A stretch of 64,000 bases of DNA from NCBI RefSeq assembly GCF_000733765.1, contig NZ_JPOG01000001.1, positions 2,232,001 to 2,296,000 of the forward strand. The letters run 5' to 3'. Position 1 is the stretch's first letter. Each line of letters opens with the position of its first letter. The stretch comes from Algiphilus aromaticivorans DG1253 (GTDB lineage Bacteria > Pseudomonadota > Gammaproteobacteria > Nevskiales > Nevskiaceae). Below, one piece after another: positions 1-64,000 of the stretch. The notes under the pieces were generated by a model. It worked only from the letters and a program-made list of their open reading frames with translations. It had not been told where the DNA came from and ran no database searches. The position numbers and the translations under genes were made by a program.

Positions 1-327
1 ATAGCTGATGCGCGCGTCCTGATCCGGCTCATCACCCTCCCAGATGATCGCGGTCTGGTCGCCGCGCTCGGCCAGGTGCCGGTCCAGACAATTCGCCGCC
101 ACATTGAGCGTGCCGTCATAGAACCAGCGGATATGCAGATCCGAAGCGTCAAAATTGACATCCTTGACCTTCGAGAAGGGCTTGATCCAGTCGATGCGCT
201 TGCCGTGCTCGGCCCAGAAGGTCTCGGGATCGCGCACCGAATCGGCGTACATCTTCTCGTAGCCGGCGGCGTCGACTTTGGCGCCCTGGCGCCATTCGGG
301 CTTCACTGGGTGAATATTGCTGCTCAT
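1..327 (-). CDS. acs: Acetyl-CoA synthetase, N-terminal part (cut by window edge)
   Basis: Only the first 109 codons lie in the window; the gene runs leftward off the edge. The enzyme activates acetate to acetyl-CoA through acetyl-AMP in the cytoplasm. The translation starts MSSNIHPVKPEW and carries the conserved N-terminal signatures of the family, WFYDGTLNVAANCLDRHL around residues 67-84 and QTAIIWEGDEP just after. The ATG at 325-327 has GGAGA about eight bases upstream. It is divergent from the porin gene at 544, with about 215 bp of shared promoter space. The symporter-type sensor kinase genes across that space suggest that this is an acetate-responsive locus, because the related CrbS/CrbR system controls acs in Vibrio and Pseudomonas. 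That regulatory link is inference. Confidence 0.95.
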   Translation of the reverse strand, partial: MSSNIHPVKPEWRQGAKVDAAGYEKMYADSVRDPETFWAEHGKRIDWIKPFSKVKDVNFDASDLHIRWFYDGTLNVAANCLDRHLAERGDQTAIIWEGDEPDQDARISY

Positions 328-543
328 CGGCGGTGGTCTCCTTCGCATGGCCTGTGTGTGCATCTGATTGCGTCATTTATACAAGCTGTGAGCGCGGCGG
401 GCTATCCCACTTTCGTCGCGCTGCAGCATCGCGATCGCCAGGCCTTTCGACCTTTGGCTAATGGACGCACCCCTTTTGTGCAGACGATGCTGACGCCGCT
501 GGATAAGCACATATAGGTCAAGACCATAAAGAGGAGACACGCC

Positions 544-1749
544 ATGCGCAGTAGCAACCGTCTGTATGCCGCCGGCTTCGGAGCCGCCTGCCTGCTGGTC
601 GCCGGACCCGCGGCGGCCGTATCGACCACCATCGGCGACACCGAGGTCTCACTCGGCGGCTATATCAAGCTGGACGCCATGTATTCCAGCTACTCGGACG
701 CGGCGGGCGGCAACGCACCCGAAGACCGCGGTCGGACCTTCACGATCCCGGCCCTGATTCCGGTGGAAAGCGCGGGCAGCGATCGCGACGGCGCCACCGA
801 CTTCACGGCGCGCGAATCGCGCTTCAACCTGGGTACCAGCACCAGCAAGGGCGGGCACACGCTCAAGACCTTCATTGAGCTGGATTTCCTCGACCCCGCT
901 TTCGACGGCGGTCTGGGCGGCAATGAGCGACTGGTGAATGATTCCAACCCGCGCCTGCGCCACGCCTTCGTGTCGTGGGAAACGCCGATGGGCGGCAGCT
1001 GGCTCTTCGGCCAGACCTGGTCGACCTTCATGGATCTCGGCGCCTACCCCGAACTGCTGGACTTCATCGGTCCCTCCGAAGGCATGACCTTCGTGCGACA
1101 GGCCCAGGTGCGCTACACCAACGGCCCGCTGCAGATCGCACTGGAGAATCCGCAGAGCACCATCACGCCCACCGGCGGCGGCCGCATCAGCAATGACAAC
1201 GAGAACCTGCCGGATGCCGTGGTCAAGTACAGCCTCAAGACGCAGAGCGGCAACCTGCTGAGTTTTTCGGGCCTGCTTCGCCAGCTCGACGGCGGCGGCC
1301 CGGGCGCGAGCGGCGACAAGACCGTCGGCTACGGCGTCAATATCTCCGGCAAGCAGATGCTGGGTGCCAATGACATCCGCTTCCAGGTCAACTACGGCGA
1401 CGGCATCGGCCGCTATCTCGGCCTGAACACCGCCAACGGCGCCGTCATTGACAACGACGGCGAGCTTGAAAGCATCGAGGCATTCGGCGGCTACGTCTCC
1501 TACCGGCAGGTATGGAGTGCCCGCTGGCGCTCCAACCTGAGCTACGGCTACTTCAGCGCCGACAACGATGCCGCATTGACGGGCAACGGCGTCACCAAGC
1601 AGGCGCAGAGCCTCAACCTCAACCTGCTGCATGAACCGGTGGCCGGCCTCGTCGTGGGTGGCGAACTGATCTACAGCGACCGCGAGCTGGAAAGCGGCGC
1701 CGACGGCTCCCTGAGCCGCTTTCAGTTCTCGGCCAAGTACGCCTTCTGA
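544..1749 (+). CDS. DcaP-like outer-membrane porin
   Basis: A 401-residue outer-membrane beta-barrel protein of the DcaP family, trimeric channels taking up dicarboxylates and other small acids. Residues 1-25 form a Sec signal peptide (hydrophobic run ending in GPAAA). The mature part begins with VSLGGYIKLDAMYSSYSD, then ARESRFNLGTST and the family-typical segment around GSWLFGQTWSTFMDLGAYPE, and ends in an aromatic residue (KYAF), as barrel proteins that use the BAM complex do. The start is supported by AAGAGGAGA ahead of the ATG. It is divergent from acs and followed by a hairpin. The substrate cannot be read from the sequence; a carboxylate is plausible from the neighbours. Confidence 0.88.
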   Translation: MRSSNRLYAAGFGAACLLVAGPAAAVSTTIGDTEVSLGGYIKLDAMYSSYSDAAGGNAPEDRGRTFTIPALIPVESAGSDRDGATDFTARESRFNLGTSTSKGGHTLKTFIELDFLDPAFDGGLGGNERLVNDSNPRLRHAFVSWETPMGGSWLFGQTWSTFMDLGAYPELLDFIGPSEGMTFVRQAQVRYTNGPLQIALENPQSTITPTGGGRISNDNENLPDAVVKYSLKTQSGNLLSFSGLLRQLDGGGPGASGDKTVGYGVNISGKQMLGANDIRFQVNYGDGIGRYLGLNTANGAVIDNDGELESIEAFGGYVSYRQVWSARWRSNLSYGYFSADNDAALTGNGVTKQAQSLNLNLLHEPVAGLVVGGELIYSDRELESGADGSLSRFQFSAKYAF

Positions 1750-1773
1750 CCGGCACCGCGAAACGCAGGAGCA

Positions 1774-1809
1774 ACGGCCGGCGGAGCCAGCGATGGCTTC
1801 GCCGGCCGT
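1774..1809 (+). terminator. Strong hairpin after the porin gene
   Basis: A 16-bp stem (1774-1789 with 1794-1809, one G-U pair) and a GCGA loop begin 25 bp after the porin stop. No T-run follows, so it is either a Rho-assisted terminator or a 3'-end stabilising hairpin. Confidence 0.55.
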
Positions 1810-1847
1810 CTGCGTTCATGCCGTGCATTATTCACGCGGAGGTTCTC

Positions 1848-2045
1848 ATGCTGAATGATCCGCGCAGCCGCCAGCGTCTCATCGCGCTCTTCATCGCGGG
1901 CTGGCTGCTGTTCAACGAACCGCTGCTGGGCATCTTCCACGGCAGCCTGACCGGCAGCGGATTACCCGGCGTTGCCGTCTGGCTCTTCGCCGTCTGGGCG
2001 CTGATCATCATCGCCATCGGCTGGATGAGCCGGCGCGGACGCTGA
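1848..2045 (+). CDS. Small two-helix membrane protein coupled to the sensor kinase
   Basis: A 65-residue protein with two predicted membrane helices (roughly residues 10-26 and 38-58) and a basic end, WMSRRGR. An earlier in-frame ATG at 1818 is rejected because CGGAGG lies just upstream of the ATG at 1848. Its stop overlaps the start of the symporter/kinase gene (TGATG), so the two are translationally coupled. A small overlapping membrane-protein gene (cbrX) is also found in front of cbrA in Pseudomonas, which makes an accessory role to the sensor the best guess. I do not recognise a named family. Confidence 0.75.
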   Translation: MLNDPRSRQRLIALFIAGWLLFNEPLLGIFHGSLTGSGLPGVAVWLFAVWALIIIAIGWMSRRGR

Positions 2046-4729
2046 TGCTGCAATCGGAAACCATCATCGCGGTCGCGCTGGGCTATGTCGGCCTGCTCTT
2101 CGCCATCGCCTGGTACGGCGACCACCGCGCCGCAACCGGACGCTCGCTGATCGCCTCGCCCTTCGTCTACGCGCTGTCGCTGGCAGTCTACTGCACGGCG
2201 TGGACCTTCTTCGGCAGCGTCGGCCTGGCCGCGGAATCCGGCATGGCCTTTCTGCCCACCTACCTCGGGCCCACCCTCATGGCCGTGCTGTGGCCGATTG
2301 TGCTGATCAAGATGCTGCACGTCGCGCGCGCCCAACGCATCACCTCCATCGCCGACTTCATCGCCGCACGCTACGGCAAGAGCGCGCCCATCGCCGCGCT
2401 GGTCACGGTCATGGCCGTCGTCGCCATCGTTCCCTACATCGCGCTGCAGCTGAAGGCGGTGTCCATCTCCTTCTCGGTCGCCGCCCGCGACTGGCCGGAA
2501 CTGGACGGCAGCGCCGGCCTGCTCACCGACAGCGCGCTCTACATCGCGCTCTTCATGGCTGCCTTCGCAATGATCTTCGGCACGCGGCGGATCGACGCCA
2601 CCGAGCGGCACGAAGGCCTGGTGGCAGCCGTTGCCTTCGAGTCGCTGGTCAAGCTGCTCGCCTTTCTGGCGCTGGGCATCTTCGTCTGCTTCTTCCTGTT
2701 CAGCTCACCCTTGGAGATCTTCGCCCGCGCCGCCGAGCACCCGGAGCTGCGCGCGGGTTTCACCGGCACCGCGAGTGATAACTGGCTGACCATGCTGTTA
2801 CTGGCCATGTTCGCGATCCTGCTTCTGCCGCGACAGTTCCAGGTGGCCGTGGTGGAGAACGTCGACCCCGGCCACGTGCGGCAGGCGATGTGGCTGTTCC
2901 CACTCTATCTGCTGCTGATCAATCTCTTCGTGCTGCCCATCGCCCTGGCCGGCAAGCTGCTGCTAGGCGCCGACGTGCCTGGCGACCGCTACGTGCTGCT
3001 GCTGCCGGGCGAGGCTGGCGCACAGTGGCTGACGCTGCTGGTGGGCATCGGCGGGCTGTCAGCCGCCACCAGCATGATCATCGTGGAAACCACTGCGCTG
3101 GCGACGATGATCTCCAATGATCTGGTCCTGCCCGGCCTGCTGCGCGCCCGCGCCTTCGGCAACGCCGGCAGCGGCGCCATCAGCCGCCAGCTACTGCTCA
3201 GCCGGCGTCTGGCCATCCTGGCGGTGCTGCTGCTCGGCTACGCCTACTTCCGCATCGCCGGCGAGACGCGCTCGCTGGTCTCCATCGGGCTGATCAGCTT
3301 CGCCGGCGTGGCACAGCTGGCGCCGGCGCTCTTCGGTGGCCTGTTCTGGAAGGAAGCGACCCGCGCCGGCGCCATGGCTGGTCTGCTCGCCGGCTTCCTC
3401 ATCTGGGGCTACACGCTGCTACTGCCAAGCTTCGGTTTCGCGGCGAGCCTGATCGCGGATGGGCCGCTGGGCGTTGCCTGGCTGTCGCCGCACCGGTTGT
3501 TCGGCATGGAGGGCTTGCAGCCGCTCAGCCATGGCGTCCTCTGGAGCCTGCTGGTGAATGCAGCGGTCTTCGTCATCATCTCGCTCTTCGGCCGGCAGGA
3601 CGCCGCCGAATCGGCCCAGGCGGCGCTCTTCGTGGACGCACTCACACCCGGCCAGCGCGACGCCAGCGTCGCCATGTGGCGCGGCGGCGCGCCCGTACAG
3701 GAACTGCGCGCACTGGTCGCTCGCATCCTCGGTCAGGAACAGGCCGAGCGCATCATCGGCCGCGCTGGCGACGATGGCTCCGCCGACGCACGGCTGATGC
3801 AGAAAGTGGAATCCGAGCTGGCCGCGGCCATCGGCTCGGCCTCTGCACGCATCATGGTGGCCTCCATCGCCCGCGAAGCGCCGCTGAGCATGGAGGAAGT
3901 GCTCGACATTCTCGGCGAGACCTCGCAGGCGCACTACCAGAACCGGCTACTGGAGCAGAAGAGTCGGGCGTTGGCGCGGACGACCGAAATGCTGGAGCGC
4001 AGCAACCAGCAGCTGCGCGAAATGGACCGCATCAAGGACGAATTCCTGGCCACGGTCACCCACGAGCTGCGCACCCCGCTGACCTCGATCCGGGCCTTCA
4101 CCGAGATTCTGCGCGACAACCCGGCGCTGGACGACGTCGAACGCTCGCGCTTCCTGGATATCGTCGTCGGCGAAACCGAGCGACTGACGCGCTTGATCAA
4201 TCAGGTGCTGGACATGCAGCGCCTGGAATCCCAGGGCATGGACTGGCAGCCCAGCCGCTTCGAGCTCGGCGAGACCATCGCCACCGGCATCGAATCGATG
4301 CGTCATCTTTTCGACGACGCCGACGTAGCCTTGCGCTACGAAGGAACTTCTGACGAGGTGGTGGTCGAGGCCGATCGCGACCGCATCACCCAGGTGTTGC
4401 TGAATCTGCTGGCAAATGCACTCAAGTTCACACCGGCCCAGGATGGCCGGGTGACGGTGACGCTGGACAGCGACGCCGGCTGGGCGCGCGTCTGCGTGCA
4501 GGACAATGGCCCCGGCATTGCACCGGAGGACCACGAGCTGATTTTCGACAAATTCCATCAGAGCCGGGATCCGCGCGGCGGTAAACCGCACGGCACCGGC
4601 CTCGGCCTGCCCATCAGCCGGCAGATCGTCGCGCACTTCGGCGGCAGCCTCGACGTCGACAGCCGGCCGGGTGAGGGCGCACGCTTCTGCTTCAGGCTGC
4701 CGCTGCCCCACTCCGGAGACGCTGCATGA
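2045..4729 (+). CDS. Sodium:solute symporter-fused sensor histidine kinase (CbrA/CrbS-like)
   Basis: An 894-residue inner-membrane protein. Residues 1 to about 510 are a multi-helix sodium:solute symporter (SLC5) domain. A linker of about 140 residues follows, then HisKA with the phospho-acceptor in HELRTP (His about 673), the N box LLNLLANALKFT (Asn about 791), DNGPGIAP (G1) and GTGLGLPISRQIV (G2). All kinase motifs are intact; I see no clear PAS domain. Homologues CbrA and CrbS/MxtR couple transport or sensing of small carbon compounds to gene control. It overlaps the small membrane protein upstream and the receiver downstream (ATGA). Its position beside acs favours acetate or a related acid as the signal, which is inference. 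Confidence 0.9.
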   Translation: MLQSETIIAVALGYVGLLFAIAWYGDHRAATGRSLIASPFVYALSLAVYCTAWTFFGSVGLAAESGMAFLPTYLGPTLMAVLWPIVLIKMLHVARAQRITSIADFIAARYGKSAPIAALVTVMAVVAIVPYIALQLKAVSISFSVAARDWPELDGSAGLLTDSALYIALFMAAFAMIFGTRRIDATERHEGLVAAVAFESLVKLLAFLALGIFVCFFLFSSPLEIFARAAEHPELRAGFTGTASDNWLTMLLLAMFAILLLPRQFQVAVVENVDPGHVRQAMWLFPLYLLLINLFVLPIALAGKLLLGADVPGDRYVLLLPGEAGAQWLTLLVGIGGLSAATSMIIVETTALATMISNDLVLPGLLRARAFGNAGSGAISRQLLLSRRLAILAVLLLGYAYFRIAGETRSLVSIGLISFAGVAQLAPALFGGLFWKEATRAGAMAGLLAGFLIWGYTLLLPSFGFAASLIADGPLGVAWLSPHRLFGMEGLQPLSHGVLWSLLVNAAVFVIISLFGRQDAAESAQAALFVDALTPGQRDASVAMWRGGAPVQELRALVARILGQEQAERIIGRAGDDGSADARLMQKVESELAAAIGSASARIMVASIAREAPLSMEEVLDILGETSQAHYQNRLLEQKSRALARTTEMLERSNQQLREMDRIKDEFLATVTHELRTPLTSIRAFTEILRDNPALDDVERSRFLDIVVGETERLTRLINQVLDMQRLESQGMDWQPSRFELGETIATGIESMRHLFDDADVALRYEGTSDEVVVEADRDRITQVLLNLLANALKFTPAQDGRVTVTLDSDAGWARVCVQDNGPGIAPEDHELIFDKFHQSRDPRGGKPHGTGLGLPISRQIVAHFGGSLDVDSRPGEGARFCFRLPLPHSGDAA

Positions 4730-5109
4730 ACAGCACGACACCCCCCGCTCGCGTGCTCGTCGTCGACGACGAGCCCGGCATCGTGACCTCGCTGGAGTTC
4801 CTGCTGAAACAGGCCGGCTTCACGGTCAGTACCGCCACCGACGGCGACAGCGGCCTCGAGAAGGCACAGGCCGAGCGACCGGACCTGATCCTGCTCGACA
4901 TCATGATGCCCGGACGCGACGGCTTCGAGGTCTGCCAGACGCTGCGTGCCGACCCCGCCATGGCCAACACGAAGATCGTCATGCTCACGGCGCGCAGCCG
5001 CGATGCCGAGCAGGCCAAGGGCCTCGCGCTGGGCGCCGACGACTACATCACCAAGCCCTTCTCGACGCGCGATCTGGTCGCGCGCGTCCAGGAGCTGTTG
5101 GCAGCGTGA
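4726..5109 (+). CDS. Single-domain response regulator
   Basis: A 127-residue CheY-like receiver with no output domain. It has the acidic pair DD at 14-15, the phospho-acceptor Asp58 in LLDIMMPG, Thr in MLTAR and the conserved Lys in TKPF. Its ATG overlaps the stop of the symporter-kinase gene by four bases and its own stop overlaps the GTG of the next gene, so it is in the same transcript and is the obvious phosphorylation partner of the kinase. Unlike CrbR and CbrB it has no DNA-binding domain, so its output must be protein-protein contact or a phosphorelay, perhaps to the next gene product. Confidence 0.92.
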   Translation: MNSTTPPARVLVVDDEPGIVTSLEFLLKQAGFTVSTATDGDSGLEKAQAERPDLILLDIMMPGRDGFEVCQTLRADPAMANTKIVMLTARSRDAEQAKGLALGADDYITKPFSTRDLVARVQELLAA

Positions 5110-7205
5110 AGCTCAGGCCCTCGCCACTGACGCGCGCTGCCCTGACCGCCGGTGCCTGCACCGCCGGTGCATTGCTCGTGGCAGCAACGCTGGGCTGGCT
5201 CGCGCTGGGGCCAGAGGCGCGCGCCGCGATCGGTGCCGACGCGCGCGCACCGCTTCTGGTCCTGCTACTGCTCGCCGCCGCCGCGGTCGCGGCCATCGGG
5301 GCCTGGCGCCTGCTGCGCCCGCATATCGGCATGGTGGCGCGCGTCGTGCACGCGCTCGACATTCTGCGCGAAGCGAACGCCTCCTTCCGGCTGACGCGCG
5401 AAGCACCACCGGAGCTGGCGCGCGCCGTCAACGCGCTGGCCGCCGACTATCAATACCGCATCGGCACGGTGGAAAGCCGCATCCGCGAGGCCACCGATGA
5501 ACTCGCCACCGAACGCGATCTTCTCGCCGCCCTGCTCGCACAGCTGCGCGAGGCCGTGCTCGTCTGTGCCGACGACGGCCGCATCCTGCTCTACAACCCG
5601 CCCGCACGCGCGTTGCTCAGCGGCGAGCAGGCAGCCTTCGTCGGCCTCGGTCGCTCGATCTTCAGCCTGTTCCGACGCAGCGTCATCCTGCACTGTCTGG
5701 ACCGCCTCTCCGACCTCCGCGAGGCCGATAACGAACCGGCCGTGCGGGCGGTCATCAGCACGCGCGACGGCCGCCTGCTGCGTGCGCGCTTCAGTCCGCT
5801 GCGCGAAGGCCGGCTCTCCGGATTCTTCCTGACCCTCACCGCGGCCGACAGCGTCGCTTCCGGCGCACTACAGCCCGAGGAAGAGCGCGCCAAGGTCACC
5901 GATGCCGCTCTGCGCCGGCTAACGCACGTCCGCACAGCGATCGAGGCGTTGCGCGATTATCCGGACATGGAAGAGGAACAGCGCGAGCGCTTCCTGGCAA
6001 TGATCGACGACGAAAGCGCGGTACTGGGGAACTGTCTGGCGCGAGGCCGCCAGCTCGACCAAAGCGCTCAGCAGGCCCGCTGGCCGCTGGAGGAAATCGC
6101 CGCCGAGACCTTCTGCACCATGCTGCAACGCCGTGTTGCCGACGCTGCCGGGGCCACCGTAGCGCTTCGCCTGGAGCGCCCGGAGGACTGGCTGCGCGCG
6201 GACAGTTACGCCATGGCGGCGGCACTGCGCTTCGTCACGACGCAGGTGGGGCGCGAGCTGGATGGCGGCGCCTTCTCGCTGCGCCTGACACGCAGCGACG
6301 GCCACGCTGCCATCGACCTGCTCTGGGCCGGTGCGCCGGTACCGCCGAGCCTGTGGAGCCGGTGGGAGCACCAGCCCGTGCAGGAAGGTGACGGCGCCCT
6401 GCCCTACACCCTGAGCGAAATCGCCCAGCGCCACGGCGGCGAATGCTGGCCGCTTGGAGGCGACACGCCCGGCGCGCGCTGGCTGCTGCCGCTGGCCGAG
6501 CCACCGGGCCAGCACACCGATTCCACGGCGGTGATCGGAGCGCGCCCGGAGTTCTACGACTTCAATCTCTTTGCCAGCGCCTCGCCGGAGGACGATCGCG
6601 GTGACCGTCGCCTGCGCGAGCTGATCTGCACGGCCTTCGACACCGAAACCACCGGCCTGGACCCGGCCGGCGGAGACCAGATCATCGCTATCGGCGGCAT
6701 CCGCGTCGTCAACGGTCGCATTCTGAGTCAGGAGGTCTTCGAATCCTTCGTGGGCACGAGCCACCCAATCGCAAGCAGTGCCCAGGAAGTCCACGGCATC
6801 AGCGCCGCCATGCTCGCAGATGCACCGCCGGCCGAGCAGGTACTGCCACGCTTCGCGGACTTCTGCGAGGACACGGTGCTACTGGCGCACAACGGCGCAT
6901 TCGACCTCAGCTTCCTCAGCCGGCAAGGCAGCGCGCTGGGGACAAGCTTCACGCAACCCGTGCTGGACACCCTGCTGTTGTCGGCCGTGCTCTACCCCGA
7001 AGGTGACGGCCACCAACTGGAAGCCATCGCCGAACGAGTGGGCGTGTCGGTCATCGGCCGGCACACCGCGCTGGGTGATGCCATCGTCACCGCCGAGGTC
7101 TTCGTTCGCCTCATTCCGCTGTTGGAAGCACGCGGCATCGAAACCCTCGGCGATGCGCTGCGCGCCTCACAGGAGACCTGGTATGCCCGCCTCGACTACG
7201 GATAA
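5106..7205 (+). CDS. Membrane-bound degenerate sensor kinase fused to DnaQ-like DEDDh exonuclease
   Basis: A 699-residue protein starting at GTG 5106, which overlaps the receiver's stop. Two membrane helices (about 11-35 and 48-66) are followed by a HAMP-like stretch, a PAS-like domain (about 138-250, with ADDGRILLYNPPARALL), a region resembling HisKA but without HELR/H-x-x-TP (about 259-320), a region resembling a worn HATPase ending GARWLLPL, and from about 505 a 3'-5' exonuclease of the DnaQ/DEDDh type. Exo I is FDTETTGL (Asp512, Glu514), Exo II HNGAFDLSF (Asp600), Exo III GRHTALGD (His653, Asp658), so the nuclease looks active. Exonuclease and DUF294 genes also sit side by side in Pseudomonas (PA3232/PA3233). 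The biological role is unknown. Confidence 0.85.
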   Translation: MKLRPSPLTRAALTAGACTAGALLVAATLGWLALGPEARAAIGADARAPLLVLLLLAAAAVAAIGAWRLLRPHIGMVARVVHALDILREANASFRLTREAPPELARAVNALAADYQYRIGTVESRIREATDELATERDLLAALLAQLREAVLVCADDGRILLYNPPARALLSGEQAAFVGLGRSIFSLFRRSVILHCLDRLSDLREADNEPAVRAVISTRDGRLLRARFSPLREGRLSGFFLTLTAADSVASGALQPEEERAKVTDAALRRLTHVRTAIEALRDYPDMEEEQRERFLAMIDDESAVLGNCLARGRQLDQSAQQARWPLEEIAAETFCTMLQRRVADAAGATVALRLERPEDWLRADSYAMAAALRFVTTQVGRELDGGAFSLRLTRSDGHAAIDLLWAGAPVPPSLWSRWEHQPVQEGDGALPYTLSEIAQRHGGECWPLGGDTPGARWLLPLAEPPGQHTDSTAVIGARPEFYDFNLFASASPEDDRGDRRLRELICTAFDTETTGLDPAGGDQIIAIGGIRVVNGRILSQEVFESFVGTSHPIASSAQEVHGISAAMLADAPPAEQVLPRFADFCEDTVLLAHNGAFDLSFLSRQGSALGTSFTQPVLDTLLLSAVLYPEGDGHQLEAIAERVGVSVIGRHTALGDAIVTAEVFVRLIPLLEARGIETLGDALRASQETWYARLDYG

Positions 7206-8277
7206 GCCAAGCGCCACCGAACCCGTGCGCATGTACCGCGGCACCCGCGACCGCGTCCACGCGCTCGCCGAAGCGCTGGCCGAGGCACCGGCCGTCAGCG
7301 TCGTCGCCCAGCGCGCGGTCGACACACGCGAGCTCGGCTTCCATCTGCTCAGCGAAGGCATGGCGGCAGTGCATCTGACGCGCATCGTCGCCGAGCTCAA
7401 CGACGTCATGACGCAGCGGCTGATCGACCTCATCGCCGTTAAGCACGATCTCTCCGGCATCCGTTGGTGCTGGATGGCGCTTGGCAGCGAGGGGCGTTTC
7501 GAACAGACGTTGTACACCGACCAGGACAACGCGCTGATCTTCGAGGCGGACAACGCCGAGGATGCGCGCCAGCGCCTGCTCACCTTCGCCCGCGAGGTCA
7601 ATCACGCGCTGGCGCGCTGCGGCTTCCGCCTGTGCCCCGGCGACATCATGGCGGGCAACCCGCGCTGGTGCCTCACGAGCCAGGAATGGCGCGGGCGTTT
7701 CGCGGACTGGGTCGACACCGGCGACCCCGAGGCGCTGCTGCACGGTGCGATCTTCTTCGATTTCCGTGCCCTGCACGGCAACGCCCGCCTGGCCGAGGAC
7801 CTGCGTGACTGGCTGTCGTCCTATGTCGCCGAGCGTCCGCTCTTCCTGCGGCAGATGAGCGAGAACGCGCTGCGAAATCAACCACGGCTCGGCCCCTTCC
7901 GGCCGCTACAGCGCTGGCTGAGGCCCGAGAACCGCTTTGACATCAAGCTGCGCGGCGTGTCGCCATTCTCCGATGCTGCGCGGGTCCTCGCTCTGTCCCG
8001 CGGCCTCAGTGCCACCAGCACAACAGAAAGACTTCGTAGCTGGGCGCGGACTGCCAACGAACAACGTCAGGTCGAAGGCTGGAGTCGCGCATTCAACAGC
8101 CTGCAAACGTTCCGCCTTGATCGGCAGATGCATTGCTTCGTATCCGGAAGCCCGATGGACAACCAGCTGATCCCGGCGCGGATGTCCACCTTCGATCTGG
8201 CGGTGGTCTGCGCGGCACTGCGCGAAGCGCGCAGCATCCAGCAGCATCTCGCGATCAGCTATCAACTGCGGCAGTAG
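7183..8277 (+). CDS. DUF294 putative nucleotidyltransferase
   Basis: A 364-residue cytoplasmic protein beginning inside the end of the exonuclease gene. AGGAG lies about nine bases before the ATG at 7183. It contains the GlnE-like nucleotidyltransferase signature GSEGRFEQTLYTDQDNAL (about residues 101-118) of the DUF294/KNTase fold, with the DUF294 C-terminal domain after it. Most relatives carry cyclic-nucleotide-binding and CBS domains in front. Here only about 60 residues precede the region, so those sensory domains are absent and sensing may be supplied by the membrane partner encoded upstream. By fold it probably transfers a nucleotide to a protein or small molecule; the substrate is unknown. 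Confidence 0.85.
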   Translation: MPASTTDKPSATEPVRMYRGTRDRVHALAEALAEAPAVSVVAQRAVDTRELGFHLLSEGMAAVHLTRIVAELNDVMTQRLIDLIAVKHDLSGIRWCWMALGSEGRFEQTLYTDQDNALIFEADNAEDARQRLLTFAREVNHALARCGFRLCPGDIMAGNPRWCLTSQEWRGRFADWVDTGDPEALLHGAIFFDFRALHGNARLAEDLRDWLSSYVAERPLFLRQMSENALRNQPRLGPFRPLQRWLRPENRFDIKLRGVSPFSDAARVLALSRGLSATSTTERLRSWARTANEQRQVEGWSRAFNSLQTFRLDRQMHCFVSGSPMDNQLIPARMSTFDLAVVCAALREARSIQQHLAISYQLRQ

Positions 8278-8283
8278 CGCCCA

Positions 8284-9291
8284 TCATTCACCGGCAGGGA
8301 TCTCGCGAATCACCGGACGGCGACGGATCGGATCGAGGGGACGCCAGCTCATGGCCCTCGCGAGCGTACCGAGCGCTACCCGACGGCCGCTCAGAATGCG
8401 CCGACGCTTCGCGCGCACGTTGCGCCAGGCGCGGCAGGCATCACGCAAGGCCCGGAGGTACAAACGGCCCTGACCGCGCCGCGCGCAGACCAACCCGTGC
8501 GCGAGCGTCAGGGCCGCATGCATTGGCAACGAAAACAGAAGCAACAGCCATGGCATATTCTTGAAGAAGGTCCATGCTCGATTGCGCACGCCGTGATAGA
8601 CGGCGAAATCCGAGTAGCGGGAACTCGATGCGGAACCTTCGTGCACGACCACGGCACCGGCTACCTGCACGGCGCGATGACCGAGAAGGCGTGCTCGGAA
8701 GCAGAGATCGACATCCTCGCCATAACAGAAGTAGTCCGCGTCGAAGCCGCCGAGCCCCTCGAAAAGGCTGCGGCGAACCATCATCGCTGCCCCGCACGGC
8801 GAGAAAACTTCGCCGTCCGTGGGCGGCGGCAGCACCCGACCGTAGCCTCCGCGATAGAAGAAGCCGCTGTGATGGTAAACATCACCGAGACCATCGAGAT
8901 GCCCTTCGCCCCCGTCGGCATATTGCGTGCTGCCGAAAAGCGAGGCCCAGGGATAGGCCGCCGCCGCCTGCATAAGCCGCTCCAGCCAGTCCGGCTCCGG
9001 ATAGCAGTCCGGGTTCATGAGCAGGAGCCACTCGCCGGAGGCGTCCTCGGCGAGACGGTTGTTGCCACCAGCGAACCCCAGATTGACCGGGCTTTCCAAC
9101 AGCTCATAACCGGCCGGCACCTGGGCTCCCTCCACGCCTTCGCCCTCCGGGGAGCCGTTCTCCAGAATCCGCACGCTCCGGGGCGAAACAGTCTGGTGCT
9201 CCAGGGCAGCAAGCGCCTTCGGCAAGGTGCGACGGCTTCGATAAGCAACGATCAGAACCGTGACATCTACAACGCTCTCAGCCAGGGACAC
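8284..9291 (-). CDS. Family 2 glycosyltransferase (rhamnosyltransferase-like)
   Basis: A 335-residue GT2 enzyme. It has the nucleotide-sugar-binding start VTVLIVAYRSR, the metal-site motif LLLMNPD, the GG(F)D segment with FCYGEDVDLCFRAR typical of WbbL-like rhamnosyltransferases, and a hydrophobic C-terminal stretch (MPWLLLLFSLPMHAAL) that may anchor it to the membrane. The start is read as GTG at 9291 with GGGA upstream. It follows the exporter gene by 70 bp on the same strand and probably ends the kpsMTE operon. With rmlBACD in the same locus, dTDP-rhamnose is a reasonable donor, but specificity cannot be read from sequence. Confidence 0.86.
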   Translation of the reverse strand: MSLAESVVDVTVLIVAYRSRRTLPKALAALEHQTVSPRSVRILENGSPEGEGVEGAQVPAGYELLESPVNLGFAGGNNRLAEDASGEWLLLMNPDCYPEPDWLERLMQAAAAYPWASLFGSTQYADGGEGHLDGLGDVYHHSGFFYRGGYGRVLPPPTDGEVFSPCGAAMMVRRSLFEGLGGFDADYFCYGEDVDLCFRARLLGHRAVQVAGAVVVHEGSASSSRYSDFAVYHGVRNRAWTFFKNMPWLLLLFSLPMHAALTLAHGLVCARRGQGRLYLRALRDACRAWRNVRAKRRRILSGRRVALGTLARAMSWRPLDPIRRRPVIREIPAGE

Positions 9292-9361
9292 GACGATCCC
9301 GGCTTGTCACGGCCGGCGGCCGAGCGGGCGACGCAGCGCGTCACTGGCGCCCGGCCCCGAT

Positions 9362-11086
9362 TCAGATGCCAAGCACCACACCTGCCGTCAGCGCGATATT
9401 CGACATGACCTGCGTCAGATCCTTGGTGAACTGGAAGGTCTTCAGCTCAACCCTGGGCAGAACCATGATCTCATCACCCGGCCGCACCCTTGTTCGCGTA
9501 AACAGCCCGCCCTGCGCCATCTCGATCTCGCCGTTGGCGCGCCGGACGTAGATCCGGTCGCTGTCGGTGGCCTGTGTCAGGCCACCGGCCTGCTCCAGGT
9601 AGTAATCGACGCTACGCCCCTCCTGATGGATGAAGGCCGTCGGCAGAAAGACTTCGCCCTGCACAGCCACGGTGTTCTTCTGGCGCGGAATGCGGATGCG
9701 GTCACCGTCCTCCAGATCCACATCGGAAGGATCGAAACCGTCGTGCAGAACCACCTGACCATCGGGCTGGATCTTCTCGGCCTTCTCGATGAACTGCGAG
9801 ATCAGCTGCGCTTCCTGGATGCGCAGCTGCGCCTCCTCGCGCGTGCCGGAACGCGCACTGAGCACGGCTTCTTCCAGTTTGCGCAGCATCTGGTCCAGCA
9901 CTTCCTTCTGACGCTGGGCCACACTTTCCCGGTAGAGCGCCAGCCCCTGCATATTGGAGCGATCGGTGAGCCGCACCCGATCAAGCAGATCCGCCAAAGT
10001 GGCGTCATAGGGCAGCACGAACTGACTGACGCCTTCGAACTCGCCTTCTACGGATGCTGTTATGGCACCAACGCGGCGGTCCTCGAAGACATTGACGTTG
10101 TCACCGGAAACGACCGAAACGCCCTCCAGCTCGGAGCCGAGCGCCAGCACTTCCGCCTCGCGCTGCCTGGTCTGATTGCGGATCAGCTGCACATGAGTCG
10201 CGCGCTTGCTGACGCTGGCGTACTCCAGCAGCCTGGAAAGCGGAATAGCCCCCTCGAACTCGAATCGCGCCTGGCGGTTGACGAGCCCCGTCACACTGGC
10301 CGTCGACTTGCGGGCTCCGACAACGATCGTATCGCCGTCGCGAAACTGCAGCATCGGCAGGCGCCCGTCGAGCAGGAAGTCGTAGAGATTGACGGTGCTC
10401 TGCAACTCGCCGTTGCGGAGCACGCGGATATCCAGGTAGCTGCCGCTCTCTGGATCGATCCCGCCAGCGCGGTCGAGAAAGTGCAGTAGCGAGTCCGATC
10501 CATGCGCCGCATACAAGCCCGGCGCCTCGACATTGCCCGCCACAAAGACCCGCACCGGATCAGCGCTCGCCAGGGCCGCATAAACCCCGACATTCTCCCG
10601 ATAGACCTTCTCGATTCGCTCGCGCACAAGCTCGTTGAGGTCCTCGTTGCGCACGTTGAGCACATTCACCGGCCCGACGCCCGGAATGAAGATGTTGCCC
10701 TGCGAGTCCACCTCCAGGCGCTGCGCCATATCGACCCCGCCCCACAGAGTCAGGTTGACCAGGTCGCCGACACCGACAACGTAATCCGGATTGAAGCCCG
10801 CGAAGGATTGATGCGCGAAGCGTCCGCGGAACAGGCGGCTCCCGAAGGGCGCGTTTGGCCCGGACGCATAGGACTCCAACTCGGCATCCTCGGGCACTTC
10901 CTCGCTGTCCTCGAGGGGGCGGAGCGACTGGGGTGGTTGCTGCTGCTGCGCCACCGCGGCCGACGGCGTCGTCGGCAACAGAGCCGAGCTACCGCCGCCC
11001 ATCATCCCCGGAGGCGGCTGCTGCGCGGAGAGCGCGGGGGCCACAAGCAGCAGCCCCAGCAGCGCCCTTTTCGACCAGACTCCCAT
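9362..11086 (-). CDS. Polysaccharide export outer-membrane protein (Wza/KpsD type, SLBB domains)
   Basis: A 574-residue periplasmic/outer-membrane protein. After a signal peptide (RALLGLLLVAPALSAQ) and a proline/glutamine-rich linker comes the Poly_export domain (about 95-180, with YVVGVGDLVNLTLWG), then SLBB-like domains (one with FVAGNVEAPGLY, another with VAVQGEVFLPTAF) and a C-terminal hydrophobic segment. The length fits KpsD rather than the shorter Wza, and no lipobox cysteine is seen. An upstream GTG at 11092 is possible, but ATG 11086 lies just past the kpsE stop with GGGAG about five bases before it. It forms the outer-membrane channel for the polymer delivered by KpsMTE. Confidence 0.9.
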   Translation of the reverse strand: MGVWSKRALLGLLLVAPALSAQQPPPGMMGGGSSALLPTTPSAAVAQQQQPPQSLRPLEDSEEVPEDAELESYASGPNAPFGSRLFRGRFAHQSFAGFNPDYVVGVGDLVNLTLWGGVDMAQRLEVDSQGNIFIPGVGPVNVLNVRNEDLNELVRERIEKVYRENVGVYAALASADPVRVFVAGNVEAPGLYAAHGSDSLLHFLDRAGGIDPESGSYLDIRVLRNGELQSTVNLYDFLLDGRLPMLQFRDGDTIVVGARKSTASVTGLVNRQARFEFEGAIPLSRLLEYASVSKRATHVQLIRNQTRQREAEVLALGSELEGVSVVSGDNVNVFEDRRVGAITASVEGEFEGVSQFVLPYDATLADLLDRVRLTDRSNMQGLALYRESVAQRQKEVLDQMLRKLEEAVLSARSGTREEAQLRIQEAQLISQFIEKAEKIQPDGQVVLHDGFDPSDVDLEDGDRIRIPRQKNTVAVQGEVFLPTAFIHQEGRSVDYYLEQAGGLTQATDSDRIYVRRANGEIEMAQGGLFTRTRVRPGDEIMVLPRVELKTFQFTKDLTQVMSNIALTAGVVLGI

Positions 11087-11088
11087 GC

Positions 11089-12189
11089 TCACTCCCTGTG
11101 ATCCTGGATCGTCGCGATGATCAGACCCAGAACGAAATAGGCAAGATTCAGAAACACGAACACCGTCAGCGTCCAGTAAGCGATACGGGGATGATAAGCC
11201 TCCTCGGCCAGGCTGGGCGCGGACAGGGAAACCAGATACTTCGCCTTGCGCGCCGTTTCCAGGCGGGTCATCTCCAAGGTCCCGATCGCGGATTTGTACA
11301 CCTCGGTCGCCACGTTGAGATTCACCTCAGCGTCCTGGTAGTTCAGCATCAACTCGTTGAGGCCCTCCTCGTCATCGCTACCGACGAGCTCGGCGCGTTG
11401 CTCGGCAATCTGCTTCTTGAGCGCCGCGATCTTCCGCTGCGCCTCGACAACCTGCTGAGCCCCTGGATTCATGTAACTCTCGAGCGCCTTTAGCGTGGCC
11501 TGCTGCTGAGCCAGCTGCTGCATCAAGCCCCCGATCACCATGCCGGCCGATTCGGATTCCTTCTCCGGGCTGAAGACCTCGTACTTGCGCTGCAGCTCGA
11601 CCATATCGCGTGAAGCCTTCTTCAGTTTCTGCTGCGCCCTCTCGACTTCGCCTTCGATGAAAGCCAACTGCTCGCGCGCCAGATGGTGGCTGACGTCGTT
11701 GACGAAGGTCTCGCTGCGGGCGACAAGCATGTCAGCGACCTTCTGCGCGAACCCGGGATCGTAGGCCGTAAAGGCGACCTCCACCACAAAGGATTCCTGA
11801 TCCACCGTCACCTCAAGATGATCGAGGAAATACTTCAGTAATCTCTCGCGTGATGCATCGGCGGGCAAACGGCTCCACCAATCGATCTGCTCACTGCTGA
11901 AATGCGCTCGAACGCCCAGCTCCTGTTCCAGGTACTCCAACATGGCGCGCGATTCCATGAAAGTCTTCACGATCAGGGCGTCCACCTTGCTCGGCGCGCT
12001 GCCGAGAAGATCGCCGATAGCCAGCTCCGGCGTCGGAACAGGAGTGTCGTGCTCGATCATGACATGCGCGCGGCTGACATAGCCTTCAGAGGCGATCAAG
12101 CCGTTATAGGCCAGAACCGCCAGCGTCGGCAGCACAACGAGTAGGGCATAGCGCAGCAACTTTCCTTGCTGCCCCAATAGATTCGTCAT
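11089..12189 (-). CDS. kpsE: Capsule polysaccharide export inner-membrane protein (KpsE/Wzz family)
   Basis: A 366-residue polysaccharide co-polymerase type 3 protein. One membrane helix lies near the N-terminus (about 13-31, LLRYALLVVLPTLAVLAYNG) and one at the C-terminus (about 342-360), enclosing a periplasmic domain with a long coiled coil (about 170-290, rich in Glu, Gln, Lys). Such proteins link the ABC exporter to the outer-membrane channel. The start overlaps the kpsT stop by four bases and the stop lies two bases before the Wza-type ATG, so the genes are coupled. Confidence 0.88.
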   Translation of the reverse strand: MTNLLGQQGKLLRYALLVVLPTLAVLAYNGLIASEGYVSRAHVMIEHDTPVPTPELAIGDLLGSAPSKVDALIVKTFMESRAMLEYLEQELGVRAHFSSEQIDWWSRLPADASRERLLKYFLDHLEVTVDQESFVVEVAFTAYDPGFAQKVADMLVARSETFVNDVSHHLAREQLAFIEGEVERAQQKLKKASRDMVELQRKYEVFSPEKESESAGMVIGGLMQQLAQQQATLKALESYMNPGAQQVVEAQRKIAALKKQIAEQRAELVGSDDEEGLNELMLNYQDAEVNLNVATEVYKSAIGTLEMTRLETARKAKYLVSLSAPSLAEEAYHPRIAYWTLTVFVFLNLAYFVLGLIIATIQDHRE

Positions 12190-12860
12190 GCCTTCTCCTT
12201 CATGTCGGCGCCGTATGCCGCAATCGCGTCCTTGACGTCCGGGTAGTACTGCGCCCCTCCATCGCGGAGATAGACGCCGACTTCGCAGTCCTGCTCAAGC
12301 TGCTTCAGATTGTGGCTCACCATGATGACGCTGGAGCGCCCCCGTTTTTCGGCAAAGGTTTTCTTGGCCTTCTCCCGGAACTGCTTGTCACCGACCGCTG
12401 TCAGCTCGTCGATCAAGTAGTAGTCGTAGTCGAAGGACATGCTGATGGCAAAGCCCAGGCGCGCCTTCATGCCTGAGCTGTAGGTTTCCACCGGGTGGTC
12501 GAAGAAAGCGCCGAGCTCGCAGAATTCCTCGACGAAGGCAACGCGCTCCCGCTGCGTGCGCGGGTCATCGCCACTGATGCGGCTCACGAAGCGCGCATTG
12601 TCACGGCCGGAGAGCTTCTTGGCAAAGCCGCTCGTCAAGCCCAGCGGTGGCGAGATGAGCCCATCGGAGCGCACCGAACCGCGATCCGGCAGCTCGATGC
12701 CCCCCAGCAGTCGCATCAGAGTGCTCTTACCCACCCCATTGCGGCCGACGATGCCGACATGCGTACGCGAAGGCAGCTCGAGATTGAAATCGCGAAGCAC
12801 GAAATGGCGTGCGAAGCCGCGCAGCGGGTAGGACTTGGTAACGTTGCGAAGGACGATCAC
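12186..12860 (-). CDS. kpsT: Polysaccharide ABC transporter ATPase
   Basis: A 224-residue ATPase of the KpsT type. Walker A is GRNGVGKST (39-47), the ABC signature is YSSGMKARLGFA, Walker B is YYLIDELTAVGD and the switch His is in MVSHN. It stops shortly after the nucleotide-binding domain. It therefore lacks the C-terminal carbohydrate-binding domain of Wzt-type O-antigen exporters, which points to the capsule (KpsMT) branch. It pairs with the permease 18 bp upstream. Confidence 0.93.
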   Translation of the reverse strand: MIVLRNVTKSYPLRGFARHFVLRDFNLELPSRTHVGIVGRNGVGKSTLMRLLGGIELPDRGSVRSDGLISPPLGLTSGFAKKLSGRDNARFVSRISGDDPRTQRERVAFVEEFCELGAFFDHPVETYSSGMKARLGFAISMSFDYDYYLIDELTAVGDKQFREKAKKTFAEKRGRSSVIMVSHNLKQLEQDCEVGVYLRDGGAQYYPDVKDAIAAYGADMKEKA

Positions 12861-12878
12861 GAAAAGCGCGGCCGGGGA

Positions 12879-13709
12879 TCAGATGAGCTGAAAGAGATAA
12901 CGGCGATAAGCCGACAGGCTCACGAAGAGCAGCACGGCTATGGTGCCCACCAGATAGACCACACTGCCCGGCGAGGTATAACCCACCAACACGGCATCCC
13001 GGGCGAAGTCCACACCGTGCAACACGGGATTCCACACCAGGTAGGCCCGATACTCGACAGGGATCATGTCGATCGTGAAAAACAGCCCGGAAATAAAGAA
13101 CATCGGGCGCATGATCACGCCGAATATTCGCTTCATGTCGGGAAAAATAGTGCCGAAGACCTCAAAGGCCAGGCCGGTGCTAGTTCCGAGCAGAAACAAC
13201 GCGAACATCGCGGCAGCCAAGCCAAGCGCGCTGTCCAGCTCGAGATCCTTGCCAATCCACCACCAGCCCACAAGGAAGAGAATTCCAACACCGGTCATGG
13301 TCAGCGCCTCAATGAGGCATCGTGCCAGGATCACATCAATGGGTTTGACTTGGCGATAGTTAAAAAGACCCTTGTGCGAGGAGCAGACTCCCTGTGCATT
13401 CGTGACGCTGTTCATGAACAAGAAATAGGGGACCGCGCCGAAAACAAAGAACACGACGGGGTTTTCGCCATACAGCGTGGCGTGATTGCCGCGAATGAAG
13501 GCGTGGAGCGTGGTCAGGATGGCCACGACGGCTCCCGGCTCGGCGACGGCCCAGAAATAACCGAGCCGCGACTGGCCGAACTGGTTCTTCATCTCGCGCA
13601 ACAGGAAGGCCCAGACGGACACGAAAAAGACGTGAGCGCTGGAGCGCTCCCGCCGGATCGCCGGCCCCGTCACGGGGCCTTGGTGCTCTGATTGGGGGTC
13701 TTCCGCCAT
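12879..13709 (-). CDS. kpsM: Polysaccharide ABC transporter permease
   Basis: A 276-residue ABC-2 type membrane protein with about six hydrophobic helices, starting at about residue 27 and spread to the C-terminus. It resembles KpsM/CtrC (GYFWAVAEPGAVVAILTTL, then VKPIDVILARCLIEAL). GAGGAAGCG precedes the ATG. It is the first gene of the leftward kpsM-kpsT-kpsE-exporter operon and is divergent from a glycosyltransferase gene, with about 240 bp between them that should hold both promoters. Confidence 0.9.
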   Translation of the reverse strand: MAEDPQSEHQGPVTGPAIRRERSSAHVFFVSVWAFLLREMKNQFGQSRLGYFWAVAEPGAVVAILTTLHAFIRGNHATLYGENPVVFFVFGAVPYFLFMNSVTNAQGVCSSHKGLFNYRQVKPIDVILARCLIEALTMTGVGILFLVGWWWIGKDLELDSALGLAAAMFALFLLGTSTGLAFEVFGTIFPDMKRIFGVIMRPMFFISGLFFTIDMIPVEYRAYLVWNPVLHGVDFARDAVLVGYTSPGSVVYLVGTIAVLLFVSLSAYRRYLFQLI

Positions 13710-13949
13710 GAGTGACGCTTCCTCAGTCTACCAACCGGATGCGCCAGCCCACCCACCTGATTGATCGGGCGCGCGCGGCGTCGGAGGCGCGCACAGGATA
13801 CGCCCCTTGGCCGCAGGCAGCAGACAGCAGCGCCCTGACCGCGCCCGCGATCTCCTCGGCATCCGGCCGCGGAGCGCGGCACGCCGAACAGGCCAGACCC
13901 GTAGAATGCCTTCCCCGCGGGGCACTCCTTCCGGCTTCTCTCTTTCATC

Positions 13950-14732
13950 GTGGTCACGAACACACCGCAGCACCTCTGGGCGATATCGATCGTGAGCCAC
14001 GGACACGGCCGCGCCGTGCTGGGTGCCCTGCAGGATCTCGCTGCACAGGCTCCGGCCGGGCGGACCCAGTACTTCCTGACCCTCAATACCGGCGAGGCGA
14101 CCGACTTTCTCGACGAATTGCCGCCCAAGGTCCGCGAAGCCCTGATCGTCATTCGCAACGCACGCCCACTGGGCTTCGGCGCCAACCACAATCAGGCCCT
14201 GCTCGAAGCCGATGCCGAGTTCGTGGTCATGGTGGATCCGGACCTGCGGCTCGGTACGCGCACGCTGGAGGCGGTCCAAAGCGCGCTCGGCGACCCGACG
14301 AATGGCATCGTCGCACCGCTCGCCTATACGCCGGAAGGTCGCATGGAAGACAATGGGCGCCCCGTGATAACGCCCGGCTCGCTGATTCGCCGCTACAGCG
14401 TCGAACGATGGCCCCACCGGCGCGCGCCCGAAGCGCCCGATGTCGACGAAATGCCCGTCGACTGGCTTGCCGGCCTGTTCATGGCGATGCGGCACGGGAC
14501 CTTCGTCAGGCTCGGCGGCTTCGATGCCCGCTATCGCCTCTACTGCGAGGATACCGATCTCTGTCTGCGGGCGAGAACCCAGGAAGGGTTGCGCGTCGCA
14601 TTGCTTCCACGCGCCCGGATCACGCATCCGGCGCGGCGCCAGACCCTGAAGCATCCGCACCACCTGCTCTGGCATGTGCAAGGCCTGCTTCGGTTGTGGC
14701 GCTCTCCGGCCTACCGAGCGCTCAAGCGCTGA
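13950..14732 (+). CDS. Family 2 glycosyltransferase
   Basis: A 260-residue GT2 enzyme of the WbbL/rhamnosyltransferase kind: ISIVSHGHGRAVLGAL at the start, NARPLGFGANHNQALLEA, a DxD-type motif in FVVMVDPDLRL, and FDARYRLYCEDTDLCLRAR near the end. The start is read as GTG 13950, with no convincing ribosome-binding site, so it is uncertain. It is transcribed away from kpsM and convergent with the sulfotransferase gene that ends at 14752. The sugar it adds is unknown. Confidence 0.8.
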   Translation: MVTNTPQHLWAISIVSHGHGRAVLGALQDLAAQAPAGRTQYFLTLNTGEATDFLDELPPKVREALIVIRNARPLGFGANHNQALLEADAEFVVMVDPDLRLGTRTLEAVQSALGDPTNGIVAPLAYTPEGRMEDNGRPVITPGSLIRRYSVERWPHRRAPEAPDVDEMPVDWLAGLFMAMRHGTFVRLGGFDARYRLYCEDTDLCLRARTQEGLRVALLPRARITHPARRQTLKHPHHLLWHVQGLLRLWRSPAYRALKR

Positions 14733-14751
14733 TCCGCTTCGCAGCGGCGGT

Positions 14752-15489
14752 TCAATCCCTGGCGGATGCCCGCAAAGCGTATCCACAACGCTCGAGTTCC
14801 GCAGCCAGCATGGCCTCGCAACCTTCGGGCACATCATCCAGACCAGCCTTGGCGGCGTCGAACCCGGCGTTCCGGTAGTCCGGGTTCATCCGTGGGTGCA
14901 ACGTTCCGTCCAGCATCTGCGGCGCGTACGGCACTTCCAGAAAGGCGCAGGCCCGCCGAAGCTCGGTCTCCGGAGCAGTCAGCAGTGTTTCGTAGCGAAG
15001 GCACAGCGCCCTCGGATGACGCGCCAGGAAATGATAGACGCCGGCGGCGTAACGCCAGCGCCGACAGGCCCCTTCGAGATCCAGCCCGGCCCGCGCCATC
15101 TTCGAACGAACGCAGCTCCGCCCGTCGCGCAGAATGAAAATGAAGCGACAATCCGCCAGCATCTCGTCAAAGAACATGCGCAAGGTAGCGGGGGTCGGCG
15201 TCTGCGGGAAACCGGCCATATCTTCCAGCCGCGCCAACTGCTCCGTGGTGATCTTGTTCCCGTGGATCCGGGTGTCGGAACTCACTGCCTCTGTCGCACA
15301 TGCGGCCAGGAAGGCTGCGGCACGGGCGTCTGGATGGCCCTGATGCGAGTCAGCCAGCAACGTCGACTTGACATGCCTTTCAAACCCGACCGAAACCCGC
15401 GGATGGCTGTCCAGCAACGCTGCCAGCAGACTGGTACCCCCACGCCCCGCGCCGAGTACGAGAAGCTCCAGAGTCCGGCGCTTCGTCAC
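14752..15489 (-). CDS. Sulfotransferase family protein
   Basis: About 245 residues with the PAPS-binding architecture of sulfotransferases. The 5'-phosphosulfate loop is GAGRGGTSLLAALLDSHP near the N-terminus, and the 3'-phosphate site is in FIFILRDGRSCVRSKM. I chose GTG 15489 because GGAGG lies four bases upstream; a longer reading from GTG 15552 adds 21 residues in front of the loop. It is the last gene of a leftward set of prolyl isomerase, sulfotransferase and sulfotransferase. Its substrate is probably the locus polysaccharide, by context only. Confidence 0.8.
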   Translation of the reverse strand: MTKRRTLELLVLGAGRGGTSLLAALLDSHPRVSVGFERHVKSTLLADSHQGHPDARAAAFLAACATEAVSSDTRIHGNKITTEQLARLEDMAGFPQTPTPATLRMFFDEMLADCRFIFILRDGRSCVRSKMARAGLDLEGACRRWRYAAGVYHFLARHPRALCLRYETLLTAPETELRRACAFLEVPYAPQMLDGTLHPRMNPDYRNAGFDAAKAGLDDVPEGCEAMLAAELERCGYALRASARD

Positions 15490-15564
15490 ATTGCCTCCGC
15501 CGACCGTGTCATTGACTCTGCGTCGCTCGCGAAGGGCTGTCTGCTCGTCCACGCCGCATCCGCA

Positions 15565-16275
15565 TCATTCGGGGACCGCAAGCCATTCGTCGAGAGAGTC
15601 ACCGAGCATCGCCTCCAGAGCCCGGACACGATCGTGATACAAGGTCACCAGATGCGCGCGCAGATGCGGCGGCAGCGATTCCCCCGAACCCGCGAACACG
15701 CGCTCTTTCAGCCCCGTGCGCATCGCCTCATTGGGCGTCTCGACCCCGATATGCACGCAAACCGAATCGAGAAGCGCTTCCGGCTGGGTCTCGATATGCT
15801 CATAGCGCAGGATCAGGAGCTGCTCGCGCGGGAAATGCGCCAGCCAGTTCTCCAGGCAACGTGCGTAATCGCCCCGAGCCAACGAGCCACGCGAGTGGAA
15901 GTGATCAATGAACCACTGATCACTCGCCTCATCGCGTCGCATCTCGGCGCGCCCCAAGGCCATGAGCGCCGAGGACCAAGCACGCTCGACAGGGTTGCGC
16001 AGCAGATAGAGCAAGCGCAGTTGCGGCGCGACCTCGCGCAGCTGAGCGATGCGCACTTCCGGAAGAATCGCGTAGGCGGGAGTGATCTCCCCCTCCAGCC
16101 GCTCGGGATGCCGAAAGGTTGCCAGGTACTTCGGAATTTCCTCCGCTGCCTTCATGCGATCCCAGAAGTGCATCTCCTTGCCACCTGGGAATCCGATCCG
16201 GGGATGGCGTGATAGCTGAGCATGCAGCCAGCTCGTGCCGGCTTTCTGCGCACCAATCCCCATGAATCGAAGCAT
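15565..16275 (-). CDS. Sulfotransferase (heparan/NDST-like domain)
   Basis: A 236-residue sulfotransferase resembling the Sulfotransfer_1/heparan class. The 5'-phosphosulfate loop is GIGAQKAGTSWLHAQLSRHP at residues 6-25, KEMHFWD comes next (as in N-deacetylase/N-sulfotransferases), and the 3'-phosphate-binding region is LRLLYLLRNPVERAWSSALM. The gene lies 11 bp after the prolyl isomerase gene and before a second sulfotransferase, so they share a transcript. Confidence 0.88.
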   Translation of the reverse strand: MLRFMGIGAQKAGTSWLHAQLSRHPRIGFPGGKEMHFWDRMKAAEEIPKYLATFRHPERLEGEITPAYAILPEVRIAQLREVAPQLRLLYLLRNPVERAWSSALMALGRAEMRRDEASDQWFIDHFHSRGSLARGDYARCLENWLAHFPREQLLILRYEHIETQPEALLDSVCVHIGVETPNEAMRTGLKERVFAGSGESLPPHLRAHLVTLYHDRVRALEAMLGDSLDEWLAVPE

Positions 16276-16286
16276 GAGATTAAAAG

Positions 16287-17246
16287 CTATTTCGCCTTCG
16301 GAACACCCGCACCGTCGAGGGCTTTCTCGTTCAGCGGCTCTGCCAACTCTTCGGCTTCGCTGAGCGACGAGAAGGCCTCTTCAAGGCGCGTCTCCGAAAC
16401 CATCGCGGCCTCCCGGGAAACCTGCTCTTCCAGCCACGCGCCGAGCGCTTCGCGCTGACGCTCCTTGCGCAGCTTGGCAACGATCTGCTCCTCGACCTCT
16501 TCAAAGGGCGTGGGCTCGATCTCGGGGCGCTCCAGCAACTTGATGATATGGAAGCCGAAGCGTGTCTCGACAACACCGCTGATTTCGCCCGGCTCTTCCA
16601 GCGCGAAGGCGGCTTCCGAGAACTCGGGGACCATATCGTCGGCCGCGAACATGCCGAGATCCCCTTTTGTGTATTGAGAGCCATCGTCCGAATGCTCGGC
16701 GGCGAACTCGCCGAAGTCGGCGCCGTCGCGCAGCTTCTGCAACAGCGCTTCCGCTTCCTCGCGCCGCCGTTCCTTGTCCTCCGCCTTGGGCGCGTGGAGC
16801 AGGATATGCGCCGCCCGAATGCGCTCCTCGGGGGTGAACTCTTCGATGTTCTCGTCGTAGTACGTGCGCGCAGGCTCGCTCAGGTCCGGCATGTCGAGCT
16901 CATCCAGGAAGCGCGCTGGTACCGTTTCGGCAAGCGCTTCCTCTCGCGCGCGCCGGAGGCGTGCCTGCAGGCGGGGCTCGTCGATATAGCCCTGCTCGTG
17001 CGCAATCTGCTCCATGCGGCGACGGAAGTAGATGCGCGTTACCAGACTCTGCAACTGCTTCTTGTCCGAAAGCACCTGCTCGCGGCGCTTCTTCGACAGC
17101 AGGCTCAGCTCGTTGCGGACATCGGCCATCGATACCTGGACCTGCTGGCCGGAAGCCAGTACCGCGCTGTCGGGTACGTCATCAGCGTGGGCCACCGACA
17201 GCGGCGCCAGGAGGAGGGAAATGACGAACAGAATGGAGCGCCGCAT
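16287..17246 (-). CDS. Periplasmic parvulin-type peptidyl-prolyl isomerase
   Basis: A 319-residue exported foldase. The ATG at 17246 is chosen over one ten codons earlier because ACGGAG lies eight bases upstream and the signal peptide (RRSILFVISLLLAPLSVAHA) starts there. A SurA-N-like helical region (about 40-130) is followed by the PPIC domain (about 137-235: IRAAHILLHAPKAEDKERRR, GGDLGMF-like KGDLGMF, and FGFHIIKLLE), then an acidic/coiled tail. Parvulins of the EpsD/PrsA type occur in exopolysaccharide loci. Co-transcription with two sulfotransferases suggests help in folding export or surface proteins of this locus. Confidence 0.87.
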   Translation of the reverse strand: MRRSILFVISLLLAPLSVAHADDVPDSAVLASGQQVQVSMADVRNELSLLSKKRREQVLSDKKQLQSLVTRIYFRRRMEQIAHEQGYIDEPRLQARLRRAREEALAETVPARFLDELDMPDLSEPARTYYDENIEEFTPEERIRAAHILLHAPKAEDKERRREEAEALLQKLRDGADFGEFAAEHSDDGSQYTKGDLGMFAADDMVPEFSEAAFALEEPGEISGVVETRFGFHIIKLLERPEIEPTPFEEVEEQIVAKLRKERQREALGAWLEEQVSREAAMVSETRLEEAFSSLSEAEELAEPLNEKALDGAGVPKAK

Positions 17247-17337
17247 CAAGGAATCTCCGTAAAGAAGGTGAGTCAATCGGGCGCCATTCTACGGCAGCTG
17301 GCAACAGGAACACGGTGAGTCACTGGACTCCGCCCAC

Positions 17338-17368
17338 AAAAAAAGGCCACTGCCCGAAGGCAGTGGCC
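17338..17368 (-). terminator. Rho-independent terminator of the surface-protein gene
   Basis: A perfect 10-bp stem (17345-17354 with 17359-17368) with a four-base loop, followed on the minus strand by seven T. It lies about 50 bases after the stop at 17421. Because it is so strong, the isomerase gene further along needs its own promoter. Confidence 0.92.
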
Positions 17369-17420
17369 CTTTGTCAACAACTGGCTTCGAAGCTTCTCGA
17401 AACCGGGTCGTCCGACCCTT

Positions 17421-19010
17421 TTAGTTGTCGATCGTGTAGGCGTGCTCGGTCGCCTGGCCGAAGTTCAGGCCCGGGTTGCCGAAGTCACGCTGCTTGTACA
17501 CGAAGCCGGTCACCGGATAGGCGGTAACCATATCGTCGTCGATGAAGGTCATCTCCAGCCAGCCGCTATCCGCGTTGGAAACGAGCTGGTTGGTATCGAC
17601 AGCCAGCGCCACCGGCGATTCCAGCGTCGAAGCCGCGCTGGAAGCGTTGCGACCGATACGGATCACGTTGGACTCGTAGGGCAGGTTGTCGATCTCGATG
17701 TCGGGCGGCGGGGCCGGCGAAACGATCGGGCCGTCGACCTGCACCTGAGCAGTGCCTTCCTCGCGGTCGTAGATGTCGTACTGCGCCACGATGTCAGCGC
17801 GACCGTTGTCCCCGTCCTGGAACACCGTCGGGAAGCCCTCATCCGGGCAGTCACCAGCCACGACCGGGTTGGCAGACACGCCGCCCACCGTACCGGTGTC
17901 ATTGCGCCATGCGTTGCAGGCAGCCTGGACGTTATCGTTGTCGAAGTCCGCCTGGAAACGCTTGGTCGGGAAGGTCACGACCCACTCGGCGGTGCCGCCG
18001 GTGTTGTCGTTGCTGGTCCACTCGTTCTTGACCTGCGAGGAAGCGATGCCGGCCCCGATGGCGGGAAGGGCACTCGTCGACCAGAGGCCATCCGACGAAG
18101 CGATCGTCGGCTCAAGGAACCAGGGGAACTGCTGGGCGGTAACGAGGTTCGCATCAACGCCGAAACCGGCGATGTGCAGAGACTCGATGCCGGCAGCGCG
18201 GCCCGTATCCTGGTTGACGAGGCTCGCATTCACCTTCAGCGGATCAGGCGTGACGATCGGACCGTAGCCGATGGTGCTCTCGTTGGCACCACCGCCGTCG
18301 ACAGAGCCGAGGCGCGCGAGCGGGCTGCCCGAACCGACCTGAACGCCGCCGGCGTCCTGGCCCGAGATGGTCTCGTTCGGATCGTCGCCTTCGAACTGCG
18401 CCGTACGGCGCACGAAGTCGAGCTGGACGCGACCGCAGTCACGCGGCTCGCCATCGACGTGCTCGGCGAGATAGGCGGTGGAGTTGCGCTGCGCATTGTT
18501 CAGCGCCTCACCATTGCCCTCGGTCTCACCCATGACGAGGATTTCGATGTAGCCCTCGCGGGTACGGGTCATGTCGCCGTCGGTGGCAGTGTGATCGGCG
18601 AACTCGTTCGAGTAGGCCAGCTCACTCGCTTCGGCGCCATTGTCACGGACACCGATGGGGATCGTGCAGGAACGATCGGTCGTCTGCAGCGAGGGCCGGC
18701 CCATCGGGCTCTGCTCGATGAAGGCGGTCCAGACGTCGCGCGGGCTCAGGGCGATGTTGAAGTCGAGAACATCGCGCGAGTTGCGGGACTCGTGAAGACG
18801 AAACTTCACGGCCAGCGAGTTGTCGCTGGTGTTGGTCAGGTTGATCAGGGTGCGCCAGCCACCGTTGACGGTGTAATACGGCACGACAACGGCAGTACCG
18901 GTATTGCTATCCGAGACCTCGATCTGGGCGGCCGCCGGCTGCAGCGCGAACGCTGCCCCGAGTGCTGCACCCAGCCCCAAAAGCCTGGATTTAGTGAGGA
19001 AGTTCCCCAT
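17421..19010 (-). CDS. Large exported protein of unknown function
   Basis: A 529-residue protein with a clear signal peptide (LLGLGAALGAAFALQPAAAQ) and a mature sequence rich in Asp, Asn, Thr and Ser. Near the start is VVVPYYTVNGGWRTLINLTN followed by LALSP-like FNIALSPRDVWTAF; four cysteines could form disulfides. AAGGAG lies before the ATG at 19010 and a strong terminator follows, so it looks like a well-expressed single gene. There is no sorting signal such as PEP-CTERM and no lipobox. I have a general memory of similar uncharacterised secreted proteins in aquatic proteobacteria, but no function. Its place inside the capsule locus suggests a surface or secreted role. Confidence 0.8.
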   Translation of the reverse strand: MGNFLTKSRLLGLGAALGAAFALQPAAAQIEVSDSNTGTAVVVPYYTVNGGWRTLINLTNTSDNSLAVKFRLHESRNSRDVLDFNIALSPRDVWTAFIEQSPMGRPSLQTTDRSCTIPIGVRDNGAEASELAYSNEFADHTATDGDMTRTREGYIEILVMGETEGNGEALNNAQRNSTAYLAEHVDGEPRDCGRVQLDFVRRTAQFEGDDPNETISGQDAGGVQVGSGSPLARLGSVDGGGANESTIGYGPIVTPDPLKVNASLVNQDTGRAAGIESLHIAGFGVDANLVTAQQFPWFLEPTIASSDGLWSTSALPAIGAGIASSQVKNEWTSNDNTGGTAEWVVTFPTKRFQADFDNDNVQAACNAWRNDTGTVGGVSANPVVAGDCPDEGFPTVFQDGDNGRADIVAQYDIYDREEGTAQVQVDGPIVSPAPPPDIEIDNLPYESNVIRIGRNASSAASTLESPVALAVDTNQLVSNADSGWLEMTFIDDDMVTAYPVTGFVYKQRDFGNPGLNFGQATEHAYTIDN

Positions 19011-19504
19011 GGTCACTCTCCTTGTTACTAACTTGATTGATTTGCAAATAAATCAGTGAACACTTCCCACGAACCGCCACTGCGCCGGACTCGTCGAGAG
19101 TATGTTGAACGGCACCCCCCTGTCGCTTTTACCCGATGGGCTGTGCGCCGTCGACTTGCATTCTGCCCCACCTCCTGTGGTCAAGCAAGCGATTTCCTAC
19201 AAGCATTTCTCGAGGTTATCCCTGCCAGCAGTTGCGAATCGAACGAGACCGCCTCTGAAGGACGGCAACAACTTCACTGACCCTTCGAATGTAGCGTGTA
19301 CCCCCCGCCGTCGCCAACCGGTGTAAAACCGTCAGACTGCCCCGAACGGCGAACGTCCCCAAAATCAGGGGCAGCCCCGAAGGCTCGCGGGGCACGTAAC
19401 GAGAGCGCACGCAGACACCTTAACTTCGCTGGGTGCCACGCGGCGAATCGCATACACTCGTCGGGCTGCGGAGCACAGCTGACGCAGCGAGCCGCGTACC
19501 GACC
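19011..19504. other. Gene-free interval between divergent genes
   Basis: About 490 bp separate the surface-protein gene and the large sulfotransferase/glycosyltransferase gene. The 50 bases next to the surface-protein gene are AT-rich and probably hold its promoter. Short open frames on both strands have no recognisable features. An in-frame GTG at 19433 could start the large protein earlier but would add only low-complexity residues. Confidence 0.5.
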
Positions 19505-22500
19505 ATGTGCAGTGCCCCGCTCTTCAATCCGCACACGCTAGACCAAGCTCTTCTTCGCCCCCCCATGGATGACCGCCCCAGCCCTCGGCCCCAGCAGGCA
19601 TCGCGAGTGGTGACCGCCATTGTGGTGCTCGGCATGCACCGCAGCGGCACGTCGGCGCTCACTCGCACACTGAGCCTGCTCGGGGCCGCCCTCCCCGGCA
19701 ATCTGTTGCCATCCAAGCCTTCCAACGAAACGGGCTTCTGGGAATCCACGGATATCCTCGAGTTCAACGACCGCGTGCTGACGGCCATCGGCGGCGCCTG
19801 GCACGACTGGCAGATCGACGGCTTGGAGTCACTGGACGACGCACAGCGTGCGGTCTTCGTCGACGAAGCCGCCGCGCTTCTGAGAACGCACTTCCGCGGC
19901 AGCGAAATGTTCGTGCTGAAGGACCCGCGCATCTGCCTGCTGCTGCCGCTTTGGCAGCAGGCCATCGCGGATTTCGGCGCGTCGGTGCAATGCGTGCTTC
20001 CGCTTCGCGACCCGCGTGAAATCGCGGCTTCGCTGCAGAAACGCGACGATCTCGCCCCCGCCCACAGCCACGCGCTTTGGCTGCGCTATGTGCTCGATGC
20101 CGAGCACTACAGCCGCGCGCTGCCGCGCAGCTTCGTGAGCTACGAGCAACTGCTGGACGATTGGCGCGGCGAGACGACGCGCGTCGCCGCCGAACTCGGG
20201 CTGCGCTACCCGCGCCCCACCGAGGCCGCCGCACCCGATATCGACGCCTTTCTGCGGCCCGACCTGCGGCATCAAGTAGCGGAAGAACGGGCGACGGTGC
20301 CGAATGACGAAGCACCGCCAGCGTGGGTGAATTCCGCCTACCAGAGCCTGTTCGCGCTCTCGAGTACAGGCGACGCGCCGGACGAGAACGCGCTGCTTCA
20401 ATTGGACGCGCTGCGCGCGCGCTTCACGGAAGCACGCGAGAACATCGGCATGCTGGCCGATGCCGCGAAGCAGCGGCAAGCCAGGCTGCGCCAGGAGGTA
20501 CAGGCGGAACGGAAAGCGCGCGACAAGCTCGCCGCCGAGAAGCAGGCGCTGGCCGAAGAGCGCGGTGCGCTGGCGGATGAGCGCGACATCCTGGCCGACA
20601 AACGGGACGCCCTCATTAGCGAACGCGACGCTCTGCAGGAAGAGACCGCCCATCTGCGCGCGAAATTGACCGCGCGCGAGGAGCACACGCAGGCGGAACA
20701 GGCGAAGCGCGAGCAGGCCGAGAAGCGCCTGCGCGAAGAGACGGAGAAACGGAGAAACGCCGAAGCCGAAGGCACCGCCCTCGTCAAGGCGCAACGGCAG
20801 AGAAGCCTGCGCACCCTGCAGCGTCAGCTGCGCGGTCAGCGCTTGGCGCTCGAGGCCGAGCGCCCCGTCAGCGCGGCGATAATCAACCGCGTGCGCCAAC
20901 GCAGCGGCAAGCCGGCGCGCCCCGCGCGGCCCCACGCCGGCGCACCGCCGGCACGCACCCTGTTGCGCGCGCCCATGCCGGCCAGTGACCGCCTGCGCCT
21001 GCCGCTGCTGGCGCGGCAGATGCTGGCCAGCGGCTTCTTCGACACCGAGTGGTACGCGCTGCGCTACCCGGATACGGCCTTCGCACGCGGCGCCGCGGTG
21101 TGGCACTGGCTGCTGCACGGGCAAAGCGAGGGGCGCAGCCCGAACGCCCTGTTCGAGCCGCACTGGTACATGGAGCGTCACGAAGACGTCCGCAACGCCG
21201 GCATGAGCGCCGTCGTCCACTATCTTCGCTTCGGCGCCGCGGAACGGCGGGCGCCGGGCCCACTCTTCCAGCCGCACTGGTACCTCGAACGCTACCCGGA
21301 CGTCGCCGAAGCCGGCATGGATCCGCTGCTGCACTTCCTGCGCCACGGCATCCACGAGGACCGCAACCCGAACAGCTATTTCGACGCGGCCTGGTACCGC
21401 AAGCAGTACCCCGACGTCGCTGACTCCGGGCTCAAGCCGCTGCACCACTATCTATTGTGTGGTGGCGACGAAGGGCGCGACCCGAGCCCGCGCTTCAAGA
21501 GCGACGCCTATCTGCGCAAGTACCCCGAAATCCGCCTCGCGGGCCTCAACCCGCTGCACCATTTTCTGAGCAAGGGGCCCGGCGAAGCCGGCACGCAGCG
21601 GCTGCACGTGCCGGGCGGCACCGCCACCACGGCGCCCGACAGCGACCTGGCGGCTGCATTGCAAGTGCGAGACAGCGACATCGCTCGCGCTCAGGCAAAG
21701 CTACGCGATGCCCGCTTCGGCACCTTCAGCATTGTCATTCCCACCTGGAACCGGCGGGACACCCTGCCCCGGGCCATCGACTCGATCCTTGCTCAGTCCT
21801 ACGACAACTGGGAGCTGATCGTCTGCGACGACGGCAGCACCGACGGCACCGACAAGCTGATGCGCCAGCGCTATGCCGACCAGATAGCCACCGGGCGCAT
21901 TCGCTATCTGCAGCTACCCCACGGCGGCGTCTGTGCCGCGCGCAACGCGGGGCTGGCCGCAGCGCGCGGAGAATGGATCGCCTATCTCGATTCCGACAAC
22001 GCCTGGCACCCGCACTATCTGTTGCTGACCGCGGAAGCCTATAGCGACGACCCCGAAAGCCATACCGCCTACGCCTGTCTGCACGTGCATGACGCGGCCC
22101 AGCCGCGCGAGTTCATCCGTTGTCGACCCTTCGACCGCGACGCTCTGGAACGCGGCAACTACATCGACCTGAACATCTTCAGCCACCACCGCAGCGTCTA
22201 CGAGGACAAGGGCGGCTTCGACGAAACCCTGCGGCGGCTGGTCGACTGGGACCTGATCCTGCGCTACACCGAAACGCGCGCGCCGCTGTTCATCCCTTAC
22301 ACCCTCTGCGACTACCACATCGCCCCCGAACTGGCGAACATCACGCTGACCGAATCGCTGGCCAGCAACGAGTCCGCGATCCGCCGCAAGGCCGCCGCGG
22401 CCAGCCACGCGCAACCCGCTGCACCGCCCGCTAGCGCGCCGGCCCCGAGCCGCAGCGTCAGCGCTCCGGCGGCGAGCAAAACGACCGAAGCCGCGCCTTC

Positions 22501-24202
22501 CGACTTCGAGGATTTCGACAGCTACCTGCGGCGCGCCGCCTTCGTGCCGGCGCCAAGCGCTCCCTTCTCCGAGCCCGCCAAGCGGGTAATGGGGCACATG
22601 CGTGCAGTGCATCGCCATCTTTCCGCGCAACACCCGGCCGGATCCAGCACGGCCACGGTATCGATCGTCGTGACCGACGACGCGCGCGATCCCGCGCGTC
22701 TGCGCGCCACGCTCGCTGGCATCTCCGGCCAAAGCCATCTGCATATTGAGCCGATCATTGTCAGTGACGGTCCAGCCTCCGCGGCAGCCAGCGCAGCCGC
22801 ACTCGGCGTGACGGCGCAGTGCCTGCCCGCCGAGGGCCAGTCGCTGGCCGCCAAGCGCAACCTCGGGCTGGTCGCGGCTAACGGCGACTACCTCTGTTTC
22901 CTAGAAGGCGGCGACCGCCTCGATCCCGACTTCCTGCGCCTTCTTCTGGGCACCTTCACCGAGCAACCCGCACGCCGCATGGCCTACTGCGCGCAGGCCG
23001 TGTCCGCGCTCGATGCCGGCGCGAGCTCGGACTGGCACGAACTGCGCTACGTACCCTTCATGCGCGCGCTGTTCGAGAACCGGCCGACAATCGATCTCGC
23101 GGCAGTGCTATTCCGGCGCGACGCGCTGCTGGACGAATGCCGCTTCGACGAAAGCCTGCCCGCGCTCTCCGGTTGGGATTTCCTGCTTCGCCTGACCGAA
23201 GGCGAGGCCCCTGTAGCCGTGCCCTGCGTGCTCTGCGAAACCGACCGCGCAGCTGAAGACGCCGCCTCGACACGCGCGATGGCCAGCGCAAAGCAACGTA
23301 TCCACGACGGGTTGGGCTCCCAACGGCTCGTCGACGCACTGCCCCAGCACGCCCGTATCCGCGGCCTGAAGGCCATGCACGCGCTGGCGCCCGCCAGCAT
23401 GGTCGCAGCCCGCCCGGAGGCAGAAGCCCGGCGCGTCAACATCATCATCCCCAGCTACGAGTGCCTGCCATATCTGAAGCTGTGCGTGGACGCCGTCAAG
23501 CAATTCAGCCTCGCCCGGACCCAGCTCACGATCGTGGACAACGCGTCTTCCCGGGAGGTGCGGCGCTATCTCGCCGAACTTGCCGCCACCGAGCAAGCCG
23601 TCGTCATCCAGAACGAGGAGAACCTGGGCTTCACCTACGCCGTCAATCAGGGCATCGCCGTCACGCCGGAGGATGCCGATGTCGTGCTACTCAACAACGA
23701 TGCCGTGGTGACCCCGGGATGGATCGAAGCGTTGCAGCAAGTCTTCGCGGATTTCCCGGACGCTGGCCTGGCCGTAACGCGGCAGGTGCTGCTGCCCGGC
23801 ACCAAGACCATGCGCACCCACAATCCGATGTGTGACGACAAGCTGGAGACCGATGTCAATCTGTCACGCCATCACGACAACATCATCGATCCCGCCCCGG
23901 GCGGCGACAGCGACTACACGGAGCTCAGCTTCGCGCCTTTCTTCTGCGTCTACATCCCGCGCGAGACGCTGCAGAGCCTCGGCCCGCTGGACCATGTCAG
24001 CGCACCGCATTACCGGTCCGACCGCCTTTACTGCGAAGCGGTCCGCCGAATCGCCGGCCGGCGCATCATCTATACGCACCGAGCCAAGCTCTATCACTTC
24101 CTCCAGCAGGCGACCGGCACCCTGCGCAAGAGCGACTCGGATCGTTTCAAGGCGATGTTCGTGCAGAACGAATGGTCGGAAGTGACTACCGCTTACAAGT
24201 AG
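19505..24202 (+). CDS. Giant sulfotransferase-coiled coil-repeat-triple glycosyltransferase
   Basis: About 1565 residues. Residues 20-250 are a sulfotransferase domain (VVLGMHRSGTSALTRTLSLL loop, later VLPLRDPREIAASL). Residues about 290-455 form a highly charged coiled coil. Residues about 505-700 hold five 36-37-residue repeats with the pattern W-Y-x(5)-Y-P-D-V-x-x-A-G-x-x-P-L-x-H-Y/F-L. Three GT2 domains follow: the first (from about 740) has IPTWNRRDTLPRAID and YLDSDNAWHP; the second (from about 1050) has a worn DxD site, FLEGGDRLDPDF; the third (from about 1310) has IIPSYECLPYLKLC and LLNNDAVVTPGW. There is no good ribosome site; ATG 19505, ATG 19565 and GTG 19433 are all possible. It likely builds and sulfates part of the surface glycan. 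Confidence 0.85.
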   Translation: MCSAPLFNPHTLDQALLRPPMDDRPSPRPQQASRVVTAIVVLGMHRSGTSALTRTLSLLGAALPGNLLPSKPSNETGFWESTDILEFNDRVLTAIGGAWHDWQIDGLESLDDAQRAVFVDEAAALLRTHFRGSEMFVLKDPRICLLLPLWQQAIADFGASVQCVLPLRDPREIAASLQKRDDLAPAHSHALWLRYVLDAEHYSRALPRSFVSYEQLLDDWRGETTRVAAELGLRYPRPTEAAAPDIDAFLRPDLRHQVAEERATVPNDEAPPAWVNSAYQSLFALSSTGDAPDENALLQLDALRARFTEARENIGMLADAAKQRQARLRQEVQAERKARDKLAAEKQALAEERGALADERDILADKRDALISERDALQEETAHLRAKLTAREEHTQAEQAKREQAEKRLREETEKRRNAEAEGTALVKAQRQRSLRTLQRQLRGQRLALEAERPVSAAIINRVRQRSGKPARPARPHAGAPPARTLLRAPMPASDRLRLPLLARQMLASGFFDTEWYALRYPDTAFARGAAVWHWLLHGQSEGRSPNALFEPHWYMERHEDVRNAGMSAVVHYLRFGAAERRAPGPLFQPHWYLERYPDVAEAGMDPLLHFLRHGIHEDRNPNSYFDAAWYRKQYPDVADSGLKPLHHYLLCGGDEGRDPSPRFKSDAYLRKYPEIRLAGLNPLHHFLSKGPGEAGTQRLHVPGGTATTAPDSDLAAALQVRDSDIARAQAKLRDARFGTFSIVIPTWNRRDTLPRAIDSILAQSYDNWELIVCDDGSTDGTDKLMRQRYADQIATGRIRYLQLPHGGVCAARNAGLAAARGEWIAYLDSDNAWHPHYLLLTAEAYSDDPESHTAYACLHVHDAAQPREFIRCRPFDRDALERGNYIDLNIFSHHRSVYEDKGGFDETLRRLVDWDLILRYTETRAPLFIPYTLCDYHIAPELANITLTESLASNESAIRRKAAAASHAQPAAPPASAPAPSRSVSAPAASKTTEAAPSDFEDFDSYLRRAAFVPAPSAPFSEPAKRVMGHMRAVHRHLSAQHPAGSSTATVSIVVTDDARDPARLRATLAGISGQSHLHIEPIIVSDGPASAAASAAALGVTAQCLPAEGQSLAAKRNLGLVAANGDYLCFLEGGDRLDPDFLRLLLGTFTEQPARRMAYCAQAVSALDAGASSDWHELRYVPFMRALFENRPTIDLAAVLFRRDALLDECRFDESLPALSGWDFLLRLTEGEAPVAVPCVLCETDRAAEDAASTRAMASAKQRIHDGLGSQRLVDALPQHARIRGLKAMHALAPASMVAARPEAEARRVNIIIPSYECLPYLKLCVDAVKQFSLARTQLTIVDNASSREVRRYLAELAATEQAVVIQNEENLGFTYAVNQGIAVTPEDADVVLLNNDAVVTPGWIEALQQVFADFPDAGLAVTRQVLLPGTKTMRTHNPMCDDKLETDVNLSRHHDNIIDPAPGGDSDYTELSFAPFFCVYIPRETLQSLGPLDHVSAPHYRSDRLYCEAVRRIAGRRIIYTHRAKLYHFLQQATGTLRKSDSDRFKAMFVQNEWSEVTTAYK

Positions 24203-24205
24203 GGC

Positions 24206-24898
24206 TTAGACCGGGTCATCCTTTACCCACGCACCCCTTGCCCTCTCGTGTAACGCCAGGTCCCAACGGTTACGCTCCAGAATGACGTCTCGGGCGGCAT
24301 TACTCACGTCCGCACGTTGCGATACTTGATGGACGCTTTCTACCGGCGCGAGTTCCTGCCACCCCGCCCATAAAGCCAACCTCTGAAGGAAGTCGCCGTA
24401 GCGCTCCTGCACGCCCACTAACGCGAACTGCGCCAGGTTTTCTTCCGCCAGTTCATATACATCTTTACCAATGAGACGATGCCCCGTTTTCCCGCTAATC
24501 ATTCGCGTCTGCAAGTCATGTAACCCGGGAATATCGCTGCCGGCAAAACCAGCAAGATCTTTCTCACGCGAAACCGCATGATGAGGATGACTCGGTGTAT
24601 CAAGCACGAACTGATAGTAAGAGCGAATCCGCTCAATCGGATCCCGCAGGAGCGTGATATAAGCCAGCGGCTGCCGCAGAAAGCGATCAACAAACCCGAA
24701 ACGGATATGGCCAGTTACGGCCTTCAATGCTGAGCGTTCTACCGAATCCATCTTCTTGAGCTTTTCGCGGTCCTCATGAACGTGCCCAGGCCGGAACCAA
24801 AAAACGTGGCCCGCTCCATAGATCGAAAGAAGTTGTTTCCTTAGAGTTGCGCCAGCAGCCTTTGGCACATGAAGGAATACGATGGTTCGGTTATTCAT
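24206..24898 (-). CDS. Sulfotransferase family 2-like protein
   Basis: A 230-residue protein of the Sulfotransfer_2 (chondroitin/heparan 2-O type) kind. The PAPS loop is FLHVPKAAGATLRKQL at residues 8-23, the 3'-phosphate motif is YITLLRDPIERIRSYYQFVL around residue 78, and HGH-like GHIRFG lies between them. It is convergent with the giant glycosyltransferase gene, the stops being three bases apart. Its base composition is visibly less GC-rich than that of its neighbours, suggesting later acquisition. Confidence 0.85.
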   Translation of the reverse strand: MNNRTIVFLHVPKAAGATLRKQLLSIYGAGHVFWFRPGHVHEDREKLKKMDSVERSALKAVTGHIRFGFVDRFLRQPLAYITLLRDPIERIRSYYQFVLDTPSHPHHAVSREKDLAGFAGSDIPGLHDLQTRMISGKTGHRLIGKDVYELAEENLAQFALVGVQERYGDFLQRLALWAGWQELAPVESVHQVSQRADVSNAARDVILERNRWDLALHERARGAWVKDDPV

Positions 24899-25242
24899 AT
24901 AGACGAAAAACTTCTATGACCCAGTTGTAGCCCCGAGCTAAAAGAGACAAGCGGGAAGCCGCTCACGCGACACCGCTCCGTCACATTTGCGGCCCGGAAT
25001 TGTAACGGTAAGCAGTAGCGGCGACTCCTTGGCACAACGAGCCGGCTCGCGCCATTGACGTGACTGAAACAGCGTGATGGCACCGCCTGCATTGAGTTTT
25101 ACCTACTCTCGGGCCCGGCGCGATACCGAGCTAGGCGGACGCGGCACTAGGCCGCTGCTGCGGACCAAATAGCGGTACCGTTACCGCAAGTGGCGTCTAG
25201 CGCATGGCGTCACAGAACCCCTCAATAGAAGAATGAGTCCCG
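24899..25242. other. Gene-free interval
   Basis: About 340 bp between the divergent sulfotransferase and methyltransferase genes. It should contain both promoters. I see no RNA gene, clear palindrome or convincing coding frame in it. Confidence 0.45.
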
Positions 25243-26238
25243 ATGAGAAAAAATGTTGCAGACCTCCTACGGCGGGTCGCCGACAAGATCTCCCACGAGC
25301 AAGTTGTCGCGTCCAAGAAGCCACCGACGTCATGGATGGAAGATCCCGCTCGTCAGCAGGCCGCCACCTATTGGTCGCAGCAGACCTTGGCAAAGCGACG
25401 ACGCCTTAGCTGGGGCGACTTCCGCACCATTCGGCATCACATCACGACACGCATCGCCGATCGGGAGATGTACTCCATCTCGGGGGCGTTGCTGGAACGG
25501 GCCCAGACGCGATACGAGCTTGCCTTCCCATTGCAGCACGCGGTTTCCATCGGTGCTGGAACAGCCTCCAAGGAACTCTCCCTGGCCATGGCGGGCTACG
25601 TGTCACATTGGGATTGCTTCGATCTCAGCAATGCGCGCATCGAAGCCGGGCGGCGGAAGGCAGAAGAGAAGGGCTTCGGGGAGAACATGCGCTTCCGGCA
25701 GGAAGATGCCTTTCAAGCGGCCTGCCCCGAGTACGACATGGTCTTCTGGAGCCAGTCACTACACCACATGTTCGATATCGGCGAAGCGATTGATTGGAGC
25801 ATCGCGCACCTCAAGAGCGGAGGTGTATTCGTAATGGATGAGTTCGTCGGCCCGAATCGATTTCAATGGACGGATGAAATGCTACGCGCAGCCAAGGCGG
25901 CGCGAGATCGTCTCGAGGAACGGCACCTGGTGATTCCGGAGGCCCCCGAGAAGCGATTCCCCCGAGTGATGCCCCGGCCGAGCCCTGACGCCGTTGCCAA
26001 AGCCGACCCAACCGAATCGGCCTGTAGCGAAGAGATTCTTGGACAGGTCCAGGCACGGCTTCCCGGTGCCGATATCGTCCAACTTGGAGGCGTGATCTAC
26101 CACGTCGCTCTATCCGGCATTCTGACGAACTTCACTGAAGAAGACGAAGTCCTGCTCTCGGACTTACTGGCGTACGACGCGGAGCTTGCCGAAAAGGGGC
26201 TGAGTGTCATGGCTGCCTGCCTCTGGCAGAAGCCGTGA
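25243..26238 (+). CDS. Class I SAM-dependent methyltransferase
   Basis: A 331-residue protein with a Rossmann methyltransferase core: motif I AVSIGAGTASKELSLAM (about residues 103-120), an acidic end of strand 2 in WDCFDLSNARIEAGR, motif III-IV DMVFWSQSLHHMFDIGEAID and LKSGGVFVMDEFVGP. The pattern SQSLHH is common in methyltransferases acting on small molecules or sugars. It stands alone within the polysaccharide locus, flanked by genes on the opposite strand, so a role in methylating a glycan residue is plausible but unproven. Confidence 0.8.
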   Translation: MRKNVADLLRRVADKISHEQVVASKKPPTSWMEDPARQQAATYWSQQTLAKRRRLSWGDFRTIRHHITTRIADREMYSISGALLERAQTRYELAFPLQHAVSIGAGTASKELSLAMAGYVSHWDCFDLSNARIEAGRRKAEEKGFGENMRFRQEDAFQAACPEYDMVFWSQSLHHMFDIGEAIDWSIAHLKSGGVFVMDEFVGPNRFQWTDEMLRAAKAARDRLEERHLVIPEAPEKRFPRVMPRPSPDAVAKADPTESACSEEILGQVQARLPGADIVQLGGVIYHVALSGILTNFTEEDEVLLSDLLAYDAELAEKGLSVMAACLWQKP

Positions 26239-26369
26239 GCCACGCACGAAATCCCACAAGAAAGAAAGTCGACGGCAACTGCAAAGCAGTCGCGTCTAGC
26301 CCCTTTGAGCCCGGCAGCGAGATACGAAACTTGCGGGCGCGAAACCGCTGGCGCTGGATCAGCCCTTTC

Positions 26370-27446
26370 CTAGTCCGCTGACTGCGTCAGCGCGACCTCG
26401 CGCCTGGCGCGCAGACTGAGAGCGGTATAGACGCCGAGATAAAGCGCGAGATAGATTCCACTGTAGGCAATCAGGGCAGCGGTAGCGCCCTGGATGAATG
26501 GCGCGGTCAGCACGAATGGCGCGGCGAGGGCCAGCGGCAGAACCGCAGAATAGCGCGCCAGACCCTGCCCTCTGCTATTGGCGAAGCGCTGCACCAGGTG
26601 ATGCAGGTGCTCGCTGTCCGGCTGATAGAAGGCACGCCCCATCCTCAAACGCCGGTACATCGTGAACAGGGTTTCGGTGATGGGGTAGCTCAGCAGCAGC
26701 ACCGCAAACCATGGGGAGACGCTGGCTGAGCCCTCCACCACCATGACGGCGAGGATGGCGATCAATGCGCCGTTGAAGTAGGCGCCGCCATCGCCCAGGA
26801 ACAGACGCCCGGACGGGAAGTTGAAGAGCAGGAAGCCGAGATTCGCCGCAACTGCAATCTCGCAAAGGATGGCGATGGTGGCCTGCCCCGTCAGTCCGGC
26901 CGTAATGCCGAGGGCGACGAAGGCAAGGAGGCTGAAGCCCGCGCAGAGGCCGTTCTCGCCGTCGATGAGGTTGGAGGCGTGCGACATGCCAGCAACGGCG
27001 AAGGCGAAGAAGATCATGCTAACGGGCGCCACACTCAGCGCGGCGTCGATCAGCGGGACCGACACCGTGCTGATACCGAACTGTTCCTGCGCGAGGCTGA
27101 AGATAAGCGCCGCCACGATGCAGGCGCTGTAGCGGATCGCTGGCATGACCGCGCGGGTAAGGTCCTCGATCAACCCGATGCCGAAGATGAGGGAGGTGCT
27201 GCCCAGCAGCGCCCAATAGGTTGCTGTGGCTTCCGGATAGAGCAGCGGCGTCACCAGGGCCACGCCGAGCATCATGGATACGAAGATCGCGATGCCGCCG
27301 ACGCGCGGAACCACACCCTTGTGCATCTTATGGTCGCCGTCCTGCGCCCGATCACCGGTCAGACGGAGGTGCCAACGACGCCCAAAGACGAGGCCCCCGG
27401 CCAGCGCGGCGCTGCAAAAAATGACGATAAAGAGATGGGCGACCAT
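26370..27446 (-). CDS. WecA/MraY-family sugar-1-phosphate transferase
   Basis: A 358-residue integral membrane enzyme with about ten helices, which would start a glycan by putting a sugar phosphate on undecaprenyl phosphate. Family signatures are DHKMHKGVVPRVGGIAIF near residue 40, NLIDGENGLCAG, FLGDGGAYFNG, and DSEHLHHLV, corresponding to the catalytic Asp, the NxxDG loop and the HIHH-like motif. It is divergent from rmlB. It resembles WecA/WbpL (GlcNAc, FucNAc or QuiNAc transferases) rather than MraY; the sugar is not determined. Confidence 0.9.
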   Translation of the reverse strand: MVAHLFIVIFCSAALAGGLVFGRRWHLRLTGDRAQDGDHKMHKGVVPRVGGIAIFVSMMLGVALVTPLLYPEATATYWALLGSTSLIFGIGLIEDLTRAVMPAIRYSACIVAALIFSLAQEQFGISTVSVPLIDAALSVAPVSMIFFAFAVAGMSHASNLIDGENGLCAGFSLLAFVALGITAGLTGQATIAILCEIAVAANLGFLLFNFPSGRLFLGDGGAYFNGALIAILAVMVVEGSASVSPWFAVLLLSYPITETLFTMYRRLRMGRAFYQPDSEHLHHLVQRFANSRGQGLARYSAVLPLALAAPFVLTAPFIQGATAALIAYSGIYLALYLGVYTALSLRARREVALTQSAD

Positions 27447-27803
27447 GCGCTCTGATGCCGGTCGGGTCGAACCCTTTTCGGCAGCGGCTCCCTGGAAATT
27501 GCGGAATGCTTTGGAAGTCTAGCAACATCCCTCGCCCTGGTCAGCCCCGACGGGTCGGGCTTTCATCCGACTCGCCGCCTGGCAACCGCTGCTTGTGGGG
27601 CTGAAGCTCGACCTGCTGGCCCCCCGCACGTCCGATGAGCACTGGCCACAATACTCGCGCGCATTTCCCGGTCCGGCGGCCGCCTGCAGTGGCGGACACT
27701 GCGCCGCGCGCCGACTTCGCGGATAATCCGAGCGCGAGCGAATGCCCGCGATCCGTCAGCCGCGGCCTGCCCCTGCACATTCTCACTGATCCCCGACTGC
27801 GCA
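27447..27803. other. Divergent promoter interval of the WecA-like gene and rmlBACD
   Basis: About 360 bp with no supported gene. It must contain promoters for both flanking transcripts; no consensus promoter or clear repeat stands out. Confidence 0.45.
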
Positions 27804-28865
27804 ATGAAGATTCTCGTCACCGGCGGCGCCGGGTTCATCGGATCGGCCGTGATTCGGCACCTGATCCGCAACACGGGGCATGACGTCGTCAATCTCGATT
27901 GTCTGACCTACGCCGCCAGCCTCGAGGCCCTGGAGGATATCCCCGACTCGCCGCGCTATCGCTTCCAGCGTGTTGATATCGGCGATGCGCCGGCCGTTCG
28001 GGAGGTCTTCGCGCGACACAGTCCCGACGCCGTTATGCATCTGGCGGCCGAATCGCATGTGGACCGATCCATCGACAGCCCGCGCGATTTCGTGACGACG
28101 AATGTGGTGGGGACCTGCGTGCTTCTGGAAGCAGCGCTGGAGCACTACGAGGCACTTTCCGCGCCGGCGCGCGAGCGCTTCCGCTTTCACCACGTTTCCA
28201 CCGATGAGGTTTTCGGCAGCCTCGGCGCGGAGGGTCGCTTTGTCGAAAGCACGCCCTACGCGCCGCGCTCTCCCTACTCCGCCAGCAAGGCGGGTTCGGA
28301 CCATCTGGTTCGCGCCTGGCACCACACCTACGGGCTACCCACGATCATCACCAACTGCTCGAATAATTACGGGCCCTACCAGTTTCCGGAGAAGCTGATT
28401 CCGCTGACATTGCTCAATGCGGTGGACGGCCGCCCGCTGCCCGTCTACGGCAACGGCGAGAACATCCGCGACTGGCTGCACGTCGAGGACCACGCCCAAG
28501 CTTTGCTGACGGCGCTGGAGCACGGGCGCGTCGGCCGCGACTACAACATCGGCGGTGACAGCGAGCGTCGCAATATCGACGTGGTGCGCGCAATCTGCGC
28601 GCAGCTCGACGAGCTTCTGCCGAGCGAGCGCCCGCATGCCGAGGCCATCACCTTCGTCACGGACCGTCCGGGCCACGATCAGCGCTACGCCATCGACGCC
28701 AGCCGCGCCCGCGAGGAACTGGGTTGGCGCCCGCAGCACAGCTTCGAGTCCGGCCTGCGCGCGACCGTGCAGTGGTACCTGGAGAATCTGGAGTGGTGCC
28801 GGAGCATCCAGCAGCGGCACGCTGATGCCGCCCGCCGGCGCGGCTTGCGCGAGAGCGCGGCATGA
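27804..28865 (+). CDS. rmlB: dTDP-glucose 4,6-dehydratase
   Basis: A 353-residue short-chain dehydrogenase of normal length. It makes dTDP-4-keto-6-deoxyglucose, step two of dTDP-rhamnose synthesis. It has the NAD-binding [16 protein letters not shown] at 5-20, the catalytic region [12 protein letters not shown], and the [15 protein letters not shown] motif with the Tyr and Lys. The next gene's ATG overlaps its stop by four bases, so rmlBACD is one operon. Confidence 0.97.
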
Positions 28866-29740
28866 AGGGCATCATCCTCGCCGGTGGCAGCGGTACACGG
28901 CTGTACCCGTCGACGCTGGCGGTGTCGAAGCAGCTGCTGCCGGTCTACGACAAGCCGATGATCTACTACCCGCTGACCACGCTGATGCTGGCGGGGATAC
29001 GGGACATCCTGATCATCTCCACGCCCGAGGACACGCCGCGCTTCCAGCAACTGCTTGGCGATGGCGGGCAATGGGGCCTGCAGCTGGCCTACACGGTGCA
29101 GCCCGAGCCGCGCGGTCTGGCGGAGGCCTTTCTACTGGGCGCGGATTTCATCGATGGCGAGCCCTGCGCGCTGGTCTTGGGAGACAACATCTTCCACGGC
29201 CACGATCTTGTACAGGCGCTGCAGCGGGCCCGCGCGCGCAGCGAAGGCGCCACCATCTTCGCCTACGCGGTCAGCGACCCACAGCGCTACGGTGTGGTGA
29301 GCTTCGACGAGCAGCAGCGGGTGCTGTCCATCGAGGAGAAGCCGAGCCGGCCGAAGTCCCGTTACGCCGTTACCGGCCTGTATTTCTACGACCACCACGT
29401 CACCGAGTTGGCCAAGCAAATCCGCCCGTCCGCCCGCGGCGAGTTGGAGATCACCGATCTCAATCGGCTCTATCTGGAGCGCGGCGCGCTGCACGTGGAG
29501 CACATGGGGCGCGGCAGCGCCTGGCTGGATACCGGCACACACGAGTCACTGATGGAGGCCGGCAACTTCATTCACACGCTGGAAGCCCGCCAGGGCCTGA
29601 AGATCGCCAGCCCCGAGGAGGTCGCCTTCCGCTGCGGCTACATCGATGCCGCGCAACTGCGCGCGCTGGCTGAGCCGCTGCGCAAGAGCGGCTACGGCGC
29701 CTATCTTGAAGGCATCGCCGACGAGGCGAAGGGGCACTGA
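28862..29740 (+). CDS. rmlA: Glucose-1-phosphate thymidylyltransferase
   Basis: A 292-residue nucleotidyltransferase that makes dTDP-glucose, step one of dTDP-rhamnose synthesis. The signature [20 protein letters not shown] is at residues 3-22, followed by [16 protein letters not shown] and the metal-binding VLGDNIFHG. Its stop shares a base with the rmlC start (TGATG). Confidence 0.97.
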
Positions 29741-30288
29741 TGCAGGCACAGAGCACGGAGCTGCCTGAGGTCCTGCTGCTGGAGCCGAAGGTCTTCGGCG
29801 ATGAGCGCGGCTACTTCATGGAAGCCTTCCATCAGACGCGCTTCGCCGAGCTCACGGGCACGCACACGGACTTCGTGCAGGACAACCAGTCGGGCTCGCG
29901 CCGCGGCGTCCTGCGCGGACTGCACTATCAGGTCGGTGCGCATCCTCAAGGCAAGCTGGTGCGCGTGCTCAGTGGCGCCGTCTTCGACGTGGCCGTGGAC
30001 ATCCGCCGCAGCTCGCCCCGCTTCGGGCAGTGGACGGGCCGCCCGCTCAGCGCCGACAACCGACATCAACTCTGGGTACCACCGGGCTTCGCGCACGGCT
30101 TTCTGGTGACGAGCGAGCACGCCGAAGTGCTCTACAAGGTCACCGACGTCTACGACCCCGCCGGTGAGCGCGCCATCCGCTGGGACGACCCGACCATTGG
30201 AATCGCCTGGCCCGAGGGGATCGCGCCGGTGCTGTCGGACAAGGACGCCGCCGCCCCGCCCCTGGCCGAGGCAGAGGTCTTCGCGTAA
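29740..30288 (+). CDS. rmlC: dTDP-4-dehydrorhamnose 3,5-epimerase
   Basis: A 182-residue cupin epimerase for step three of the pathway. Recognisable parts are FGDERGYFMEAFH, the catalytic His in RGVLRGLHYQ, the Asp in VFDVAVDIRRSSP, and VLYKVTDVYDP with the active-site Tyr. It overlaps both neighbours by one base. Confidence 0.97.
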   Translation: MQAQSTELPEVLLLEPKVFGDERGYFMEAFHQTRFAELTGTHTDFVQDNQSGSRRGVLRGLHYQVGAHPQGKLVRVLSGAVFDVAVDIRRSSPRFGQWTGRPLSADNRHQLWVPPGFAHGFLVTSEHAEVLYKVTDVYDPAGERAIRWDDPTIGIAWPEGIAPVLSDKDAAAPPLAEAEVFA

Positions 30289-31184
30289 TGCGGCTGCTGA
30301 TAACCGGCGCCGGCGGCCAGCTGGGCCGCACCCTGCAGCGCCAGGCCGCGCCGCATTTTGAGGTCACTGCCACCACCCGTGAGCAGCTCGACATCGGTGA
30401 TGCCGAGGCGGTCCAAGCCGTCTTTCGCGCGACCAGACCGGCGCTGGTTATCAATGCTGCCGCCTACACGGCAGTCGACCGCGCCGAGTCGGAGCCCGAG
30501 CTGGCGCAACGCGTGAATGCCGACGGGGCCGCGCACATGGCCCGCGAAGCTGCCCGCACCGGCGCGCGCCTGCTGCATGTATCCACCGACTTCGTCTTCG
30601 ACGGCCAGGCCTGCGCGCCCTACCCGCCGGACGCGTCCACCCGGCCGCTCGGCGTCTATGGGCGCAGCAAGCGCGACGGCGAGCAGGCCGTGATGCAGCA
30701 TGCGCCGGAGCAGGCCACGATCCTGCGCACGGCCTGGGTCTATGGGCCGGGTGGTCACAACTTCGTGCGCACCATGCTGCGGCTGCTCGCCGAGAAGCCG
30801 GCGCTCAGCGTGGTCAGCGACCAGATCGGCACGCCCACGCATACCGAGGGCCTGGCGGCTGCGCTGCTGGCCCTGGGCGGCATAGACGCCAGCCGCGGCT
30901 GCATCCTGCACTGGACGGATAGCGGTGTCGCCTCCTGGTACGACCTGGCCATGGCTACCCGCACGCTGGCCGCGCGCCGCTGGCCGAAGCGGCCACTAGC
31001 GGAGATCACTCCCATCCCCACACGCGATTGGCCGACGCCCGCGCATCGCCCGCCCTACAGCGTGCTGGACACGGCGGCAACGCGGGAACTGGTCGGCACG
31101 CCGCCGCACTGGCAGGTTCGGCTGGAGCGCGCCCTTCTGCACGACGCAGCCGAGGAATGGCTGCCCGAGGCAGCCATCGGCTAG
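30288..31184 (+). CDS. rmlD: dTDP-4-dehydrorhamnose reductase
   Basis: A 298-residue reductase for the last step to dTDP-L-rhamnose. It has the NADPH-binding LLITGAGGQLGRTLQ at the N-terminus, VINAAAYTAVDRAESEPELA, the STDFVFDG motif and the catalytic YGRSK. It is the final gene of rmlBACD; the stop lies 28 bp from the convergent gfcB-like gene. Confidence 0.97.
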   Translation: MRLLITGAGGQLGRTLQRQAAPHFEVTATTREQLDIGDAEAVQAVFRATRPALVINAAAYTAVDRAESEPELAQRVNADGAAHMAREAARTGARLLHVSTDFVFDGQACAPYPPDASTRPLGVYGRSKRDGEQAVMQHAPEQATILRTAWVYGPGGHNFVRTMLRLLAEKPALSVVSDQIGTPTHTEGLAAALLALGGIDASRGCILHWTDSGVASWYDLAMATRTLAARRWPKRPLAEITPIPTRDWPTPAHRPPYSVLDTAATRELVGTPPHWQVRLERALLHDAAEEWLPEAAIG

Positions 31185-31212
31185 GACTCAGCCGCCGGAA
31201 GCCAGCGGGTTC

Positions 31213-31908
31213 TTAGTCCGCGCTGGGCCGCAGCTTCGGATACAGCCGCTCCATGACGATGTGGCCGCCGCTGTGGGGCAGCCGTTGCGCACTCATCTCC
31301 ACCGTCATGGTCTCGGGAGCGACCCAGTAGCGGTTCTCCCAGCCTTCCTGCGCCGCCTCGGGCCGTACCTGCTCGCGGACCAGAATCAGCTCACGCAGTC
31401 CCCGATGAGTAGCAACCGGCCGTGCCTGCCCTGTCGCCGTCAGCCGCAGATGCAGCACGCGGCCCAGCGCGCCGTCTTCGCCCTCGGCATAAGCCAGGGC
31501 CTCGAGGGTCTCTCCGGGGGCCCTAGCGGCGTCCAGCGGCGAAGCGGCAGAACGGTCAAGCATGGTCAGGCGGCGGAGATCCGTCTTCAGCCGCTGGCTC
31601 GCAACGATGCGCCCATCGTGCGTCCAGAGCCGCAGGCCATTGACCGCCAGCCACTGCTGATGCGCCTCGACCATCGTTGCGAGCACCATTCGGCCGGGAG
31701 CGCCGCCATCGATACTCACGGCGATCTGGGAATAGGGAATCGGCAATGGATCGACGCTCCCGGCGATCCGATCCTCCGGTGCGACCTGGGCACGGGCGCG
31801 CTCGGCCTGTATGAAATCGCGGGCGGGGCTGCTGAGACTGCAGCCTTGCAGCAGCCCGCTCAGCAACGCGGCCGCGACGAGAAATGCCGGTCGGGTCAAC
31901 GCAGCCAT
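31213..31908 (-). CDS. GfcB/YjbF-family lipoprotein
   Basis: A 231-residue lipoprotein: the signal peptide ends in the lipobox LLSGLLQGC, giving an N-terminal lipidated Cys at about residue 23. The mature part carries the YjbF/GfcB pattern, including LPIPYSQIAVSIDGGAPGRM and ENRYWVAPETM. Members assist export of group 4 capsule or the yjb exopolysaccharide. The start overlaps the end of the GfcD gene by 13 bp, so the two are coupled. It is the last gene of a leftward operon. Confidence 0.85.
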   Translation of the reverse strand: MAALTRPAFLVAAALLSGLLQGCSLSSPARDFIQAERARAQVAPEDRIAGSVDPLPIPYSQIAVSIDGGAPGRMVLATMVEAHQQWLAVNGLRLWTHDGRIVASQRLKTDLRRLTMLDRSAASPLDAARAPGETLEALAYAEGEDGALGRVLHLRLTATGQARPVATHRGLRELILVREQVRPEAAQEGWENRYWVAPETMTVEMSAQRLPHSGGHIVMERLYPKLRPSAD

Positions 31909-34094
31909 TGTTCCGCCTCGCTGTCACGCAGATGCCACGGATTGGCGGACTCCAGGCTCTCGTAGAGCGAGCGCCCGGTGCGCGCCTTCTGCCCGCCGTC
32001 GCGGCTCAGCGGGCGGTACAGCACCTCGGCAGTGCCCGGCCCGCCTCGCATGGAGAAGAGATCGACCGGGATGGACAGATAGAAGCCCTTGTCGAAGGAG
32101 CCTTCGCCGAATTCCTCGGTTGAGGCATTGGTGGGCGTCGCAAAGACGCCGACGCGCACGCCATTGCTGAAGCGCCGCGACAGGTCGATGGTCGCCCCCC
32201 AATCCCCGGCCAGGAAGCGGCCACCACTGACGACGAGCCGAAGATTCTTCCACGGAAGCTCGTGGTAGTAGGAGACGAACCCGGTGGTGGTTTCGTAGTC
32301 GCGGAAACCGAAGCGTTGCCGGAACTCGCGCTGCCGCAGCCGCGCCAGCTCCACCCCCACCGCCCAGCCATTGCCGGTGGGACGGTAGAGCACCTCGGTT
32401 GCGACACCGCCGAACATTTCCTCGAAGATGCCCGCAGAGACACGCCCGTAGAGGTCCTCGGCGATGGGGAAGCGGTAGTTGGTCTCGAGCTGCGACAGAT
32501 AGACATCCTTGCCTTCGCGCAGATAGGCGCCGATATCACTACGCACACGCGGCAGCCCGCTTGGGAACGTTTCCTGTAGCCGGTTCCCGATATTGTCAGC
32601 AATATTGACGCCGAGCGCGCCGCCCACGCTCCACCCTGGGCTCAACTGAACGGTGGCGGAGAACCGAGCCAGCAACTGCCCGACAACGAATGCGTCGGGA
32701 CCACCAATATTCGAGCGGAACTGCGGATTGATGGCACTGCTGAAGGCGGGGAAGCGCAGCAGATCTCGATAGGCGGCATCCCCATAGACGCCCGCACTGG
32801 TTGGCAGGATTTCCACGTTTTCGCGAATGCTTTCCGCCGGTTCTGAGCCACCGGCAGCGCGATGGAAGGCCTCGCGCTCGATGCGCAGCCTCATGGCCTC
32901 CAACCCTCCGACAACTTCGACCAATTCGTATTCGTCGTAGGCGACGCCGGTCTGACGAATGAGAGCACGCACTACGCGCCCGGGCGCCATCGGGGTGCTG
33001 CTGCCCAGCGTTTGGCTGTACCAGACGGTCAGCTGGCCGGGTCCACCGCGATCATCCACGGCGAGCAGATAGAGCCCCTGGCTGCGCAGGTCGCGAGCAA
33101 GCCGCTCCACCGTGGGTGGATCAACGGGCCGCTCGAAGGGTGTCCGCTGCATCCGCCAATAAGACTGCAGAGGCAGCGCCGTCGGCCGAAAGACCTTCTG
33201 CGGCCCGGCTTCGTTGCCCAGGTTCCCGGCTATGCTGACGCGAGCGGCAAGCGTGTCCCCGCGCTCCCACGCCAGACCGAGATCGACGTTGCGCCCGAGC
33301 CGGTAGCTCATGCCCAGGTTGACGCGTGAGGACTGCTCCTGCGGGTTCTGCAAGCGCTCGGATTGGTAGTCGTTGCCCTCCAGCTCGGCGAAAAGGGAAA
33401 GCGGCCCGCCGCCGGGCGTCCACTGCACGCCACCGAAGAGCGCAGCCGGGCCGCGGAAATAGGTGTCCACTTCGAAACGCCCGCCCAGCCCTGTATTCCC
33501 CCGGGGCCGGTCCTCGAAAGTGGAGGACACTGCCGCAAGCGGACTGCGGAAATCATCAGCGCTGCCCAGCCGTCCCCAGCCGATGCCCAGATGGAAATCC
33601 CAGTTGAAGTAACGCCGACTGGCAACCAGGTATTCGGAAGCGAAGATACCGGTACCGGCCAGGTCCATCAGGCCCAGGGCCACAGCCGGCAGATGCTCGC
33701 TTTCGTCGAGGAGCCGGAGCTGGATGTCCACACCCTTGTCCGTGAAGTGGCGGCTGACTTCGCTCGACTGCTGCTCGATGGGAATCTGCTCGACGAAGCT
33801 GTAGTCGCGGTTGGTGACCTCCGCATAGCGGAAGGTCCCCTGAATCCAGTCCAGCGGTTGCAGATGGAAGAAGAGCGTGCGGTACGGTGAGAAGGTTCCA
33901 AAGCCACCACCGACTGTCCCGGTACCCCCACTCCGTGCCGTTGGGGTCTGCAACAAGCCGATCTGGCCGTAGTCATTCAGCCCGCGCTGGGGCGCGGCTT
34001 CGGAGGGCAACACCAGCGTCGCCAGCAGCAACGCCCAGGCAGCAGGCAGGAGCCCACGGGGCAAGCCCCGTCGCCGCATTGACTGCCACATCAT
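31896..34094 (-). CDS. GfcD/YjbH-family outer-membrane beta-barrel lipoprotein-like protein
   Basis: A 732-residue protein of the YjbH/GfcD family. The start is placed at ATG 34094, next to the stop of the GfcC gene (TAATG). This puts a signal peptide (LPAAWALLLATLVLPSEAA) at the front, whereas an earlier start would add a basic stretch that destroys it. The typical opening LNDYGQIGLLQTPTARSGGTGT is followed by tandem barrel domains ending with sequences such as VEVLYRPLS-like AEVLYRPLSRDG. It probably forms the outer-membrane exit pore or scaffold for the polymer handled by GfcB and GfcC. Confidence 0.87.
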   Translation of the reverse strand: MMWQSMRRRGLPRGLLPAAWALLLATLVLPSEAAPQRGLNDYGQIGLLQTPTARSGGTGTVGGGFGTFSPYRTLFFHLQPLDWIQGTFRYAEVTNRDYSFVEQIPIEQQSSEVSRHFTDKGVDIQLRLLDESEHLPAVALGLMDLAGTGIFASEYLVASRRYFNWDFHLGIGWGRLGSADDFRSPLAAVSSTFEDRPRGNTGLGGRFEVDTYFRGPAALFGGVQWTPGGGPLSLFAELEGNDYQSERLQNPQEQSSRVNLGMSYRLGRNVDLGLAWERGDTLAARVSIAGNLGNEAGPQKVFRPTALPLQSYWRMQRTPFERPVDPPTVERLARDLRSQGLYLLAVDDRGGPGQLTVWYSQTLGSSTPMAPGRVVRALIRQTGVAYDEYELVEVVGGLEAMRLRIEREAFHRAAGGSEPAESIRENVEILPTSAGVYGDAAYRDLLRFPAFSSAINPQFRSNIGGPDAFVVGQLLARFSATVQLSPGWSVGGALGVNIADNIGNRLQETFPSGLPRVRSDIGAYLREGKDVYLSQLETNYRFPIAEDLYGRVSAGIFEEMFGGVATEVLYRPTGNGWAVGVELARLRQREFRQRFGFRDYETTTGFVSYYHELPWKNLRLVVSGGRFLAGDWGATIDLSRRFSNGVRVGVFATPTNASTEEFGEGSFDKGFYLSIPVDLFSMRGGPGTAEVLYRPLSRDGGQKARTGRSLYESLESANPWHLRDSEAEQWLR

Positions 34095-34879
34095 TATTCG
34101 CAGGACTCGGGCGCGAGGTCGACTTCGTCGCGCAGCTCGGCGAGCCATTGCTTTGCCTGATCGCGCCAAGGCGGCACGACGATGATGGATCCAGGCGGAA
34201 CGCGTTGGGGTTCGTAGTTCCAATGGGTTATCGCCAAGGACAGGTATCGGCCATCCGGCGTGTAGACGAAGGCTTCGCCGAGTTCGCCGCCAGCACCCGC
34301 GCCGCCGGCCTGCTCAACAAAGTCGCGCGCCGTCAGCGCTGCGTCGAAGGGGTAGCGCCCAGGGGCTCTCACCGTGCCGTAGACCGCCACCCACTCCGGA
34401 AGATCCGGGACAAAGACGATATCGCCGGCTTGGAAGAAGCCCCGCCGAGCTGGCTCACGCTGCACGGCCACAGCATCCAGTGCGACCTCAGAACGTCGAT
34501 AGCAGCCACCGAGCAGCTTGGGCAACCAGCTCGACGACAAGGCGTCCTTTAACTTTTCTGGTGATTGCATCTGCAGCAGATCAAGGACCAGTTGCTCCGG
34601 GGCTCCACGCATCTCCGCGCCAGCTGTCGCCGAGGCGGGTCGAAGCAGCATCGCGCCAAGATAATAGGGTGCGTACTCGCCGTCGGTGGACGCCCCGCGA
34701 AGCTCGGAGGCACCGAGAGGCTGATCCGCCTTCAGGCAGGACACAGCCTCCTTGCCCTGAATGAGCGTCACGTGCGGCACATCCTTCGCGCAAAGAACCG
34801 GAGACGGCTCTGCGTCAACCCTTCCTGCCGTCATCCCGATCAACGCTACGACCAGCAGGGTTGCTGTGCGATAAAACAC
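34094..34879 (-). CDS. GfcC-family capsule biosynthesis protein
   Basis: A 261-residue periplasmic protein with a signal peptide (TATLLVVALIGMTAGRVDA) and two ubiquitin-like/SLBB-type segments seen in GfcC, including VYGTVRAPGRYPFDAALTA and DFVEQAGGAGAGG. The GTG at 34879 is chosen because GGAAAGGTGG lies directly upstream; reading further upstream would run into the terminator of the preceding gene. It lies between the GfcA-like and GfcD genes in the order seen in gfc/yjb operons. Confidence 0.84.
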   Translation of the reverse strand: MFYRTATLLVVALIGMTAGRVDAEPSPVLCAKDVPHVTLIQGKEAVSCLKADQPLGASELRGASTDGEYAPYYLGAMLLRPASATAGAEMRGAPEQLVLDLLQMQSPEKLKDALSSSWLPKLLGGCYRRSEVALDAVAVQREPARRGFFQAGDIVFVPDLPEWVAVYGTVRAPGRYPFDAALTARDFVEQAGGAGAGGELGEAFVYTPDGRYLSLAITHWNYEPQRVPPGSIIVVPPWRDQAKQWLAELRDEVDLAPESCE

Positions 34880-34902
34880 GCCACCTTTCCCGGAGCAGGC
34901 AC

Positions 34903-34931
34903 AAAAAAGGGCGGCAGCGCCGCCCTTTTTT
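34903..34931 (-). terminator. Bidirectional-looking Rho-independent terminator
   Basis: A 7-bp G/C stem (34909-34915 with 34919-34925), flanked by six A on one side and six T on the other, extends to a longer A/T-closed hairpin. It lies between the GfcA-like gene and the GfcC gene and should attenuate transcription between them. Confidence 0.88.
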
Positions 34932-34948
34932 AATCCACTACGCACGTG

Positions 34949-35425
34949 TTAGTTCGTGCCGCCCGTACCTGCACCCGTGCTGGTCGTGGTGGTGCCACCG
35001 CCGCCGCCACCCGGATCGGTGGTGCCCGGCGGGGTCGTGCCGGTGGTCGTATCGGTACCGGCAACGCCAGCGTCGTCGTCGTCGATGACGGCGACCAGCC
35101 CGATGCCGATAATCGCCACCGCCGTACCGATCGCAACCGGAATAAGCGCGGGAGAGACGAGCAGCGCCGCGCCCTCTGCAGCCTGCAGGCCAGCGGAGGT
35201 CAGCGCATAACCGCCGTCGATGGCGACCAAGTCTCCGGCGGCAACCGCCTCGTCAACGCTGTCGTGACCGAGCTCGCGGCTGAGGTCTTCCGCCTGCGCC
35301 TGCGACATAGCCTCGCTGTTGGCCGGCTGCGCCATGACCACCGGGGCGTAAACCATAGGGCCCGTCGAGGCTGCAAAAACCGCAGCTGCGCCAAATGCGA
35401 ATGCTTTCTTCATTACAACTCCCAT
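34949..35425 (-). CDS. GfcA/YjbE-like small exported protein
   Basis: A 158-residue protein with a signal peptide (AFGAAAVFAASTGPMVYAPVVMAQ), a short helical region, a hydrophobic segment (LIPVAIGTAVAIIGIGLVAVI) followed by DDDD, and a low-complexity tail of Gly, Thr and Pro. Position and composition match the Thr-rich first gene (yjbE/gfcA) of the gfc/yjb operon; sequence identity to E. coli is not obvious. A terminator follows, so this gene is likely made in excess over the rest of the operon. Confidence 0.72.
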   Translation of the reverse strand: MGVVMKKAFAFGAAAVFAASTGPMVYAPVVMAQPANSEAMSQAQAEDLSRELGHDSVDEAVAAGDLVAIDGGYALTSAGLQAAEGAALLVSPALIPVAIGTAVAIIGIGLVAVIDDDDAGVAGTDTTTGTTPPGTTDPGGGGGGTTTTSTGAGTGGTN

Positions 35426-35530
35426 TTCCGATTAGTCATTGTTCCCCTACGATTATAGGGCTGTCAACTCATTAGAGGCACGCAGCGTTCACTACGTCAC
35501 TGTGACGACCATGTGACACCGCACAGGAGG
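35426..35530 (-). promoter_or_regulatory. Promoter/operator region of the gfc-like operon
   Basis: AT-rich compared with its surroundings. On the minus strand a TATAAT hexamer (35452-35457) lies close to a TTGACA (35462-35467), too near to form one promoter together, so one of them is accidental. Further upstream a perfect 13-bp palindrome, CGTCACTGTGACG (35495-35507), partly overlaps a direct repeat of TGTGAC and could bind a regulator. Confidence 0.4.
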
Positions 35531-35917
35531 TCAGCGACTGGACTGTCCACCTCGCGCTTCAGCACTCTCGCCGCGCGCCTCTGTATCGTCGCTGAACCGT
35601 GATCGCACCAAATCCTCTCCCGCGTTAAAGCCTCCAGCGAAAGCACCATAGAGCAGACGCGAGCCCGCCACTGCGTACGCATTCCCGACAGCCGGCCGCG
35701 GGGGATTCGGGTCGTCCCACACCAGCAGCTGCCAGCGTTCCAGCAGCATTGCCTGTTCTGGGTTTGCGCCATTTTCCATGGGCACCCAGGCCCTGGCCAA
35801 CGACGCGTCAACAGCCCCAGATTCACCCTCTCCAGGACCATTCGCAGCGGTGACCCCAACGGGGAGAGCCACTGCCAAGGCAATCGCGCCTGTGAATGCG
35901 CTAAAGGAACTCGTCAT
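35531..35917 (-). CDS. Small exported protein of unknown function
   Basis: A 128-residue protein with a signal peptide (SAFTGAIALAVALPVGVTAA) and a hydrophilic mature part including LLERWQLLVWDDPNPPRP and a glycine-rich YGAFAGGFNAGEDLV. No family is recognised. The ATG at 35917 is preferred because it opens the signal peptide. It lies just upstream of, and in the same direction as, the gfc-like operon, so it may belong to the polysaccharide locus. Its reality rests on the signal peptide and codon pattern. Confidence 0.55.
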   Translation of the reverse strand: MTSSFSAFTGAIALAVALPVGVTAANGPGEGESGAVDASLARAWVPMENGANPEQAMLLERWQLLVWDDPNPPRPAVGNAYAVAGSRLLYGAFAGGFNAGEDLVRSRFSDDTEARGESAEARGGQSSR

Positions 35918-36024
35918 GGTGCCGTGCTCTCGACCGCGCATATGCAATCTCTGAGTAGGTCGGGCTCGAACCCGCTCCAACCTGCCTGCCACACTGTACT
36001 TTGCCACCAAACAGGCCCTCGCGC

Positions 36025-36053
36025 AAAGAAAGGCCCGCTCCGGAGAGCGGGCC
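36025..36053 (-). terminator. Rho-independent terminator of the symporter operon
   Basis: A perfect 9-bp stem (36032-36040 with 36045-36053), four-base loop and TTTCTTT on the minus strand, about 30 bases after the symporter stop. Confidence 0.9.
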
Positions 36054-36081
36054 ATGGTCAGGCCGGAAGAACCTGATTTGC

Positions 36082-37860
36082 TCAGTGCGCCGCAGTGGCT
36101 CCGACAGCCCCGCGCGGGATGCGCACATCCTCGACGAGCTGCTGAATGTGAGCCGGGGGCGGCGCCGTCATGCGCGAGACCGTGAAGGCAACGATGAAGT
36201 TAAGCACCGCGCCAATGGCACCGAAGCTCTGCGGCTGCACACCGAAGATCCAGCCTTCGGCGGTGTCCGGCAGCATCGCGGTCTCGGCAAAGAAGAACCA
36301 GCCCTTGAAGAGGAAGATGTAGACCAAGGTACTGATCAAGCCAGTGAGCATGCCCGCGATCGCGCCCTCCTTGTTCATGCGCGTGCTGAAGATGCCGAGC
36401 ATGAGTACGGGGAAGAGCGAGGAGGCGGCGATGCCGAAGGCCAATGCCACGACCTCTGCCGCGAAGCCGGGTGGATTGAGTCCTAAATAGCCCGCCACCA
36501 GAATCGCCACACCCATGGATATGCGACCGGCGAGCAGCTCCTGCTTGTCGGAGATGTCCTTGGCCACGATGCTCTTGAGCAGGTCGTGCGACACCGCAGA
36601 GGAAATCGCCAGCAGCAGACCCGCGGCCGTGGACAGTGCCGCCGCCAGACCGCCGGCAGCTACCAACGCAATCACCCAGCCGGGCAGCCCCGCGATCTCG
36701 GGGTTGGCCAGCACCATGATGTCGCGGTCAACGGTGAGCTCGTTACCTCCCCAGCCGTATGCCTCGGCCTGGTCGGCGAACTCCGGATTCTTGGCATTGT
36801 AGTACTGGATGCGGCCGTCGTTGTTCTTGTCATCGAAGGCCAGCAGACCGGTTTCCTCCCAGGTGCGCATCCATCCCGGCCGCTCCTCGGCCACCAGGTT
36901 GCCCTGCTCGGTACCGACCTCGCCCGGCTGCACGGTGTTGAGGAGGTTGTACATCGCCATCGCACCGACCGCCGGGGCCGTGGTGTAGAGGATACCGATG
37001 AAGACCAGCGCCCAGCCCGCCGACTTGCGCGCGTCACGCACCCGGGGCACCGTGAAGAAGCGGATGATGACGTGCGGCAGGCCCGCCGTCCCTATCATCA
37101 AGGCCATGGTCAGCAGGAACATGTTAAGCATGCTCATGCCTCCGGGCTCGGTATAGGCTGAGAAGCCTAGATCGGTCACCAGCCCGTCCAGCTTGTCGAG
37201 CAGCCATGTACCGTCGGCAACGGTGCCACCGAGGCCGATCTGCGGCAGCGCCACGCCCGTGATCTGCAGCGAGATGAAGATCGCCGGCACGGTATAGGCG
37301 AAGATCATCACCACGTACTGCGCAATCTGCGTGTAGGTAATGCCCTTCATGCCGCCGAGCACGGCGTAGGTGAAGACCACGGCCATGCCGATGACGAGGC
37401 CAGTCGTGATATCCACCTCAAGGAAGCGCGAAAAGGCGATACCGGCGCCGCGCATCTGGCCAATGACGTAGGTCAGCGACATGATGACGAGGCAGATCAC
37501 CGCAACGACGCGCGCAGTCTGGGAGTAGAACCGGTCACCGATGAATTCGGGCACCGTGAACTTGCCGAACTTGCGCAGATACGGCGCCAACAACATCGCC
37601 ATCAGCACGTAGCCACCGGTCCAGCCCATCAGGTAGACCGATCCGCTGTAGCCCAGGAAGGCGATGAGGCCGGCCATGGAGATAAAGGAGGCCGCGCTCA
37701 TCCAGTCGGCGGCCGTGGCCATGCCGTTGAGTACGGGGTGAATGCCCTTGTTGGCGACGTAGTACTCGCCGGTCGTGCCGGCGCGAGCCCACAGCGCGAT
37801 GCCGATATAAAGCGCGAAGGTGCCGCCAACGAAGAGATAAATCCAGGTTTGGGTATCCAT
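36082..37860 (-). CDS. Sodium:solute symporter, VC_2705/ActP-like family
   Basis: A 592-residue inner-membrane transporter with about 13 helices and the SSF core: FALYIGIALWARAG, YYVANKGIHPVLNGMATAAD, WMSAASFISMAGLIAFLGYSG, and LAAALSTAAGLLLAISSAVS. A long hydrophilic loop around residues 320-380 is typical of the large sodium-symporter subfamily that is always encoded with a small DUF4212 protein, as here (6 bp upstream). It is related to acetate/pyruvate symporters. The substrate is probably a short carboxylate, which fits the acs and sensor genes at the left of the window. Confidence 0.92.
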   Translation of the reverse strand: MDTQTWIYLFVGGTFALYIGIALWARAGTTGEYYVANKGIHPVLNGMATAADWMSAASFISMAGLIAFLGYSGSVYLMGWTGGYVLMAMLLAPYLRKFGKFTVPEFIGDRFYSQTARVVAVICLVIMSLTYVIGQMRGAGIAFSRFLEVDITTGLVIGMAVVFTYAVLGGMKGITYTQIAQYVVMIFAYTVPAIFISLQITGVALPQIGLGGTVADGTWLLDKLDGLVTDLGFSAYTEPGGMSMLNMFLLTMALMIGTAGLPHVIIRFFTVPRVRDARKSAGWALVFIGILYTTAPAVGAMAMYNLLNTVQPGEVGTEQGNLVAEERPGWMRTWEETGLLAFDDKNNDGRIQYYNAKNPEFADQAEAYGWGGNELTVDRDIMVLANPEIAGLPGWVIALVAAGGLAAALSTAAGLLLAISSAVSHDLLKSIVAKDISDKQELLAGRISMGVAILVAGYLGLNPPGFAAEVVALAFGIAASSLFPVLMLGIFSTRMNKEGAIAGMLTGLISTLVYIFLFKGWFFFAETAMLPDTAEGWIFGVQPQSFGAIGAVLNFIVAFTVSRMTAPPPAHIQQLVEDVRIPRGAVGATAAH

Positions 37861-37866
37861 GGCGGC

Positions 37867-38133
37867 TTACTCCTCGTGCACGTCGAACTTGCGATCGAGC
37901 TGATTCATACGCCAGACGTATATGAAGATCAGCACGATGAAGGTGTAGATCGAGCCCTGCTGGGCGAACCAGAAACCGAGCTTGTAGCCGCCCAGCGGTA
38001 TCGCGTTCAGCGGTTCGACGAGCAAAATTCCGGCGCCGAAGGACACGGCAAACCAGATAACCAGCAGCGTGAGGAGGAGTCGCAGATTGGCCTTCCAGTA
38101 GGCCACTGCCGCCTCCCGTTTCTCATCCGTCAT
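37867..38133 (-). CDS. DUF4212 small symporter subunit
   Basis: An 88-residue membrane protein with two helices (about 18-40 and 54-76) and the family pattern AVAYWKANLRLLLTLLVIWF, then GGYKLGFWFAQQGS and FIYVWRMNQLDRKF. The ATG at 38133 has CAGGAGA upstream; an earlier in-frame ATG would add unrelated residues. It is coupled to the symporter gene and is its usual partner. Confidence 0.92.
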   Translation of the reverse strand: MTDEKREAAVAYWKANLRLLLTLLVIWFAVSFGAGILLVEPLNAIPLGGYKLGFWFAQQGSIYTFIVLIFIYVWRMNQLDRKFDVHEE

Positions 38134-38477
38134 GGGTGTCTCCTGATAGTTGTAGGGAACGCTTTGCAGGCGCAAGCAATCTAGCAACGTACCGGTAGCG
38201 CAACATCCCCGACTTTGGTCGAACAGCGCCCAAGAGGCCACGAGGGTAAACAACTTGGTGGTAGCCACAGCATCGATCAGACGCGAAACACAAAGGCACT
38301 ATCGCGCTCCGACTCTCGATTTCATCCATCGGCCAAAACCGTGAACTTCGAAACGTGCGCCTATGGCTGGCGCTGGGTTTGGAGCCGGTCCCACCAACGA
38401 CGCTGGCCAGCCATGGGGCGGCCGAGGCGGCCTGCCGCCGCTCCACTTCGCTACCGACGCCGGCTCGGAGGCGCAAG
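38134..38477. other. Interval upstream of the symporter operon
   Basis: About 340 bp without a supported gene. The part nearest the DUF4212 gene should hold its promoter. The right-hand end may be further decayed sequence of the efflux-pump remnant that is recognisable from 38478. Confidence 0.4.
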
Positions 38478-38663
38478 ATGTTGGGTGTCGTGGCCTTCTA
38501 GGGCGCGCTCTTCTCGACGACGCTGACGCACTTCGTCGTACCGGCGCTATACGCGCTGGTGGCGCAGCACACCGAGATGCCCGGCTGGCAAGCGCAGCGG
38601 CTGGCGCGTCAGGAGGCAGGCGCCCGGCGGAAACTCACCTCGGCGAACGGTGTCGCTATCTGA
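38478..38663 (+). pseudogene. Remnant of an RND efflux transporter C-terminus
   Basis: One plus-strand frame reads MLGVVAF, then TAG at 38499-38501, then GALFSTTLTHFVVPALYALV and on to TGA at 38661. The segment TLxxFVVPALYxLV is the last membrane helix signature of AcrB/MexB-type (HAE1/RND) pumps. The internal TAG replaces what would be a Trp (TGG) or similar codon, and nothing upstream restores the roughly 1000 residues of a pump. It is therefore a decayed 3' end, next to an intact TetR gene that may once have regulated it. Confidence 0.75.
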
Positions 38664-38705
38664 ACGTAGCAAGCGCGATGTTAATATCGCCACCAGGGGG
38701 ATCCC

Positions 38706-39341
38706 ATGCCGCGCAAAGCTTCCACGCAGCCATCAACCACACTGCAGTCGATTCGCGACCACGCCTTCACGCTCTTCGGTCGTCACGGCTACGAGGGTGT
38801 GTCCATCGGCGAGATCGCGACACACGCCAGGCTATCCAAGGGTGCGCTCTATTGGCACTTTCCAGGCAAGGAGGCGCTTTACCTCGACTGCCTGACGCGG
38901 CTGCACGCGATCTTCAACGAGCACATCTTCGACCGCATGCGCGCGGGGCAGGATCCGGTCTCGCGCATCCTCAGCCTCTTCAACGGGCTGGGCACCATGC
39001 TCACCGACCCGCGTGTGCAGACCGGCGTCGCCGGCTACTGGCTCACCCCCATGCGCTCGACCTCGCCACGGTTGGACGAGGCGCAGCGCGCCTTCGAGGC
39101 CACCTCGCGCGAAGTGATCGTGGAGACGCTGCGCGACGGCGTCGCCCAGGGGCATTTCGATCTGCAGGACGATCTCGAGGACATGGCCTCGGCGATCATG
39201 GCGCTGGTGGAGGCCATCATCCTGCCGCTGCGCCACCAGGAGCACGGCGAGGTCAGCGCCATGCTCGGCGTGTTGGCGCGCACGCTGTTCCGCGCCTACG
39301 CCAACAGTGGCGATCTGGTCGAGCGCGCACGCGCCATCTGA
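38706..39341 (+). CDS. TetR-family transcriptional regulator (AcrR-like)
   Basis: A 211-residue regulator. The N-terminal helix-turn-helix is classic: IRDHAFTLFGRHGYEGVSIG, EIATHARLSKGALYWHF and PGKEALYLDCL. The C-terminal ligand-binding half is all-helical and matches the AcrR/TtgR style. AGGGGG lies seven bases before the ATG. It follows the RND remnant on the same strand. Regulators of this type usually repress efflux genes, so either it has lost its neighbour target or it acts elsewhere. Confidence 0.92.
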   Translation: MPRKASTQPSTTLQSIRDHAFTLFGRHGYEGVSIGEIATHARLSKGALYWHFPGKEALYLDCLTRLHAIFNEHIFDRMRAGQDPVSRILSLFNGLGTMLTDPRVQTGVAGYWLTPMRSTSPRLDEAQRAFEATSREVIVETLRDGVAQGHFDLQDDLEDMASAIMALVEAIILPLRHQEHGEVSAMLGVLARTLFRAYANSGDLVERARAI

Positions 39342-39625
39342 GAGGGCGGTGACAAAAGCACTAAGCTCGGCATCTCTACCCTGTCCGGCGCTCGACCGTT
39401 TCGTCGTGAACGAAACGGCGTGTCAGCCCCGACGAGGTCAGGCACGGGGCTGCGCCTGACCAATGCTCATGTCTTGCCCCATACACTGCGCTACCAGCGC
39501 TCCAGACAGCATCGACCTGCGGTTGCGCAATACGTTTTGTAAACACCCTCCAAGGCTGCCGCCCTAGGTTCAGGGGTGATTCATTGCACCCCGGTAACCT
39601 CGAAGCTCCCGCGAGGTAGATCGCC

Positions 39626-40096
39626 ATGAAGCCGAAAACCGCCGCCGTAATATCGCTGACGCTGGCCGGGGCGCTGCCGGCACTCGCGTCCGCACAGATG
39701 CGTGCCGAGGTGGTCGAGGCACGGCCCTACTATGTGTCAGCCACTACCACTGAGCGGCGCGAGATCTGTCGCCGCCCCAGCGGTCTGCTCGGTGGCCGCG
39801 AGGGACAAATTCTCGGTGGCGTGGCCGGAGGCTTCATCGGCAGCGAATTCGGCTCGGGGCGAGGCCGCGACATCGCCACCGTCGCCGGCGCCCTGCTCGG
39901 CAGCGAGTTCGGCCGCCGGAACTTCGACCGCGGGCGCCGCGACTGCCGTGTCGAGGCCGTCGAAGTCCCCTCGGAAGCGATCGGTGGCTACGACGTGATC
40001 TACGAGCAGAACGGCCGCCTCTGGCGCACGCGCACCCGCGAGCATCCAGGCGCGCATATGGCCGTGCCCATGCGAAGCTCGGAGCCGAAGGGATGA
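39626..40096 (+). CDS. Glycine-zipper 2TM-domain exported protein
   Basis: A 156-residue protein with a signal peptide (AAVISLTLAGALPALASAQ) and two glycine-zipper helices (about 65-98: GGVAGGFIGSEFGSGRGRD and VAGALLGSEFGRR), a pattern of the Rickettsia 17-kDa antigen/YmgG family. No lipobox cysteine is seen. Two further Cys flank the zipper. GAGG precedes the ATG. Its stop overlaps the next ORF's start (ATGA), forming an operon that runs on to phoP and phoQ. It is probably periplasmic or outer-membrane associated. Confidence 0.85.
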   Translation: MKPKTAAVISLTLAGALPALASAQMRAEVVEARPYYVSATTTERREICRRPSGLLGGREGQILGGVAGGFIGSEFGSGRGRDIATVAGALLGSEFGRRNFDRGRRDCRVEAVEVPSEAIGGYDVIYEQNGRLWRTRTREHPGAHMAVPMRSSEPKG

Positions 40097-40473
40097 GCCT
40101 AGAGCACCTGCCCCGGCTGTCGCTGCTGACCACTCTGGCGCTGTTGAGCGCTGGAGCCGTCGCGATGCCGGCGACTGCGCAGCTGGACGGACTCGGCAGC
40201 GAAAGCGGCCTCTCACGCGATCTGCTCAACAACGAGCCCCCCCTTAGCGAGCCGCCGCTGGACATCGGCCCACAGCCCGAAGAGCGCCCACGCGCGCCGC
40301 TGCACCTCAACCGCGCCCAAGCTGCCGCACAGGCGCGCGACCTGCATGGTGGCCGCGTGCTGTCGGTGCACTGGACCGGCAACGGCTATCGCGTCAAGCT
40401 GCTGCGCCATGGCGAGGTGCGCATCGTGCGCGTCGCCGACGCACCGCCTGAGAAAGAAAAAAAAGACCAGTAA
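40093..40473 (+). CDS. PepSY-like periplasmic protein
   Basis: A 126-residue protein with a signal peptide (LLTTLALLSAGAVAMPATAQ), a proline-rich middle, and a C-terminal PepSY-like unit (AAAQARDLHGGRVLSVHWTG, then YRVKLLRHGEVRIVRV) ending in lysines. PepSY proteins just upstream of PhoP/PhoQ-type genes are common in gammaproteobacteria, where they may feed a signal to the kinase. It overlaps the glycine-zipper gene by four bases and lies 9 bp before phoP. Confidence 0.83.
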   Translation: MSLEHLPRLSLLTTLALLSAGAVAMPATAQLDGLGSESGLSRDLLNNEPPLSEPPLDIGPQPEERPRAPLHLNRAQAAAQARDLHGGRVLSVHWTGNGYRVKLLRHGEVRIVRVADAPPEKEKKDQ

Positions 40474-40482
40474 GGGAACACT

Positions 40483-41160
40483 ATGCGATTGCTGATCATC
40501 GAGGACGAGCAGGCACTGCTCGACCAGCTCGCCAAGCTATTGGAACGCGAAGGCTATACCGTCGAGAAGGCCACCAACGGGGAGGACGGCGGCTGGATGG
40601 CCAGCGAATTCGCCCTGGACTTGGCCATCGTCGACCTCGGGCTGCCGGACATCTCCGGCGTCGAGGTCATCCGACAGCTGCGTGCCGACGACAAGAGCTA
40701 CCCGGTACTCATCCTCACCGCGCGCGACGGCTGGCAGGCCAAGGTGGAGGCACTGGAGGCCGGCGCCGACGACTATGTCGTCAAGCCCTTCCACGAGGAG
40801 GAACTGCTCGCCCGAGTGCGCGCGCTGCTGCGGCGCGCCAGCGGCTGGGCCAGCGCCGAGATCTGCTCCGGCCCTTTCACGCTGGATACGCGTGGCCACA
40901 GCCTGAAGCGCGGCGACACCAGCATCGAGCTGACCGCCTTCGAGTACAAGGTACTCGAATACCTGCTGCTGCACGCTGGCGAAGTCATCTCCAAGACGCG
41001 CCTTTCCGAGCACATCTACGACGAGGAAACCGAGCGCGACAGCAACGTCATCGAGGTCTTCATTCGCCGCCTGCGCACCAAGCTCGACCCGGATGACTCG
41101 CTGCATCCCATCGAGACCCTGCGCGGGCAGGGTTATCGCTGGTCCTTGCCGCGCGGCTGA
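40483..41160 (+). CDS. phoP: Response regulator PhoP (OmpR family)
   Basis: A 225-residue regulator: receiver with EDE at 7-9, phospho-acceptor Asp51 in IVDLGLPD, Lys in VVKPFHEEEL, and an OmpR-type winged helix in the second half (LTAFEYKVLEYLLLHAGEVI, RDSNVIEVFIRRLRTKL). AAGGGAA precedes the ATG. Length and pairing with the PhoQ-like kinase five bases downstream support the name. PhoP usually answers low magnesium, acid pH or cationic peptides by changing envelope genes. Confidence 0.93.
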   Translation: MRLLIIEDEQALLDQLAKLLEREGYTVEKATNGEDGGWMASEFALDLAIVDLGLPDISGVEVIRQLRADDKSYPVLILTARDGWQAKVEALEAGADDYVVKPFHEEELLARVRALLRRASGWASAEICSGPFTLDTRGHSLKRGDTSIELTAFEYKVLEYLLLHAGEVISKTRLSEHIYDEETERDSNVIEVFIRRLRTKLDPDDSLHPIETLRGQGYRWSLPRG

Positions 41161-41165
41161 CGGCG

Positions 41166-42494
41166 GTGTCGCTGCGGCCCACTTCGCTGCGCGCTCGCCT
41201 GATCCTGGGCGCGCTGCTGGTGCTGGCCATCTTCCTGACCGCCGCCGGCGTCGGCCAGGAACGCGCCTTCCGCGCTGCGGCGCTGTCCGCAGAGCAGGAC
41301 AAGCTCCGCGGCCTGATCTACGCGCTGCTCGGCGCCACCGAGCCCTCGGCGCGCGGCGGCCTCGTCATCGGCGACTTCGACCTGCCCGACCCGCGCCTGA
41401 CCCAGCCTGACTCCGGCCTGGCGGCCTGGCTACTGACGCTTGAGGACGAGGTCGTCTGGCGCTCGCCCAGCGCGCTGCACGCGCCGCCCGAGCATGGCCT
41501 CGGCGAGGTCGGCGATTTCCACTTCGAGGAAACGCCCGAGCATTTCCTGACTACCTATCACCTGCGCTGGATCGGCACCGACGCCGAAGCCCGGCGTTAT
41601 CAGTTGCTGGTCGAGAGCAGCAAGGGCTCCTTCCAGCAGCAGCTCACCGCCTACCGGCGCCAGCTCCTGGGATGGCTGCTGGCCGCAGCGGCGGGGCTGC
41701 TGATCACCCTCATGATCGTGCTGGCCTGGCTGATCCAGCCCGTGCGCCGCATGGAGCGCGAGCTGCGCGCCGTCGAGCGCGGCGACACCGATGAACTTGC
41801 CGGCAGATATCCCGACGAGCTACGGCCGCTGGCCAGTGCGCTGAACGCCATGGTGCAGACCGAACGCAACCAGCAGGCGCGCTACCGCAACGCTCTCGGC
41901 GACCTCGCACACTCGCTGAAGACGCCGCTGGCCGTGCTCGACGGCATGCTGCGCGAGGGCAACACAGACGTCGCGCAGACGCGCGAGCAGGTCGAGCGCA
42001 TGCGCCACATCACCGAGCACCAACTCGCGCGCGCCAGCCACGCCGGACGCCGCACGCTCGCCCGCCCACAAGTGCTCGCGCCCGTCGTCGACAAGATCGC
42101 CAGCTCCATGGCCAAGGTCTACCACGACAAGGCGCCGCAGATAACGCAGGATGTTCCCCAAGGGCTGAATCTTCGCGTCGAGGAAGGCGATCTCTTCGAG
42201 CTGGTCGGCAACATTCTCGACAATGCCTGCAAGTGGTGCGAGCAGGCGGTGGCCATCAGCAGCGAGCGCGACGGCGGCAGCATCACCATCACCGTCGAGG
42301 ACGACGGCCCCGGCTTTCCGGAAGATGCGCAGCAATTTCTCAAACGCGGCCAGCGCGCCGACCAACGTACGCCGGGCCAGGGGCTCGGCCTGGCGACGGT
42401 CAAGGACCTCGTCGACCTCTACGAGGGCAGCATTCTCATCGATCGCAGCCGCAGGCTGGGCGGGGCGCGTCTGGTGCTTCGCCTGCGCGCCTGA
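41166..42494 (+). CDS. phoQ: Sensor histidine kinase PhoQ
   Basis: A 442-residue inner-membrane kinase starting at GTG. Helix 1 is at about 11-30 and helix 2 at about 165-190, enclosing a periplasmic sensor with acidic patches (EDEVVW, EVGDFHFEETPEHF). A HAMP domain comes next, then His249 in DLAHSLKTPLAV, the N box ELVGNILDNACKWC, G1 VEDDGPGFPEDAQQFLKRGQ and G2 TPGQGLGLATVKDLVDLYEG. The ATP-binding part closely follows enterobacterial PhoQ. It is convergent with murJ, the stops being six bases apart. Confidence 0.92.
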   Translation: MSLRPTSLRARLILGALLVLAIFLTAAGVGQERAFRAAALSAEQDKLRGLIYALLGATEPSARGGLVIGDFDLPDPRLTQPDSGLAAWLLTLEDEVVWRSPSALHAPPEHGLGEVGDFHFEETPEHFLTTYHLRWIGTDAEARRYQLLVESSKGSFQQQLTAYRRQLLGWLLAAAAGLLITLMIVLAWLIQPVRRMERELRAVERGDTDELAGRYPDELRPLASALNAMVQTERNQQARYRNALGDLAHSLKTPLAVLDGMLREGNTDVAQTREQVERMRHITEHQLARASHAGRRTLARPQVLAPVVDKIASSMAKVYHDKAPQITQDVPQGLNLRVEEGDLFELVGNILDNACKWCEQAVAISSERDGGSITITVEDDGPGFPEDAQQFLKRGQRADQRTPGQGLGLATVKDLVDLYEGSILIDRSRRLGGARLVLRLRA

Positions 42495-42500
42495 GCCGCG

Positions 42501-44063
42501 TCAGTCGCGATGCCGGAGCCCTGACAGCAGCCGCAGCGGCTGCAGGCCGAGCAACATCAGCGCCAGCAGGTAGGTGACCGCCGCCGCGACGATGATGCCG
42601 AGCAGGCCGAAGCCGCGCTGTAGCGCGGCGGCGTCGAGCCAGTCGCCGAACCAGGCGGCAGCTGCCAGCGCCACGGCGCTCATGAGCAGGCTGGCGGCAC
42701 CGATGCGCAGCAGATAGATGCCCCACCCCGGTAGCGGCCGATAAACCCCGTCCAGGCGCAGGCGCCGATAGAGCAGTCCGGCATGCAGCCAGCTTGCTGC
42801 GGCCGTGGCGCCGGCGATGCCGACGTGCGGGCGGGCGTAGCCGGCTTTTACCAGCGCCGTGGTTACCACCACCGATACCACCATGCCGGCGCCGAAGGCG
42901 ATGGCGCCCAGGCGCAGCGGCTCGGTCGTATCCTGCCGCGAGTAGAAGCCCGGAATCAGCACCTTGACCAGCGAGAAGCCCACGAAGGCGAAGGCGTAAG
43001 CCACCAGCGCCGCCGACGTCATGGCGACGTCGCGCTCGGTGAAGGCATTGTGATGAAAGAGCGTGGCAACGATGGGTTCCGCCAGCAGCAGCAGCCCTAG
43101 CGCCGCCGGCGCGCCCAGCAGCAGCACCAGGCGCAGCGCCCAGTCCAGCGTGCCGCTGAAGCCCTCGGCGTCGCTGCCGGCGAACTGCCCGGCCAGGTAG
43201 GGAAGGATCACCGTGGCGATGGCGATGGAGAACACCCCCAGCGGGAACTCCATCAGGCGATCCGCGTACCAAAGCCAGCTGACGCTGCCATCGCCGGGCA
43301 GGAAGGAGGCGATCACCGAATCCAGCAGCAGGCTGAGCTGGGAGATTGACGCCCCCAGCATGATGGGCAGCATCAGCATGATGATGCGGCGCACCGCCGG
43401 GTCGCGCCATCCCGCGCGCGGCCGCGGTAGCAGCCCCAGCTTCCAGACCGAAGGCAGCTGGAAGCAGAGCTGCAGGATGCCGCCGATCAGAACGGCGATG
43501 GCCAGCGCCTCCACCGACGGCGCGTAGAGCAGGGCCGCCGCGATGAGCGACAGATTCAGCAGCACCGGCGTGATGGCCGGCACAGCGAAACGGCCGTGCG
43601 CGTTCAGAATGCCGGAGGCCAGCGCCGCCAGCGAGATACACAGCAGATAGGGGAAGGTCCAGCGCAGCAGCGTGACGGCGGTTTCGAACTTCTCGGCATC
43701 GGCCCGGAAACCGGGCGCGAAGATGCTCATCAGCAGCGGCGCGGCCAGCACGCCGGCGGCAGTGATGAGCAGCAGGAAGGCGCCCATGGTGGAGGCGACG
43801 CTGTCGATCAGCCGGCGCATATCCTCTTCCGTGCCCTGCGACTGCGTTTCCTTGAGCACCGGCACGAAGGCCTGCTGGAAGGCGCCCTCTGCGAACATGC
43901 GCCGGAAGAGATTGGGGATGCGGAAGGCGACGAAAAAGGCGTCCATAGCCGCGCCGGCACCGAAGAGCGCGGCCTGCAGCATGTCGCGCACAAAGCCAAG
44001 CACCCGCGAGGCGAGCGTGGCGGCACCAACGACGCCGGTGGACTTCATCAGGGAACGGGACAT
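42501..44063 (-). CDS. murJ: Lipid II flippase MurJ
   Basis: A 520-residue MOP-superfamily membrane protein with about 14 helices that moves lipid II across the inner membrane. Family signatures are STGVVGAATLASRVLGFVRD at the start, FFVAFRIPNLFRRMFAEGAF and AFVPVLKE. The ATG at 44063 is chosen because the family starts about there; 18 earlier in-frame codons look non-coding. A second ATG five codons later is possible. It is divergent from rpsT, a common arrangement. Confidence 0.96.
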   Translation of the reverse strand: MSRSLMKSTGVVGAATLASRVLGFVRDMLQAALFGAGAAMDAFFVAFRIPNLFRRMFAEGAFQQAFVPVLKETQSQGTEEDMRRLIDSVASTMGAFLLLITAAGVLAAPLLMSIFAPGFRADAEKFETAVTLLRWTFPYLLCISLAALASGILNAHGRFAVPAITPVLLNLSLIAAALLYAPSVEALAIAVLIGGILQLCFQLPSVWKLGLLPRPRAGWRDPAVRRIIMLMLPIMLGASISQLSLLLDSVIASFLPGDGSVSWLWYADRLMEFPLGVFSIAIATVILPYLAGQFAGSDAEGFSGTLDWALRLVLLLGAPAALGLLLLAEPIVATLFHHNAFTERDVAMTSAALVAYAFAFVGFSLVKVLIPGFYSRQDTTEPLRLGAIAFGAGMVVSVVVTTALVKAGYARPHVGIAGATAAASWLHAGLLYRRLRLDGVYRPLPGWGIYLLRIGAASLLMSAVALAAAAWFGDWLDAAALQRGFGLLGIIVAAAVTYLLALMLLGLQPLRLLSGLRHRD

Positions 44064-44192
44064 GCCGGCGGGCTCCGCACGGGGGAAATCGAGCTGGCGC
44101 CTTCGGTTGACAAGCACCGGAGGCGCGAGAATACTACGCCACCTTTTTGGGGCCCTGCCCCAATCTCCCAGTTACGAATCGCGGAGTCTGTC

Positions 44193-44462
44193 TTGGCCAA
44201 TTCGCCCCAGGCGCGCAAGCGCGCGCTCCAGAACGAAAAGCGTCGCACGCTGCATGCATCGCAGCGCTCGATGGTGCGTTCCTCCATCAAGAAGGTCATC
44301 AACGCCCTCGAGGCGAAGAACGCCGAAGCCGCACGCAGCGCCTATCAGGAAATGGTGCCGCTGCTCGATCGCTACGCCGGTCGCGGCCTCATCCACAAGA
44401 ACAAGGCAGCGCGCCACAAGCAACGCCTGCACAAGCACGTCCGCGAGCTCGAGAGCGCCTGA
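44193..44462 (+). CDS. rpsT: 30S ribosomal protein S20
   Basis: An 89-residue basic protein: ANSPQARKRALQNEKRRTLH, SMVRSSIKKVINALEAKN and GLIHKNKAARHKQRLHKHV are the S20 signatures. There is no ATG in the right place. The frame starts at TTG 44193 with GGAG six bases upstream, and E. coli rpsT also uses UUG, a start tied to its autoregulation. An artificial longer frame reads upstream through antisense murJ and should be ignored. Confidence 0.96.
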   Translation: MANSPQARKRALQNEKRRTLHASQRSMVRSSIKKVINALEAKNAEAARSAYQEMVPLLDRYAGRGLIHKNKAARHKQRLHKHVRELESA

Positions 44463-44500
44463 GCGCACTCGCTGGCGGTTCGGTAGATAAGTGATGGAAG

Positions 44501-44654
44501 GTGGGCCGGGCTTTAGCCGGGCCTACCTGCCTCCAGCATGTCGGCCTGAAGGCCGACCCACGGGTTGTCCCAGGCAGCTGTGGGTCGGGCTTCAGCCCGA
44601 CTTGCCCGATCCAGCATGTCGGCCTGAAAGCCGCCCCACGGGCCGATTCGGGCT

Positions 44655-44660
<6 letters not shown>
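44501..44660. repeat. REP-like palindrome array
   Basis: Four or five imperfect copies of a palindrome with consensus GTCGGSCTGAAGSCCGAC followed by CCAC lie in alternating orientation: about 44501-44526 (inverted), 44538-44562, 44580-44603 (inverted), 44616-44639, and a decayed one at 44643-44660. The last runs into the stop codon of proB. The layout is that of a BIME (alternating REP units) at the convergent ends of rpsT and proB. Confidence 0.75.
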
Positions 44661-47140
<2,480 letters not shown>

Positions 47141-47157
<17 letters not shown>

Positions 47158-47362
47158 CCCAGACCTCGGCAGCGCTGATCCTGCTGCTCTTGCCCGCGCG
47201 CAGACGCTCCAGGCGCTCCTCGGCGAGGTAGACGTCCTCCAGATCGTCGAGGTTGTCCTCAACCAGCTGGCGCAAGTAGAAGGCCTTGCTGCGGCCGGTA
47301 GCCCGGGCCAGCTGATCGAGGCGCTGCTCGGTATCCGGGCTCAAGCGAATGGTTGTCGGCAT
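47141..47362 (-). CDS. RelB/StbD-type ribbon-helix-helix antitoxin
   Basis: A 73-residue protein: the N-terminal PTTIRLSPDTEQRLDQLARA looks like a ribbon-helix-helix strand and helix, and the acidic C-terminal half (VEDNLDDLEDVYLAEERLER) would wrap the toxin. It precedes the toxin gene in the same transcript. An inverted repeat upstream may be its own operator. Confidence 0.9.
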
Positions 47363-47381
47363 CGTTGGCGGCGCATCAATG

Positions 47382-47401
47382 TATTCACTGTAGTCAGTGT
47401 A
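47382..47401 (-). promoter_or_regulatory. Candidate operator of the toxin-antitoxin pair
   Basis: The inverted repeat CACTG-TAGT-CAGTG (47386-47399) lies about 25 bp upstream of the antitoxin start. Antitoxins with ribbon-helix-helix domains usually repress their own promoter by binding such sites. Confidence 0.5.
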
Positions 47402-47454
47402 GGCCCTGCGCCAGCCTGCGTCATCCTTCCGGGCCGCGCGACCTTGGCCCCACG

Positions 47455-47479
47455 AAAAAGGCCCCGAGAACTCGGGGCC
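47455..47479 (-). terminator. Rho-independent terminator after rpmA
   Basis: A 9-bp G/C-rich stem (47460-47468 with 47471-47479) with five T on the minus strand, about 40 bases after the rpmA stop. It would separate rplU-rpmA from the toxin-antitoxin pair and obgE. Confidence 0.88.
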
Positions 47480-47518
47480 TTATCGCACGGTCGCCTTGGC
47501 GATCGGAGCGCGTCGGGT

Positions 47519-47779
47519 TCAGGCCTCTGCCGACTCGACGATGTTCACCACCGTGCGGCCACGACGCGGGCGGAACTCCACCTTGCCGTCGGCCTTGGCG
47601 TAGATGGTGTAGTCGCGACCCATGCCGGCGTTGTCGCCGGGGTGCATCTTGCTGCCGCGCTGGCGCACGATGATCGAGCCCGCGCGAACGGCCTCGCCAC
47701 CGAAACGCTTTACGCCCAGGCGTTTGGATTCGGAATCGCGGCCGTTGCGGGTACTGCCGCCTGCCTTTTTGTGTGCCAT
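47519..47779 (-). CDS. rpmA: 50S ribosomal protein L27
   Basis: An 86-residue protein with the invariant [20 protein letters not shown] start, [20 protein letters not shown] and [10 protein letters not shown]-like [16 protein letters not shown]. Length is normal. It follows rplU by 30 bp in the standard order. Confidence 0.98.
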
Positions 47780-47809
47780 ATCAGCTTGCTCCTGGCTTGG
47801 CTGCGGCGC

Positions 47810-48124
47810 TCAGGCGCCGGCGATGTCAGTGATGCGCACCGCCGTGTAATTCTGGCGATGCCCCTGCCGCTTCATGTGATGCTTGCGGCGGCGAAACTTG
47901 AGGATGTGAACCTTGTCCGCGCGACCGTGCTCAAGCACTTCCGCGGTGACCTTGGCGCCCTCGACGAGCGGCGAGCCGACCTTGGCACTGTCACCCTCGC
48001 CGACCATCAGCACCTGGTCGAAGTCCACAGTGGCGCCCACGGCGGCGTCAAGCGTCTCGACGCGCAGGGCCTCGCCGGCACTGACGCGATACTGCTTGCC
48101 GCCGGTTTTGATGATGGCGTACAT
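47810..48124 (-). CDS. rplU: 50S ribosomal protein L21
   Basis: A 104-residue protein: [20 protein letters not shown] at the start, [20 protein letters not shown] near the end. The ATG at 48124 fits the family; an upstream in-frame start would add 12 unrelated residues. It is the first gene of the operon, divergent from ispB. Confidence 0.98.
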
Positions 48125-48320
48125 CGTTTTCGTGCTCCGGAATCCTTCGGGGGGACCCACTCAGCCGCTTTCTGCAACCGGGGGTCGACAAGGCGCGGGA
48201 TGATACGCCGGGCGCTCGCCCCGGTCAACGCGCTTCGCCGCGCCGGCGAAGGCTGCAGCGGCTCGTCTACACTAGCGCCCCGTCCGGAGCGGGTTGTACC
48301 CGCCCCCTAATCGAGCATCC

Positions 48321-49289
48321 ATGGATTTCTCCGACTGCACAGCCCCCGTGGCGGAGGATATGCGCGCCGTCGACCGACTCATCGGCGAGCGACTGCGTTC
48401 CGACGTCGCGCTGATCGACCAGATCGCCGCGCACATCCTGCGCGCTGGCGGCAAGCGCCTGCGCCCCAATCTGGTGCTTCTGGCCGCGCGCGCCCACGGC
48501 GCCCACAACGGGCGAGCCGTGCTACCTGCAGCCATCGTCGAGCTGATCCATACCGCAACGCTGCTGCACGACGACGTCGTCGACGACACCGAGCGCCGCC
48601 GCGGCCAGCCCACCGCCAACGCCAACTGGGGCAATCCGGGCGCCGTGCTCTCCGGCGACTTCCTCTACACGCGCAGCTTCCAGCTCATGGTGGAGGCCGA
48701 TGACATGCGCATCATGCGCGAGCTCGCCGACACCACCAACGCCATCGCCGAAGGCGAAGTGCTGCAGCTGATGAATTGCGGCAACCCCGATACCGACGAG
48801 ACAGCCTATCTCGACGTCATCGACCGCAAGACCGCGCGCCTGTTCCGGGCCGCCACCGCCCTTGGCGCAATGGTGGCCGGCGCCGACGACGTCGCCATAA
48901 GTGCCGCGCGCGCTTACGGAGAGAGCCTGGGCATGGCTTTCCAGATTGTCGACGACCTGCTGGACTATCTGGCTGACCCCGAAGTCTCGGGCAAGAACCT
49001 GGGCACCGATCTCGCCGAGGGCAAGCCGACGCTGCCTCTCATCCGGGCCATGGCGGTGGGTGACAAAGAGACGCGAGAGTTCCTGCGCGACGCCATCCGC
49101 AACGGCGACGACGCCGATGTCCAGGGCGTGCTGCACGCCGTTGAATCCACCGATGCGATCCACTACACTTCCGCGGCCGCACAGCGGCACGTCGCTGATG
49201 CCAAGGCTGCTCTGGCGGCGCTGCCTGATTCGGCATACCGCAATGCGCTCGCCGGGCTCGCCGACTTCACGGTAGCGAGAACCAACTAG
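48321..49289 (+). CDS. ispB: Octaprenyl diphosphate synthase
   Basis: A 322-residue trans-prenyltransferase for the ubiquinone side chain. It has both aspartate-rich motifs, LLHDDVVDDTERRRG and IVDDLLDYLAD, plus GGKRLRPNLVLL and the KTA motif in DRKTARLFRAAT. The ATG at 48321 is preferred over an upstream TTG because it fits the family start. The gene opposite rplU in gammaproteobacteria is usually ispB. Confidence 0.95.
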   Translation: MDFSDCTAPVAEDMRAVDRLIGERLRSDVALIDQIAAHILRAGGKRLRPNLVLLAARAHGAHNGRAVLPAAIVELIHTATLLHDDVVDDTERRRGQPTANANWGNPGAVLSGDFLYTRSFQLMVEADDMRIMRELADTTNAIAEGEVLQLMNCGNPDTDETAYLDVIDRKTARLFRAATALGAMVAGADDVAISAARAYGESLGMAFQIVDDLLDYLADPEVSGKNLGTDLAEGKPTLPLIRAMAVGDKETREFLRDAIRNGDDADVQGVLHAVESTDAIHYTSAAAQRHVADAKAALAALPDSAYRNALAGLADFTVARTN

Positions 49290-49310
49290 GCGCTTGCGGC
49301 GCAACAATTC

Positions 49311-49387
49311 CGGGGTGTAGCTCAGCTTGGTAGAGCGCTTCGTTCGGGACGAAGAGGTCGTAGGTTCGAATCCTGTCACCCCGACCA
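49311..49387 (+). tRNA. tRNA-Pro (CGG)
   Basis: 77 bases including an encoded CCA. The acceptor stem CGGGGTG pairs with CACCCCG, the discriminator is A, the anticodon stem-loop is CTTCG-TTCGGGA-CGAAG with anticodon CGG, and the T loop is TTCGAAT. It lies 21 bp after ispB, perhaps on the same transcript. Confidence 0.97.
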
Positions 49388-49655
49388 ATCCTGTTTTCCT
49401 GTGACCTCCGTGTTTCCAGCAGCCCTTGCGGGCTGCAGAGGTCGTAGGTTGTTCGCGCCATCCATGGCGCGAACCCTTCGGGCTCCCTGCGGTCGCGTGG
49501 ATCGGCTTTCCTGCCGATCCATCGAATCCTGTCACCCCGACCAATCCTGTTTTCCTGTGACCTCCGTGTTTCCAGCAGCCCTTGCGGGCTGCAGAGGTCG
49601 TAGGTTGCGCTGGCCTTCCATGGCCAGCGCCCTTCGGGCTCGCTGACGCTCGCGC
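49366..49655 (+). repeat. tRNA-Pro 3'-end repeat array with two-hairpin inserts
   Basis: The 85 bases from mid T-loop of tRNA-Pro (49366) to 49450 recur identically at 49522-49606, with a 71-bp insert (49451-49521) between them. The repeat holds the tRNA 3' end with CCA, a 50-bp spacer, and a fresh copy of the bases before the T loop (GAGGTCGTAGGTT). The first insert is a hairpin (49451-49474), a core CCTTCGGGCTCCCTGCGG (49475-49492, running to 49497) and a second hairpin (49498-49521). A second insert begins at 49607 with a different hairpin (49607-49630) and the same core (49631-49655), then the pattern is lost. This explains the lack of any gene from 49388 to 49737. Confidence 0.85.
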
Positions 49656-49737
49656 AAATCCGCTCCATATTGATTCGAGACGCTATTGAAGACCGGAATC
49701 CGGTTACAGTGCGCCTAGGCCCCAACCCTCTCGAACG

Positions 49738-50304
49738 ATGTCAGAAGCGCCCAGCGGATTTCCCCGCATGCACAGCGTGCAGCGACTCCTGTCCGATGAA
49801 GAAATGGACTCCCTGATCGCGATGGCGCGGCATAGTGGCCTCACGCCGGGCACGACCTCCGGCGGCGGCAATGACCCGCGAATCCGCCGCTCTCAGGTCC
49901 TCTGGTTGCGCCGCGCAGAGGGCTATGAATGGCTCTACGAGCGCATCTGGAAGGAAGTGCAGACGATGAACCGGCGCCTCTTCGGCTTCGACATTACGGG
50001 CTTCAACGGCGCCATACAGCTCGCCCGCTATGCCGCCGATGACGAAGGGTTCTATAACTGGCACATGGACAATGGCGAAAAGAACGCTGAGAGAAAGATC
50101 AGCATCTCGGTCCAGCTGAGCCATCCGGATGACTACGAAGGCGGAGAACTGGAGCTCTGGTACAAGATGCGAGGCATCCCTGCCGCACGCGAGCGCGGAG
50201 CCATCGTCGCCTTCCCGAGTTTCGTCATGCATAGAGTAAAGCCAGTAACAAGGGGGGAACGCTTCAGCCTCGTCGCCTGGATCGCGGGGCCGCGCTGGCG
50301 CTAA
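49738..50304 (+). CDS. 2OG-Fe(II) dioxygenase, PKHD/prolyl hydroxylase type
   Basis: A 188-residue cytoplasmic oxygenase. Iron ligands are visible: His and Asp in YNWHMDNGEK and His in FPSFVMHRVKPV, with the 2-oxoglutarate-binding Arg in TRGERFSLVAWIAGP. The phrase SVQLSHPDDYEGGELEL is typical of PKHD-type hydroxylases (PiuC group). The ATG has no strong ribosome site. The target, protein or small molecule, is unknown; it stands alone between the two tRNA arrays. Confidence 0.88.
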   Translation: MSEAPSGFPRMHSVQRLLSDEEMDSLIAMARHSGLTPGTTSGGGNDPRIRRSQVLWLRRAEGYEWLYERIWKEVQTMNRRLFGFDITGFNGAIQLARYAADDEGFYNWHMDNGEKNAERKISISVQLSHPDDYEGGELELWYKMRGIPAARERGAIVAFPSFVMHRVKPVTRGERFSLVAWIAGPRWR

Positions 50305-50365
50305 ACGCAAGGCATAGCTCTCGCAGACCGAAGTGTGACCTGCTAGCCAATCGTTCGAAGCCCAC

Positions 50366-50394
50366 AAAAAAGCGCCCGGCTACAAGCCGGGCGC
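50366..50394 (-). terminator. Rho-independent terminator after the ComEA-like gene
   Basis: A 10-bp stem (50372-50381 with 50385-50394), three-base loop and six T on the minus strand, about 30 bases after the stop of the helix-hairpin-helix protein gene. Confidence 0.9.
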
Positions 50395-50420
50395 CAGAAT
50401 CGACACATGCTGTGCGAAGA

Positions 50421-50678
50421 CTAGAAGCCGATTCGGCCCTCGTTGTCCTCAACGAAGGAATCCCCCAGGCCATCGACGCGCTCTGCCACTTCTTCGGCCG
50501 AGCTGAAGTCGCCGCCATCCTCGCGCTCAACGATGATGCGCTCCGCAATCACGCTTCCCACACCGGAAAGCTGCGTGAGCGCCTCGGCATCGGCCTGATT
50601 GACATTGATGACCTGCGCCCAGAGCGACGTGGCGAATAGCATCAGTCCCGCTGCCGCGGTGAGGAGTTGCTTGGTCAT
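50421..50678 (-). CDS. ComEA-like helix-hairpin-helix protein
   Basis: An 85-residue exported protein: signal peptide (TKQLLTAAAGLMLFATSLWA), then a helix-hairpin-helix DNA-binding unit, INVNQADAEALTQLSGVG followed by SVIAERIIVERE. AGGGAGG lies before the ATG at 50678. Proteins of this size and layout bind incoming DNA in the periplasm during natural transformation, as short ComEA proteins do in gammaproteobacteria. A gene alone does not prove competence. Confidence 0.9.
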   Translation of the reverse strand: MTKQLLTAAAGLMLFATSLWAQVINVNQADAEALTQLSGVGSVIAERIIVEREDGGDFSSAEEVAERVDGLGDSFVEDNEGRIGF

Positions 50679-50813
50679 GGTTTTCCTCCCTGTAACCGAA
50701 TGAAACGTCATCCGAGGATGACGCGCACATCGTTACTCAAAGTAAATGAAAAAATCAATCCGCTGCATCCTCGCGGACAAGCCGTTGCCGCACTGGCATA
50801 ATGCGCGGCTCGC

Positions 50814-50904
50814 GGAGGGGTGTCCGAGCGGTCGAAGGAGCACGCCTGGAAAGCGTGTATACGGTAACCCCGTATCGAGGGTTCGAATCCCTCCCCCTCC
50901 GCCA
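50814..50904 (+). tRNA. tRNA-Ser (GGA)
   Basis: 91 bases with encoded CCA. The acceptor GGAGGGG pairs with CCCCTCC, the discriminator is G, the anticodon stem-loop CACGC-CTGGAAA-GCGTG gives anticodon GGA, a long variable arm is as expected for serine, and the T loop is TTCGAAT. Confidence 0.97.
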
Positions 50905-50958
50905 AATCCTTGCGACGCGCCTAAGTTGGGCACGAACGCCGAGCCAATCGAAACCTCC

Positions 50959-51215
50959 AGGGATTCGAACCCTCGATAGATAGTGAATGAGTTCGACCAC
51001 CCGGCGAGAGCCGGGTGGCGCGAGCGAAGCGAGCCCGGAGGGCGCGCCGGCGAAGCCGGGGCGCAATCCCTCCCCCTCCGCCAAAATTCAACACTGCGCT
51101 CGATTCGCTTAACGGCAGCATGATGACTCAGCGCACCAGGGATTCGAACCCTCGATAGACAATGAACAGGTTCGACCAGCCGGCGCGAACCGGGTGGTGC
51201 GAGCAAAGCACGCCC
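50959..51215. repeat. tRNA-Ser-derived repeats with two-hairpin inserts
   Basis: A 19-bp inverted copy of the tRNA-Ser T arm (50874-50892) lies at 50959-50977 and again at 51138-51156. After the first comes an insert with a hairpin (50997-51018), a core of CGAGCGAAGCGAGCCC type (51019-51042) and a second small hairpin (51047-51059), then a direct 19-bp copy (51065-51083) of the tRNA-Ser 3' end including CCA. After the second inverted T arm comes a mutated version of the same hairpin and core (to about 51215). The interval 50905-51298 holds no gene. Confidence 0.82.
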
Positions 51216-51239
51216 TCGCAGACCGCTTCGCGCATCAAG

Positions 51240-51270
51240 AAGGCCGGACCCCCAGAGGAGATCCGGCCTT
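51240..51270 (-). terminator. Hairpin after the monooxygenase gene
   Basis: A 9-bp stem (51240-51248 with 51262-51270) lies about 30 bases after the monooxygenase stop. Only a short T-containing stretch follows, so termination strength is uncertain. Confidence 0.6.
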
Positions 51271-51298
51271 ATCGTCCGAGTCAGTGGTCTCGCCGCGC

Positions 51299-52783
51299 TC
51301 AAGCCGTCTCGTAGTCTTCGAGATCCAGGCGCCGCGTGAGGCGGCGATACTCGGCGGTCCGGCCCGGCCAGTTGTTGGTGATGCGACCGGATTCGTTGTG
51401 ATACCAACTGCTGCAGCCGGCGGCCCAGACCGTACTCGACAGGCGCTGCTGCAGCCGGTCGTTGTAGTCGCGGTAGACATCCTCGCGCACGTTCAGCATG
51501 CGGTGATCGCGCAGCTTCTCCAGCGCGTCCGACAGATAGCGCATCTGGCACTCAATCATGAAGATGATGGAATTGCCGCCAAGGTTGGTGTTCGGGCCGT
51601 ACATCAGGAAGAGATTGGGGAAGTCGGGAACAGTCATGCCGACATAAGCTTCGGCGCCCGTGGACCACTGCTCGTGCAGATCCTTGCCATGCCGACCAGT
51701 GAAGCGGATCGGCGACAGGAACTCGGTCGCCTTGAAGCCCGTGCCCCAGATGATCACGTCCAGGTCGTGCTGCACGCCGTCCTTGGTGCGCACGCCCTTG
51801 GCGTTGATCTGATCGATACCAACGGTTTCCAGATGCACGTTGTCGCGCTGCATCGCGGGGTAGTAGTCGCTGGAGAAGAGAATGCGCTTGCAGCCGATAG
51901 GGTAGTCCGGCGTCAGCTTGGCGCGCAGCTCGGGGTCCTTCACCTGACGATTCAGGTGCCAGCGCGAAACGCGCAGATACAGCCGCTGCGTCGGCGAGTC
52001 GCCGCGATCGAAGGCATCGGTACTGATCTCGCCGGATTTCCAGAGCGCAAAGCGGAAAGGGCGCTCGTAACCCGGGACGTAGCGGAACAGCAAGCGATTG
52101 AGCTTGCCGTAGGGGCCATCCAGGCGTGGGAGCAGATAGGGAGGGCTGCGCTGGAAGACGGTGAGATGTGCGGCCTGCTCGGCCACCGGTGGGATGAACT
52201 GAATGGCACTGGCACCGGTGCCGATGACGCCCACGCGGCGGCCTTCCAAGGGTATCTCGTGGTCCCACTCCGCGGAATGAAAAGCATCACCGGCGAAATC
52301 ATCGCGACCCGGAATCTCGGGCCAACCGGGGCGCGAGAGCTGCCCGACGCCGGCGACCAGCGCGCGCGTGCGCCAGCTTCGGCCGTCGGCCGCATGTACG
52401 GTCCAGGTGGCGCTGTCGTCGTCCCACTGCGCGCTGGTGACTTCCACGCCGAACTCGGCGTCCTGGTAGAGCTCGAAATGCTGCGCACAGGCGTGGATGT
52501 AGTCGAGGATCTCGGGCTGGCGCGGATAGCGCCGCGAAAAGCCCATCTTCTTGAAGAAGGAGAAGGAATAGAGGTGCCACGGCACGTCGCAGGCCGCCCC
52601 CGGATAGGTGTTCTCACGCCAGACACCGCCGAAGTCCGGCCCCTTCTCGAGCACCCGCAGGCGCCGGCAGCCCTGCTTGCGTGCCTGGATCGCCGCGCCC
52701 AGCCCGGAGAAGCCGCCACCGATGATCAACACATCCAGCAAGGCGGTTTCGGTTTCGACGCGCGTTTCGGCTCGTGCATTCAT
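51299..52783 (-). CDS. Flavin-binding monooxygenase (Baeyer-Villiger type)
   Basis: A 494-residue FAD/NADPH enzyme. The FAD site is LIIGGGFSGLGAAIQ near residue 20, the Baeyer-Villiger fingerprint reads FAGDAFHSAEWDH (the FxGxxxHxxxW pattern), and the NADPH site is GVIGTGASAIQFIP. DIIIWGTGFKA-like DVIIWGTGFKATEF lies near 350. AAGGAG lies upstream of the ATG. Relatives insert oxygen into ketones to give esters. Together with the adjacent divergent hydrolase this could form a ketone-to-ester-to-acid route. The substrate is unknown. Confidence 0.92.
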   Translation of the reverse strand: MNARAETRVETETALLDVLIIGGGFSGLGAAIQARKQGCRRLRVLEKGPDFGGVWRENTYPGAACDVPWHLYSFSFFKKMGFSRRYPRQPEILDYIHACAQHFELYQDAEFGVEVTSAQWDDDSATWTVHAADGRSWRTRALVAGVGQLSRPGWPEIPGRDDFAGDAFHSAEWDHEIPLEGRRVGVIGTGASAIQFIPPVAEQAAHLTVFQRSPPYLLPRLDGPYGKLNRLLFRYVPGYERPFRFALWKSGEISTDAFDRGDSPTQRLYLRVSRWHLNRQVKDPELRAKLTPDYPIGCKRILFSSDYYPAMQRDNVHLETVGIDQINAKGVRTKDGVQHDLDVIIWGTGFKATEFLSPIRFTGRHGKDLHEQWSTGAEAYVGMTVPDFPNLFLMYGPNTNLGGNSIIFMIECQMRYLSDALEKLRDHRMLNVREDVYRDYNDRLQQRLSSTVWAAGCSSWYHNESGRITNNWPGRTAEYRRLTRRLDLEDYETA

Positions 52784-52926
52784 GCTTCGCTTGCTCCTTC
52801 CTCGTGCAATCGCGGCCGCATTGCTTCGACCGATCGTTTAATTGGGGGCTTATATTGTGCCCGGACTGGGGCCGGATTGCGACATTTGTTGGCTCAGCAT
52901 GGGCGCCGTCAGCGTAAACTCTCGTC

Positions 52927-53814
52927 ATGCCTGATGCACCCCATGACACGCCGCCGGTGCGCGAGCACCGTCTGCGCTCCGCCGACGACGGCGTATGCGT
53001 GCTTGTCGAAGTCGGCAGCGAGCATGCCGACGCCGAAGTTCTGCTGATCCCGGGTATGTTCACCGCGCGCGGCTTCTGGCTGTCGCCGCGCGGCGTCGGC
53101 CTTGCCGCGCATCTCGCGTCCGCGGGCATGCGCTGCTGGATTCTGGAGCGACGCGGAATCGGCGCGGCCCGCCAACAGAATGACGATGTGCGGCTGGGCA
53201 TGAGTCAGGCAGCGCGCCACGATCTTCCGACGGCATTCGCCCACATCCGCGACCAAAGCGCGCGACCGCTCTTCCTGCTCGCGCACTCCTTCGGCGGCAT
53301 CCTTGCTGCACGCGCCCTGGCTGGCCCCATTGCCGCGCGCGACTGCGCGGGCCTGGTCAGCTTCGCGACGCAGTGCGAAACCGGCAAGTCGGCGCTGCAC
53401 CCGCCCGGCTCCTGGCTGACGCTGGCGATCTCGATGGCGCGCGGTCATCTGCCGGCACGCATGGCCGGCCTTGGGCCGGAAGACGAGCCGCGCGCGGCCA
53501 TGCAGGACGCCGTACGCTGGACCACGAGCGCACGCCGCGGAGCACCCTGGCTCAACGGCCTGCGCGCCCTGCCCGTGCCCCAGCTGGCGCTCGCCGGCGC
53601 CGGCGATACCACCGACCCGCCGGAGGGCTGCGCACGCTTCGCGCGCCGACTGGCTGCCGGCGACGCGCATTTCGAGCTGCTGGCACGCAGCCGCGGCTGG
53701 GCCGAGGATTACGATCACGCCGGCATGGTGGTCAGCCGCAACGCACGCGCGGAAGTCTGGCCCTACGTGACGGAGTGGCTGCGCCGGCATATTCCGGCGC
53801 AGCCGCAGGCTTAG
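52927..53814 (+). CDS. Alpha/beta hydrolase
   Basis: A 295-residue hydrolase. The nucleophile elbow is AHSFGG (GxSxG-like, Ser about 120), the oxyanion region LLIPGMFTARGFWL lies near residue 40, and the C-terminal His is probably in YDHAGMVV. It is divergent from the monooxygenase and its end overlaps the MaoC gene end by four bases. An esterase role after the Baeyer-Villiger step is plausible from context. Confidence 0.85.
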   Translation: MPDAPHDTPPVREHRLRSADDGVCVLVEVGSEHADAEVLLIPGMFTARGFWLSPRGVGLAAHLASAGMRCWILERRGIGAARQQNDDVRLGMSQAARHDLPTAFAHIRDQSARPLFLLAHSFGGILAARALAGPIAARDCAGLVSFATQCETGKSALHPPGSWLTLAISMARGHLPARMAGLGPEDEPRAAMQDAVRWTTSARRGAPWLNGLRALPVPQLALAGAGDTTDPPEGCARFARRLAAGDAHFELLARSRGWAEDYDHAGMVVSRNARAEVWPYVTEWLRRHIPAQPQA

Positions 53815-54881
53815 GCGCCGGTCTTCTTGGCGGCCGTCTTCCTGGCTGCCGACTTGCTGGCCGTCGCCTTCTTGGCAGTGGCCTTCTTGGCAGTCGCCTT
53901 GCGCGCTGATTTCTTGGCCGCGCTTTTCTTGGCCGCAGCCTTCTTGGCGGTCGCCTTCTTGGCTGCTGCTTTCTTACCGACGGCCTTCTTCGCCGCCGGC
54001 GCCGAACCGGCAGCCTGCGGCCGGTCGATACGGCCCTCCAGATAGACCGTGTCGCGGGCGGCATTGGTCAGGAGGTACTCGCGCCCCTTGGCGTCGTCAC
54101 GCGCCAGCAGTTCCACCCGCGAAGGCAGGAAGACCGGCCGCTTGAAGGCCACCGTCAGCGACACCGCATCGGCATCCTCGGGCAGCAGACGCGCGACGCA
54201 GCGCGCATAGGAGTACATGCCGTGGGCAATGGCGCGCTTGAAGCCGAAGGGCTTCGCGGCCAGGGCATGCATGTGGATGGGGTTAACGTCCCCCGCAATC
54301 AGACCGTAGCGGCGCCCGATGTCTTCGGGCACGGTCCAGTCCCCGACCAGCTCAAAGGCCGACCAGTCCGGCGGCGTCCATCCGGACTTCTTGGACTTGC
54401 CCCCCGAGCCACCCCGGATGAGATTGGTGCTGGTCGACTCCCAGGCCACCTTGCCGGCGGTATCGCGGATCTTCGTGACCAGATCGAATTCCCTGCCGGC
54501 GTCCACATCCCGGTGGCCTTCCACGAAGACCTCCACATCCAGCGCCTCGCTGGCGGCGATGGGCCGGTGCTGGGTGACGGCGTTGCGCACGTGCACCGCA
54601 CCCAGCAGCTTGAAGGGGAAGGCCTTGTGCGTGAGCACCTGCAGATGCAGCGGTGCGGCCAGGATGTGGGGATAGCTGGGCGGAAGCCGACCGTCGATGC
54701 GGAAGCCGCAGAGCTTGCGGTACTTGCGCAGGCCCTCCGCGTCGGCGACGACGCCGCGGCAGATGGCGCTGATGCGCGGGATGGTCTGCCCCTTCTTGAG
54801 GCCACTGCCGCGCGCGACAGCCGCACGCAAGAAGCCACCGACGGCCGATGGAAGACTGTTGAACTCGAGGCTGTGCGACAT
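53811..54881 (-). CDS. MaoC-like hydratase with histone-like lysine/alanine tail
   Basis: A 356-residue protein. Residues 1 to about 285 form a double-hotdog MaoC/HtdX-type enoyl-thioester hydratase: the hydratase motif is YGLIAGDVNPIHMHALAAKP, with the catalytic Asp and His, then IAHGMYSYARCVARLL. Residues about 290-356 are a low-complexity tail of KKA, KKAT and KKS units (for example AAKKATAKKAAAKKSAAKKS), like histone H1, AlgP or PhaF. The enzyme would hydrate or dehydrate 3-hydroxyacyl-CoA. The tail should bind a polyanion such as DNA. It ends a leftward operon of crotonase, FadH, DUF4442 and MaoC. Confidence 0.9.
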   Translation of the reverse strand: MSHSLEFNSLPSAVGGFLRAAVARGSGLKKGQTIPRISAICRGVVADAEGLRKYRKLCGFRIDGRLPPSYPHILAAPLHLQVLTHKAFPFKLLGAVHVRNAVTQHRPIAASEALDVEVFVEGHRDVDAGREFDLVTKIRDTAGKVAWESTSTNLIRGGSGGKSKKSGWTPPDWSAFELVGDWTVPEDIGRRYGLIAGDVNPIHMHALAAKPFGFKRAIAHGMYSYARCVARLLPEDADAVSLTVAFKRPVFLPSRVELLARDDAKGREYLLTNAARDTVYLEGRIDRPQAAGSAPAAKKAVGKKAAAKKATAKKAAAKKSAAKKSARKATAKKATAKKATASKSAARKTAAKKTGA

Positions 54882-54915
54882 GCTGAGGGAACTCCGTATG
54901 GCTTGGGCGCGGCCT

Positions 54916-55395
54916 TCAGCCGCGCTGGGTGATCCAGATATCGATGTGGGCTCGGAAGACGAGCTGCCCGTCGGGGTCGTGCACTTCCACCGGCACGGTC
55001 AGGATTTCGCCATCCGGCCAGGCGGCAGGCGCATCGAGCGTGGCGTAAGCGTGCATCCTACCGCGCGCCTTGGCGAGATACTCCACCTGCATGGCCTTGG
55101 GAATCCAGCGATGACTTCTGGGCACGGTGGCCTCGGCCACCAGCCCCATCACCATCTCGGCCAGATTGCAGAGCGCGATGGCGTGCACCGTGCCCAGATG
55201 GTTGTGCACCGCGCGTGTGTCACGCATCGACGCCGAGGCACGGCCCGGTGTCAGCGTTTCCACCGTCGCCGGAATCGTCCGGAAATAGGGCGCAAAGCGC
55301 TGAAATATCCGGGTGAAGAGCTGGCGCCCGCGCGGCAGGCGCTGCATGCGCTCGAAGAGCGCGAGTACGGAGAGCTTGTCCTGCAGTCCAGCCAT
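54916..55395 (-). CDS. DUF4442 hotdog-fold protein (thioesterase-like)
   Basis: A 159-residue protein of the DUF4442 family: FAPYFRTIPATVETLTPGRA, then MRDTRAVHNHLGTVHAIALC (typical of hotdog thioesterase helices with N-H-x-x-T/G-V-H-A) and LAEMVMGLVAEATVP. GAGG lies eight bases before the ATG. It would hydrolyse acyl-CoA or tune CoA pools within this lipid operon; activity is inferred from fold only. Confidence 0.86.
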   Translation of the reverse strand: MAGLQDKLSVLALFERMQRLPRGRQLFTRIFQRFAPYFRTIPATVETLTPGRASASMRDTRAVHNHLGTVHAIALCNLAEMVMGLVAEATVPRSHRWIPKAMQVEYLAKARGRMHAYATLDAPAAWPDGEILTVPVEVHDPDGQLVFRAHIDIWITQRG

Positions 55396-55409
55396 GGTCC
55401 AGTCCTCGT

Positions 55410-58239
<2,830 letters not shown>

Positions 58240-58474
58240 TGGTGGATTACCTTTGCTTGCGGGCTTGCCGTATTCGCCACTTCGGCTGTGCAATGTAGCG
58301 GCTGGCTTGGGGCTTCGTATCGCACGAGAGTCATGCTGCAGCGTGCGGACAGGAAGTCGGGCTGCAACTTACATCCGCCTGAGCGCGTGTGCGCTCTCCT
58401 TGGAAAGGGGCGTGCTCAGGGGTTCCGCGCCCTGATACCGCCGCGCTATCGATTGTGCGCTTGAGCACGGCGCG

Positions 58475-58508
58475 GCTTACTCTTCTATAACGCGATAGAA
58501 GAGTAAGC
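58475..58508. repeat. Perfect 14-bp inverted repeat
   Basis: GCTTACTCTTCTAT (58475-58488), a six-base spacer and the exact complement (58495-58508). It is AT-rich in a GC-rich setting and has no T-run on either side, so it is not an ordinary terminator. Its position about 240 bp upstream of the crotonase start would suit an operator or a small structured RNA. Confidence 0.7.
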
Positions 58509-58612
58509 AGAAGACCGCGCCCCGACATCACCGCCGGCCCTGACGGGCCGGTTCCCTCCGCGCCAGCCGTGCTCGGGGTCGCATTGAGCGGCATCCATGC
58601 CGCGCAATGCTC

Positions 58613-58634
58613 AGGCGGCCATCCATGGCCGCCT
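58613..58634. repeat. Hairpin related to the tRNA-array inserts
   Basis: A 9-bp stem (58613-58621 with 58626-58634) with loop TCCA. Its centre GCCATCCATGGC is identical to that of the first hairpin in the tRNA-Pro array, and GCCCCCTGCGCTCGG follows where the array core would be. It looks like a decayed relative of that element away from a tRNA. Confidence 0.5.
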
Positions 58635-58948
58635 GCCCCCTGCGCTCGGCCGGCGCTACGGCGGTGATGTAGGGGGGACGGGGACCTAAACGGCTCGTCG
58701 CTTCGCGACATCGCTGCAAGCAGGCAACTCCATATCTCGGCGATGCCGCGAAGCGGCGAGCCAGAGCGATCCGTGCCCTTTGAGGGTGGCCGGCTCGGAT
58801 GGCGCGCGCAGGGGTCGCGAGACAGGAAGTCGAGCGAGGGCGACCAGGCCAGGGATGGCCTGTTCGCCCGTGCCCCGAGCACGGCATCCGAGACGGGGAC
58901 CTGTCGCGGCGTAGCCGCGGCAGGCCACCCGGCGGGCACCATGGTTTT

Positions 58949-58976
58949 GGTGACTTTTGCCGAAACAAAAGTCACC
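58949..58976. repeat. 11-bp palindrome, dispersed-repeat type
   Basis: GGTGACTTTTG (58949-58959), spacer CCGAAA and its exact complement (58966-58976). From memory, very similar sequences (GTGACTTTTG-C-CGAAACAAAAGTCAC) are scattered in many gammaproteobacterial genomes as an undescribed intergenic repeat and often cause false gene calls. Confidence 0.65.
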
Positions 58977-59221
58977 CGCGCCTTACGCGGACGCTTCAAC
59001 GACAGCGTGCCCGTTTCAAGCGCGGAACCCGAGAGCACGTCGCTCGATACGACCGACCGTTCGGTGCTCAGCGAAGCATCGGCCAACTCAGCGCTATCAG
59101 GGCGCGGAGCCCGCGAGCAATCTGATCTCATACGGACCGGCAAGATTCCGGGCAGTGCGCCCAAGCGACTCTCAGTTAGCGCTCGCCCCGAACACGGCAT
59201 CACCGATTCCGAGAGAAGACC

Positions 59222-60583
59222 TCAGGCCCCCACCAAGGACTGCCCACAAACCCGAACCGTATTCCCGGTAACACCATAGGCCCCCGGCGTCGCCAGGAAG
59301 CAGATCAGCTCGGCGACGTCCTCGGGCAGACCGCCCTGCGACATCGAATTCATGCGCCGGCCCGCTTCGCGGATCGTGAAGGGCATCTCGGCGGTCATGC
59401 GGGTTTCGATGAAGCCGGGTGCGACGGCGTTGACGGTAATGCCCTTGGCGGCGTGCTTCGGGCCCTCGGCGGCGACGTAACCAATGAGCGCGGACTTGGT
59501 GGCGCCGTAGTTGGTCTGACCGACGTTGCCGGCAATGCCGCCGATGGAGGACAGGCAGACAATGCGTCCGCCCTCGCGGACGGCGTCGGCGGCCTGCAGC
59601 GCGGCGTCGATCTTGAGGATGGCGTCGAGGTTGATGCCCAGCACCATGTCCCAGTGATGCTCGGGCATCTTGGCGAGGGTCTTGTCGCGGGTGACGCCAG
59701 CGTTGTGCACGACGATGTCGACGCCGCCGAACTGGTCGAGCACGAAGTCGGCGATCTTCTTGGGCGTGGCGTCGTCGGTAACGTCGGCCGGGAAGCCGAT
59801 GCCGTTGATCGACGCCATGGTCTCGTTGAGCGCCTGCTCGTCGGCCGGGATGTCGAGGCCAATGACCTGCGCGCCCTCGGCAGCCAGGCGCTTGGCCGTG
59901 GCCGCGCCGATGCCGCGCGCCGCGCCGGTGACCAGCGCCACCTTGCCGTTGAGCGTGCCCGTCAGCGGCGTCTCGGCCGGTGCCTTGGCCGTCTTGGTGA
60001 TGCGCACGGGCTGACCGTCGACATAGGCCGAGTGCCCGGACAGGAAGAAACGCAGCGGCATGGCCAGGCGGTCCTCGGCGCCCTTCTCCAGATAGAAGAG
60101 ATTGGCGGTGGCACCGCGCTTGCCGATTTCCTTGGCAAGGGACTTGGTGAAGCCTTCCAGCGCGCGGAAGGCGGCCGACTGCGCCGAGTCCTTGCCCTTC
60201 TCGGGCAGGCCGGTGATGACCACCACGCGCGCATTCTTGCCGATGCGCCCCATGAGCGGGTTGAAGAAATCGTAGAGCGCGCGCAGATCGGTGGCCGAGG
60301 TCACGGCCGTGGCGTCGAAGACGACGGCGTCGAGCTTGTCTTCCTCGCCGAGGGCATCGACGGAGCCCACGGTTTCGGCGCCGGCAGCCTGCAGCGTCTT
60401 GCCGACGGTGGCCGAGGCATACCCCTTGCCGGCGGCGCCGGTGATCGCTTTTTCACCAGCCAGCGGCTTGTCGGCGTAGGCGCCCTTGGCACGCTTGAGC
60501 GCTACCGGCGTCGGCAGGCCGATGTTCTGCAGGATCTTGCGCGCAGCCGGCTGCTGCGCGAGGTTCAGAAGGCGGTCGGTCAT
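59222..60583 (-). CDS. High-molecular-weight 3-oxoacyl-(acyl-carrier) reductase, FabG4-like
   Basis: A 453-residue short-chain dehydrogenase. The C-terminal domain (about 210-453) is complete: VTGAARGIGAATAKRLAAEG, HNAGVTRDKTLAKM, catalytic Ser in CLSSIGG and Tyr/Lys in TNYGATKSALIGY. An N-terminal domain of about 200 residues is a Rossmann-like flavodoxin-type fold as in mycobacterial FabG4, which uses NADH on CoA substrates. GAGG precedes the ATG. It lies downstream of, and in line with, the hydrolase and acyl-CoA dehydrogenase genes, 85 bp away. Confidence 0.93.
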   Translation of the reverse strand: MTDRLLNLAQQPAARKILQNIGLPTPVALKRAKGAYADKPLAGEKAITGAAGKGYASATVGKTLQAAGAETVGSVDALGEEDKLDAVVFDATAVTSATDLRALYDFFNPLMGRIGKNARVVVITGLPEKGKDSAQSAAFRALEGFTKSLAKEIGKRGATANLFYLEKGAEDRLAMPLRFFLSGHSAYVDGQPVRITKTAKAPAETPLTGTLNGKVALVTGAARGIGAATAKRLAAEGAQVIGLDIPADEQALNETMASINGIGFPADVTDDATPKKIADFVLDQFGGVDIVVHNAGVTRDKTLAKMPEHHWDMVLGINLDAILKIDAALQAADAVREGGRIVCLSSIGGIAGNVGQTNYGATKSALIGYVAAEGPKHAAKGITVNAVAPGFIETRMTAEMPFTIREAGRRMNSMSQGGLPEDVAELICFLATPGAYGVTGNTVRVCGQSLVGA

Positions 60584-60668
60584 GGCATACCTCGTTGATT
60601 CTAAAGTGAGAGAGCAGGCGCCGAAGCCATGTGCCGCGGCGCGTCAATACGTAGGCGTATGGAAGCTA

Positions 60669-61526
60669 TCACAGCTCGCCGATTTTCGTCTGCCGGGGTG
60701 CGGCATCCAGGCTCAGCAGAAAGTCGCGGATCGCGGGATAGAGCCGGTCCGGCTTCAGGCGCAGTTCCAGAATGGAGCGCGCCTCGATGAAGCGTGCGTC
60801 GGGTAGCTGGCGCGCCAGTGCGTGAGCGTCCTGCAGATTGTGCAGCCAGTCACCCTTGTGGCCGATGACCAGCGCCGGCTGCGTCATGCGCTTGCGCTCC
60901 GGGTACGGCGGCACCACCGGCCCGACGAGAATGCCGTGCAGCACGGCCGCGATCTCCTCCGGGCGGTTGCTGGCGGCATTCATGCCGCCGGCGATGACCT
61001 CGTTACCCGGTCTCGGCAAGCGGCGTACCAGCCCCGTGAAACCGCGCACCAGCGGTCGCAGATACTGCGTCGACAGGACCAGCGGCACCAGCAGCAGCGC
61101 CGCGAAGATCGTCGAGCGCTCCATCACCGGCATTTCCAGGATCTGCGCGCGCACGCGCTCCGGATATTTCGCGGTGGCGTGCAGCGTGGCGATGGCGCCC
61201 AGCGACACGCCGCCGACAACGGCTTGATCGATCCCCAGGTGATCCAGGCAGGCGATGGCCTGATCGCCGTAGAAGTCGATACGGTTCATCGTGGCGTGGA
61301 TCGGCCGGTCGCTCGCACCGTGGCCCAGAAGATCGAGCAGAATCACGCGAAAGCCGTCGGCAGCCATGCGCCGCGCGAGCGGCCGGTTGATCAGCGAATC
61401 GAGCAGCAGCCCGTTCATGAGCAGCACGGCCGGCCCCTTGGCCGGGCCGTACTGCTCGAAGGCCAGCGCGTAGCCCTGCCAGTCGAAGCGCTCGCGTTCC
61501 ACCGCCACCGGCCGCCGCGCGGCCAC
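60669..61526 (-). CDS. Alpha/beta hydrolase
   Basis: A 285-residue hydrolase. The nucleophile elbow is VGGVSLGAIATLH (Ser about 115); the start of the fold is AVLLMNGLLLDSLINRPL, and VILLDLLGHGASDRP is the usual strand-turn. A long hydrophobic segment (FAALLLVPLVLSTQYL) forms the cap. The GTG at 61526 overlaps the acyl-CoA dehydrogenase stop (TAGTG) with GGAG upstream; longer readings run through the dehydrogenase in the wrong frame. It is probably an esterase or acyl-CoA hydrolase of the same pathway. Confidence 0.85.
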   Translation of the reverse strand: MAARRPVAVERERFDWQGYALAFEQYGPAKGPAVLLMNGLLLDSLINRPLARRMAADGFRVILLDLLGHGASDRPIHATMNRIDFYGDQAIACLDHLGIDQAVVGGVSLGAIATLHATAKYPERVRAQILEMPVMERSTIFAALLLVPLVLSTQYLRPLVRGFTGLVRRLPRPGNEVIAGGMNAASNRPEEIAAVLHGILVGPVVPPYPERKRMTQPALVIGHKGDWLHNLQDAHALARQLPDARFIEARSILELRLKPDRLYPAIRDFLLSLDAAPRQTKIGEL

Positions 61527-62734
61527 TACTTCAGCTCCGCCGAACTCTTGCCGAGCAGGCGCCGCGCCACGATCAGCAGCTGGATCTGCTGCGTACCCTC
61601 GAAGATGTCGAGGATCTTGGCGTCGCGCGCCCACTTCTCCAGCAGCTCGGTCTCGCCGTAGCCGGCCGCGCCGCAGAGTTCGACACACGCCAATGCCGTA
61701 TCGACGGCCGTACGCCCGGCTTTGGCCTTGCACATGGAGGCTTCCAGCGCGTTGGGCTGGCCGTTGTCGGCCATCCATGCCGCGCGCAGGGTCAGCAGCT
61801 TGGCGGCCTCCCAGTCGGCCTCGCACTCCATGAGCTTGGCGGCGGCGGCGTGGCCGTGCGTGCGCGGGCGGCGATAATCGAGGTCGACGCCGGCCTCGCC
61901 GAGGATGCGCTGCGTCTCCTCGATGGCCGCGCGCGCCAGCCCGATGGCCATGGCCGCCACGATGGGCCGGGTGTTATCGAAGGTCTGCATGACGCCGGCA
62001 AAGCCCTTGGAGGTGTCCACCTCCGGCGAGCCGAGCAGATTCTCGGCCGGCACGCGGCAGTTCTCGAGCCGGAAGGCGGCCGTATCGGAGGCGCGGATGC
62101 CGAGCTTGTGCTCCAGCCGCTCCAGCGTCAGCCCGGGGCGGTCCTTCTCGACCAGGAAGGCCTTGATGGCGGCGCGCCCCTTGGAGCGATCGACCGAGGC
62201 CCAGACCACCAATGCGTCGGCGCGCTCGCCGGCCGTGACGTAGATCTTCTCGCCGTTGAGCACATAGTCGTCGCCGTCGCGCTCGGCAGTGGCGCGGATG
62301 GCGGCCGAGTCGGAACCGGCCGAGGGCTCGGTGATGGCCATGGCCACCCAGCGCCCGCCGAAGCGCTCGAGCTGCTCCTCGTTGGCGACCGCCGCGATGG
62401 CGGCATTGCCCAGCCCCTGGCGCGGAATCGACAGCGCCAGCCCGACGTCGCCCCAGCAGAGCTCGATCATCCCGAGCACGGCGGCCATGTTGGAACCATT
62501 GCGCACGCCGGCATCCTCGCCGCCGCTGTCCTGCTTGAGCTTGCCGGCGCCGGCACCCTCGCCACCGGAACTGTTCATGCCGTCCATCAGCGAGGCCAGC
62601 ATCTCCAGCTCCACCGGCGCGGTGTGCTCGAGACGATCGTACTTGCGCGAGATCGGCCGGAACATCTCGGCGCCGATCTGGTTGGCCTGATGGATCAGCG
62701 GCTTGAGCCGCTTCGGGGTTTCGAGATTGAACAT
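61526..62734 (-). CDS. Acyl-CoA dehydrogenase
   Basis: A 402-residue FAD enzyme. The family signatures are MAITEPSAGSDSAAIRATAE (FAD/substrate loop), DDYVLNGEKIYVTAGE, and LDIFEGTQQIQLLIVARRLL, whose Glu is in the position of the catalytic base. AAGGAAA precedes the ATG. It lies 33 bp after a second acyl-CoA dehydrogenase gene and overlaps the hydrolase gene by one base. The pair may act as partners on the same or related acyl-CoA. Confidence 0.95.
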   Translation of the reverse strand: MFNLETPKRLKPLIHQANQIGAEMFRPISRKYDRLEHTAPVELEMLASLMDGMNSSGGEGAGAGKLKQDSGGEDAGVRNGSNMAAVLGMIELCWGDVGLALSIPRQGLGNAAIAAVANEEQLERFGGRWVAMAITEPSAGSDSAAIRATAERDGDDYVLNGEKIYVTAGERADALVVWASVDRSKGRAAIKAFLVEKDRPGLTLERLEHKLGIRASDTAAFRLENCRVPAENLLGSPEVDTSKGFAGVMQTFDNTRPIVAAMAIGLARAAIEETQRILGEAGVDLDYRRPRTHGHAAAAKLMECEADWEAAKLLTLRAAWMADNGQPNALEASMCKAKAGRTAVDTALACVELCGAAGYGETELLEKWARDAKILDIFEGTQQIQLLIVARRLLGKSSAELK

Positions 62735-62767
62735 GGGGGTTTCCTTGAATTCGGTTGCCGGGGCGCG

Positions 62768-64000
62768 CTAGATCAGGACCGCGCCTTCCATCAGCGCAGT
62801 GGCGCGCAGGTCGCGGTACCAGCGCTCGACCGGGTACTCCTTGACGAAGCCGTGACCGCCGAAGATCTGCACGCCATCGGAGCCGATCTGCATGGCGTGG
62901 CGGGCGGCCAGCGTGCGCGCCAGCTGGACCTCGCGCAGCGCGTCCTCGCCGCGCTCCATGCGGCTGGCGGCGCGCAGCAGCGCCAGACGCAGGCCGTCGC
63001 GCTCGATGCCGATGTTGGAGATCATGAAGGCCACCGACTGGCGATGGCTGATCGGCTCGCCGAAAGCCTTGCGCTCGTTGGCATAGGGGATGACGTAGTC
63101 GCGCACGGCAGTGGCCGTGCCGACCGCGAGCGCGCACCAGGCCGCGCGCGAGGCCGCGATGATGCGATCAAAGTCGCCCTCGCCCAGCACGATGGCCGCG
63201 TCCTCGCGCAGGCGCACCTTGTCGAAGCGCAGCCGCGACAGGCCCGCGGCGCGCAGACCCATGGCCGGCTCGGCCTGCACCGACACACCCTCGGCCGCGG
63301 CCTCGACGATGTAGAGGCCGGGCGCGCCTTCCGGCGCACGCGCGGCGACCACGAAGAAGTCGCTGCTGGCGCCGTTGACTACCAGCGCCTTCTCGCCGCT
63401 GAGCACCAGACCGCCGTCGCGGGATTCGACGCGCGTGGCGAGATCGTAGGGCGAGAACAGCGCGCGCGCCTCGGTGACCGCGAAGCTCGCCGTCGGTGCA
63501 TCGTCGTCGGTCATGGGCGCCAGGAAGGCATCCTGCTGCGCGGCGCTGCCGTAGTCCGCCAGCAGCAGCGCCACCGAAGGCGTGGCCAGCAGCGACACCG
63601 CCAGGCCCATGTCGCCGTGCGCCAGCGCCTCGGCGATCAGCATGCCGGTCACCGGGCTGCGCTCGGTCATGGCGCCGCCCAGCCCCTCGGGAATGCTCAT
63701 GGCGAGCACGCCCAGCTCGTTGGCCTGCGCCACCAGCTCGGCCGAAGGCGCGCAATCGGCCTCCGCGGCTTCCGCGTTGGGGCGCAGCAGCTCGGCCGCC
63801 ACCTGCTCCATCGTCTCGACGATCATCTGCTGCTCGTCGTTGGGCGTCAGATCGAAGAGTTCGGCGCTGGCCGCGGGGCGAGCACCGCGGCTCGGGCTCG
63901 TGAGCTGGCGCAGCGCCTTGAACTGGCGCCCGGCCCCGCTGGCGGCGGCGAAACCGACGCGCGCGCCGGACTTGATCAGCGCCGAGGCCGGCCGGTGCAG
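62768..64000 (-). CDS. Acyl-CoA dehydrogenase, N-terminus cut by window edge
   Basis: 410 in-frame codons to the window edge; the true start lies outside. Before the first internal ATG at 63826 the frame stays open and reads in a family-like way (LFDLTPNDEQQMIVETMEQV), so that ATG is not the start. It has TASFAVTEARALFSPYDLAT, LVLSGEKALVVNGASSDFFV, RKAFGEPISHRQSVAFMISN and a C-terminal GGHGFVKEYPVERWYRDLRA, then MEG with the probable catalytic Glu. It heads the part of the operon visible here. Confidence 0.93.
   Translation of the reverse strand: MHRPASALIKSGARVGFAAASGAGRQFKALRQLTSPSRGARPAASAELFDLTPNDEQQMIVETMEQVAAELLRPNAEAAEADCAPSAELVAQANELGVLAMSIPEGLGGAMTERSPVTGMLIAEALAHGDMGLAVSLLATPSVALLLADYGSAAQQDAFLAPMTDDDAPTASFAVTEARALFSPYDLATRVESRDGGLVLSGEKALVVNGASSDFFVVAARAPEGAPGLYIVEAAAEGVSVQAEPAMGLRAAGLSRLRFDKVRLREDAAIVLGEGDFDRIIAASRAAWCALAVGTATAVRDYVIPYANERKAFGEPISHRQSVAFMISNIGIERDGLRLALLRAASRMERGEDALREVQLARTLAARHAMQIGSDGVQIFGGHGFVKEYPVERWYRDLRATALMEGAVLI

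Follow-up and report, generated by a model that had tools for sequence, protein, structure and literature searches.

A TLR array beside tRNA-Ser(GGA) of Algiphilus aromaticivorans, with units probably split in the T-loop by a small hairpin element

What is the series of tRNA pieces that follows the tRNA-Ser(GGA) gene of Algiphilus aromaticivorans, how did it arise, and does it act on the tRNA beside it? The window, a stretch of 64,000 nucleotides (C1:2232001-2296000), comes from a genome of 3.8 Mb (G000), and coordinates are window positions unless prefixed. The initial annotation described Ser(GGA) as the second tRNA gene here with the same kind of array, partly inverted, and this is right, the sister array being located at tRNA-Pro(CGG). 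The Ser(GGA) array is composed of the following parts:

50814-50904, + strand: intact tRNA-Ser(GGA) (ARAGORN; Rfam RF00005, 56.2 bits)
50905-50958, + strand: spacer of unit 1, without + strand terminator-like site (terminator scan and reading)
50959-50978, - strand: inverted T-arm copy of unit 1 (20/20 nt, 100% complementary)
50989-50996, + strand: remnant of the direct T-arm 5' half with a TTCGA end, unit 1 (sequence reading)
50996-51064, - strand: insert E of unit 1, complete (C1:2282996-2283064; covariance-model match, E-value 3e-8; DNA fold z -3.06)
51065-51085, + strand: direct copy from the T-arm 3' half through the acceptor strand to CCA (19 nt), followed by 2 trailer nt (21/21)
51138-51157, - strand: inverted T-arm copy of unit 2 (20/20 nt, 100% complementary)
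51169-51175, + strand: remnant GGTTCGA, direct T-arm 5' half of unit 2 (sequence reading)
51176-51215, - strand: insert E of unit 2, truncated (80-nt block, 85% identity to unit 1)

The two inverted T-arm copies and the direct copy of the CCA end had been noticed before and are real, the inverted ones being 20 nt long each instead of 19 nt and the direct one extending over 51065-51085 (21/21) instead of 51065-51083. On the + strand, unit 1 reads hairpin 2 - core - hairpin 1 inside the T-loop split TTCGA^ATCC, with one edge base of the insert ambiguous. This insert is one of the seven seed sequences behind the covariance model used below. Units 1 and 2 have an 80-nt block in common (85% identity) at a spacing of 179 bp. 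As read from the sequence, the insert of unit 2 is truncated near 51215 and no 3'-end copy follows, so the hairpin-core-hairpin layout that had been proposed for both inserts holds for unit 1 only, where the insert is complete and matches the model (E-value 3e-8). A greater age of unit 2 would agree with its truncated state and a broken hairpin pair, although the unit-to-unit differences cannot be polarised.

This architecture corresponds to that of the tRNA-linked repeats (TLRs), which are recognised by a 3'-terminal stretch of 18-19 bp that exactly repeats the 3' end of the tRNA or rRNA gene lying upstream (PMC8144298). Such a stretch is present in Ser unit 1 (51065-51083) and absent in the truncated unit 2. 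The position also agrees, with two units downstream of the tRNA and the first insert 91 nt past it. When the array was searched with Rfam, the tRNA alone scored above the gathering score, other matches (E-values up to 5) remaining below it. The regions downstream of Ser(GGA) in two genomes of one genus look unrelated by eye. The polyprenyl synthase gene neighbouring the array was found at 80 genome loci at 34-52% identity.

The sister array at tRNA-Pro(CGG) has a repeat unit of 156 bp and is built as follows:

49311-49387, + strand: tRNA-Pro(CGG) (ARAGORN)
49437-49450, + strand: direct copy of variable loop/T-arm 5' half, unit 1 (repeat comparison)
49451-49522, + strand: insert E of unit 1 (covariance-model match, E-value 9.1e-16; a model seed sequence)
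49523-49543, + strand: direct copy of the tRNA-Pro 3' end, 21 nt to CCA (repeat comparison)
49593-49606, + strand: direct copy of the T-arm 5' half, unit 2 (repeat comparison)
49607-49678, + strand: insert E of unit 2, which by eye has lost its second hairpin (covariance-model match, E-value 3.7e-10)

The array observation is real and is not an isolated accident. All tRNA genes detected in the genome by ARAGORN (43; 44 by Rfam) were compared with their own 3' flanks, whereby exact copies of at least 14 nt of the last 45 nt of the tRNA were sought on either strand within 600 nt downstream. Copies of the own 3' part were present at eight of the 43 genes, namely Lys(ctt), Ser(gct), Asn(gtt), Glu(ctc), Pro(cgg), Ser(gga), Thr(ggt) and Ser(cga), versus 7 among 1806 mismatched pairs of tRNA and flank, a rate that predicts 0.17 for 43 genes. 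Copies are thus not confined to Pro and Ser and also occur in the relatives described below, which speaks against independent accidents at these two genes. Two further arrays were found via the insert, at Arg(ccg), where the copy is slightly changed, and at Met, 22 kb from its tRNA; in the Thr(ggt) array the covariance model found no insert. An orphan array (G000 76028-76241) was considered as a tRNA-free insertion and rejected, as one of its two tRNA pieces matches tRNA-Met (full score over 33 nt), and this tRNA-Met stands 22 kb away beyond a mobile island.

Several tRNA neighbourhoods contain other features. The 22-kb stretch between tRNA-Met and its E array (L232, L233; G000:C1:74500-99200) encodes TniQ and AAA proteins (Pfam), a Mu-type transposase below the curated cut-off and, by reading, efflux-like products. 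The tRNA-Lys array (L234, 1193-1962, - strand) has two small genes between its E copies, one for a DUF4258 protein and one for a 149-aa protein without Pfam match, which may form a toxin-antitoxin pair. At tRNA-Ser(cga), genes for a LysR regulator and a short-chain dehydrogenase separate the array from another Ser-derived E unit (L235, 868-2675). An ORF with the group II intron reverse transcriptase domains RVT_1 and GIIM (L002, 1574-3070) has its listed start at the last base of tRNA-Gly(ccc), and a 24-nt copy of the 5' end of this tRNA lies about 800 nt upstream. A second insert type occurs upstream of the intact tRNA in the tRNA-Tyr/Gly/Thr cluster (G000 C1:2431756-2432506) and in L160 and L163, after tRNA 5'-end copies that stop in the D-loop behind GG.

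Read side by side, the arrays follow a common order: the intact tRNA, its trailer (with a terminator-like hairpin in some arrays), often an inverted T-arm piece, the direct T-arm 5' half, which ends in GGTT or GGTTCGA, the insert E, and then the remainder of the tRNA from the T-arm 3' half through the acceptor strand to CCA. Once E is left out, the T-arm is contiguous again. E is about 70 nt long and consists of a flush left hairpin, a core near CCTTCGGGCTC-CT-CG-TCGCG and a flush right hairpin, followed by T; because this junction T is ambiguous, the exact cut of E is uncertain by one base. E has the orientation of the tRNA at Pro, Lys, Asn, Arg and Met and the reverse one at Ser and Glu, and one palindromic target, T^CGA, fits both orientations. 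The stems of E are maintained by compensatory changes. In the seven-copy seed, both sides had changed in 13 of 17 pairs, with 29 double-change cells versus 11.0 in shuffles. The alignment of 123 matches (113 distinct rows), which was fitted to the covariance model and leans towards it, has 91.8% of cells paired and 498 double-change cells, versus 144.4 after shuffling and at most 81 in slid controls. Folded as DNA, four inserts gave z values of -6.49 (Pro), -3.06 (Ser), -5.99 (Lys) and -1.09 (E. coli). Dispersed repeats with a CACTAAACTCG...CTCGTTAAGTG-like arm, the first hairpin in common with E, were observed outside recognisable tRNA copies (L192, L194, L198, L199, L201).

How far does E extend beyond this locus? 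The covariance model was built from seven seed sequences, five of which are from the own genome and match by construction. This genome holds 25 model matches at an E-value ≤ 1 and 15 at ≤ 1e-4, 14 of the 15 lying in tRNA-derived arrays by eye. A weak match in the window (39395-39460, - strand, E-value 1.4e-4) lies outside nearby ORFs of ≥ 120 aa and its flanks are not clearly tRNA-derived. Within the order, at least 37 of 85 genomes have a match at ≤ 1e-4; across the class, sampled more widely, the figure is 44 of 185 genomes at ≤ 1e-5. Of 28 class loci read by eye, at least seven have tRNA T-arm flanks and others lie away from tRNAs.

Among the matches listed, the order set examined comprises 123 E copies; they come from 89 loci and represent 24 of the 37 genomes with a match. 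In either orientation, E splits a tRNA T-arm that is continuous without it: when the two flanks of E were joined, they matched the T-arm of a tRNA from the same locus in 38/123 copies, versus 17/601 with tRNAs from other loci. As the 123 copies were chosen for holding E, 38/123 is no estimate for tRNA genes at large. These 38 copies are distributed over 31 tRNA loci and 17 tRNA labels, one of which is a dubious ARAGORN call (anticodon agca), with 31 copies in the same and seven in the inverted orientation. In 28 of the 31 loci the nearest E copy lies 46-127 nt past the tRNA, and 23 of the 38 units have a 3' copy that agrees with the tRNA without mismatch over 19-21 nt. The 85 copies that fail the T-arm test include, by eye, tandem copies abutting E, copies with the tRNA beyond the fetched locus, and copies remote from tRNAs, and part of them are clearly not tRNA-linked. 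E is associated with a wide range of tRNA genes, and it is also present away from them. About a dozen E copies of one genome (G026, L239-L251) have constant flanks in common and are therefore not independent insertions; six loci of this genome carry an inverted E pair resembling a REPIN dimer. By eye, two further loci (L338, L354) have E within apparent D-loop copies (tRNA-Ser and tRNA-Arg), here located upstream of the intact tRNA.

The flanks may point to a short target. The left flank of E ends in TT in 100 of the 123 copies and in GTT in 87, also away from tRNAs. One relative carries a nearly whole tRNA-Ser copy (L155, genome G032; 88/91 nt, CCA not kept) whose T-loop is split by 71 nt. 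It stands upstream of the intact gene, its own upstream sequence resembles that of the intact gene, and it is preceded by the tail of another such tRNA-Ser unit. Its insert has an E-like layout, yet gave no model match at an E-value ≤ 1e-4, and the single match of this genome, among the matches listed, lies elsewhere. A comparison of trailers, which took 30 of the 38 T-arm-joined copies, found the sequence behind the 3' copy to resemble the trailer of the intact tRNA in 10 of 19 last units, in some perfectly, with no detectable duplication in 9 of 19; without the three last units that have a further tRNA copy behind, the trailer is duplicated in 8/16. The 10/19 indicate a tandem duplication of the tRNA 3' part together with its trailer in a good share of cases. 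An inverted T-arm piece of ≥ 6 nt lies within 36 nt of E in 13 of the 38 units (versus 3 after shuffling), while 25 lack it. Such a piece is unexplained by plain insertion and may mark a fold-back step.

Taken together, the Ser(GGA) feature is probably a TLR array whose units are duplicates of the tRNA 3' part, the T-loop of each being split at T^CGA by a non-autonomous mobile element E of about 70 nt. The duplicated part would comprise T-arm, acceptor strand and CCA, with the trailer included in about half of the tested cases. E may move as hairpin-folded DNA through an enzyme acting in trans and would prefer a TT^ target, the T-loop GGTT^CGA being one example. As an insertion into a single-copy tRNA gene would be lethal, insertions would be seen beside an intact tRNA copy. 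The tandem duplication may have come first or may have been made by the insertion event itself, and arrays would grow and decay via recombination between repeats. The enzyme search, which covered Y1 transposases, gave none for E, and close relatives showed no empty/filled pair at a single site; the present mobility of E is therefore something we infer.

Whether the array acts at the RNA level was weighed on predicted folds and on the neighbouring terminators. The 402-nt RNA of 50814-51215 has a minimum free energy of -176.1 (z -4.58 versus shuffles), and its T-arm (50874-50892) is predicted to pair with the second inverted copy (51138-51156). A precursor of 147 nt, which stops short of the first inverted copy, keeps the T-arm hairpin in the fold, and its acceptor strand is predicted to mispair with the spacer. 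Terminator-like hairpins occur ≤ 55 nt after CCA in 10 of 28 arrays of the own genome and relatives (shuffle mean 0.3), so some arrays are probably little transcribed with their tRNA; for Ser(GGA), scanning gave no + strand terminator between tRNA and array, so read-through may occur there. An action of the inverted copies on the tRNA-Ser precursor, by mispairing or attenuation, would draw on both predicted pairings and on this missing terminator-like site. We regard it as very improbable, however, since minimum-energy predictions leave out the maturation enzymes and the order of synthesis, tRNA-Ser alone is predicted to fold as a cloverleaf, a terminator-like hairpin precedes the array in those 10 of 28 other arrays, and 25/38 units are without an inverted piece of ≥ 6 nt in the tested place. 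The effect on tRNA maturation that the initial annotation had held conceivable is possible on paper but unsupported. Most likely, the Ser(GGA) array is a passive scar without a needed role in tRNA maturation. The main rival to this is that the units are functional RNA genes, in which read-through from the tRNA would yield small RNAs with a tRNA-like matured 3' end, by analogy with the rrA, rrB and rrF TLRs of E. coli. According to PMC8144298, these three rRNA-linked TLRs are transcribed by read-through of the first terminator and then processed, and bind Hfq and CsrA in vitro. The 3' copies identical to the tRNA in 23/38 units and the covarying stems would suit such a role, which we nevertheless judge unlikely: inserts lie in either orientation (31 same, seven inverted), E is also found away from tRNA genes, and the 19 TLRs of E. 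coli tRNA operons score < 0.01 as CsrA-regulating RNAs (PMC8144298).

At the DNA level, the units could instead be remnants of small site-specific integrations, in which a tyrosine recombinase attaches at the tRNA T-arm/3' end, the tRNA is restored and a 3' copy is left at the far end, sometimes with cargo genes. Several 3' copies do end at CCA without a recognisable duplicated trailer (9/19), and genes lie between copies in the Lys (DUF4258 and its neighbour), Ser(cga) (SDR/LysR) and Met (22 kb, TniQ/AAA/Mu-type) arrays. This account appears quite unlikely, as duplication proceeds past CCA into the trailer in 10/19 (8/16) last units, which is unexpected for the duplication of an attachment site, and E itself occurs away from tRNAs. 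An assignment of E to the ordinary REP/REPINs, mobilised by a RAYT (Y1) transposase, is the least credible of the alternatives, and indeed highly improbable. E is a short dispersed palindrome, some copies of G026 are paired inversely, and Y1 genes are present in 8 of 14 genomes examined. The Y1_Tnp (REP-type Y1 transposase) model, however, had no match in the own genome nor in five other E-bearing genomes, which make up the six without Y1 genes, among them G030 despite its at least 17 E matches. Moreover, at the eight fetched Y1 loci (of 10 Y1 matches) no match to the E model was better than an E-value of 0.13, and the left boundary is mostly TT^, with no GTAG tag seen at the flanks of E when read by eye. 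A variant of our favoured reading, the insertion of E into the T-loop, goes further: a miniature hairpin family in many genera of the class would target the T-loop, and the insertion itself would regenerate the tRNA by copying its 3' half, leaving the inverted T-stem. We consider this unlikely; if true, target-repairing transposition would make TLRs, those at E. coli tRNAs included, with a second account needed for the 5S-linked ones.

If the insertion reading is true, tRNA genes shelter tiny elements as well as large islands, and the origin of the tRNA TLRs becomes testable by the comparison of close strains. If tRNA-linked TLRs are T-loop-interrupted 3' ends, their constant 18-19 bp in E. 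coli would be the distance from T-loop to CCA. 5S RNA has no T-loop, so the T-loop reading cannot cover all TLRs and the 5S-linked ones need another account. In E. coli, the rRNA-linked TLRs carry a copy of the final 18 bp of 5S RNA (PMC8144298).

The closest known system is indeed that of the E. coli TLRs. These were first described in 1978, and E. coli K-12 has 22 units at ten loci, with one to five units per locus; no function was known before PMC8144298, which cites Egan and Landy 1978 and Rudd 1999 on the E. coli K-12 TLRs, those of tyrT/rttR included. We compared 54 E. coli K-12 tRNA genes at 13 loci, which are a part of its tRNA genes. The tyr, lys and arg loci yielded 13 copies, each 18-19 nt long and beginning with ATCC or AATCC of the T-loop; a 12-nt match inside tufB was taken as chance. 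The lysQ and lysV units carry 13-nt inverted T-arm copies and the tyrT unit, by eye, a shorter inverted piece. The break in these E. coli repeats thus falls at the T-loop position seen here, and their constant length would follow from this. The E model gave two matches in 66.5 kb of E. coli sequence, both beside TLR tRNAs, with non-significant E-values of 1.2 and 2.2, and by eye the words CCCGAAGGGC and GAGCGAAGCGAG are common to E and the E. coli inserts, in a different order.

Other systems resemble E in part. REP/REPIN sequences with RAYT, which are characterised by a GTAG or CGTC tag at the hairpin foot and by a RAYT/Y1 gene flanked by the repeats, are likewise short, palindromic, dispersed and non-coding, and sometimes tandem or paired. 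E has a TT^ boundary, no GTAG tag was seen when its flanks were read by eye, and there was no Y1 match in the own genome and no significant E match at the eight Y1 loci fetched. Integrative elements attached to tRNAs similarly have an intact tRNA at one end and a 3' fragment at the other, sometimes with genes between; the E units, in contrast, are short without evident gene, have their insert inside the T-arm copy, and duplicate the trailer too in 10/19 last units (8/16 on the stricter count). The palindromic elements of Rickettsia have been described from protein genes. E resembles these elements, which are mentioned in PMC3733652, in being palindromic and inserted inside genes, and differs in sitting in spare tRNA copies, not in protein genes. 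A T-loop insertion behind TLRs is not described in the titles and abstract openings of the open-access literature searched. Within that literature, the kind of array (TLR) is known. Apparently new are the reading as an insertion into the T-loop and several traits of the mobile-like insert: its stems covary, its orientation is free, it has copies remote from tRNA genes and it is spread over many tRNA species. With the E. coli TLRs, the arrays share the location downstream of a tRNA, the one to several units, the 18-19 nt 3' end with the same T-loop start and, in some units, the inverted T-arm piece; E differs in its hairpins flush at both ends, its occurrence in either orientation and its presence at many tRNA species across the order.
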